Below, in pieces: positions 1 to 34,674 of a DNA stretch of 34,674 nucleotides (positions are counted from its first letter, which is position 1; each line of letters starts with the position of its first letter). Source of the DNA: an uncultured Nitrosospira sp. (lineage in GTDB: Bacteria; Nitrospirota; Nitrospiria; Nitrospirales; Nitrospiraceae). The translations under genes were made by a program, and so were the position numbers. Location of the stretch: assembly GCA_900696505.1 (NCBI GenBank), contig CAADGJ010000026.1, positions 1-34,674 on the forward strand. The letters run 5' to 3'. Under the pieces are notes generated by a model. The model was not told the origin of the DNA, searched no databases, and worked only from the letters and a program-made list of their open reading frames with translations.

Positions 1-153
1 AAATCAAACGGCAGCTGGTGGTACTGGTCGAACCTGGCACCCAATCCCTGGCTCGTCGGCGGATGGGTGCAGGATGTGGTCGAAGTGCGGATCAGGGGGG
101 CGCAGGCCGCGAAAGGGCCATACTTCATCGGCGCGTTCTCGATCCTGGATTAA
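1..153 (+). CDS. C-terminal fragment of an unrecognised protein
   Basis: An open frame enters from the left edge and ends at TAA 151-153, leaving 50 residues. The tail is rich in aromatic residues (a WWYWSNL stretch near its start, then NPWLVGGWV) and finishes with FIGAFSILD. The alternation of glycine, tryptophan and hydrophobic residues looks like a folded domain end rather than noise. I do not recognise the family. The competing plus-strand frame over 18-266 has no protein-like character, so I favour this frame. The start of the gene lies outside the window. Confidence 0.6.
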   Translation, partial: KSNGSWWYWSNLAPNPWLVGGWVQDVVEVRIRGAQAAKGPYFIGAFSILD

Positions 154-154
154 C

Positions 155-170
155 GGCTGTTGATACAGCC
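155..170. terminator. Small hairpin after the first gene
   Basis: Two bases after the stop codon at 153 there is a perfect 6-bp stem (GGCTGT at 155-160, ACAGCC at 165-170) with a TGAT loop. No T-run follows, so it is at best a weak or factor-assisted terminator between convergent genes. The rest of 171-283 shows nothing I can name. Confidence 0.25.
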
Positions 171-283
171 CAGCGGCGGCGTTCCGGCTTCGCTGAGAGG
201 CTCACCATGCGGTATATACACGATCGGCCACTTTTCTCGCCGCGGCCACGCTGGACGGTCTGTTGAAGGGAACGGCTCGACCG

Positions 284-574
284 TCATTCAGGAATTTGCA
301 CCTTGATGCTGAGCGCCTTGCGATCGTCGGTGATCTGGGCCACGATCTTGTCGCCGGTTTTTAATCGTCCGGCCACCACGCCCTCAATTTTCGTCTCAGG
401 CGTCACTTTCAGACGTTCTTCGTGACCGGAGAATTCTTTGACGACGAGTTCGCCCTCTTCCCAATAAAGAACATCGGCCTTGATCACCATGGCGGCAGTG
501 GCCTGGGCCCCCTCTAACGCTGATGCAGGAATGACTGCGGAAAAGAAGAGATAGACTGCGAGAAGAAGTGCCAT
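284..574 (-). CDS. Small exported protein of unknown function
   Basis: A 96-residue protein with a clear signal peptide: a hydrophobic run after the N-terminal Met, then an Ala-Ser-Ala type cleavage region near residue 20. The mature part is about 75 residues with alternating charged and hydrophobic residues (KTGDKIVAQITDD near the end), suggesting a small beta-rich periplasmic domain of the kind that binds or modulates something. The frame also opens at GTG 577, but GGAGG at 582-586 lies 7 bases from ATG 574 and only 4 from the GTG, so ATG 574 is preferred. No family is recognised. It is monocistronic and has its own promoter-like sequence upstream. Confidence 0.7.
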   Translation of the reverse strand: MALLLAVYLFFSAVIPASALEGAQATAAMVIKADVLYWEEGELVVKEFSGHEERLKVTPETKIEGVVAGRLKTGDKIVAQITDDRKALSIKVQIPE

Positions 575-598
575 CACGGATCCTCCCGTTTTTTTCTT

Positions 599-628
599 AG
601 CCTACCGATGATGGCTGCTGGCTGTCAA
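599..628 (-). promoter_or_regulatory. Candidate promoter for the small exported protein
   Basis: On the minus strand a consensus -35 hexamer TTGACA (628-623) is followed after 18 bases by TAGGCT (604-599), which keeps the TA....T frame of a -10 box. The expected start is near 592, just upstream of the ribosome-binding site at 582-586. The rest of the gap up to 848 shows no gene or clear repeat. Confidence 0.45.
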
Positions 629-848
629 TTGATGGATTCTGGGCAGAGAAATCGTCCCTTCATTTACCACTACACCTCTTAACGGCGACCCGCATGTGTC
701 CTCATCGCGCGTCGTCCAAGGAGGGCTTTCTGAAGCCGCGCGTTGCGCGAGGTCCACGATGCGACGAATAAGGAGCATCACGTCTGTGGACGCCGGCGAG
801 GCGGTGAGCCGGCAGTGGTTCCTGACCCGTCAGGCCACTCCGCCCCTT

Positions 849-1742
849 CTAGCACTTCGATCCATCCGTCCGGCATGCCTCCGCACGATCGTTGAACCCT
901 GAATTGCGCAGGCTTTCGTACACATTCTGCTGCCGTTCCATTTCCCGATCGTAGGGAGTCCTTTCCCGCACATCCGGCTGATACCCCCCGCCGAAATTCC
1001 GCCTTGGCTGCCGCTCCGCCAGTACCTTGCGCACCTCGGTTTCATAATAGCCGCGCGTTTGGGGGTCGGGATCTTTCTGGTAGCAGGTGTTCAAGAGCTT
1101 GCGGCCTTCGGCGTCATGTCCCACGGCGTAATGGGCGAATCCGACATTGCAGTAGGCGTTCGGCGTCGCCGGGTCGAGCTTCAGGACAATTTCAGAATCC
1201 TGCAGGGCTTTCTGAAACTGTTCGTGGCGGCTGTAGATTTCGGCGCGGGCTTTGTAGGCGCCGACATGTTTGGGGTCGAAACGGATGGCGGCCGTGAAAT
1301 CGTCGAGGGCTTCGCGGTCCTTCCCTTGATACTCCCGCACGTAGGTCAATCCGCGACCATAGTGCGATTCGGCGCTGGGACGAAGGCGAATCGATGTCGA
1401 ATAGTCGTCCAGGGCCTGCGGTATCTGACCAAGCATCTTGCCGGCCTTGGCGCGGATGAGATAGGCGTCGGCCTTATTCGGCAGGCGGCGAATGACTTCC
1501 GACGCATCCTGCAGTGCCTGCGCGTAGGACACCAGGAAGTAATAACAGCGGGCCCGAGCGAGATAAATACCGGTTTGATTACGTTTTTGTTCGAGTACGT
1601 GGGTGAGAAGGTCGAGGGTGTCTTGGTTGCCCTTGCCGTTGGCTTCGCAGTAGGCATCCACCGAGGCATCGCCACAGGCCACCGCCAGGAGAAGGCCGCA
1701 CAGCGCGACCATACTGCCTACACAACGACCGGCTTGTCCCAT
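849..1742 (-). CDS. TPR-repeat lipoprotein
   Basis: A 297-residue protein with an N-terminal lipoprotein signal (LLLAVAC lipobox at about residues 17-23, counted from the chosen start). It then carries at least four tetratricopeptide repeats, recognisable from blocks such as AYLIRAKAGKMLGQIPQALDDY, SHYGRGLTYV, AYKARAEIYS and AYCNVGFAHYAVG. The C-terminal 60 residues are charged and low in repeat character and end with two cysteines. TPR lipoproteins scaffold protein complexes at the inner or outer membrane; the partner is not visible. ATG 1742 has CGGAGG 5-6 bases upstream, whereas the longer frame to 1784 would use TTG and spoil the signal peptide. It follows the beta-barrel gene by 147 bases on the same strand. 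Confidence 0.88.
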   Translation of the reverse strand: MGQAGRCVGSMVALCGLLLAVACGDASVDAYCEANGKGNQDTLDLLTHVLEQKRNQTGIYLARARCYYFLVSYAQALQDASEVIRRLPNKADAYLIRAKAGKMLGQIPQALDDYSTSIRLRPSAESHYGRGLTYVREYQGKDREALDDFTAAIRFDPKHVGAYKARAEIYSRHEQFQKALQDSEIVLKLDPATPNAYCNVGFAHYAVGHDAEGRKLLNTCYQKDPDPQTRGYYETEVRKVLAERQPRRNFGGGYQPDVRERTPYDREMERQQNVYESLRNSGFNDRAEACRTDGSKC

Positions 1743-1889
1743 GGCCGCCTCCGGAGACGGGCGCATTATCTGCTCGTAGAACAAACCACGTCAAGGCTGT
1801 CATCGCAACTACCACCCCAGAACTGATACGAGGCAACGTGCGGTGGATGGCCCCCCTGATTCGCGTGCCAGGTCAACTGACGAATCGGC

Positions 1890-2654
1890 CTAAAATCCCA
1901 AGGAGACACCAACCGTTCCAAGCAAAGCCGCCCGATTGGCAGGACCGAGAAATTCCGTCCCGAGCCCGCCATCCAGCACAACCCGCGAGGTGAGCTGATG
2001 GCGCAAGCCGATTTCCACACCGGTATGGTTTCGCTCTCCATGAAGATCGGACTGTCTGGTGTAGAGGCTGGCAATCAACGTGTCGCGAAAACTCCCCGGA
2101 TATCCCAGCGGGTAACTGACCGCCGCGACGGCACGGTAGGTGCCGGGCCGCTCCTGTCCTTGCGGAGAGCCGAGCACGGTATACCCGCCATTGAGGTGCA
2201 CCCGCAGCCGCCCGAACGACCGGGTCAGAATCCCGGTCACTTGCGTATCGACGCCCTTCGAATTCACACCGGTCGGCAGATCAGCTTCCACGCGTACCGC
2301 CATGGCCGGCAGGGTCAACGTTTCCGTGTTGAAGTTGTAGAGCAGGCCCAGATGTAGATCCCCGGATTTGTTGGCTCCCACAATTGAATGAGGGTCGGTG
2401 AACAGGTCGCCCTGAATTTCGATTTGCGTGTTGGCGAACGCGCCATAGATGATTTGCGGCTGAAAGGTGACCTGCGTGCGGCCTTCTCGACGATCGTTGA
2501 ATCGCACGCCGCCTTCCAGGCCGATTTCCCCTTTGGGAATGGCATAGGCATCCTCCATCCCGATGGGGCGATTCGGGTCGAGGTTGTCATGGTCTAACGC
2601 CAGAGCGGGCTGGGCCATACCTGCCAGCCATGCGCAGAGCAGCCACCGCATCAT
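1890..2654 (-). CDS. Outer-membrane beta-barrel-like protein
   Basis: A 254-residue protein starting MMRWLLCAWLAG with a signal peptide ending near PALA, followed by LDHDNLDPNRPIG. The mature part consists of alternating hydrophobic and polar strands with many Gly, Tyr and Asn turns (TQIEIQGDLF, LHLGLLYNFNTET, LRVHLNGGYTVLG, TGVEIGLRHQL) and ends in a C-terminal phenylalanine, as outer-membrane barrels do. It resembles the transporter-like barrels annotated as phenol-degradation MetA-pathway proteins, but I cannot assign a substrate. The start is the first of two ATG codons at 2654, 17 bases after the stop of the upstream lipoprotein gene, so the two are probably co-transcribed. The longer frame to 2783 overlaps that gene and is not protein-like. 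Confidence 0.8.
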   Translation of the reverse strand: MMRWLLCAWLAGMAQPALALDHDNLDPNRPIGMEDAYAIPKGEIGLEGGVRFNDRREGRTQVTFQPQIIYGAFANTQIEIQGDLFTDPHSIVGANKSGDLHLGLLYNFNTETLTLPAMAVRVEADLPTGVNSKGVDTQVTGILTRSFGRLRVHLNGGYTVLGSPQGQERPGTYRAVAAVSYPLGYPGSFRDTLIASLYTRQSDLHGERNHTGVEIGLRHQLTSRVVLDGGLGTEFLGPANRAALLGTVGVSLGF

Positions 2655-2671
2655 TCGTGTGCCCGCACTCC

Positions 2672-3625
2672 TCAATGGTGATGCTCCCCGGCCGTCTGGA
2701 CGATCATGGGATTCGTCGCATCCGCCGTCGCCAGGTAATAGGTATTCACGATGCGATAGATTTCCGCCCGCTTCGCCTCCCACGTCGGTAACCGTTCGCT
2801 TGTAAGGATATCGCTGATATTGTCATGCAGCATGTGCAGATTGTCGAAGATATGCGCGACATCCGGATACCGTGCGGCGAACTCGGGGCTCAGTTCCGCG
2901 GTCAACGGCATGAACGTCCACTCCACAGGCGGCTGCTCGAGATACCGGCGATAGGTCGTGAGAATGGGGCGCACCGCTTGGGTTTTTGCCGTCAGGTCGC
3001 GAGCCGCCAGCAACGGATCGTATACCGCGACCTGCAGATAGTGGTACGACCAGATGGTCGCGTTGAAGAGAGGGAACCGCTGCCGGAACGCTTTGGAATA
3101 GGGAAACGAATCCAGGCGGCGGTGGTCCAATTGCTTGGACGTGATGGCGTACGCGCTCTCTTTATAATAGGCCAATACATTCCGGATCGCACGATCCTTG
3201 TCCGGCTCATCCGACACCGCAATGTCATAGGTGGCGCGGTGAAGGGCATGCGCTTCGTCGAACGTGTTCTGCGCGCGCCAGGCCAGCTTCATATAGGTGG
3301 GGGCGATGGCTTCTTCGTTGGGATTCAACCGCGGTCTGGTCGCGATAAACGCAAGGGTTTCCTTGCGCGCCCAATCCTCGATAGCCGCGACATCCTGACC
3401 GCCGGTCAGCAGCAGGTTTTCATACAAATTGGAATGGCCGAAGTCGACCCCATTAAACTCGCTGTCCAGTTCGGCCAGATCTTCCCGGAGCGAAAAATTC
3501 CAGAGGGCACGGTAATAGAACCGCTTGTCGCGCGGCTCAAACTGATTGCACCCGGCCAGCGCGAAGGCGACCGTGGCTATCGCCACGATCGCCATGCTCC
3601 CAAGGATAGTACCGCCAGATTTCAT
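2672..3625 (-). CDS. Lipoprotein of unknown function ending in His-His-His
   Basis: A 317-residue lipoprotein. A hydrophobic segment leads to an ALAGC lipobox, with Asn following the cysteine, which usually sends lipoproteins to the outer membrane. The mature protein looks all-helical, rich in Arg, Tyr and Trp, and has long amphipathic stretches. The last residues are GEHHH, a possible metal-binding tail. I recognise no family. ATG 3625 is preferred over the frame opening at 3682 because it places the signal peptide correctly and starts 25 bases after the DUF4396 gene stop. Sitting between a His-rich membrane protein and a beta-barrel, it may belong to a metal-related envelope system, but that is inference. 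Confidence 0.75.
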   Translation of the reverse strand: MKSGGTILGSMAIVAIATVAFALAGCNQFEPRDKRFYYRALWNFSLREDLAELDSEFNGVDFGHSNLYENLLLTGGQDVAAIEDWARKETLAFIATRPRLNPNEEAIAPTYMKLAWRAQNTFDEAHALHRATYDIAVSDEPDKDRAIRNVLAYYKESAYAITSKQLDHRRLDSFPYSKAFRQRFPLFNATIWSYHYLQVAVYDPLLAARDLTAKTQAVRPILTTYRRYLEQPPVEWTFMPLTAELSPEFAARYPDVAHIFDNLHMLHDNISDILTSERLPTWEAKRAEIYRIVNTYYLATADATNPMIVQTAGEHHH

Positions 3626-3650
3626 GTCGGTCGTTCCAACTCCATAAGCG

Positions 3651-4232
3651 TTAGTGGCAGTGGTGCCCATGCACCAGCGCATGGCCTTTGCCCCGCGCGA
3701 TCAACCAACGGTTGACGGGAAAGGCGGCGATTCCAGCCACGATCAGCGAGAAGCCCAGACTGCCCCAGAACAGCAGGTCAAATATCCCGGCGTCCATCGC
3801 GCCGGGAATGACCATCATGATGGCATTGTCGGCAAGTTCCATGGTCGTCATCGACAACGTATCTGATGCCAGGGCCAACCCCAGCGCCGTTCCCCATGCC
3901 ATACCAGCCCGCCGCAAGGGATAGACGGTCATGGCATAGCCGAAGAAGAACGCCAACGCAATAGCGAGGGCGATCGTAGACCAATTGCCCCAGCCCAGCG
4001 CCGTGCCGATTGCCATTCCGAGCAGTTCGCCGATCGTGCACCCGCTCAAGCAGTGCAAGGTCGCCATGAGCGCCGTGCGGTCGAGCGAGGGTGTCGGATG
4101 CCTCTCTGCACTGTGCGCCTGATGCGGTGCATGGCCATGAGGCTGTGGGCGTTCATGGTCATGATGATGAACCTGACTGTCTGACTCTGCCTGCCGTGGT
4201 ACGGTTGCCGCTGCGGAATGATGATGCCTCAT
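3651..4232 (-). CDS. DUF4396 membrane protein with histidine-rich N-terminus
   Basis: A 193-residue integral membrane protein. The first 45 residues are soluble and loaded with histidine (HHHS, VHHHDHE, HGHAPHQAH). Then comes the DUF4396 signature LHCLSGCTIGELLGMAIG and about four membrane segments, ending in a second His cluster (HALVHGHHCH). His-rich tails of this kind are common in transition-metal transporters and chaperones. DUF4396 proteins have no established biochemical role that I know of, so metal handling is inference. Two ATGs are possible: GGGAGG abuts the one at 4238 but lies 6 bases before the one at 4232, which is therefore preferred. It is the first gene of a three-gene operon and its ribosome-binding site touches a large inverted repeat. 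Confidence 0.85.
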   Translation of the reverse strand: MRHHHSAAATVPRQAESDSQVHHHDHERPQPHGHAPHQAHSAERHPTPSLDRTALMATLHCLSGCTIGELLGMAIGTALGWGNWSTIALAIALAFFFGYAMTVYPLRRAGMAWGTALGLALASDTLSMTTMELADNAIMMVIPGAMDAGIFDLLFWGSLGFSLIVAGIAAFPVNRWLIARGKGHALVHGHHCH

Positions 4233-4243
4233 GCGCATCCTCC

Positions 4244-4278
4244 CTGTAAGTGGTGACTGATACCGTGCACCACTACAG
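4244..4278 (-). promoter_or_regulatory. Long inverted repeat abutting the DUF4396 ribosome-binding site
   Basis: The arms CTGTAAGTGGTG (4244-4255) and CACCACTACAG (4268-4278) are complementary over 11 pairs with one extra A; the spacer is 12 bases. On the minus strand the second arm runs directly into GGGAGG, the ribosome-binding site. It could be a repressor or activator site, or a leader hairpin controlling translation. The remainder of 4279-4516, between divergent genes, shows no further element I can name. Confidence 0.5.
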
Positions 4279-4516
4279 ACGGAAAAAGGCGGAAATCATT
4301 ACAGGGACGAAAGGACACCAGTTCGCAGGGGGTGCGGACTGAATCACCCATCTCGTCGCTCTCACTGATTGTTCGAATACGTGTATTTCTGACTCATTGA
4401 ATCCCCTCCTGCTGTTTGCTTTTGCGACAACGCGGGAAAAAGTCTTGATCTCAACCTTGGAGACATGCTTGACTGAACGCTGTTCCGCATTCTTCTCAGT
4501 TTACTGGAGGGTTTGC

Positions 4517-5023
4517 ATGCCGAGTGGAATCCATCGCACTCTCTATACGCTCTTCTTTCTCCTCCTCGCTCCCCTGACCACTCAAGCCGCCGACCTACCT
4601 GATACCAGCCTCACGCCTCTCAAATTTCTGGTCGGAGAATGGAAAGGGACGGATGCGGACGGGAAAGCTCACAAGAGCGCCTTCACCCTGAGCTCCGGCG
4701 GCACGACCCTCACCGAAGTCCTCACGCCTCCTGATAGCCCCCCGATGACGACCATGTACTACAGCGACGGCGACCAACTGATGCTGACGCATTATTGCTC
4801 GCTCGATAACCAACCGCGCATGCGCGCCGCCGCGGTCAAAGACGGAGATAAGACCATCACGTTTTCTTTCGTGGATGCGACGAATCTCAAGAATCCGACC
4901 GATGTGCACATGCATCAGCTGGCCATCGACGTCAAAGACCACGACCATTTCACCCAAACCTGGACCTTGAGCAAGGCTGGAAAGGACGTGCCGAAGGTGT
5001 TTACCTTTGAGCGCGTCAAATAG
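4517..5023 (+). CDS. Small exported protein, possible lipocalin-like fold
   Basis: A 168-residue protein with a signal peptide (hydrophobic run TLYTLFFLLLAPL, cleavage after TQAA near residue 25). The mature domain begins with LKFLVGEWKGTD, a motif seen at the start of DUF1579-like and other lipocalin or heme-binding-like beta-barrels, followed by strands with TTLTEVLTP, MTTMYYSDGDQLMLTHYC and FTQTWTLSKAGKD. The function is unknown; binding a small hydrophobic ligand is plausible from the fold. ATG 4517 has TGGAGG 6 bases upstream and gives the signal peptide; the 40 residues upstream in the frame (from 4397) are not protein-like. The methyltransferase gene follows 33 bases later, so the two may be co-transcribed. 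Confidence 0.8.
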   Translation: MPSGIHRTLYTLFFLLLAPLTTQAADLPDTSLTPLKFLVGEWKGTDADGKAHKSAFTLSSGGTTLTEVLTPPDSPPMTTMYYSDGDQLMLTHYCSLDNQPRMRAAAVKDGDKTITFSFVDATNLKNPTDVHMHQLAIDVKDHDHFTQTWTLSKAGKDVPKVFTFERVK

Positions 5024-5056
5024 CTTTCACGTCGTGGATCAACAAGGAGCCTCCCG

Positions 5057-5914
5057 ATGCCATCACAAACGCCAGCAGCCGTGATCGAAACCCAGCGTGA
5101 GGATTGGAACCGCGTCGCCGCCGGCTGGGATAAATGGGATCAGTTCTTCAATCGCACGATGGCCTTCATCAATCACCGGCTGGTGGCGGATGCGCGTATT
5201 CGTCCGGGGCTTCGGGTATTGGACTTGGGGTCCGGGACCGGGTATCCGGCGATCTTGGCCGGTGAAGTGGTGGGAGCTGACGGAACGGTGGTTGGAATGG
5301 ATCTCGCCGAATCGATGCTGGCCGTGGCGACACGCAAGGCAAAGACGCTCGGCCTGCACCAGGTCAGCTTCCGAACCGGAGACGTGACGTCATTGCCGTT
5401 CGACTCCGGCTCGATCGATTCGATCATCAGTCGATTCTGTTTGATGTTCCTCCCGGAAATTCCCAAAGCCACAGCGGAAATCGCCCGCGTGCTGAAGCCG
5501 GGAGGATACGTCGCGGCCGCCGTCTGGTCGAGCCCCGACAACAATCCGTTCATTCGTATTCCAATGGACGTGATCAAAACCATCCTGCCGCTGCCGCCGC
5601 CGGACCCTGAGGCGCCGGGGATATTCCGCCTTGCGCGTCCGGGCGACCTGGCCGGCATGTTCGAGCGCGCCGGTCTCACGGTGCTGGACGACGAGGAGTT
5701 TACGGCCGAAGTGACCTATACGACTGCAGAAGAATTTTTTCGCGGGCTGATGGATATTGCCGCACCGATCCAAAACCTCTTTGCCAAACTGACCCCGGCC
5801 CAACAAACCGAGGCGGAGCGCGGGATCATCAAAACGGTAAACGAGTATAAACGAGCAGAAGGCGTGTCGTTGCCGATTGCCGTGCGGATTGTGAGTGCGC
5901 GCAAGCCGAAGTAG
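5057..5914 (+). CDS. Class I SAM-dependent methyltransferase
   Basis: A 285-residue Rossmann-fold methyltransferase of the UbiE/COQ5-like type. Motif I is LDLGSGTGYPAILAG (about residues 55-70), followed by an acidic residue in VVGMDLAESML that would bind the ribose of SAM, a GDVTSLPF stretch and the post-motif IARVLKPGGYVAAAVW. The C-terminal 110 residues probably close the substrate pocket. The methyl acceptor cannot be read from the sequence. AAGGAG lies 8 bases before ATG 5057. It follows the small exported protein closely and is ended by a strong hairpin at 5922-5975. Confidence 0.88.
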   Translation: MPSQTPAAVIETQREDWNRVAAGWDKWDQFFNRTMAFINHRLVADARIRPGLRVLDLGSGTGYPAILAGEVVGADGTVVGMDLAESMLAVATRKAKTLGLHQVSFRTGDVTSLPFDSGSIDSIISRFCLMFLPEIPKATAEIARVLKPGGYVAAAVWSSPDNNPFIRIPMDVIKTILPLPPPDPEAPGIFRLARPGDLAGMFERAGLTVLDDEEFTAEVTYTTAEEFFRGLMDIAAPIQNLFAKLTPAQQTEAERGIIKTVNEYKRAEGVSLPIAVRIVSARKPK

Positions 5915-5921
5915 AACGATA

Positions 5922-5975
5922 AGTGAGGGCGCCTGCCCGCGACTTGTGTGTGTCACGGGCGGGCGCCGCACTCTT
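5922..5975. terminator. Bidirectional hairpin terminator
   Basis: GGCGCCTGCCCG (5928-5939) pairs with CGGGCGGGCGCC (5956-5967) over 12 positions with one G-T pair; AGTG (5922-5925) and CACT (5969-5972) extend the stem across a small internal loop. It lies between convergent genes ending at 5914 and 5982. CTCTT follows on the plus strand, a weak T-tract, so it can serve both sides. Confidence 0.7.
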
Positions 5976-5981
5976 CTAAAT

Positions 5982-6260
5982 CTAGTCCGTGGCTTTTTCT
6001 TTTAATTGCTTCATCTTTCCCTTCGCCCGCTCCTTGGCCCCCTTCATCTTGCCCTTGGCCCGCTCCACTTCGGCCTTCGTATCATTCCCTTTCAGTTCTT
6101 CATTCATGGCCTTGGTTTCGCCCTTCATCTCTTCCACATTACCCTTCATGTCACCTTTGGCCTTCTCCATCTTGGCTTTGGTCTCACTCGCATCCGCCGA
6201 GAAAACCAGTGCCGTCGAGAAACACACTACTACCGCCGCGACTGTCATGAATGTACGCAT
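5982..6260 (-). CDS. Exported lysine-rich amphipathic helical protein
   Basis: A 92-residue protein with a signal peptide (MRTFMTVAAVVVCFSTALVF, cleavage near SADA) and a mature part made almost wholly of Lys, Glu, Met, Ala and Gly in a loose 11-residue repeat: KMEKAKGDMKG, VEEMKGETKAM, VERAKGKMKGA, KERAKGKMKQL. This pattern resembles CsbD-like and LEA-type stress proteins and apolipoprotein-like helices, which would lie along membranes or stay disordered. The function is unknown; a periplasmic stress role is a guess. CGGAGG sits 6 bases before ATG 6260. Plus-strand open frames over the same bases arise from its skewed codons and should be ignored. Confidence 0.78.
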   Translation of the reverse strand: MRTFMTVAAVVVCFSTALVFSADASETKAKMEKAKGDMKGNVEEMKGETKAMNEELKGNDTKAEVERAKGKMKGAKERAKGKMKQLKEKATD

Positions 6261-6460
6261 ATCCGTCCTCCGAGTATAGGTGAACCGCTGTCACTAATCT
6301 GCGGGATCCGTCTGCATCCCCCCACTAGAGAATCCCCTAGTATCGGGATGAATCCGTCCCCCGCTACTGCCCAGGGTTCCCCCCAGTTGAACCACTGCGC
6401 AGGCCGCGACACACTCGTGTAGACAGCCTGTGCCTTCATGTCTCAGAAAGGAGCCAGCTC

Positions 6461-6895
6461 ATGCGACACCTCATTCTTTCCGGCCTCCTGGGCTTCGTGA
6501 TCCTCACGACCAGCGGATGCAGTTATCTGTTCTATCCTCACGCCAAGGAGTTTACGGAGAAGGCGAAGGGTGGAAACACGGTTGAGACGCTGATCAACCT
6601 GACGAATATGATGGAGGCATCTGCGAAGGCCGGACAGCAAGGCAAAGGCAAAGACCAGGCGCTTGATGATCTGCACAATCAGCTGCACGCGTTTAACAAC
6701 ACGATTTGCTGTGTCGACAAGAATAAGCAGGAAACGCCGGCCTATGCCCTGGCGGTCACGCACAATAAGGAACTCTGGGCGATTTTCAAGCGGGTCTGGA
6801 AGTTCAAGGATGATCAACCCCAACGCAGCCAGCATTTGGAGCTGTTTGTCACAGAAGTGAGGGAACTCCGGGAGTCACTCCAAGCATTGAAATGA
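6461..6895 (+). CDS. Small lipoprotein of unknown function
   Basis: A 144-residue lipoprotein: MRHLILSGLLGFVILTTSGC gives a lipobox with Cys at residue 20 followed by Ser. The mature part is helical, with NTVETLINLTNMMEAS, a KGKDQALDDLHNQLHAF helix, a CC pair in TICCVDKNKQE and a charged C-terminal helix. I recognise no domain. GAAAGGAG lies 6-7 bases before ATG 6461. It stands alone, divergent from the lysine-rich protein, and 165 bases separate it from the TfoX gene. That gap shows no clear element. Confidence 0.75.
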   Translation: MRHLILSGLLGFVILTTSGCSYLFYPHAKEFTEKAKGGNTVETLINLTNMMEASAKAGQQGKGKDQALDDLHNQLHAFNNTICCVDKNKQETPAYALAVTHNKELWAIFKRVWKFKDDQPQRSQHLELFVTEVRELRESLQALK

Positions 6896-7060
6896 AGGCC
6901 GGAATGTTGCACAGTGCGCCACGGCGGGGAACCAGCCTTGCTGACTCTCCGCCGGTGCAACGTTCACGATGCTCGCGCGGATCGTGAGACTGCCCCTGTC
7001 GAATCGACTGGTGAAGGCAGTCCATGTCCACGCGGCGAGCGTCGAAAGGGTCTCTGGCGC

Positions 7061-7429
7061 ATGCGTCCCGACAGTTTCAAAGACTTCGTGGTGGACCAAC
7101 TTGGTGAGATCCCGCAATTGATGTGCAAAGCCATGTTCGGCGGGCACGGTCTCTATCAGCGCGAGACGTTCTTTGGCATCATTCACAAAGGCCGGCTCTA
7201 CATGAAGACAAACGGGATGACACAATCGGCCTATACCGCGCGAGGCATGCAGCCGTTTCGCCCAAACGGCAAGCAACTCCTCAGACATTATTACGAAGTA
7301 CCGGTGGATATTCTGGAAGATGCCGAGCAGTTGACGGATTGGGCGCTTCGGGCCATTACCCCACCGACGGCGCAATTGATTCTTCCCTTTCACGACAATT
7401 CGATCAAGGACGTTCTCACGCACATGTGA
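7061..7429 (+). CDS. TfoX N-terminal-domain protein
   Basis: A 122-residue protein made only of the TfoX/Sxy N-terminal domain, recognised from FVVDQLGEIPQLMCKAMFGGHGLY and FFGIIHKGRLYMKTN. Full-length TfoX/Sxy regulators in gammaproteobacteria add a helix-hairpin-helix-like C-terminal domain that is absent here, so a competence role should not be assumed. ATG 7061 begins exactly at the domain start (RPDSFKDF); the open frame further upstream is not protein-like. No strong ribosome-binding site precedes it (AAAGGG about 12 bases away). Its TGA overlaps the next ATG by one base, so the two are translationally coupled. Confidence 0.82.
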   Translation: MRPDSFKDFVVDQLGEIPQLMCKAMFGGHGLYQRETFFGIIHKGRLYMKTNGMTQSAYTARGMQPFRPNGKQLLRHYYEVPVDILEDAEQLTDWALRAITPPTAQLILPFHDNSIKDVLTHM

Positions 7430-8001
7430 TGAACCAGGAGCTCACCACGCCTTCCCGACGCCTCTGGACTATCGGGCACTCGACCCGGTCAAGCGACGAG
7501 TTTCTCGCCCTCCTTCACGTCCACGACATCCAACGACTCATTGATGTCCGTCGTCATGCCGGCTCTCGGCGATATCCGCACTTTCATTCAGATGCGTTGG
7601 CCCAGAGTCTCCCCATGGCGGGACTATCGTACGAAGAACTGCCGGCCCTCGGCGGCCGTCGAACGGCCCGAGCCGACTCGCCTAACAGCGGGTGGAAGAA
7701 TGCCAGTTTCCGAGGATATGCCGATTACATGCAGACGGAAGAGTTCGACAGGGCACTCGAGGAGCTGATGGCCCAAGGCGAGAATGACCGGACAGCCATC
7801 ATGTGCGCAGAAGCCGTGCCCTGGCGTTGCCATCGTTCCTTGGTCGCCGATGCCCTTGTCGCACGAGGTTGGGACGTCACCCATATTCTAGGCGCAGGCC
7901 AGGGGAAGCCGCACCAGCTCACAACCTTCGCAATGATCCGGGCCGGCCGTGTCATCTATCCCGCACCCTCTGATCAGTGCTCCACTCTCCGGATGTTTTA
8001 G
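7429..8001 (+). CDS. DUF488 family protein
   Basis: A 190-residue DUF488 protein. The domain starts at LWTIGHSTRSSDEFLALL and continues with LIDVRRHAGSRRYPHF and the typical MCAEAVPWRCHRSLVADAL block, whose Cys, Trp, Arg and His are the conserved, probably catalytic, residues of the family. The biochemical activity of DUF488 proteins is not established. The start codon overlaps the TfoX-N stop (TGATG), which sets the start and implies co-translation. The C-terminal 20 residues (APSDQCSTLRMF) look less conserved. Confidence 0.87.
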   Translation: MNQELTTPSRRLWTIGHSTRSSDEFLALLHVHDIQRLIDVRRHAGSRRYPHFHSDALAQSLPMAGLSYEELPALGGRRTARADSPNSGWKNASFRGYADYMQTEEFDRALEELMAQGENDRTAIMCAEAVPWRCHRSLVADALVARGWDVTHILGAGQGKPHQLTTFAMIRAGRVIYPAPSDQCSTLRMF

Positions 8002-8052
8002 ACATTTCGCCGCTCATTGTGTTCATTCCGACGTTACCGCACACTCTGCCCG

Positions 8053-8421
8053 ATGTGGTATCGAACCGGCGCCGACTTCGTCCTGCTCCTGCATCTGGGC
8101 TTTGTCTTATTCGTGATGGCTGGCGGACTCCTGTTGTTGAAATGGCGCGGGCTGGTCTGGGTCCATCTGCCGGCGGTGGTCTGGGGCGCCCTGGTGGAAC
8201 TGACCGGTTGGATCTGTCCTTTGACGCCGCTGGAGAATCACTTGCGAAGTCTGGCTGGAGAATCGTCGGCGGAGGGTGACTTCATCGGCCGCTATCTTCC
8301 ATCCCTATTGTACCCGGCGGCACTGACGCGCGAGATTCAGCTTGTGCTCGGCATGCTCGTATTGCTGGTAAACCTGGCCCTGTACTGGCGGGTGTTCTTC
8401 CGACCTAGGGGAGAGCAGTAA
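8053..8421 (+). CDS. DUF2784 membrane protein
   Basis: A 122-residue membrane protein with three predicted transmembrane helices: FVLLLHLGFVLFVMAGGLLLL near the N-terminus, VWGALVELTGWICPLTPLE in the middle, and IQLVLGMLVLLVNLALYW near the end. The arrangement and the WICPLTPLENHLR motif are typical of DUF2784, a family of unknown function. ATG 8053 is chosen because it immediately precedes the conserved start; the frame opens earlier with TTG at 8017. No good ribosome-binding site is visible, so translation may depend on coupling to the DUF488 gene 51 bases upstream. Confidence 0.82.
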   Translation: MWYRTGADFVLLLHLGFVLFVMAGGLLLLKWRGLVWVHLPAVVWGALVELTGWICPLTPLENHLRSLAGESSAEGDFIGRYLPSLLYPAALTREIQLVLGMLVLLVNLALYWRVFFRPRGEQ

Positions 8422-8435
8422 TAGCGATCGCCTCG

Positions 8436-9020
8436 CTATCGGATCGGTTCGTTTTTTGAGGAGGTCATCACCAGTGCCAGGCAACCCTGCTCACTGGACG
8501 TGACGGGATGGACGGTGCCCGCCTCCGCCCGATGGTAATCCCCGACTTGCAGGAACTCTCCGGCGCAGAGACAGCTCCCCTCCAGCACATAGAACTCTTC
8601 GACTTGCGAGTGGCGGTGGCCGATCAGCGTGCCACCGGGCGCCAACCTGAGTAACATGGTCGTGCGTGCACCGGCGGCATCGTGAAACAACACCTTCATC
8701 GAGAGACCCGGTGCCAATTCCTGCCACGACACGTCCCGGCTTCTGACGAAGCTGAACCCGGTGCCTTCATCCTGCTCCTGCGGTTCCTGTGCAATTCGCG
8801 CCATGAGCCGCGCCTTGAGGGAAGCCGGCGGCGCAATGGCAGGACCGCTGAACGCCAGCTCCTGCACCACGTCTTGAAATGACGCAACCTCGTCCTTCGT
8901 GGACGCCGAGGCTGTCTCCAGCGAACGTGCGAACTGCCGCTGTGCGTCGTCGCCAAGCGCCTCCAAGGCATAGAGCGCAGCGAGTTCCGTCACGTCTTCT
9001 TCGCGTCGAGGATCGGTCAT
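8436..9020 (-). CDS. Cupin-domain anti-sigma factor
   Basis: A 194-residue soluble protein. Residues 1-80 resemble the anti-sigma domain of RskA/ChrR-type proteins (ELAALYALEALGDDAQRQFAR), and residues about 100-190 form a cupin barrel with GGTLIGHRHSQVEEFYVLEGS, the His/His/Glu metal-ligand motif. In ChrR an equivalent cupin domain senses singlet oxygen or peroxides and a zinc-holding HxxxCxxC motif clamps the sigma factor. Here I find no HxxxCxxC in the N-terminal part, so the release mechanism must differ. Its ATG overlaps the sigma factor stop (ATGA), the usual arrangement for a sigma/anti-sigma pair. No membrane segment is present. Confidence 0.85.
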   Translation of the reverse strand: MTDPRREEDVTELAALYALEALGDDAQRQFARSLETASASTKDEVASFQDVVQELAFSGPAIAPPASLKARLMARIAQEPQEQDEGTGFSFVRSRDVSWQELAPGLSMKVLFHDAAGARTTMLLRLAPGGTLIGHRHSQVEEFYVLEGSCLCAGEFLQVGDYHRAEAGTVHPVTSSEQGCLALVMTSSKNEPIR

Positions 9021-9622
9021 GACAACAACCCTTCCCCGTGGGGCGCGAGCACTTCGCGCAACTTGATCATGCCCAGTCTTATCCGCGTCTTCACCGTCCC
9101 CAGCGGGAGCTTCAACTGCTCGGCAATTTCACTCTGACTCATGCCCCAGTAATAGGCCAGGGCAATCGCCTGACGCTGCTCCGCGGAGAGCGTCGCGAGC
9201 GCGTCCTGCACCAATCGTTGCCGTTCCAGCCCCGCGCTGTATTGCTCCGGCGTGTCGCCGCATCCCGGTAATTCGGCGGCTTGCTCGAGCGGCACCTGCC
9301 GGCCCCGCTCTAAATAACTGCTGCGAAACCGGTCGATGGCGCGATGCTTGGCCAGCGTCATCAACCAACTACCCGGCGTGCCCCGCTCCGCGTCATACGT
9401 CGAAATGCGTCGCCAGACCTGCGTGTAGACATCCAGGGTCGTCTCTTCGGCTGCCGCATGATCGCCGAGAATCTTCATCGCCAGGCCGAAGACCTTTGCA
9501 CTACTGGCATCATACAGCTCGGCCAGTGCGGATTGATCTCCCACGGCAATACGCGCGAGAAGTCCCGCCCACTCCTGTTCGTGAATCGATGGTGCGTTGG
9601 CCACGGTCTGGGTGTCACACAT
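9017..9622 (-). CDS. ECF RNA polymerase sigma factor
   Basis: A 201-residue sigma-70 family protein with region 2 (residues about 25-95: ALAELYDASSAKVFGLAMKI, then YTQVWRRISTYD and GSWLMTLAKHRAIDRFR) and region 4 (about 140-195: LSAEQRQAIALAYYWGMSQSEIAEQLKLPLGTVKTRIRLGMIKLRE). It is of the RpoE/SigK type. It would redirect polymerase to stress promoters, held back by the cupin anti-sigma factor encoded directly after it. ATG 9622 has GAGGA about 6 bases upstream; the frame continues to 9853 but the added residues are not protein-like. The gene is divergent from the truncated haemoglobin across 222 bases. Confidence 0.93.
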   Translation of the reverse strand: MCDTQTVANAPSIHEQEWAGLLARIAVGDQSALAELYDASSAKVFGLAMKILGDHAAAEETTLDVYTQVWRRISTYDAERGTPGSWLMTLAKHRAIDRFRSSYLERGRQVPLEQAAELPGCGDTPEQYSAGLERQRLVQDALATLSAEQRQAIALAYYWGMSQSEIAEQLKLPLGTVKTRIRLGMIKLREVLAPHGEGLLS

Positions 9623-9844
9623 GGGGTGTCCTCGTGACGTTCTACGAGCGCACCCGTTCGTTTGGATGTTCAATCTCCGGCCGATTCGGCGGAACTGTAG
9701 CACCGGGACCACCGGGGCGCAACGGCACTTTTTGTCGCGCCGTAGATCCAATTGCGCTCGGCCTTCGTAATCACAGACAGAGCAGCCGGTTGGGGAAACC
9801 ATGAATCCGGCTCGCCACACAGATCTTAACCAGGAGGAACCATC

Positions 9845-10321
9845 ATGTCTCATCGTCTTGCGTCGCTTGCCATGATTCTCGGTCTCGCGCTAACGGTCTC
9901 AGCCTGCAACAGCATGGGCTCACCGTCGGCTGGGACTGCCGCAACGGAGAAATCGCTCTATGACCGTTTGGGCGGCAAAACCGCCATCACCGCCGTCGTC
10001 GATGACTTTGTCGGACGTGTCGCAGGCGATACCCGCATCAACGGCAAATTCGCCAACGCCAACATCCCCCGGCTGAAATCCATGCTGGTCGATCAGATTT
10101 GCCAAGCCTCTGGCGGACCCTGCACCTACACCGGCCGCGATATGAAGAGCACGCATGCGGGCATGGGCGTCAGCAGCAGCGATTTCGATGCGCTGGTCGG
10201 CGATCTCGTCGCGACGCTAAACAAGTTTAAGGTGCCGGAACGTGAGAAGAACGAGTTGCTGGGTGCGCTCGGCCCGATGAAAGAGGGTATCGTCGAAAAG
10301 CCGATGGCCTCGATGCAGTAG
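9845..10321 (+). CDS. Group 1 truncated haemoglobin, lipoprotein
   Basis: A 158-residue globin with an N-terminal lipoprotein signal: LALTVSAC places the acylated Cys at residue 21, followed by Asn, suggesting the outer membrane. The 2/2 globin begins at SLYDRLGG (residue 37) and has the YTGRDMKSTHAGMG block whose His104 is the proximal haem ligand. The B10 tyrosine usual in group 1 globins is replaced: DDFVGRV has Val56 after the Phe. Binding of O2, NO or a redox function in the periplasm is plausible; the ligand is unknown. AGGAGG lies 7 bases before the ATG. Its divergence from the sigma operon suggests, but does not prove, control by that sigma factor. Confidence 0.9.
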   Translation: MSHRLASLAMILGLALTVSACNSMGSPSAGTAATEKSLYDRLGGKTAITAVVDDFVGRVAGDTRINGKFANANIPRLKSMLVDQICQASGGPCTYTGRDMKSTHAGMGVSSSDFDALVGDLVATLNKFKVPEREKNELLGALGPMKEGIVEKPMASMQ

Positions 10322-10340
10322 GCAACGCGCCGCGCTCGCA

Positions 10341-10378
10341 CCCTGGCAGGGGCAGCGATTCGGCTGTCCCTGCCAGGG
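10341..10378 (+). terminator. Strong hairpin after the globin gene
   Basis: CCCTGGCAGGGGCAG (10341-10355) and CTGTCCCTGCCAGGG (10364-10378) form a 15-bp stem with one G-T pair and an 8-base loop, starting 20 bases after the globin stop. There is no T-run, so it would be a non-canonical terminator or an mRNA-stabilising stem. Confidence 0.6.
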
Positions 10379-10562
10379 CCTGGGGACGAAGGCGACGGAT
10401 CGTGTTGCTTCATACTCTTTACGCGATTCACATCAATTCATACGCTCATCTCTCGATCAGACGTCACATAGAACGCGCCACACCCTCAATTCCTACAGCC
10501 CGCCGTCCCACCGGTTAGCCAACTCATTGACCCGATTGACCTCGGATACGAAGGGTTGATAG

Positions 10563-10578
10563 ATAGAGACATCTCTAT
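10563..10578. promoter_or_regulatory. Perfect palindrome, candidate ArsR operator
   Basis: ATAGAGA (10563-10569), CA spacer, TCTCTAT (10572-10578): a perfect 7+2+7 palindrome 27 bases before the first arsM start. A TTGACC at 10537-10542 could be the -35 of the promoter it overlaps. ArsR/SmtB repressors bind AT-rich dyads of this size over the promoter, and an arsR gene lies in this operon. The rest of 10379-10562 holds nothing I can name. Confidence 0.5.
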
Positions 10579-10604
10579 AGTTGCCTGGAACGAAAAGGAA
10601 CCAT

Positions 10605-11792
10605 ATGGCAATAGACGACATCACACAGAAAGTCAGCGACCGTTACGCCCGCGCCGCCGCGACCGGCGAGCAGATGTGCTGTCCGACGGGGTACAACTTT
10701 GAAGATCTGCGCTCGTTCATTCCGGATGCCGTTCTGAAAATTTCCTACGGGTGCGGCACTCCGGCAGGGTTAGACACGGTGCAGACCGGTGAAACCGTGC
10801 TGGATATCGGATCTGGTGGAGGAATTGATTGCTTCGAAGCCGCGCGTCGCGTCGGCCCCACCGGGCACGTGATTGGCGTCGACATGACTGATACCATGCT
10901 GGAGATTGCTCGCCAGCATGCCCCCATCGTCTCCGGCAATCTCGGGTTCCCCCGACCGAACACTGAGTTTCGAAAGGGCATGGCCGATGCGATGCCGGTG
11001 GAGGACGCCAGCATCGACCTCATCATCTCCAACTGCGTGATCAACCTGGCGCCTGACAAGCGCAAGGTCTTTCGCGAGATGTACCGCGTCCTAAAACCCG
11101 GCGGGCGCTTCACGATCTCCGATATCGTGTCGGATCAAGTCGTTCCACAATACATGGTCCACGATTCCGCCAAGTGGGGTGACTGCCTCTCCGGATCCTT
11201 GCAGGTCCAGGACTACATCGGCGGGATGGTCGATGCAGGGTTTCGCGCCGTGCACCAGATCAAGTCGGGCGCTTGGCAGTCGATCGACGGCGTGCATTTT
11301 CTCTCCGTCACCCTGACCGGGTACAAACTCTCCGAGGCGGTCACACAAGAGGCCCCGTTGTATGCGACCCTCTGCGGACCGTTTTCCACCGTGACTGACG
11401 AATTGGGCCAACAGTACCGACGTGGCGTGCCGCAGCTCCTCGATGCGAAGCCTGCACAACTGTTGCGGAGTGCGCCGCTGCGCTCGCTGTTTCTGATCGG
11501 TCCGGCCCCGATCACCCTCGCGGCGGGCGACCCGCGCTGGTGCGCTATCCTTCCGGAGCAGACACCCTGCGTCTGGCAGGGCGCCTATGCCATTCTCACA
11601 GGGCCCATCATCGCCGCCGAGGACGACGATCATCATCAATACTATCGAGGAGTGCCGCTGGAAATCTGCTCTAAAACCCAGCACGTCCTGACACAGGACG
11701 CCTACCGACCTCATTTCACCATCTACCATCGAAGCGCGAATGTCGTAGACGGCGAAGCGGTCAGTTGTTCGCCTGAAGGGACTTGCTGCTGA
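10605..11792 (+). CDS. arsM: ArsM-like SAM methyltransferase with extra C-terminal region
   Basis: A 395-residue protein. Residues 1-250 are an ArsM-type methyltransferase: CCPTGYN (Cys25, Cys26), SYGCGTPAG, SAM motif LDIGSGGGIDCFEA (66-79), GVDMTDTMLEIA, ISNCVINLAPDK (Cys144) and WGDCLSGSL (Cys194). Cys144 and Cys194 are 50 residues apart, as are Cys174 and Cys224 of the algal enzyme CmArsM. No Cys stands at the position of CmArsM Cys72. Residues about 265-395 form an extra region ending CSPEGTCC that I do not recognise. ATG 10605 has AAGGA 6 bases upstream. Its TGA overlaps the arsR start, so repressor and enzyme are co-translated. Calling it an arsenic methyltransferase rests on motifs and on the arsR and arsS neighbours. 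Confidence 0.82.
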   Translation: MAIDDITQKVSDRYARAAATGEQMCCPTGYNFEDLRSFIPDAVLKISYGCGTPAGLDTVQTGETVLDIGSGGGIDCFEAARRVGPTGHVIGVDMTDTMLEIARQHAPIVSGNLGFPRPNTEFRKGMADAMPVEDASIDLIISNCVINLAPDKRKVFREMYRVLKPGGRFTISDIVSDQVVPQYMVHDSAKWGDCLSGSLQVQDYIGGMVDAGFRAVHQIKSGAWQSIDGVHFLSVTLTGYKLSEAVTQEAPLYATLCGPFSTVTDELGQQYRRGVPQLLDAKPAQLLRSAPLRSLFLIGPAPITLAAGDPRWCAILPEQTPCVWQGAYAILTGPIIAAEDDDHHQYYRGVPLEICSKTQHVLTQDAYRPHFTIYHRSANVVDGEAVSCSPEGTCC

Positions 11793-12148
11793 TGCCACGC
11801 CACGGCGTCGCCAATCTCACGACCCCCCGTCAGTGTGCCGCGATCTTGAAGGCTATCGGGGATGAGACCAGGCTCCGCATATTAGAATCCCTCCTCTTGG
11901 GCGAAAAATGTGTGACCGATCTCACGCACGTTCTTCGTTATTCCCAGCCGCATGTCTCCCATCACCTGCGGATTCTGCGTGATGCCGGATTGGTGGAAGG
12001 ACATCGGCACGGCAAACAAGTCTGTTACCGGGTGGAACCGACCGTGCAACGCGCGCTGAAAAATCGTGGTGAACAGGTACTGGACTTCGGATGTTGCGAA
12101 TTGCGATTTCCCACCTCGACCTTACTCACGCTGCAGCAAAAACATTGA
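11792..12148 (+). CDS. arsR: ArsR-family metalloregulator
   Basis: A 118-residue winged-helix repressor: AAILKAIGDETRLRILESLL at the N-terminus, recognition helix YSQPHVSHHLRILRDAGLV (about 50-68), and the wing VEGHRHGKQVCYRV. The classical CVC metal box in the first DNA-binding helix is reduced to one Cys (KCVTDL, Cys40). A vicinal pair Cys101-Cys102 near the C-terminus (FGCCEL) resembles the C-terminal arsenite site of the Acidithiobacillus ferrooxidans repressor. It should repress this operon until As(III) binds. ATG 11792 overlaps the preceding TGA; TTG 11783 is an alternative start. Confidence 0.92.
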   Translation: MPRHGVANLTTPRQCAAILKAIGDETRLRILESLLLGEKCVTDLTHVLRYSQPHVSHHLRILRDAGLVEGHRHGKQVCYRVEPTVQRALKNRGEQVLDFGCCELRFPTSTLLTLQQKH

Positions 12149-12199
12149 AACCGGAATGCAGACGATGAACATACTCCATAGTACTTGGAATGACTCTCC

Positions 12200-13237
12200 A
12201 TGGCACTGACACTGGTCGGCCAACATAAACCCCTCGCCTCCTCTGCCGAGCAGCTGAAGGTACTGGCAGAGATCGGGTCCTGCTTGCCATTTGAGGAACA
12301 GCTTCGGCGAAGCGGCCTGTCGCCACTCCACGCGACCGGCATCACGGTGCTCCAAATCAACGTGGGAAAGCTTTGCAATCAAACCTGCCGTCATTGCCAC
12401 GTGGACGCGGGGCCCGACCGAACGGAACGCATGTCCCGGGAGACAGCCGAGCAGTGCATCGCGGCCTTGGCCATGACCGACATTCCCACCGTCGACATCA
12501 CTGGAGGCGCACCGGAACTGAACCCCCATTTCCGCTGGTTGGTCGAGCAGGCCCGTACCCTGAATCGCCATGTCATGGATCGCTGCAATCTGTCGGTGCT
12601 GCTGTTGCCCTCGCAGGCGGATCTGGCGACCTTTCTCGCGGCGCACCAGGTGGAGATCGTCGCGTCACTGCCCTATTACCGTGCCGCGCAAACTGACGCG
12701 CAACGCGGCGAAGGCATTTTCGAGAAGTCCATTGAAGCCCTGCAGCTCCTCAATAGCCTCGGCTACGGACGCGAAGGCAGCGGATTGATCGTGAATCTCG
12801 TGCACAATCCGGTCGGCGCCTTCCTGCCCGCCAAACAGGAGGCCATTGAAGCGCAATTCCGGAAGGAGCTCCGCACCAAGCATGGCGTGGAATTCAACCA
12901 CCTCTATACCATCACCAACATGCCGGTCAGCCGATTCCTCGAATTCCTGGTAGAGAGCGGCAACTATCTGGGGTACATGGAGCGGCTTGCGAATGCGTAC
13001 AATCCCGCCGCCGCCGGCAGCGTGATGTGCCGCTATACACTCTCGGTCGGCTGGGACGGCATGCTCTACGATTGCGACTTCAACCAGATGCTGGACCTTC
13101 CGGTGCAGCACGATGCCCCTGCGCACATCCGGGACTTTGACCCTGCCCGACTTCATCACCGGCAGATTACCACTCGCAATCATTGTTACGGCTGCACGGC
13201 CGGCGCGGGATCGTCGTGCGGTGGGACGGTGACCTAA
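12200..13237 (+). CDS. arsS: Arsenosugar biosynthesis radical SAM protein ArsS
   Basis: A 345-residue radical SAM enzyme. The cluster motif is CNQTCRHC (Cys59, Cys63, Cys66), and the C-terminal half has the DUF3641-type region with MCRYTLSVGWDGMLYDCDFNQ and the terminal CYGCTAGAGSSCGG. This architecture identifies ArsS, which together with ArsM makes oxo-arsenosugars in cyanobacteria by joining a 5'-deoxyadenosyl group from SAM to dimethylarsenite. Some family members are selenoproteins; this one uses Cys at the motif and ends in an ordinary TAA. It lies 51 bases after arsR, with only a weak ribosome-binding site (GGAA about 10 bases away). Its presence converts a simple arsenic methylation operon into a probable organoarsenical pathway. 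Confidence 0.9.
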   Translation: MALTLVGQHKPLASSAEQLKVLAEIGSCLPFEEQLRRSGLSPLHATGITVLQINVGKLCNQTCRHCHVDAGPDRTERMSRETAEQCIAALAMTDIPTVDITGGAPELNPHFRWLVEQARTLNRHVMDRCNLSVLLLPSQADLATFLAAHQVEIVASLPYYRAAQTDAQRGEGIFEKSIEALQLLNSLGYGREGSGLIVNLVHNPVGAFLPAKQEAIEAQFRKELRTKHGVEFNHLYTITNMPVSRFLEFLVESGNYLGYMERLANAYNPAAAGSVMCRYTLSVGWDGMLYDCDFNQMLDLPVQHDAPAHIRDFDPARLHHRQITTRNHCYGCTAGAGSSCGGTVT

Positions 13238-13377
13238 TCAGGAATGCTGAACGCACCGCCCAACTTCGCGCTCAGCCATTCTTCCCCTTCACGATACTTG
13301 ACCGCTATGCCTCGGCGGACTCACATCCCTACGGCCTTGTTGGATCGACGGCTTGAGCAGTCTGCGCAGGAGACCGC

Positions 13378-14511
13378 ATGGATATGTCGTTTCTGACTTT
13401 TGCGCTGGTATTGGCGTTGGCCTATGCCAATGGGACCAATGACGTCTCGAAAGCCATCGCCACGCTGGTCGGCAGCGGCGTCACAAACTACCGCACGGCG
13501 ATCATGTGGGGAACGGCCTGGACCGTGGCCGGAGCCGGATTCGCCTCCCTGGTCGCCGGAGCGATGGTGAAGACCTTCAGCAACGGTCTGTTGAAAACCG
13601 GCACCATTCTTTCACCCTCCATCGCCCTCGCGATTTTGTTTGGTGCAATGATCTGGGTGCTCGTGGCATCGAGAACGGGGCTTCCCGTTTCGACAACTCA
13701 TGCGCTCACCGGCGCCATCGTGGGAACCGGCCTCGTGGCATTTGCGGGCGAGGGGTTATTGTGGACCGCCATTGGCAAAAAAATCGCATTGCCCTTGCTG
13801 CTCAGTCCCTTTCTGGCCTTTGGTCTCTCCCTCCTCCTACATCCTGTCATGCGACGAGCGGCGACAAAATGGGAAGGATCCTGCCTGTGCCTCATGCCGG
13901 CCTCGCGGGCACTCTTTACCGTTGACGCACGGGGCAGCACACGAACGGTGTTTCAGAGCACGGGGTTTGGCCAGCCGGTCGTGGCGGTGCCGGTGCAATG
14001 TGACCGCGCAGGACTGCGAGGCCTGACGGTGGGCCTCGATACGGTCCATTGGCTGTCCAGCGGGATGGCCTCCTTTGCCCGCGGCACCAACGACGCACCC
14101 AAAATTGTCGCGATGCTCCTGCTCGGCAGCACGACAGCCACGTGGCCCAGCGTCTGGTTTCAGTTCGCGGCCTTCGGCGGCGTGGCATTCGCCATGGGTT
14201 TAGGGAGCTACTTGGGCGGGCTCCGAGTCACCGAGGTGTTGGCCGAAAAGGTCACGCGTATGGACCATGCAGAAGGATTGTCGGCCAACCTCACCACCTC
14301 CACGCTCGTCCTCTGTTCCGGCTGGTTAGGATTGCCGGTGTCGACTACACACGTCAGCAGTTCCGCCATTATCGGGATCGGTCTCCTCAAAGGCTTCAAC
14401 GCTGTCCACTGGACAACCGTGCGCGACATGGTGTTGGCCTGGGTCATCACTTTGCCGGCCGCTGGATGTTTCGCCGCTCTGGCCTACGTACTCCTTGCCA
14501 ACTTCGCTTAG
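13378..14511 (+). CDS. pit: PiT-family inorganic phosphate transporter
   Basis: A 377-residue polytopic membrane protein with the duplicated PiT signature: AYANGTNDVSKAIATLVGSGV near the N-terminus and FARGTNDAPKIVAMLL in the second half, each followed by a GLPVSTTH motif. About nine or ten helices are separated by a short hydrophilic loop (around residues 160-215). PiT carriers import phosphate with protons or sodium and also take arsenate. Within the arsenic island it may import arsenate, supply phosphate, or move a phosphate-like arsenical; the sequence does not decide. CAGGAG is 5-6 bases before ATG 13378. The 140-base gap after arsS shows no clear promoter or terminator, so co-transcription is possible. 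Confidence 0.88.
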   Translation: MDMSFLTFALVLALAYANGTNDVSKAIATLVGSGVTNYRTAIMWGTAWTVAGAGFASLVAGAMVKTFSNGLLKTGTILSPSIALAILFGAMIWVLVASRTGLPVSTTHALTGAIVGTGLVAFAGEGLLWTAIGKKIALPLLLSPFLAFGLSLLLHPVMRRAATKWEGSCLCLMPASRALFTVDARGSTRTVFQSTGFGQPVVAVPVQCDRAGLRGLTVGLDTVHWLSSGMASFARGTNDAPKIVAMLLLGSTTATWPSVWFQFAAFGGVAFAMGLGSYLGGLRVTEVLAEKVTRMDHAEGLSANLTTSTLVLCSGWLGLPVSTTHVSSSAIIGIGLLKGFNAVHWTTVRDMVLAWVITLPAAGCFAALAYVLLANFA

Positions 14512-14596
14512 CCGGGCTTCTGCACCAGGAAACCGCTGCCAACCCCAGAGAGTGAAGTATTGTTCACAAAACGACAGCCGCTTCGTGTCTCCCGTT

Positions 14597-14657
14597 GGCG
14601 CGAGGACTGTTTGCGCAAGCTCTATGCGACTGCTCCTTTGTGGTCCCTGCTCGCGCC
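14597..14657 (-). terminator. Inverted repeat just after the second arsM
   Basis: GGCGCGAG (14597-14604) and CTCGCGCC (14650-14657) are perfectly complementary over 8 bp with a 45-base loop; on the minus strand the stem begins right after the TAG stop of arsM. No T-run follows. It may end transcription between the convergent pit and arsM genes, but the loop is long. Confidence 0.3.
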
Positions 14658-15482
14658 CTAGCTCTTACTTACCGGTTTCGTAGCCCGGATGAATGCACTC
14701 ATGAACTTGCCGTCCACTTCAGCCACAAGTTGGTCACTGGAGAGATCTCCGCCGATCAACAACTCCTTCACGTCTCCGGCCTGGTAGATGCGCGTCGGTT
14801 CGATTCCGATCTCGGTAAAACCCGCCTGCCGCAACAAATCCCCATACTGCGTCTCTTCCAGCGCCCCCGCCACGCAACCAGCCCACAATTCCAGATTCTT
14901 TCGGATCTCCGATGGTACCGCCCCTCGCACGACAATATCGGACAACGCCAGGCGCCCTCCCGGTCGCAGAACGCGAAACGCTTCCGCCAACACACGTTCT
15001 TTTTCCCCGGACAAATTCACCACGCAGTTGCTGATGATCACATCCACAGACCCGTCGGGCAGCGGGATGTTTTCGATTTCGCCCTTCAGAAACTCGACAT
15101 TCTCCACACCGGCCGTACGCTGATTTTCTCTGGCCAACGCCAGCATCTCGTCAGTCATATCAAGTCCATACGCCTTGCCTTTCGGTCCGACTCGCTTGGC
15201 GGAGAGCAACACATCGATTCCCCCGCCGGATCCGAGGTCCAACACAGTTTCGCCGTCCTGAAGTTCCGCCAGTGCCGTGGGATTCCCGCAACCGAGCGAC
15301 GCTGCAACGGCATCTGCCGGTACCCCCTGGCACTCCTGATCCGAATACAGGTTGGATGTAATCGGGTCGACATTCATTAACGCCGGGGCAGCCCCGCAGC
15401 AGGAACTGCCTCCGGTTTTCGCCCGTGCCGCTGCTTCACCATACTTTTCCTTAATTAACTCTCGAATCGCTTGGGCATCCAT
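14658..15482 (-). CDS. arsM: Arsenite methyltransferase ArsM
   Basis: A 274-residue canonical ArsM. It has SSCCG (Cys28, Cys29), QECQG (Cys51), SLGCGNPTA (Cys65), SAM motif LDLGSGGGIDVLLSA (81-95), ISNCVVNLS (Cys153) and WAGCVAGAL (Cys203). Spacings Cys51-Cys153 (102) and Cys153-Cys203 (50) match CmArsM Cys72, Cys174 and Cys224, the set that holds As(III). It methylates arsenite with SAM to mono- and dimethyl products, which may feed ArsS. GAGGAG lies 8 bases before ATG 15482, and the residues upstream in the frame are not protein-like. It is transcribed towards pit and away from hflK, so it has its own promoter. Confidence 0.95.
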   Translation of the reverse strand: MDAQAIRELIKEKYGEAAARAKTGGSSCCGAAPALMNVDPITSNLYSDQECQGVPADAVAASLGCGNPTALAELQDGETVLDLGSGGGIDVLLSAKRVGPKGKAYGLDMTDEMLALARENQRTAGVENVEFLKGEIENIPLPDGSVDVIISNCVVNLSGEKERVLAEAFRVLRPGGRLALSDIVVRGAVPSEIRKNLELWAGCVAGALEETQYGDLLRQAGFTEIGIEPTRIYQAGDVKELLIGGDLSSDQLVAEVDGKFMSAFIRATKPVSKS

Positions 15483-15512
15483 TTCGGCATCTCCTCTTTG
15501 CATCACACTTAT

Positions 15513-15522
15513 TGATATATCA
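15513..15522. promoter_or_regulatory. Palindrome upstream of the second arsM
   Basis: TGATATATCA is a perfect 10-bp palindrome 30 bases before the arsM start, in an AT-rich patch that could be the -10 region. It differs from the 10563 palindrome, so if ArsR binds here its specificity must be relaxed, or another regulator is involved. Confidence 0.35.
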
Positions 15523-15542
15523 GACACACTTACACTCAACAT

Positions 15543-15772
15543 CGCAATGGACCGAGAGGCGTGACTGCCCGGCCTCGAGGCAATCTATACGCTCACAGAC
15601 GCACCCTTCGCCACCCTTCAGTTGGTCCAAATTTCAAGTTTGGTCTGGCCATGCCAGCGCATGAAACAGTTCCACCGTCCGGACCGGATTCATGATCACG
15701 GTGTCTTGCCACCACTCTACATCAATACATTTTGATGAGTAAAACAGCTGGCTGTTGTCGCCGTTATAGGTG
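15543..15772. other. Intergenic region between arsM and hflK
   Basis: The 364-base gap from 15483 to 15846 holds divergent promoters but no gene. Besides the elements listed separately it contains an imperfect palindrome at 15627-15643 (CCAAATTTCAAGTTTGG, one mismatched pair) and a perfect one, AACAGC-TG-GCTGTT, at 15743-15756, just upstream of the hflK promoter. Neither is recognised as a known site. Confidence 0.4.
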
Positions 15773-15801
15773 TTGCTCACAGGTGCTCACTTTGCTATGG
15801 T
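15773..15801 (+). promoter_or_regulatory. Candidate hflKC promoter
   Basis: TTGCTC (15773-15778), a 17-base spacer and TATGGT (15796-15801) give a plausible sigma-70-type promoter with a start near 15808 and a 40-base leader before hflK. Confidence 0.5.
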
Positions 15802-15846
15802 GACCCGCGAGCATCGTTGCCACCACTTACAGAATTGAGCCACGCG

Positions 15847-16884
15847 ATGGTCTGGGACCCCAAAGACCCTTGGAGCAAAAAGGGCGACGATTTGGATCAG
15901 GCCTTCAAGCAGGCTCAAGGCCAACTCCGCAACCTGCTGCCCACCGGCGGATTTCGCAATCTCCTCCTGGTCGCCTTCACGGTCTTCCTCATCTGGCAAA
16001 GCGCGTTCATCGTGGCCCCCGATGAAGAAGGGGTCGTCAAACGCTTCGGCATTCCGGTTCGAGTGGTCGAACCAGGACCACACATGAAAATTCCGGTGGT
16101 CGAAAGCGTGCTGCAGCCCAAAGTGGCGAAATTGCACCGCGTGGAAATTGGATTTCGTACCGACCGGCAGGGTCGTCAGCAGATGATTCCGCAGGAAGCC
16201 TTGATGCTGACCGGAGATATGAACATCCTGGCCATCGAATTCATCGTCCAATATAAGATCAAGAGTTCACGCGAGTATCTGTTCAATGTCGCCGACATCG
16301 ACGATACGATCGGCAAGGCGGCTGAAGCTTCTATGCGTGAGGTCATCGGGAAGAGCAAAATCGACGAAGCCCTGACCACCGGCAAAGCCCAGATCCAGCA
16401 TGACACCCAGGAGCTGCTCCAGCACATTCTGGATGAATACAAAACCGGCGTGCAGGTGGCCGCCGTCCAGTTGCAGGATGTCGATCCCCCGGAAGCCGTG
16501 GCCGCAGCGTTCAAGGACGTGACCAATGCCAAGGAAGATCGTGAAAAACTGATCAACCAGGCGCAAGGCTATCGAAACGACATCACTCCCAAAGCCAAGG
16601 GAGAGGCAGCCCAATTGGTGAATCAAGCCAAGGGGTACGCGCAGGCGAGATTGAATCGCGCCCAGGGTGAAACCAATCGTTTCCTCGCCACCCTCAAAGA
16701 GTATAACCAATCGAAAGACATCATCAGCAAGCGCATCTACATCGAGACGCTTGAAGACGTGCTTCCCCACATCGACAAATTCGTCCTGGACGGCAAAGGT
16801 GGAGAGCGAGCCCTGCCCTATCTTCCGTTAGACCGTTTCAGCAAACCGGCCCCCACCGGCGCGACGCAGGAGCGTACGCCATGA
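15847..16884 (+). CDS. hflK: FtsH protease modulator subunit HflK
   Basis: A 345-residue SPFH/prohibitin-family membrane protein. The N-terminus is cytoplasmic and polar (WDPKDPWSKKGDD), followed by one transmembrane helix at about 36-55 and the conserved SAFIVAPDEEGVVKRFG. The SPFH domain then runs into a long coiled coil (KEDREKLINQAQGYRNDI to TNRFLATLKEYNQ). HflK and HflC form a large cage around FtsH and modulate degradation of membrane proteins. ATG 15847 begins at the family-typical MVWDPKDP; the longer frame to 15817 adds unrelated residues. The ribosome-binding site is weak (GAG). The stop overlaps the hflC start by four bases. Confidence 0.95.
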   Translation: MVWDPKDPWSKKGDDLDQAFKQAQGQLRNLLPTGGFRNLLLVAFTVFLIWQSAFIVAPDEEGVVKRFGIPVRVVEPGPHMKIPVVESVLQPKVAKLHRVEIGFRTDRQGRQQMIPQEALMLTGDMNILAIEFIVQYKIKSSREYLFNVADIDDTIGKAAEASMREVIGKSKIDEALTTGKAQIQHDTQELLQHILDEYKTGVQVAAVQLQDVDPPEAVAAAFKDVTNAKEDREKLINQAQGYRNDITPKAKGEAAQLVNQAKGYAQARLNRAQGETNRFLATLKEYNQSKDIISKRIYIETLEDVLPHIDKFVLDGKGGERALPYLPLDRFSKPAPTGATQERTP

Positions 16885-17741
16885 GCAAGCAGGGATTTGT
16901 GGTCGCGTTTGTCGGCATCATCATCGGCTTGCTGATTCTTGGCGCGTCACCCTTCTACATTGTCGATGTCACCCAGAACGCCATTGTGGTCCAACTCGGT
17001 AAGCCGGTCCGCAACGTCACCGAAGGCGGGCTGTACCTGAAAGTGCCGTTCATCGAAGAAGTCACCTATTTCGATAAGCGGCTGCTGGATTATGATTCCA
17101 ACGCCCAGGACGTGATCACGCAGGACAAAAAGACCCTCCTGCTCGACAACTTTGCGAAATGGCGAATCACAGATCCCCTGAAGGTCTACCAAGCGTTCCA
17201 GAGCCAGCGCGGGGCGCTGCAACGCCTGCATGACATCATCTATTCGGAATTACGAGTCGAACTGGGCCGGCACGAATTGGCAGAAATCGTGTCATCTGCC
17301 CGGGCACAACTCATGGCGGTCGTGACTCAACGCGCCAATGAGAAAGCGTCGGCGTACGGCATTGAGATTCAAGATGTGCGGATTAAACGAGCAGACCTCC
17401 CCGAGCAAAACGAGAAAGCGGTCTTTTCGCGCATGCAGGCGGAGCGGGAGCGGCAAGCCAAGCAATATCGAGCGGAAGGCGCAGAAGAGGCGCAGAAGAT
17501 CAAGTCGGAAGCCGAAAAGGACCGGGAAATTATCCTTGCCGAAGCCTATCGCGAATCAGAAGAACTTCGTGGCGGCGGCGATGCCAAAGCGTTCAAAATC
17601 TATGCGGACGCGTACCGCCAGGACCCCCATTTCTTCGAGTTCACCCGCACGATGGAAGCCTATCGCAAAACCCTCAAAGACAAGACCACCATCCTCGTCA
17701 GTCCAGACTCTGAGTACTTCCGGTTTCTCAAGCAGCGCTAA
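16881..17741 (+). CDS. hflC: FtsH protease modulator subunit HflC
   Basis: A 286-residue partner of HflK with an N-terminal transmembrane helix (residues 6-27), the SPFH domain (TQNAIVVQLGKPVRNVTEGGLYLKVPF, YDSNAQDVITQDKKTLLLDNF, YGIEIQDVRIKRADLP) and a coiled coil rich in Glu, Arg and Ala. It ends with VSPDSEYFRFLKQ, typical of HflC. ATGA overlap with hflK ensures equal production of the two subunits. The stop at 17739-17741 is 6 bases from the end of the convergent fhs gene, so no room exists for a separate terminator. Confidence 0.95.
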   Translation: MSKQGFVVAFVGIIIGLLILGASPFYIVDVTQNAIVVQLGKPVRNVTEGGLYLKVPFIEEVTYFDKRLLDYDSNAQDVITQDKKTLLLDNFAKWRITDPLKVYQAFQSQRGALQRLHDIIYSELRVELGRHELAEIVSSARAQLMAVVTQRANEKASAYGIEIQDVRIKRADLPEQNEKAVFSRMQAERERQAKQYRAEGAEEAQKIKSEAEKDREIILAEAYRESEELRGGGDAKAFKIYADAYRQDPHFFEFTRTMEAYRKTLKDKTTILVSPDSEYFRFLKQR

Positions 17742-17747
17742 CCGACA

Positions 17748-19430
17748 TCACGACAGCCCGACGATCTCGCCCGACCGTGGATCGATATCGATGCGCTCGC
17801 CCGCCGGCTTTTTGGGTAGGCCCGGCATCAGTTGAATGCCCGAGCATACCGCTGTGAGAAAGCCCGCACCGGACAGGATCCGCAATTCTTGGATGGGCAC
17901 CGTAAACCCGGATGGCCGCCCTTTAAGTGCGGGGTCGTGGGAAAGCGACAATGGCGTCTTGGCCATACAGATAGGAAGCTGCTCGAACCTTAATCGCGCC
18001 GCCAATTCAATATCCTTTTCCGCCTGAGGCGAGTACGACACCGCGGCTGCGCCGTAGATCGTGGTGGCAATAGTCTCGATCTTCCTCTTGATGGGCCAAG
18101 TGGCATCATAAAGAGGTCTGAACTGTGATCCTTGTGCAGCGACCTTGAGAACGGCCCGAGCGAGTTCCTCCGCCCCTTTCCCACCGTCGGTCCAATGAGT
18201 CGACACAGCGGCCGCCGCAGCTCCTGCAGCCAGCGCGCGTTCACAGACCCACTCCAACTCCTTGGGTGAATCATCTTTGAACGCATTGACGGCCACTACT
18301 ACAGGCACTCCATGCGCGCGCACATTGGCAATATGCTGTTCGAGATTGGCAAACCCTTTTTCGAGCGCGGCCGGGTTCACTTCCGTCAACCCTGGCGGCA
18401 GCGGTGTTCCCGCTTTTACAATCCCGCCTCCCCCATGCAGCTTGAGGGCACGCAACGTCGCCACAACCACTCCGGCATCGGGCCGGAGACCGGATGTACG
18501 GCATTTGATGTTGAAGAACTTTTCCGCACCTAAATCACTGCCGAAACCGGCTTCGGTAATGACATAGTCCGCACATCGCAACGCCAACTGATCCGAGACG
18601 ACGGAACAATTCCCATGGGCGATGTTACCGAAGGGACCGGCATGAACAAACGCGGGTGTGCCCTCCAAAGTCTGCACCAGATTCGGTAACAGGGCATCCT
18701 TGAGTAATACGGCCATCGAACCGGCACAACCGAATGCCTCGGCGGTGGTCATCGCACCGCTCTCCGTCAGGCCGACGAGAATTCTACCGAGGCGCTGGCG
18801 TAGATCACGCTGATCCATGGCCAATGCCAACACCGCCATAATCTCCGATGCCTCGGTGATGACAAACTGCCCTGGCCGCGGTCCTGCTTCCGCATTCAAT
18901 ACGATGTCGCGAAGCGCTCGATCACTCACCCCCAGGGTGCGCGGCCATCTGATTCGTTGCCGATCCAGTTTGAGCGCATTGCCCTGAAACAGATGGTTAT
19001 CCACGAATGCGGACAACAGATTATGGCTTGCAGAGACGGCATGCGCATCCCCGGTGAAATGCAGATTGATATCCTCCATCGGCCAGACCTGGGCGCGCCC
19101 TCCACCGGTCCCGCCGCCTTTGATACCAAAGACCGGCCCGAGGGAAGGTTGCCGTAACGTCACTGCAGCATTATGGCCCAATCGGCAGAGGCCCATGCTC
19201 AAACCTACGGAGGTTGTCGTCTTACCTTCGCCAAGCGGAGTGGGGTTAATGGCCGTCACGAGGATATACCGCCCGAGCGGCCGGCTCTTCACCCGCGCCG
19301 AAAAGTTGGCAGCGATCTTGGCTTTGTACCGGCCATAAGGGATGAGGTCTTCCGAAGGAATCCTCAATGTCTGTGCGACCTCAAAAATATGTTTGTGAGA
19401 GACTGAACGGGCGATTTCCAAGTCGGTCAT
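17748..19430 (-). CDS. fhs: Formate-tetrahydrofolate ligase
   Basis: A 560-residue enzyme that joins formate to tetrahydrofolate using ATP, giving 10-formyl-THF for one-carbon metabolism. The nucleotide loop is TPLGEGKTTTSVGLSMGL (about residues 64-81). Other family blocks are LRQPSLGPVFGIKGGGTGGG, FTGDAHAVSASHNLLSA, FVHAGPFGNIAHGNCSV, ITEAGFGSDLGAEKFFNIKCR and VVVAVNAFKDDSPKEL. The length matches bacterial FTHFS. AGGAG lies 9 bases before ATG 19430. No other folate gene is adjacent. The 193-base gap to the M23 gene shows nothing distinctive. Confidence 0.97.
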   Translation of the reverse strand: MTDLEIARSVSHKHIFEVAQTLRIPSEDLIPYGRYKAKIAANFSARVKSRPLGRYILVTAINPTPLGEGKTTTSVGLSMGLCRLGHNAAVTLRQPSLGPVFGIKGGGTGGGRAQVWPMEDINLHFTGDAHAVSASHNLLSAFVDNHLFQGNALKLDRQRIRWPRTLGVSDRALRDIVLNAEAGPRPGQFVITEASEIMAVLALAMDQRDLRQRLGRILVGLTESGAMTTAEAFGCAGSMAVLLKDALLPNLVQTLEGTPAFVHAGPFGNIAHGNCSVVSDQLALRCADYVITEAGFGSDLGAEKFFNIKCRTSGLRPDAGVVVATLRALKLHGGGGIVKAGTPLPPGLTEVNPAALEKGFANLEQHIANVRAHGVPVVVAVNAFKDDSPKELEWVCERALAAGAAAAAVSTHWTDGGKGAEELARAVLKVAAQGSQFRPLYDATWPIKRKIETIATTIYGAAAVSYSPQAEKDIELAARLRFEQLPICMAKTPLSLSHDPALKGRPSGFTVPIQELRILSGAGFLTAVCSGIQLMPGLPKKPAGERIDIDPRSGEIVGLS

Positions 19431-19623
19431 ACATGTCTCCTCAGGGGAACATCGTCAGAGGACGCGCAGTATACCACGCGTCTTACCGGATTGATGACGC
19501 ACAACCTGAAGGGAGGCTGCGGAGTAAAGAAGCGGTCGCACAGCTGGCAAGATGGAAGAGAGAAGGATGGAGCTTATGAGGATACGCGATCAGAAGGACT
19601 ATCAGAGACGTGGTGCAGAAAGG

Positions 19624-20643
19624 CTAATCAAGGATAAACTTTGTCGGATCAAGCGCCTGGCCGTTCTTCTTCACCATGTAGTGGAGATGTGGACCGGTCG
19701 AAAGGCCGGTGCTGCCTACGAGCGCGACGACATCGCCGCGTTTCACGCGCTGTCCCTCTTTCACCAGGGACTTGGCGAGATGCCCATACACGGTCTCAAT
19801 GCCATACCCGTGATCCAGTTTCACCATATTGCCCATTTTGGAATCAAATGCCACGGTGACCACACGACCAAGGGCCGGAGCCTGTACGGGGGAGTTCGCC
19901 TGGGCCCCGATATCGAGCCCGTCGTGCCAGGCTGGCTTCTCGGTGAACGGCGAGACTCTGGGGCCAAAACCCGACGTGACCCAACCGCGGACCGGCCAGA
20001 TCGACGGGGTGGACGCCCATTGGGTCGAGCGCTGCTCGGCAATCTGAGTCAGATTTTGGAGCGCTTCTTCCTGCTGCGTGGCTTCCCGAACGAGGGCTTC
20101 TAAGCTTTCACGAACCTGCTGGGTCGCCTCTTCAATGCTCTCGGTCGAGAAATCCAGGTCGGTCTGGTTATTCTCACGCAGCTCCGATACCTGCTGCCGA
20201 GATTCCAGTCCTGAGGACGCCGGTCCATTCCCCGGTACACTGTTTTTTCCATCCGGCAAGGGACCATCTTCACCGCCTCGCCCATTGGCAAGGTCGCCAG
20301 CAGGCTTGGTCGTATCAATTCCCAGCATGACCCGAAGCCGTTGATTGACCTCTCCCATGGCCGACAGTCTCTTCTTCAAATCATCAATGGCTGCAGAAAA
20401 GGCTGCAGTTTGCTCCCGAGCACCCATGGCCTCAGCTCGAAAAGCGGATAACTGCCAGACTTCTCCGGTTCGAATCACATAATGGGATACAACGAGCAGA
20501 TCGGCCACAATCAAAATTGCAGCCAGGATCAAGAGCTTGCGGACGAATTTCCGTGGGAAACTAAACCGGAGTGGCTTGGAGGATGATCCTCGAAAAACCA
20601 CGACAGTGTAGGCATCACTTGTTTCAGCCGTTTGTTGGCTCAT
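19624..20643 (-). CDS. M23 family metallopeptidase, membrane anchored
   Basis: A 339-residue protein: cytoplasmic N-terminus (about 35 residues), one transmembrane helix (LLILAAILIVADLLVVSHYVI), a coiled-coil region (residues about 70-115 and 165-220) broken by a Gly/Pro linker, then a LytM/M23 domain. Zinc ligands are visible: H and D in WHDGLDIGA and HxH in GPHLHYMV, so the enzyme could be active on peptidoglycan cross-links; the coiled coil resembles EnvC/NlpD-like activators. A typical M23 sequence VWPVRGWVTSGFGPRVSPF-like block opens the domain. It has its own promoter-like sequence upstream and is alone in its unit. Confidence 0.9.
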   Translation of the reverse strand: MSQQTAETSDAYTVVVFRGSSSKPLRFSFPRKFVRKLLILAAILIVADLLVVSHYVIRTGEVWQLSAFRAEAMGAREQTAAFSAAIDDLKKRLSAMGEVNQRLRVMLGIDTTKPAGDLANGRGGEDGPLPDGKNSVPGNGPASSGLESRQQVSELRENNQTDLDFSTESIEEATQQVRESLEALVREATQQEEALQNLTQIAEQRSTQWASTPSIWPVRGWVTSGFGPRVSPFTEKPAWHDGLDIGAQANSPVQAPALGRVVTVAFDSKMGNMVKLDHGYGIETVYGHLAKSLVKEGQRVKRGDVVALVGSTGLSTGPHLHYMVKKNGQALDPTKFILD

Positions 20644-20697
20644 AGGCTGGTCTCCCCTTCACGGATTCACTTTCAAACCGCAACCACCGACTTTTGC

Positions 20698-20726
20698 AGT
20701 GTACCCATCTCAAGCCCGGTGGTCAA
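20698..20726 (-). promoter_or_regulatory. Candidate promoter of the M23 peptidase gene
   Basis: On the minus strand TTGACC (20726-20721), a 17-base spacer and TACACT (20703-20698) match a sigma-70-type promoter, with transcription expected to begin near 20691, about 48 bases before ATG 20643. Confidence 0.55.
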
Positions 20727-20761
20727 CCCTTAGTTTTCAAAATTTTACATATTAGAATCAG

Positions 20762-21124
20762 CTACTTAGCAGTTTCACTCCTGATCCAGTCCAGGTACGA
20801 AACCGAGCCCGCGACGATCGGCAACGCGATGATTTCTGGGACCGTATAGCTGTGGTGCTGCCGAATCACGGCCTCCAGCTCAGAATACCGCTGCAGGGTC
20901 GTTTTCATGATCATCAGGCATTCATTCTCGACAGTGACCTGATTGTCCCATCGAAAAATTGAGCGAATCCCGCTCACGATGTTGGCGCAGGCGGCAAGTC
21001 TGGATTCGACGACCATTCGTCCTAGTTTCTCTGCTTCCTCATTTGACGGGGCAGTGATGAATACCACGACCTCGGAACCTTGCGCGTCCACGCCTCCCCC
21101 TGCTAAAGCAATTTGCATGCCCAT
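20762..21124 (-). CDS. cutA: Divalent-cation tolerance protein CutA
   Basis: A 120-residue CutA1-family protein, a small ferredoxin-like fold that forms trimers. The domain begins SEVVVFITAPSNEEAEKLGRMVV and contains AACANIVSGIRSIFRWDNQV, ECLMIMKTT and the family end HSYTVPEIIALPI with YLDWIRSET. CutA is linked to copper tolerance in E. coli, but its direct function remains unsettled. The start is uncertain: TTG 21136, ATG 21124 and ATG 21118 are all in frame. ATG 21124 is chosen for a weak GACAGG upstream. This gives about 17 residues before the domain, slightly longer than usual. Confidence 0.88.
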   Translation of the reverse strand: MGMQIALAGGGVDAQGSEVVVFITAPSNEEAEKLGRMVVESRLAACANIVSGIRSIFRWDNQVTVENECLMIMKTTLQRYSELEAVIRQHHSYTVPEIIALPIVAGSVSYLDWIRSETAK

Positions 21125-21378
21125 ACCTGTCGCCAATCACAGACATGCTGATATAAATCAACCACTTACGGGATATTTTCCCACATTTTCCAGCACAACG
21201 CTCCTACCAATCTGGGCAGGAATTGCACAGAGAAACAAAAAACGGCCATCCTGCGATGCAGGATTTTCCCGGCCCCATACTGTTGAACCAACCGTCCGGC
21301 TTATCTGATACCGCTGCTCTTCTTCGGACTGAACGCGTCGAACCTTGAGAGACACTCCCCAGCAAGGCCTCACCAGGG
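21125..21378. other. Intergenic region between cutA and the rhodanese gene
   Basis: About 300 bases separate the divergent starts (21124 and 21439). I see no gene here: the frames that cross it lack protein character. A short inverted repeat GGGA-TATTT-TCCC lies near 21169-21182 in the AT-rich patch upstream of cutA. The rhodanese promoter is listed separately. Confidence 0.4.
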
Positions 21379-21407
21379 TTGACACCCCTTTTCTGCCTCC
21401 TTATGAT
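21379..21407 (+). promoter_or_regulatory. Near-consensus promoter of the rhodanese gene
   Basis: TTGACA (21379-21384), exactly 17 bases, then TATGAT (21402-21407). This is close to the sigma-70 consensus and predicts a start near 21414, about 25 bases before the start codon. Confidence 0.75.
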
Positions 21408-21438
21408 CCGACCATTCAGTCCAGAGGGAGGTATATTG

Positions 21439-21759
21439 ATGAGCTTTACTATTACACCCACAGAACTCAAGTCGAGGTTGGATAAAGGTGACAAACTTGT
21501 GCTCGTTGATGTTCGTGAGCCCTGGGAATACGCCATTGCCAAGTTGGAAGGGTCAGTCCTGGTACCACTGGCCACGCTCCAACAGTCCCTGGGGAAACTA
21601 GATCGCAACTCAGAAATTATCGCGGTTTGCCACCACGGGATGAGAAGCGCGGATGCAACGGGATTTCTCTTACAGCAAGGGTTTGGGAACGTAAAAAACT
21701 TAATCGGAGGTATCGACGCCTGGTCCGTCCAGGTAGATTCGTCCGTGCCTCGGTACTAG
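21439..21759 (+). CDS. Rhodanese-like domain protein
   Basis: A 106-residue single-domain rhodanese. TPTELKSRLDKGDKLVLVDVREPWEYAIAKLEGS is the standard N-terminal half, and the active-site loop is CHHGMRS, with Cys about residue 64 as the persulfide carrier. GFGNVKNLIGGIDAWS closes the fold. It would move sulfane sulfur between small thiols or proteins in the cytoplasm. GGGAGG lies 8 bases before ATG 21439; the longer frame to 21379 would start inside the promoter. It ends 9 bases from the convergent epimerase gene. Confidence 0.92.
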   Translation: MSFTITPTELKSRLDKGDKLVLVDVREPWEYAIAKLEGSVLVPLATLQQSLGKLDRNSEIIAVCHHGMRSADATGFLLQQGFGNVKNLIGGIDAWSVQVDSSVPRY

Positions 21760-21768
21760 CCCGGGAGG

Positions 21769-22692
21769 CTACCCGAGTCCATCTCGAAAAAATTCCACCG
21801 TTCGTCGCAAGCCTTCTCGCAACTCGACCTTCGGCTCCCATCCGAGTGTCCGCTGGAGTTTTGCGCAGTCAATGACGCTTCTCGCTTGCTCACCGCGCTT
21901 GGCCGGACCATGCACTTCTTTAAATTCCACCTTGGTCAGGTCCACGACGATCCGGAACAGGTCATTGACCGAAGTCTCAATGCCGGTCCCCACATTGTAC
22001 ACACCCTCTACCTGAGGGCCCATCGCCATTAAATTTGCTTCGACGACGTCTTCCACAAACACAAAATCACGGGTCTGGCGACCATTCCCATTCACGACTG
22101 CCTGCTCCCCGCGCAGCATTTTCTGAATGAAAATGGCCACGACGCCCGCTTCGCCTTCAGGATCCTGGCGAGGTCCGTACACATTGGCATACCGCAAGCT
22201 CACCACCTGTATGCCGCTCATCCGGTGGTAGTAGGACAGGTAGTGCTCCCCGCACAATTTGCTGATCCCATAGGGAGACAGCGGTTGCGTGACATGCGTT
22301 TCCGGTGCGGGAAAGGCTAATTGCTCTCCATAGATCGCCCCGCCGGATGACGAAAAAATGACCTTTCGCGCACCATGCTTGGATGCCTGCTCCAAGACAT
22401 TCAACGTCCCCAGCACATTGACCTGGGCGTCGAATAGCGGATCTTCGACGGACCGCCGCACATTCATCTGAGCCGCCAGGTGAAAGACCACAGAAGGCCG
22501 CTCATTGCGGAAAACCCGCTCCAGTTTGGGATTTTCGATGTCCAGCTTATAGAACTGCGCCGCCTTGGGCACGTTTTTGCGCTTGCCCGTTACGAGATTA
22601 TCCACCACCACGACATCGTGCCCCTCTTGAAGCAACCGATCCACAACGTGTGATCCGATAAATCCAGCCCCTCCGGTCACCAAGACTTTCAT
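21769..22692 (-). CDS. NAD-dependent nucleotide-sugar epimerase/dehydratase
   Basis: A 307-residue extended short-chain dehydrogenase/reductase. The NAD loop is GGAGFIGSH (7-15), VVDNLVTGKRKNV follows the second strand, FHLAAQMNVRRSV is the typical substrate-side helix, and the catalytic residues are Ser114-116 region (SSSGGAIYG) with Tyr141 and Lys145 (PYGISK). It resembles UDP-glucose 4-epimerase (GalE) relatives found in surface polysaccharide pathways, but no glycosyltransferases are adjacent, so the exact sugar is unknown. AGGAG lies 6 bases before ATG 22692. A weak promoter-like pair (TTGAGG 22780-22775, TAGGCT 22758-22753) precedes it. Confidence 0.9.
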   Translation of the reverse strand: MKVLVTGGAGFIGSHVVDRLLQEGHDVVVVDNLVTGKRKNVPKAAQFYKLDIENPKLERVFRNERPSVVFHLAAQMNVRRSVEDPLFDAQVNVLGTLNVLEQASKHGARKVIFSSSGGAIYGEQLAFPAPETHVTQPLSPYGISKLCGEHYLSYYHRMSGIQVVSLRYANVYGPRQDPEGEAGVVAIFIQKMLRGEQAVVNGNGRQTRDFVFVEDVVEANLMAMGPQVEGVYNVGTGIETSVNDLFRIVVDLTKVEFKEVHGPAKRGEQARSVIDCAKLQRTLGWEPKVELREGLRRTVEFFRDGLG

Positions 22693-22851
22693 ACGTCTCC
22701 TCGCCTCTCCTTCATCAGCCGTAACAACAGCATCCGGACTGTATCGGAACTCAGCCTACACCTTCTGTCCGCTTCCTCAAAGTGTTTTCGTCCTGCCCCT
22801 GCCAGAAGGCCATTGGCCAGGACCATCCTGCGACGGCCTACGGGGCCGGAT

Positions 22852-23607
22852 TCAGGCCTTCCGCTGAAACCATGCGAGGAATTCGCGATTGCCTTTGCGG
22901 CCCTCGATCGGAGAATCCATGCGGCCTGCCGACTGCAAGCCGAGTTGCGCCGCACAAGACACCACCTTTTCCACCGTCGACTCTCGCAATGCGTCGTCCC
23001 GCACAATCCCTCCCCGGCCAACCAGTCCCTTCCCCACCTCAAATTGCGGCTTGATCAGCGTGATAATGGAACCGGACGCGGCAAGATGGGAAACGACCGC
23101 AGGCAATACAAGCGTGAGGGAAATGAATGAGACGTCGATCACGATCAGATCGATCGGCTCCGCGATGGCACCCGGCTCGAGGTACCGCACGTTGGTCCGC
23201 TCCATAAGAACCACTCGCGGATCCTGCCGAAGACGCCACTCAAATTGACCGTACCCCACATCGACGGCATACACACGGGTGGCGCCTCGCTGCAGCAGAC
23301 AATCGGTAAACCCTCCCGTCGAACATCCCACATCGAAACAGACCATTCCACTCGGATCGACCTGAAACTGATTCAGCGCGCCGGCCAGCTTTTCTCCTCC
23401 ACGCCCCACGTAGGGTGATCCGGGCCCGGTCACTTCAACCAGCGCACCCGGCATTGTCGGTTTCGCCGCCTTGTCGACGACGATGCCATCCACACGAACC
23501 AGCCCCGCCAGGATCAATCTGGCTGCATCCTCACGACTGGATACAAGCCCACGGCTGACCAGGGCACGATCCAGGCGTTCCCGTTCTGGTCGAGGTTTCT
23601 GAGTCAT
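22852..23607 (-). CDS. tlyA: TlyA-family RNA methyltransferase
   Basis: A 251-residue protein with an N-terminal S4 RNA-binding domain (RLDRALVSRGLVSSREDAARLILAGLVRVDG, about residues 10-40) and an FtsJ-like SAM methyltransferase domain (FDVGCSTGGFTDCLLQRGA, VYAVDVGYGQF, IDLIVIDVSFISL, LIKPQFEVGKG). TlyA enzymes 2'-O-methylate 16S and 23S rRNA; the older name haemolysin A is misleading. ATG 23607 fits the family start. No convincing ribosome-binding site precedes it, so it may depend on the preceding xseB, 64 bases away. The frame further upstream, into xseB, is not protein-like. Confidence 0.9.
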   Translation of the reverse strand: MTQKPRPERERLDRALVSRGLVSSREDAARLILAGLVRVDGIVVDKAAKPTMPGALVEVTGPGSPYVGRGGEKLAGALNQFQVDPSGMVCFDVGCSTGGFTDCLLQRGATRVYAVDVGYGQFEWRLRQDPRVVLMERTNVRYLEPGAIAEPIDLIVIDVSFISLTLVLPAVVSHLAASGSIITLIKPQFEVGKGLVGRGGIVRDDALRESTVEKVVSCAAQLGLQSAGRMDSPIEGRKGNREFLAWFQRKA

Positions 23608-23671
23608 ACGTGTGAGAGGAGGTTCGACGATGATGGGCAGGCCACATCGTGGCCCGCGTAGAGCCAAACGA

Positions 23672-23920
23672 CTACTGTGGGTTCTCCAACTCATCCTCAC
23701 CGGGAGAAAACGCTTGAATGCGCTTTTTGCCGTCTTTCTCTTGCACCAGAATCTCCACCTTCCGTTCGGCGTCCTCCAGCATCTTCAGACAGGTCTTCGA
23801 CAACCGAATGCCTTCCTCGAAAATCTTCAGTGAATCGTCGAGAGGAAGGTCTCCCTTTTCAAGTTCGGCGACGATCGTCTCCAATCTCGCCATCGCATAT
23901 TCGAATTTTACGGCAGCCAC
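23672..23920 (-). CDS. xseB: Exodeoxyribonuclease VII small subunit
   Basis: An 82-residue helical-hairpin protein typical of XseB: FEYAMARLETIVAELEKGDLPLDDSLKIFEEGIRLSKTCLKMLEDAERKVEIL. It binds XseA to form the exonuclease that degrades single-stranded DNA. The frame opens at TTG 23947, but GTG 23920 has AAGGGAG 5 bases upstream and gives the normal family length, so I choose it. The xseA stop is 59 bases upstream. Confidence 0.92.
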   Translation of the reverse strand: MAAVKFEYAMARLETIVAELEKGDLPLDDSLKIFEEGIRLSKTCLKMLEDAERKVEILVQEKDGKKRIQAFSPGEDELENPQ

Positions 23921-23979
23921 GACAACTCCCTTTTGCTCATCCGTCAATCAAAACATTATTGCCTGCGCTCCTGGTCGGG

Positions 23980-25338
23980 TCAAGATATCGACGAGGGCAT
24001 GACCTTCTCGACCTGACAAACCAATTGTCCTTCGGCGAGTGTCACCTCAACGGCCTCTCCGACTGTCACCTCGGAGGCCCGGCGCAAGACCTTCCGATTA
24101 GAAATCGTGTGAACGATGCTGAACCCGCGCTGTAAAATGGCTAACGGACTGAGCGCATCGAGCGCGGCCATCTGCATGGCCACCGACTGCCGCCTGGACA
24201 TGAGCCCGCGGCGAGCCTCCTGCTCTAAGCGCTTGCAGAGCTGAGGAATGACCACCAAGAACCGCTCAATCCGATTGCGCGGTCCCTGCGCAAGCAAGAG
24301 GTGTCGGCGCTCCACCAGTTCGCGCTGCAGCACCGTCAGCTGTGCGGTCAAGGCCCTCGTTAATCCATCCTGCAATTCATCGAGCCGCTGAGCCTGCGCC
24401 TGTATCCGGAACCGTGTCTCGCCCAACACGCTGAGCGATCGCTCAAACCGGTGCCGCTGCATCTGCAGCATGGTATCCACAAGGCGGCGCAAACGCCGGG
24501 CCAATTCATCCAACCGTTCCATGATCTCGGCCAATACGGGTACCACCGCCTCAGCCGCCGCAGAGGGCGTGGGAGCACGGTGGTCCGCGGCAAAGTCCGA
24601 GAGCGTCACATCGATTTCATGCCCCACAGCCGAGACCACCGGAACCCTGGATCGAGCAATGGCGCGAACCACCGCCTCTTCGTTGAACGCCCACAAATCT
24701 TCCGACGCGCCGCCGCCACGACCGACGATCAGCACCTCTACCTGCGGCATTTCACTCAAGACGTCTATCGCCTCGGCAATGGACGCCCCGGCGCCTTCGC
24801 CCTGAACAGGAACCGGGGCAATGAGAATATTGACGGTGGGGCAACGGCGGCGAAGCACGGCTACAATATCCCGAATCGCTGCACCGGTCAGCGAGGTGAC
24901 CACCCCGACCGTCGAAGGAAATGATGGCAACCTCCGTTTGCGCGCCTCATCGAACAATCCCTCCTGAGACAACCGCTCCTTGAGCTGCTCGAATGCCAGT
25001 TGAAACGCACCGACGCCCTTGGGGTCGAGCGAGTCGACAATCAATTGATACTCGCCACGGGGCTCGTAGACGGAGATGCGCCCGCGCGCAATGACAGACA
25101 AGCCTTCCTGCAAGGCAAACCGCAGCCGCAAGGCTCCGGACCGAAACAACACGCCGCGAAGTTGGCTCTGGCTATCTTTCAGCGTGAAGTAGAGGTGGCC
25201 GGAAGACGGCGCACGAAGATTCGAGATTTCGCCCTCGATCCAGACATCCTGAAATTGCTCTTCCAGAGACTCCCGGATGAGCCGCGTCACATCGGACACG
25301 GACAGCAGCAATGGCAGCGCAAGATTGTGCCCGGTCAT
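23980..25338 (-). CDS. xseA: Exodeoxyribonuclease VII large subunit
   Basis: A 452-residue protein with an N-terminal OB fold (residues about 10-105: LSVSDVTRLIRESLEEQFQDVWIEGEISN, GHLYFTLKDSQSQLRGVLF), the catalytic core (RLPSFPSTVGVVTSLTGAAIRDI, VLIVGRGGGASEDLWAFNEE, VVSAVGHEIDVTLSDFAADHRAPTPSAAAE) and a long C-terminal coiled coil that holds the small subunits. The enzyme degrades single-stranded DNA from both ends in repair and recombination. ATG 25338 is set by the family start; it lies 37 bases after the metallophosphoesterase stop. Confidence 0.96.
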   Translation of the reverse strand: MTGHNLALPLLLSVSDVTRLIRESLEEQFQDVWIEGEISNLRAPSSGHLYFTLKDSQSQLRGVLFRSGALRLRFALQEGLSVIARGRISVYEPRGEYQLIVDSLDPKGVGAFQLAFEQLKERLSQEGLFDEARKRRLPSFPSTVGVVTSLTGAAIRDIVAVLRRRCPTVNILIAPVPVQGEGAGASIAEAIDVLSEMPQVEVLIVGRGGGASEDLWAFNEEAVVRAIARSRVPVVSAVGHEIDVTLSDFAADHRAPTPSAAAEAVVPVLAEIMERLDELARRLRRLVDTMLQMQRHRFERSLSVLGETRFRIQAQAQRLDELQDGLTRALTAQLTVLQRELVERRHLLLAQGPRNRIERFLVVIPQLCKRLEQEARRGLMSRRQSVAMQMAALDALSPLAILQRGFSIVHTISNRKVLRRASEVTVGEAVEVTLAEGQLVCQVEKVMPSSIS

Positions 25339-25375
25339 GGCTCACCGAGCGGAAGGGAATAAGTCAGCGGACAGA

Positions 25376-26155
25376 TCAATCCATCACTCGGATACGTTCG
25401 ATCGACACCGCTTTGCCGAGGGTGGCATCCAGGTCAATGAGGACGGCGCAGAACACCGTCGGGCCCGACGCCACCTCAAACCGGCGCGGCATCCCCGTGA
25501 GAAACTTTTCAATCGCGAGCTCTTTTTTGATACCGATCACCGAATGTAACGGACCGGTCATGCCTATGTCGGTGATGTAGGCCGTTCCCTTGGGAAGAAT
25601 CTGCTCGTCCGCCGTCTGCACGTGCGTATGAGTTCCCGCCACCACCGTCACCAGCCCATCAAGGTAGTGTCCCATCGCCATCTTCTCAGACGAGGCTTCG
25701 GCATGCATATCAACCACGATGGCCGACACCTGCGACTTGAGTCGCTCGACTTCCCGTTTGGCAACTTGAAACGGGCAATCGATGGTCGGCATGAACGCCC
25801 GTCCCATGAGATGGAGAACCCCCAGCGACTCCCCGCCCGGCGTCGTGAAGATGTAACTACCTCGCCCGGGCACCCCCGCGGGATAGTTCGCAGGCCGCAG
25901 AAGACGCGGTTCCCGAGGAAACACGTCTAAAATTTCTTTCTTATCCCAGGCGTGATTCCCTGTGGTGATGACTGAAACCCCGAGGTCAAAGAGATCATCC
26001 ACCAGATCAGGCGTAATGCCGAATCCACCGGCCACGTTCTCGCCGTTGCCGACGACCACATCGATGGAATGATTGGCAATGAGCTTCGGTAGGAGGCGAG
26101 CCACGGACCGTCGTCCGGGCTCGCCCATGATATCTCCGATCATCAGGACTTTCAT
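25376..26155 (-). CDS. YmdB-type metallophosphoesterase (TIGR00282 family)
   Basis: A 259-residue metallophosphoesterase. The dimetal ligands are in MIGDIMGEPGR (Asp8), GNGENVAGG, TTGNHAWDKKE, VDMHAEASSEK and GTHTHVQTAD. The family includes B. subtilis YmdB, a 2',3'-cyclic nucleotide phosphodiesterase that affects biofilm and motility decisions. In Bacillus ymdB also lies next to rny, and the same pair is kept here, 10 bases apart. ATG 26155 starts exactly at MKVLMIGD. Confidence 0.94.
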   Translation of the reverse strand: MKVLMIGDIMGEPGRRSVARLLPKLIANHSIDVVVGNGENVAGGFGITPDLVDDLFDLGVSVITTGNHAWDKKEILDVFPREPRLLRPANYPAGVPGRGSYIFTTPGGESLGVLHLMGRAFMPTIDCPFQVAKREVERLKSQVSAIVVDMHAEASSEKMAMGHYLDGLVTVVAGTHTHVQTADEQILPKGTAYITDIGMTGPLHSVIGIKKELAIEKFLTGMPRRFEVASGPTVFCAVLIDLDATLGKAVSIERIRVMD

Positions 26156-26165
26156 ACGCTGTCGC

Positions 26166-27743
26166 TCACTTCGCAAAATCGACGAACCGGCTCTCCCGGA
26201 TCACCGTGACCTTGATTTGCCCCGGGTACGTCAGTTCCTGTTCGATTTTCTTGGCCAGATCCCGGGAGAGCTGGAAACATTCCGGATCCGAGAGATCTTC
26301 TTGCTTGACGATCACGCGAATTTCCCGTCCGGCCTGAATCGCATAGGCTTTCTGTACGCCCTTGTGAACGGTTGCCAGCGACTCTAGCTTTTCTAACCGC
26401 TTCACGTAGGACTCCAACGCTTCACGACGAGCGCCGGGACGCGCCGCCGAGAGCGCTTCCGCCGCCGCGACCAGCACGGTCTCGGGGCAAATAGGCTCCA
26501 CCTGCTCATGGTGCGCCGCAATGGCATTGACCACCTTGGCGTTTTCGCCGTATTTCTTGGCGATCTCTGCGCCGAGCATGGCATGCGGCCCCTCTTCCTC
26601 GTGACTCACCGCTTTGCCGATATCGTGCAACAGCGCCCCTCGCTTAGCGAGTTTCACGTCGAGTTTCAACTCGGAGGCCATGATCCCGCAAATGTAGGCC
26701 GCCTCCCGCGCATGGTACAAATTGTTCTGTCCGTAGCTCGTTCGATATTTGAGCCGTCCCAGCACCTTGACCAACTCGGGATGGAAATCCGACAAGCCGA
26801 CTTCGAAGATGACCTTTTCCGCCTCTTCGATCATCAGCTTCTCGATATCGACCTTTACTTTTTCGACGATTTCCTCAATGCGGGTCGGATGAATCCGGCC
26901 ATCGTGCATGAGCCGCTCGAGCGACACCTTGGCAATTTCGCGGCGAAGGGGGTCGAAGCCCGAGATAATCACGGCTTCAGGCGTTTCATCGATAATGAGA
27001 TCGATACCCGTGGCCGCCTCGATAGCGCGAATGTTTCGCCCTTCACGGCCGATAATCCGGCCCTTCATGGCATCATTGGCGATCGGCACCACCGAAATCG
27101 TGGCCTCGTTCACATAATCACGGGTCACGCGCTGAATTGAAGAGGCGATGATCTCCCGCGCTTCACGATCCGCGTTTTCTTTCGCTTCCTCGAGCAACCG
27201 CTTGGCTAAACCAGCAGCCTCCAAGCGAGCCTGACTATCCATCTCCTGAATCAATTGCCGCTTGGCTTCTTCGGCAGTGAGTCCGGCCACCCGCTCCAAC
27301 GCCTCGCGATGCTGCTTGAGCGCCTGTGCACAGGCTGCATCTTTCTGCGAGAGCACCTCTTCCCGCTTCAGGAGATCCTGCTCCCGCTTGAGCACATCCT
27401 GATCACGCTTCTCAAGCAGGCTGACTTTCCTGTCCAGCCCCTCTTCGCGCTGAGACACCCGCCGCTCCACATTCGAGACCTCGGCAAGCTTCGCTTTTTG
27501 TTCCTTTTCCAGCTCGATTCGTGCTTGAAACACGAGGTCCTTGGCTTCAAGCTTGGCCTCTTTCACGAGGTTTTCGGCTTCACGCTGGGCCGACTGCACG
27601 ATCTGCGTGGACTGGTCCTCAGCCTCGGCCCGTCGTGTAATGGCAGACCGGCGACGCAACACTTCATACAGACCGGCGCCCAAGACCGCTCCAAGTAACC
27701 CGATAAAAATGTACGCTACAACGCTGAGAGAAATGGGAACCAC
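26166..27743 (-). CDS. rny: Ribonuclease Y
   Basis: A 525-residue membrane-anchored endoribonuclease: an N-terminal transmembrane helix (residues 6-28), a long coiled coil (about 35-200), a KH RNA-binding domain (EGRNIRAIEAATGIDLIIDETPEAVIISGFDP) and an HD domain with HDIGKAVSHEEEGPHAMLG. It starts mRNA decay. The start is unusual: the only upstream candidate is GTG 27743, directly fused to the ribosome-binding site GGGAGG, while an ATT at 27734 lies 8 bases from that site. I report the GTG. The next gene (ymdB-like) follows by 10 bases. Confidence 0.95.
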   Translation of the reverse strand: MVPISLSVVAYIFIGLLGAVLGAGLYEVLRRRSAITRRAEAEDQSTQIVQSAQREAENLVKEAKLEAKDLVFQARIELEKEQKAKLAEVSNVERRVSQREEGLDRKVSLLEKRDQDVLKREQDLLKREEVLSQKDAACAQALKQHREALERVAGLTAEEAKRQLIQEMDSQARLEAAGLAKRLLEEAKENADREAREIIASSIQRVTRDYVNEATISVVPIANDAMKGRIIGREGRNIRAIEAATGIDLIIDETPEAVIISGFDPLRREIAKVSLERLMHDGRIHPTRIEEIVEKVKVDIEKLMIEEAEKVIFEVGLSDFHPELVKVLGRLKYRTSYGQNNLYHAREAAYICGIMASELKLDVKLAKRGALLHDIGKAVSHEEEGPHAMLGAEIAKKYGENAKVVNAIAAHHEQVEPICPETVLVAAAEALSAARPGARREALESYVKRLEKLESLATVHKGVQKAYAIQAGREIRVIVKQEDLSDPECFQLSRDLAKKIEQELTYPGQIKVTVIRESRFVDFAK

Positions 27744-27881
27744 CTCCCTTACGGCAGTGGGACAGGCACACTGTCACCCTGCAAATAATCGCAGCCAGTG
27801 GTAAAGGGAGCAGGAAGCGAAGGAATAGCTGGACGGGAAGGAACCTGACTACTTGAGCCAGTGGAACACGAAGTGCGGAAT
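27744..27881 (-). other. Leader region of rny
   Basis: Between the candidate 6S RNA and rny no gene is seen. It contains a hairpin at 27759-27779: GGGACAG and CTGTCACCC pair with one bulged base around a GCACA loop. It stands 16 bases before the rny start and may affect its translation. Confidence 0.35.
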
Positions 27882-28047
27882 CGCCGTTGCTAGTCCAAGT
27901 AGAGGCGTGGTCGGCCTCGACCGAGATCGTTTCTTACGTCAGCTCGCGCACGAACAGAGCCGAGCCGCCTTGTTCGAACTGTTGCATATTCAAGCCACGG
28001 GGAATGTCCCCAGATCCTGGTGAGCCTCTGGTTCTCCAACATCGGCG
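27882..28047 (-). ncRNA. ssrS: Candidate 6S RNA
   Basis: The minus strand folds like 6S RNA. Closing stem: CGCCG (28047-28043) with CGGCG (27886-27882), then AGAGGC (28029-28024) with GCCTCT (27906-27901). A large internal bubble follows, whose 3' side carries the hairpin GGTCG-AGGC-CGACC (27922-27909). The terminal hairpin is a 10-position stem CGAACAAGGC / GCTCTGTTCG (27976-27951) with one mismatch, set on CAGTT / AGCTG. The 5' side of the bubble, TCCCCGTGGCTTGAATATGC, resembles the E. coli segment around the pRNA start. Downstream of zapA is also where ssrS lies in many proteobacteria. Ends are approximate. 6S RNA binds housekeeping RNA polymerase as a promoter mimic. Confidence 0.65.
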
Positions 28048-28153
28048 TTGGTTGATGACACACCTGTCGCACGGGCACATAGGGCCGAGCCCCCTGACTC
28101 ATCCATGCAATCACGACCACACTGAACAGCAGCACAAAAACCAGCGATTCCAT
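27890..28153 (-). CDS. Doubtful small membrane protein overlapping the candidate 6S RNA
   Basis: An open frame of 87 residues from ATG 28153. The first 33 residues, MESLVFVLLFSVVVIAW then SQGARPYVPV, look like a genuine single-helix membrane protein with normal codon use. The remaining 50 residues are rich in Arg and coincide with the 6S-like RNA, so they look like translated structure. There is only a weak ribosome-binding site. It may be a real short protein whose true end differs, or chance. Confidence 0.3.
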   Translation of the reverse strand: MESLVFVLLFSVVVIAWMSQGARPYVPVRQVCHQPTPMLENQRLTRIWGHSPWLEYATVRTRRLGSVRARADVRNDLGRGRPRLYLD

Positions 28154-28223
28154 ATGTTTAGAGCTCAAATACCGTCGTCAGATTTTCCGTCCTTATTCGA
28201 AGCGTCCTTTCCTCTCCTGCTCT

Positions 28224-28243
28224 TGTTGACCCTCAGGTCAACA
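28224..28243. promoter_or_regulatory. Perfect stem-loop between zapA and the 6S candidate
   Basis: TGTTGACC (28224-28231), CTCA loop, GGTCAACA (28236-28243): a perfect 8-bp inverted repeat about 50 bases after the zapA stop. There is no T-run. It could be a processing stem, a weak terminator or a binding site. Confidence 0.4.
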
Positions 28244-28290
28244 CAACGAAGAAACGATAACAAAGGAGTGCAGTGAAAGCAAGGTGAAAC

Positions 28291-28587
28291 TCAACGCGAC
28301 AAGATGGACGGCATCTGTTGATCGATCGACTCCATGAGGGAGGCTACGCGGCGGTCGGCATCGGCTTCATCCTGCCGAAACCTCCGCTCCGATTCCATTA
28401 ACTCATGGGCAAGATTAAAGGCGGCAAGCACGGCCAATTTGGCCGGGGTGGCCGACCGCATACCGGCCGCCACCTGTTTCATTTGTTTATCAACAATCTC
28501 GGCGAGTTGCTTCACGTAGGATTCGTCGGCCTCACCATTCACGGTATACCGCTGGCCATAGATCTCCACGTCAATGGTTTTAGTCAA
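28291..28587 (-). CDS. zapA: Cell division protein ZapA
   Basis: A 98-residue protein: TIDVEIYGQRYTVNGEADESYVKQLAEIVDKQMKQVA is the ZapA N-terminal domain, followed by a long coiled coil (KLAVLAAFNLAHELMESERRFRQDE). ZapA cross-links FtsZ filaments at the division ring. The start is TTG 28587: it has AAGGAGG 6 bases upstream, and no ATG fits the family start. It overlaps the end of the zapB-like gene by 8 bases. Confidence 0.93.
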   Translation of the reverse strand: MTKTIDVEIYGQRYTVNGEADESYVKQLAEIVDKQMKQVAAGMRSATPAKLAVLAAFNLAHELMESERRFRQDEADADRRVASLMESIDQQMPSILSR

Positions 28588-28834
28588 ACGCCACCTCCTT
28601 GGGTTCATCCAGGCACTCCAGCAAATCAATTTCGCCGAGCACCTTTTCGATCCGGGACCGGATATCGAGACGTTCCTGCTCCCAGCGCCGGTTTTCATCA
28701 TCGCGCACCGCGACCCGCTCACGCGCCAGGCGAAGCTCGTCCTCCAACGACGTGTTCTTCCGCTTGAGATCCTGCACCAGCTTCACGAGATCACGAATTC
28801 GAATTTCCAGCGCATCGAGACGATCTAAAGTCAT
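28580..28834 (-). CDS. zapB: ZapB-like coiled-coil division protein
   Basis: An 84-residue protein that is almost entirely a coiled coil: LDALEIRIRDLVKLVQDLKRKNTSLEDELRLARERVAVRDDENRRWEQERLDIRSRIEKVLGEID, with heptads throughout. Short proteins of this kind next to zapA are usually ZapB or functional analogues that link the Z ring to ZapA. GAGG lies 7 bases before ATG 28834. It is the first gene of the long minus-strand cluster and follows a strong promoter. Confidence 0.82.
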   Translation of the reverse strand: MTLDRLDALEIRIRDLVKLVQDLKRKNTSLEDELRLARERVAVRDDENRRWEQERLDIRSRIEKVLGEIDLLECLDEPKEVAFD

Positions 28835-28885
28835 GGTATTTCCTCATTCAAAGTGATGGTCACACACGGTGGTTAATGGGGGCGA

Positions 28886-28914
28886 AATATAGAAAGTTCA
28901 TGCCCCCTTGTCAA
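28886..28914 (-). promoter_or_regulatory. Strong promoter of the zapB-zapA-rny cluster
   Basis: On the minus strand TTGACA (28914-28909), 17 bases, TATATT (28891-28886). A GGGGGC / GCCCCC inverted repeat (28878-28883 and 28902-28907) brackets the -10 box, reaching into the spacer on one side and the transcription start on the other, so a repressor or a DNA structure could act here. Confidence 0.75.
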
Positions 28915-28928
28915 GAAAACCGGTCTCA

Positions 28929-31163
28929 TCATGACGCGCCGTGGAGCCGACGATATTCTCCGTAACTGCGCAAGACCCGCTTCACATACAATCGCGTTTC
29001 CTGGTACGGAATGAGCTCCACGAACTCGTCTTGATCACGTCCCCGATGTACAGCGATCCAATTGTTCACGGCAATCGGGCCGGCATTGTAGGCCGCGACC
29101 GCATGGGCAAGATTGCCGCTGTACTGCTCAATCAATTGCCCCAGATACCGCACTCCGAGGCGGATATTCGTCTCCTGGTCAAACAAGTCTTCCCGGCCGA
29201 CCGTCGGGAATCCGTACCGTTGCGCGACTGCATTGGCTGTCACCGGCATGAGCTGCATCAAGCCAACCGCCCCCACCACTGAGACCGCCTTTTCATCGTA
29301 TTGGCTTTCCTCCCGGATGATAGCGGCTGCGAGATAGGGATCGACGCCGGTCACGCCCTGGGCGGCGATCGTTGGAACGAGGCCAGTGGGATAGGCGATA
29401 GTCCATAGGGCCGGTGCCGTCGGCAAGCCACTTCGCTCTAACTTTTCACGAAAATGCACTTTCGCTACCCGTAAGGCCGGATGATACGCCCCCACTTCAC
29501 TGAGCATCGTTGAAAAGGCTAGCAGCACATCCTGATCGCGACTGTACTGCTCGGTCAATGCTCCCAGCTCCCGCGCCGCGTCCTGGGCAAACCCCAGGAT
29601 TTTAAGCTCGATTCCCCGCTGATACACCGCGTGCTTTTCGATTTCGGGACGCCGATTTTCCGGCAACCGTTCGATCTCTTCCCCGACCGGCCGTTCAACC
29701 GATCCCACTGCCGGCTGGTTCGCCGGTATCGACGTTCGTCGCGCAGCGAGCTGGCAATAATAACTATAGGCATGGCGCTGACAGACCCGCGCGTATTGGT
29801 CTCCGACGTTCGCGTTCTTCCCATGCTCCTCGGCCCTCGCTGCCCAATACATCGCCTGAGGTTCAAAGCCATTGACGTGCAACTCCACAACGGCACGGAA
29901 GGTCTCCGCGGCATCCTTATACCGGGCGGTCCGATATTGCGCCCACCCGGCCCGCCAGAGCCCTTCAGCCCGTTGGCTGGCCGAATCCCCCAGCTTCGCG
30001 ACCTGCCGGAACATGCCGATCGCCTCATCGAACTTGCCCTGATCCTCCAACCACACGCCGGCAAACAGATGCACCATCGCTCGTTGGTCACCGGCCAGAG
30101 GACCCTGAGCCGCCGATCGGGCCAATTCGATGAGTTTGTCGCCAAGACTTTGTCGCAAATACACCCGGGCCAACCATACCGTGGCTTCCGCTGATTCCTG
30201 CACTCGGTCGGCCACGAGACCGCGGAATGTTTCACGGGCCTGGTCATATTGTTTGAGCCGAACATAGGCGACTCCCAACTTGAGGCGAGCCTCATGCCGG
30301 CGGGCATGCCCGGGAGCCAGCGAGAGAAACCGCCGCAACTCCTCCACGGCCTCGGCTTGCATCGAGAGTCCAAGAAATGCCTGCGCTCGAATCAAATATT
30401 CCTCGGCAGTCGGCAGCCAAGACTCTCCCCCTAGACCGCCCTCCAATCGCGTTTTCGCGTCGCGGGCTTCCGGTGACTGGGGATAACGGAGCCAGAGCTG
30501 TTTCAGCGCCGTGCGGGCCTCCGGCAGCCGGTTCTCGCGAAGATGACAGTCCGCCTGGTGGGATAAGGCCATCGGAGCCGCCTGATCCTTATCCGCTAGC
30601 GCCACGGCGCGTTCCAACCAATCAACGGCGCGGAAACATACATTCGCGCTATACCAGGCCTCTCCGGTGCGATAGGCCGCCTTCGCGATCAGGTTTGAAT
30701 CGGGCACGATCTTGGGAATCGTTTCCAGCAGTTCGGCCGCTTGGATCGGTTCGTTCTGTTTCGACAACGACTCCGCAATCCAGAGACGAAAATAATCGTC
30801 GATCACGGGCAATTCCGGCTGAGCGGCCCGGAGAAGTTTGGTGGCCTCCGCCGGTTCTCGCTCGATGAGCAGGACGCCCAACACGACCCGAGCTCGTGGA
30901 GCCCATGGAGTCGCCGGAAACAACTCCATCACGGATCGCAGTTGGTCGATTTTGAGCGCCGTCGCCTGCTCCCGCTGGGCGGGGGAACCGGTTCGATCAT
31001 TGACGGCGAGGGCGGAACGAAAGCAATCTTCAGCGGAGACACAGAGAGAAGGAAGCACCGGCAACGGACGAGGGGACTCCGCTGTCGCCGTCAAGAATAC
31101 ACTCGACAGAAAAAGACACACGGCGAATGCCGCTACACTGGTCCGCCAAGGAAGTCCGCGCAC
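28929..31163 (-). CDS. Soluble lytic transglycosylase-like protein with TPR-type repeats
   Basis: A 744-residue exported protein. After a signal peptide (SVAAFAVCLFLSSVFLTATA) comes a long alpha-superhelical region of TPR/Sel1-like repeats (AEEYLIRAQAFLGLSMQAEAVEELRRFL, RYKDAAETFRAVVEL), then a C-terminal SLT domain with the catalytic Glu in IIREESQYDEKAVS, GAVGLMQLMPVTA and AYNAGP. It cleaves peptidoglycan, releasing 1,6-anhydromuropeptides, as Slt70 does. Start choice: ATG 31274 would overlap rlmN, and ATG 31196 lies inside a TATAAT box (31200-31195), so GTG 31163, with AGGGG 4 bases upstream and an ideal signal peptide, is preferred. Earlier starts remain possible. Confidence 0.9.
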   Translation of the reverse strand: MRGLPWRTSVAAFAVCLFLSSVFLTATAESPRPLPVLPSLCVSAEDCFRSALAVNDRTGSPAQREQATALKIDQLRSVMELFPATPWAPRARVVLGVLLIEREPAEATKLLRAAQPELPVIDDYFRLWIAESLSKQNEPIQAAELLETIPKIVPDSNLIAKAAYRTGEAWYSANVCFRAVDWLERAVALADKDQAAPMALSHQADCHLRENRLPEARTALKQLWLRYPQSPEARDAKTRLEGGLGGESWLPTAEEYLIRAQAFLGLSMQAEAVEELRRFLSLAPGHARRHEARLKLGVAYVRLKQYDQARETFRGLVADRVQESAEATVWLARVYLRQSLGDKLIELARSAAQGPLAGDQRAMVHLFAGVWLEDQGKFDEAIGMFRQVAKLGDSASQRAEGLWRAGWAQYRTARYKDAAETFRAVVELHVNGFEPQAMYWAARAEEHGKNANVGDQYARVCQRHAYSYYCQLAARRTSIPANQPAVGSVERPVGEEIERLPENRRPEIEKHAVYQRGIELKILGFAQDAARELGALTEQYSRDQDVLLAFSTMLSEVGAYHPALRVAKVHFREKLERSGLPTAPALWTIAYPTGLVPTIAAQGVTGVDPYLAAAIIREESQYDEKAVSVVGAVGLMQLMPVTANAVAQRYGFPTVGREDLFDQETNIRLGVRYLGQLIEQYSGNLAHAVAAYNAGPIAVNNWIAVHRGRDQDEFVELIPYQETRLYVKRVLRSYGEYRRLHGAS

Positions 31164-31237
31164 AATGCCCCTGAGCAGAAGGTGAACCGACACCATTATA
31201 GCGTAACGCCGTATAAACGCGACCAGGTTCGCCTTGC

Positions 31238-31267
31238 TTGTCACAAGTTTTTTCCCTGTGCTAGGCT
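31238..31267 (+). promoter_or_regulatory. Candidate rlmN promoter with almost no leader
   Basis: TTGTCA (31238-31243), 18 bases, TAGGCT (31262-31267). Transcription would begin within a few bases of ATG 31273, giving a leaderless or near-leaderless mRNA. No ribosome-binding site is visible before that ATG, which agrees with this. Confidence 0.35.
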
Positions 31268-31272
31268 CCGTC

Positions 31273-32361
31273 ATGCTCTCGCATACTGCGACACGTCATA
31301 ACCTGCTAGCGTTGACCGAACCGGGCATGGCCGCATTCGTGGCCTCGTTGGGCTGGCCGGCCTATCGCGCCTCCCAAATGCTTCGCTGGCTCTATCAGGA
31401 AAGGGTTCGCACCTTTGCCGACATGAGCAACCTCTCGCAGAAGGACCGTGAGCATCTCACGTCCACCTGCAGTATCGAGCGCGCCACGGATGTCCACATC
31501 TTTGCCTCGCAGGACGGCACGAAAAAATTTGTGCTCACGCTGACTGACGGGAAGCAGATCGAATGCGTCCTCATTCCCGACGAAGACCGCCTCACACTGT
31601 GCCTTTCCACACAGGTCGGCTGCACGCTGGATTGCGGATTCTGCCTGACCGGCACAATGGGGCTCACGCGCAATCTCCGCGCCCATGAAATCCTCGACCA
31701 GGTCCTGATAGCCCAGGACCATTTGGAAGCCGACCAACGCCTGACGAACCTGGTGTTCATGGGAATGGGCGAGCCGCTGGCCAACCTCGACGCCGTAGCC
31801 GACGCGGTCACACGCCTGACGAATCAAACATGGGGACTCGGATTGTCGGGTCGCCGGATCACCATTTCCACTGCGGGTCTCGCGTCGCGAATCAAAGAGG
31901 TGGCCCCCTTGAAGGTCAATCTGGCGATTTCATTAAACGCCACCACCGATGAGTTGCGCCACCAGATCATGCCGGCCGCGAACCGGCTCCATTCGCTCCA
32001 GGCCCTGCTGGCCGCCTGCCGCGACTATCCCCTGGCTGAACGCGATCGCCTTACCTTTGAATACGTCCTGCTGGCGGACGTGAACGATCGGCCTGAGGAT
32101 GCGACGCGATTGATCAAACTGCTGCGCGGTCTGCGCTGCAAGGTCAACTTGATCGCCTTCAATCCCTTTCCCGGCAGTCCCTATCGACGCCCGTCGGATG
32201 CCGCTATTGACCAGTTTCAGAACATCCTGCGCCGGGGCCACGTGGATGCGTACCTGCGGCGCAGTCGCGGTCGCGATGTCCTGGGCGCCTGCGGCCAGTT
32301 GGGTCGAATCGAGATGCCGCAAGTCCCGGTTACCTTGACACAGATTCAGACCCGTTGTTAG
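31273..32361 (+). CDS. rlmN: 23S rRNA/tRNA adenine-C2 methyltransferase RlmN
   Basis: A 362-residue radical SAM methyltransferase that makes m2A2503 in 23S rRNA and m2A37 in some tRNAs. The N-terminal helical domain reads WPAYRASQMLRWLYQERV; the cluster motif is CTLDCGFC inside LSTQVGCTLDCGFCLTGTMG; then come LVFMGMGEPLANLD, ITISTAGLASRI, LAISLNATTDELR and NLIAFNPFPGSPY, and the second catalytic Cys in RGRDVLGACGQL. Length and order are standard. ATG 31273 is chosen; the frame can extend to TTG 31234 but that adds non-conserved residues. Confidence 0.96.
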   Translation: MLSHTATRHNLLALTEPGMAAFVASLGWPAYRASQMLRWLYQERVRTFADMSNLSQKDREHLTSTCSIERATDVHIFASQDGTKKFVLTLTDGKQIECVLIPDEDRLTLCLSTQVGCTLDCGFCLTGTMGLTRNLRAHEILDQVLIAQDHLEADQRLTNLVFMGMGEPLANLDAVADAVTRLTNQTWGLGLSGRRITISTAGLASRIKEVAPLKVNLAISLNATTDELRHQIMPAANRLHSLQALLAACRDYPLAERDRLTFEYVLLADVNDRPEDATRLIKLLRGLRCKVNLIAFNPFPGSPYRRPSDAAIDQFQNILRRGHVDAYLRRSRGRDVLGACGQLGRIEMPQVPVTLTQIQTRC

Positions 32362-32375
32362 CATGATCTTCGTAC

Positions 32376-33770
32376 ATGCCTAAGCCGAGCACATCCCACA
32401 GATCATCCCTGCTTCGCCATTCAGTATTTGCTTGTTCGCTTCTAAGCCTCCTGCTGTTCACCAGCCAGAGTTCCACCGCCCATGCCGTCGAGCCGAAAGA
32501 GTTCACGCTGTCCAACGACATGAAGGTCATCCTCGTGGAGGTCCCGAAGGCTCCCGTGGCGACTGTGCAGGTCTGGTACAAGGTTGGTTCCCGCAATGAG
32601 GTGATGGGCCGCGCTGGGCTCTCGCACATGCTGGAACATATGATGTTCAAAGGCACCGCGAAATATCCCAAGGGGACGTTTTCCCGCCTCATCCGCAAAA
32701 ACGGCGGAATGGACAACGCCTTCACCAGTCAGGACTTTACCGCGTACTTTGAAAATCTGGCCGCCGATCGCGTGACCCTGGCCCTTGAGCTTGAAGCAGA
32801 TCGGATGCAGGGGCTGATTCTTGATGCGAACGAATTCAAAACCGAGCGGGAAGTCGTCAAGGAAGAACGTCGTCTTCGCAATGAAGATGATCCCCAGGGC
32901 GCGCTGGTCGAAGCGCTCTTCGCACAAGCCTTCATGAGCCATCCGTATCATTGGCCGGTGATCGGGTGGTTTTCCGACCTCGATGCCATGAGCCTGGACG
33001 ATCTTCAGCGCCATTATGATACGTATTATTCGCCGAACAACGCGACCCTGCTCGTCGTCGGCGACATCAAGGCTGAGACGCTCCTTCCCGTCATTGCCAG
33101 ACTCTTTGAACCGATTCCCAAAGGTCCTTCGCCTAAAGCCCTGACTGTCACCGAAGGTGCGCAGCACGGCGAGCGACGGTTTCTGTTGAAACGCGAAGCC
33201 CAAGTGCCCTTTGTCATGATGGGGTACCGGGTGCCTAACTACACGAGCGACGATTCCTATGCGTTGAACGTGCTCGAGTCGATTTTGTCCCACGGAAAGA
33301 GCGCGCGGCTGTACCAAAGTCTCGTCTATGAACAGAAGACCGCCTTGGCTGTGGGCGCGGATTACGGCTTGATGCAGGCCGATCCTGGCTTATTTTATTT
33401 TTATGCGGTCGTGAAACCAGGCGAGAAAGTCGAAGCTGTGGAGGACGCGGTACTGAAAGAGATTCAGCGGCTGCAAACGGAGCCACCCAGTGAGCTCGAA
33501 CTCCAACGCGCCAAAAACCAAATCGAAGCCGCCCACATTTTCGAACAGGATTCCAATTTTCGCCAGGCCATGTTGCTGGGAGAAGCGGAAACAATCGGGG
33601 CTGGATGGCGTAAAGTCAGTCAGTTCGTCGAACGTACCCGTGCCGTCACGCCACAGGACGTCCAGCGTGTTGCCTCGCAATATCTGGCCGCCGATATGCG
33701 CACCACCGGGACATTGATTCCGCTCCCGCCGCAAACTCAATCGGCGTCGCCGGCCCAACCGCACCAGTGA
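32376..33770 (+). CDS. M16 zinc peptidase, active-type subunit
   Basis: A 464-residue exported peptidase. A signal peptide (SVFACSLLSLLLFTSQSS, cleavage near AHA) precedes the M16 N-terminal domain with the inverted zinc motif HMLEH (His84, Glu87, His88) and the downstream EVVKEERRLR glutamate ligand. The second M16 domain follows (RYDTYYSPNNATLLVVGDI, then FVMMGYRVPNY). These enzymes degrade peptides in the periplasm and often pair with an inactive homologue. It starts 14 bases after rlmN, so they may be co-transcribed. The second M16 gene follows by 10 bases. Confidence 0.93.
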   Translation: MPKPSTSHRSSLLRHSVFACSLLSLLLFTSQSSTAHAVEPKEFTLSNDMKVILVEVPKAPVATVQVWYKVGSRNEVMGRAGLSHMLEHMMFKGTAKYPKGTFSRLIRKNGGMDNAFTSQDFTAYFENLAADRVTLALELEADRMQGLILDANEFKTEREVVKEERRLRNEDDPQGALVEALFAQAFMSHPYHWPVIGWFSDLDAMSLDDLQRHYDTYYSPNNATLLVVGDIKAETLLPVIARLFEPIPKGPSPKALTVTEGAQHGERRFLLKREAQVPFVMMGYRVPNYTSDDSYALNVLESILSHGKSARLYQSLVYEQKTALAVGADYGLMQADPGLFYFYAVVKPGEKVEAVEDAVLKEIQRLQTEPPSELELQRAKNQIEAAHIFEQDSNFRQAMLLGEAETIGAGWRKVSQFVERTRAVTPQDVQRVASQYLAADMRTTGTLIPLPPQTQSASPAQPHQ

Positions 33771-33780
33771 GCACATAGAT

Positions 33781-34674
33781 GATGCGACGACAGGTTCCGC
33801 ATTCACCCCGACGCCACCGGTCACCAGGCCGGTTCTTTCTCGGACTCCTCCTGCTGTTTGCCTCTCTGCCGAGCACACAAGCACAGGCCGCCGACATCGT
33901 TCCGAGCCGCTCCGTGACGGCAAACGGCATGACCGTCTTGTTTCTTGAACAACACTTTCTTCCCACGGTGGAAATTCATGCCTTGGTGAAGGTGGGGTCG
34001 GCTCAAGATCCGCCGGATAAAGCGGGCCTGGCAAATCTCACAGCCAGCCTCCTGGACGAAGGCACTCAAACCAGAACATCCCGGCAGATTGCTGAGCAGA
34101 TCGATTTCGTGGGAGGCTCTCTTGAAGCCCATGCGGCGGAAGATTTCACCACCGCATCTGCGCGCGTGCTGAAAAAAGACGCGGACCTTGGGTTTGCCCT
34201 CCTCGCCGATGTGTTGCAGCATCCCGCGTTCCATAAACAGGAATTCGAACGGGTTCGCACCCAGATCCTCGGTGAAATTCTCAGCGATGACGACGATCCC
34301 GGCAATGTGGCCATGAAGGCCTTTCATCAATTGATTTTCCATGGCCATCCCTATAGCTGGCCGGCGCATGGCGCCGAGGACACGCTGAACAAAATCACCG
34401 TGGCCGATGTCCAGCAGTTCCACGCGCGGGAATATTTACCGAACCAGACGATTCTGGTCATTGTCGGGGACCTGACGCAGGAACAAGCAGCCACATTGGT
34501 ACAAACCCACTTTGGCTCGTGGAAGAAGGGCGCGCCATCGCCCTACCAGCTTAAAAAGCCGACGCCGATCGACCGGAAAATGGTGCAGTTGATCGAAAAG
34601 GATCTCACGCAATCGACGATTGTGCTGGGGCATACCGGCATCAGCCGGACGAACCCGGACTACTACGCCGTCAC
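33781..34674 (+). CDS. M16 family protein, probably inactive subunit (runs off the window)
   Basis: At least 298 residues, open to the right edge. The signal peptide (FFLGLLLLFASLPSTQAQA) is followed by the M16 fold: NGMTVLFLEQHFLPTVEIHALVKVGS, then AGLANLTASLLDEGT where the zinc motif should be. Compared with its neighbour, His84/Glu87/His88 become Asn86/Ala89/Ser90, so it cannot bind zinc in the usual way. LPNQTILVIVGDL marks the end of the first domain. Active/inactive M16 pairs act as heterodimers, as in mitochondrial processing peptidase. ATG 33781 or 33784 may be the start; no clear ribosome-binding site is seen. Confidence 0.9.

What the first reader, a model, noticed from the sequence alone, without database searches (positions are those of the whole stretch)
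1890..4278. His-rich DUF4396 / His-tailed lipoprotein / beta-barrel operon, a possible undescribed envelope metal system
Three closely spaced genes (gaps 25 and 17 bases) encode an inner-membrane DUF4396 protein with His clusters at both ends, an outer-membrane-type lipoprotein ending HHH, and a beta-barrel. Together they cover all layers of the envelope. His-rich tails suggest Ni, Co, Zn or Cu binding. I know of no described system with this set.
Basis: partly seen in the sequence, partly recalled or inferred. Interest (0 to 1): 0.6.

Follow-up and report, generated by a model that had tools for sequence, protein, structure and literature searches.

The report
Undescribed copper-response envelope operon, Nitrospira
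Three neighbouring genes in a nitrifying Nitrospira bacterium look like part of its copper-stress response: they share a dedicated genetic switch with known copper-export genes, and two of them form a widespread but undescribed pair that probably handles copper in the cell's outer envelope.

Summary
The three genes, the 25- and 17-base gaps and the His-rich ends are real. The conserved core is the lipoprotein + barrel pair (LIP-BAR), adjacent in 77 of 80 loci from many phyla; the other 3 are cut by contig ends. DUF4396 is a Nitrospira addition, decayed or gone in some relatives. LIP has no Pfam, NCBIfam or PDB-sequence match, six histidines invariant in 53 homologues, and a confident all-helical AlphaFold2 model without a clear PDB match. 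In distant genomes LIP-BAR sits beside Cu-ATPases far above chance (12 of 27 loci, 0.24 expected). In Nitrospira the operon starts with an ECF-type promoter (TGTAA-N16-CCGTCT). In seven relatives a CorE-type ECF sigma, a class with a copper-sensing member, lies directly upstream. The same promoter precedes CopZ-type chaperone genes in ten searched genomes, and one relative has sigma-promoter-copZ-cupredoxin-copA-LIP-BAR in a row. Best reading: DUF4396-LIP-BAR is the envelope arm of a CorE-type copper regulon. Metal identity, LIP chemistry and transport direction are inferred. The window's own, incomplete genome kept the promoter, but no CorE-type sigma was found there.

The parts
4277..4303 (-). 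CorE-type ECF promoter of the operon: TGTAATGATTTCCGCCTTTTTCCGTCT (-35 TGTAAT, -10 region CGTCTG)
   Evidence: Conserved in relatives; single match in the window, 0 in 100 shuffles; fixed spacing; same element before copZ-copA
3651..4232 (-). DUF4396 inner-membrane protein, 4 predicted helices, His-rich N- and C-terminal ends, HCxxGC motif in helix 1 (alternative start 4238)
   Evidence: PF14342 E 5.9e-42; alignment with Ensifer, Streptomyces, Kineococcus and archaeal members; weak AlphaFold2 model, pLDDT 64
2672..3625 (-). LIP: lipoprotein of an undescribed helical family, six invariant His, C-terminal EHHH
   Evidence: Lipobox; no Pfam or NCBIfam match; invariant His; AlphaFold2 pLDDT 93, pTM 0.89
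1890..2654 (-). BAR: outer-membrane beta-barrel (PF13557), partner of LIP
   Evidence: PF13557 above its cut-off; C-terminal Phe in 72 of 75 homologues; next to LIP in 77 of 80 loci

Best explanation
DUF4396-LIP-BAR is the envelope arm of a CorE-type copper-stress regulon. Proposed chain: excess copper activates a CorE-type ECF sigma factor through its Cys-rich tail (inferred from homology). The sigma factor transcribes copZ-cupredoxin-copA and DUF4396-LIP-BAR from the same kind of promoter (shared promoter shown by sequence, activity inferred). CopA pumps Cu(I) out of the cytoplasm (known family function). LIP, anchored on the periplasmic face of the outer membrane, binds or processes copper with its invariant histidines and His tail (inferred). 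BAR passes copper or a copper-loaded ligand across the outer membrane (inferred; direction unknown, export or sequestration more likely if the regulon answers excess). DUF4396, with His-rich ends predicted to be cytoplasmic and an HCxxGC motif in a membrane helix, is a lineage-specific inner-membrane metal-handling addition (inferred).
For: Promoter TGTAA-N16-CCGTCT before the operon in 21 of 27 Nitrospira genomes searched, with the spacing invariant in 16 of 16 exact matches in the loci examined. The same element precedes CopZ-like genes in ten of those genomes. A CorE-type sigma (CXC linker motif + CGxCxxHGCLxCxCE tail) lies directly upstream of the operon in seven relatives and of copZ-cupredoxin in others, with decayed copies elsewhere. 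L073 has sigma-promoter-copZ-cupredoxin-copA-LIP-BAR in a row. CorE of Myxococcus needs copper to bind DNA and controls copA, copB, cuoB and an HMA protein (PMC3107203). Cu-ATPases lie near LIP-BAR in 12 of 27 genomes against 0.24 expected. Six invariant His in LIP, and His/Met-rich tails in distant members.
Against: No expression or metal-binding data. No CorE-type sigma was found in the window's genome (89% complete) or in G014, and several Nitrospira LIP-BAR loci have no such promoter (L047, L050, L053, L059, L066, L068). CorE2, the sister of CorE, responds to Cd/Zn (PMC8999054), and MerR regulators near some loci score nearest to Zn/Cd/Pb/Hg types. His proximity in the LIP model could not be measured. 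The main Nitrospira copy has no copper pump next to it.
Confidence: 0.68

Rival explanations
1. Same kind of regulon, but for Zn/Cd/Co or a mixed soft-metal response: a CorE2-like sigma drives a general heavy-metal envelope defence, and LIP-BAR binds and exports divalent cations.
For: CorE2 responds to Cd/Zn and CRD cysteine layout sets specificity (PMC8999054). The Nitrospira tail has five Cys, whereas CorE's CRD has six (PMC3107203). His-rich tails also suit Zn or Ni. MerR regulators near L105 and L135 score best to Zn/Cd/Pb/Hg models, below cut-offs. An RND pump near L079 is of the CusA/CzcA family.
Against: The co-regulated genes are CopZ-like, cupredoxin and TIGR01511 Cu-ATPase, and the Met/His tails of distant LIPs resemble copper-binding tails.
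Confidence: 0.17
2. A copper-uptake or cuproenzyme-maturation module: LIP and BAR bring copper in or deliver it to periplasmic enzymes, as proposed for PcoB/CopB in comammox Nitrospira.
For: Nitrifiers can be copper-limited (PMC13374858). Some distant LIP proteins carry a fused CxxC domain that resembles, by eye only, NosL-type copper chaperones; Pfam gave no match for it.
Against: Co-regulation with copZ/copA, which are export genes, by a sigma type that is activated by excess metal. Loci carry efflux ATPases and RND pumps.
Confidence: 0.07
3. In the window's own lineage the operon has become a relic or been rewired: sigma lost, promoter silent or read by another sigma, with LIP-BAR kept for an unrelated envelope task.
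For: The sigma gene is decayed or absent at many loci, DUF4396 is degraded in some (G006, G016), and some LIP-BAR loci have no motif. No CorE-type sigma was found in G000 or G014.
Against: The promoter keeps its spacing and sequence where the sigma is gone, and where DUF4396 is lost it lies directly before LIP (L055, L060, L142). All six His are kept in the window protein.
Confidence: 0.08

Closest known systems
CorE regulon of Myxococcus xanthus (former ECF44, now ECF238; PMC3107203, PMC8999054)
   Same: ECF sigma with CXC linker motif and C-terminal Cys-rich tail, encoded beside copper genes; targets include a P1B Cu-ATPase and an HMA protein
   Different: The Nitrospira tail has five Cys (CGxCxxHGCLxCxCE) rather than six; the target set includes DUF4396-LIP-BAR instead of the multicopper oxidase CuoB; metal response untested
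PcoA-PcoB / CopA-CopB (Pseudomonas-type periplasmic copper protein + outer-membrane barrel)
   Same: Adjacent genes for a periplasmic copper-handling protein and an outer-membrane beta-barrel
   Different: LIP has no multicopper-oxidase domain and BAR matches PF13557, not a CopB model; LIP is all-helical and a lipoprotein in Nitrospira
DUF4396 (PF14342)
   Same: The first gene is a clear member; the HCxxGC motif and, in bacteria, a GKGHAxVHxHH-type tail are shared with Ensifer, Streptomyces and Kineococcus
   Different: The family has no assigned function; the only paper found (PMC7760498) mentions it at the flank of a copper/heavy-metal island in Acidihalobacter; here it precedes LIP-BAR
Phenol_MetA_deg outer-membrane family (PF13557)
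   Same: BAR passes the family threshold
   Different: Several distant BARs score below it, and the partner LIP is not a known companion of that family

Membership tests
DUF4396 (PF14342) | Match to the Pfam model above its cut-off | tested here: met
   143.8 bits against 27, residues 55-185
CorE-type ECF regulon | Sigma factor with sigma2 and sigma4 regions, CXC motif in the linker and Cys-rich C-terminal tail beside the operon (in relatives) | tested here: met
   Sigma70_r2 and r4_2 in L140 and L135; CAC/CTC in the linker and CGxCxxHGCLxCxCE at the end; directly upstream of the operon in seven relatives
CorE-type ECF regulon | Such a sigma factor present in the window's own genome | tested here: not met
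   None at E 1e-15 or 1e-5 with two queries; the genome is 89% complete, so absence is not proven
CorE-type ECF regulon | Common promoter element shared with copper genes | tested here: met
   TGTAA-N16-CCGTCT before the operon and before CopZ-like genes
CorE-type ECF regulon | Copper-dependent activation of the sigma factor and the promoter | not testable with these tools
   Needs transcription and DNA-binding assays
PcoA-PcoB / CopA-CopB | Multicopper-oxidase domains in the periplasmic partner | tested here: not met
   No such Pfam or NCBIfam match in LIP or its homologues
PcoA-PcoB / CopA-CopB | CopB-family model in the outer-membrane partner | tested here: not met
   BAR matches only PF13557 and, weakly, Porin_4 at E up to 1
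Outer-membrane beta-barrel | Signal peptide, barrel-family match and C-terminal aromatic residue | tested here: met
   PF13557 above cut-off; Phe last in 72 of 75; signal peptide by inspection
LIP, any family with a solved structure | Clear structural match | tested here: inconclusive
   Foldseek best E 0.11; VIA-align best Z 4.4 (rmsd 5.6, 127 aligned), within the range of unrelated helical proteins
Bacterial lipoprotein | N-terminal lipobox | tested here: met
   LAGC-N in the window; similar boxes in most Nitrospira LIPs but not in cyanobacterial or armatimonad members

The most novel reading that the evidence does not exclude
LIP founds a new class of copper protein: a helical bundle with a multi-histidine (possibly binuclear, type-3-like) copper site, built from one or two invariant His on each of four long helices, acting as a periplasmic copper oxidase or store coupled to a dedicated outer-membrane channel, spread over about nine phyla and unrelated to the Pco/Cus/Cue proteins.
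Probability: 0.2. Interest if true: 0.85.

Novelty: new variant of a known kind. Interest (0 to 1): 0.62.

Why it matters
It gives a function hypothesis for a protein pair found in about nine phyla (Nitrospirota, Desulfobacterota, Methylomirabilota, Cyanobacteria, Armatimonadota, Gemmatimonadota, Acidobacteriota and others) whose lipoprotein has no Pfam, NCBIfam or PDB-sequence match here. It also points to an unstudied outer-envelope copper route in nitrifiers, whose activity in water treatment depends on copper (PMC13374858). The promoter makes it directly testable by copper-induction measurements.

Tried and rejected
Three-gene set as the conserved unit: rejected, since no DUF4396 was found at the distant loci that LIP brought in. 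Identity from LIP sequence: Pfam, NCBIfam and PDB profile searches gave only chance-level hits. Identity from LIP fold: no clear match, which does not show that the fold is new. DUF4396 model: pLDDT 64, too weak for a fold search. DUF4396 plasmid contexts: one strong metal cluster (Kineococcus), one four-helix copper-binding neighbour (Streptomyces clavifer), one plastocyanin-like gene nearby (Haloarcula), the rest unrelated or unannotated, so DUF4396 alone is weak evidence. The ECF/ChrR-like pair in the window (9853-8436) was considered as the regulator, but it is of another type (ChrR cupin anti-sigma) and nothing ties it to this promoter. Motif spacings N15 and N17 gave only scattered, non-shared sites. 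The exact N16 pattern also hits roughly a dozen sites without an evident copper gene in the 27 genomes, about the level of the reversed-pattern control, so the pattern alone is not a regulon predictor; its shared position before lip and copZ is the evidence.

Full report
OBSERVATION. The window is a contig of a Nitrospira MAG (G000:C26; closest named relatives are Nitrospira). Three minus-strand genes lie at 4238/4232-3651 (DUF4396), 3625-2672 (LIP) and 2654-1890 (BAR), with gaps of 25 and 17 bases. DUF4396 is a clear PF14342 member, LIP has no family, and BAR passes the PF13557 threshold. BAR, like 72 of 75 homologues, ends in Phe, the usual outer-membrane barrel signature (general knowledge). 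LIP has a lipobox, LAGC-N. The His-rich termini are real and recur in orthologues. DUF4396 more likely starts at 4232: GGAGG stands six bases before that ATG, and orthologues begin there.

THE CONSERVED UNIT IS LIP-BAR. In 29 genomes of the genus, LIP and BAR each occur in 27 and DUF4396 in 17, plus degraded remnants in G006 and G016. A scan of 84,980 species gave 107 LIP relatives, of which 80 were kept. BAR is the adjacent gene in 77, once in reversed order, and the other three are cut by contig ends. By record title they include Nitrospirota, Deltaproteobacteria, Methylomirabilota, Elusimicrobia, Gemmatimonadetes, Cyanobacteria, Armatimonadetes, Zixibacteria and Acidobacteria, at about 32-49% identity. 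Plasmids of Methylobacterium and Gemmatirosa carry LIP too. No DUF4396 homologue was found at those distant loci.

WHAT LIP LOOKS LIKE. In 53 homologues 24 core positions are invariant and six of them are His: H64, H126, H129, H195, H264, H267 (hypergeometric p 6e-6). They sit in motifs GH..YE, FDWAHxLH, YHWLQ and FDNLHMLHD. AlphaFold2 gives pLDDT 93 and pTM 0.89, nearly all helix. The six His fall within four long helices (51-74, 116-137, 185-200, 254-275). Foldseek and VIA-align found no clear PDB relative. Distant members add His/Met-rich tails, such as HHSMPGMNHNNSMPNMNHD in Chroococcus, or a CHHC...CxxC domain. The Nitrospira EHHH looks like a short version of that tail.

NEIGHBOURHOODS. 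Clustering neighbours in 40 distant loci gave YtkA-like proteins (17 loci), P-type copper ATPases (13), DUF2231 (8), RND membrane-fusion proteins (7), MerR (7), RND pumps (4), DUF305 (4) and CsoR-type repressors (3). Counting TIGR01511 copies in 27 of these genomes, chance predicts 0.24 loci with a Cu-ATPase in the fetched stretch; 12 were seen. If the 12 are collapsed to five lineages the tail probability is still 3e-6, although relatedness makes such figures rough. A second LIP-BAR copy in G003, G021 and G024 lies among P-type ATPases and membrane-fusion proteins; in G003 it is near a cupredoxin-CopA fusion and a MerR regulator.

REGULATION, THE STRONGEST EVIDENCE. Upstream of DUF4396 lies TGTAATGATTTCCGCCTTTTTCCGTCT (window 4303-4277), conserved in relatives. 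The pattern TGTAA-N16-CCGTCT occurs once in the window, with 0 in 100 shuffles. In loci L042-L080 there are 16 matches at this spacing and none at the eight other spacings tested. In eight genomes it hit the operon in all eight; the only other N16 site, in G024, precedes a CopZ-like HMA gene followed by a cupredoxin. In 19 further genomes it hit the operon (or LIP directly) in 13 and CopZ-like genes in nine. An ECF sigma factor lies directly upstream of the operon in L054, L061, L063, L067, L076, L140 and G004. The promoter lies between the sigma gene and the operon in six of these, with one mismatch in L067; it was not found in L076. Decayed sigma copies remain in N. defluvii (L045), G024, L055 and L060. 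The same type precedes copZ in G003, G005, G011, G021, G024 and L073. This sigma has a CXC linker motif and ends CGxCxxHGCLxCxCE, the two signatures given for CorE-like sigmas (PMC8999054). [quoted passage not shown] In L073 the order is sigma - promoter - copZ - cupredoxin - copA - LIP - BAR. Where DUF4396 is absent (L055, L060, L142) the promoter sits directly before LIP. Beside a CorE-like paralogue in G005, a similar site precedes a 61-residue Cys-rich ORF that looks like a metallothionein.

MECHANISM. Shown by sequence: the conserved gene pair, the shared promoter, a CorE-type sigma beside it in relatives, and the invariant His. Inferred: copper as the signal, LIP as a periplasmic copper-binding or copper-processing lipoprotein, BAR as its outer-membrane channel, DUF4396 as an inner-membrane accessory with cytoplasmic His-rich ends (topology from the positive-inside rule). 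It works like PcoA-PcoB or the oxidase/outer-membrane part of the CorE regulon, but it is not a member of those families: neither a multicopper-oxidase domain nor a CopB model was found.

LIMITS. No CorE-type sigma was found in the window's genome or in G014, so the promoter may be read by another sigma, or the gene may lie in the missing tenth of the assembly. CorE2 responds to Cd/Zn, so the metal is not settled. Some Nitrospira have LIP-BAR without the promoter. The exact pattern also has background hits, about as many as its reversed control. DUF4396 contexts elsewhere are mixed. The literature search covered only open-access full text; one paper mentions DUF4396 (PMC7760498), and a search of papers on copper in Nitrospira did not show LIP or BAR.

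Noticed in passing
L213 1500-1750 (G005:C15:88373 region): A CorE-like sigma paralogue is followed by a similar promoter element and a 61-residue ORF with about a dozen cysteines, metallothionein-like.
   Followed up: partly
window 10581-13237 and 14658-15542: Two methyltransferases of arsenite-methyltransferase look, an ArsR-type repressor and a radical-SAM protein stand together: a possible arsenic methylation or arsenosugar cluster (by eye, not tested).
   Followed up: no
window 8436-9853: ECF sigma factor and ChrR-cupin anti-sigma pair, apparently unrelated to the operon's promoter.
   Followed up: partly
L107 5839-7461; L093 5863-7509: Some distant LIP proteins carry a fused C-terminal CxxC...CxxC domain similar by eye to a separate upstream gene (L107 5323-5835); resembles NosL-type copper chaperones, but Pfam gave no match.
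   Followed up: partly
L145 (Kineococcus pKRAD01) 1-6584; L105 9378-10373: DUF4396 sits with DUF305, a metal-sensing regulator, an HMA protein, a metal ATPase and an F510_1955-type glycosylhydrolase; an ORF that looks similar to the last lies near LIP-BAR in Chroococcus.
   Followed up: no
L138 (G187) 5774-7246: A diverged LIP without a detected BAR lies near a copper ATPase in another Nitrospiraceae genome.
   Followed up: no
L122 11980-14335 (Methylobacterium fujisawaense plasmid): A very divergent LIP (28% identity) and a following hypothetical gene sit on a mobilizable plasmid, with no annotated copper genes nearby.
   Followed up: no
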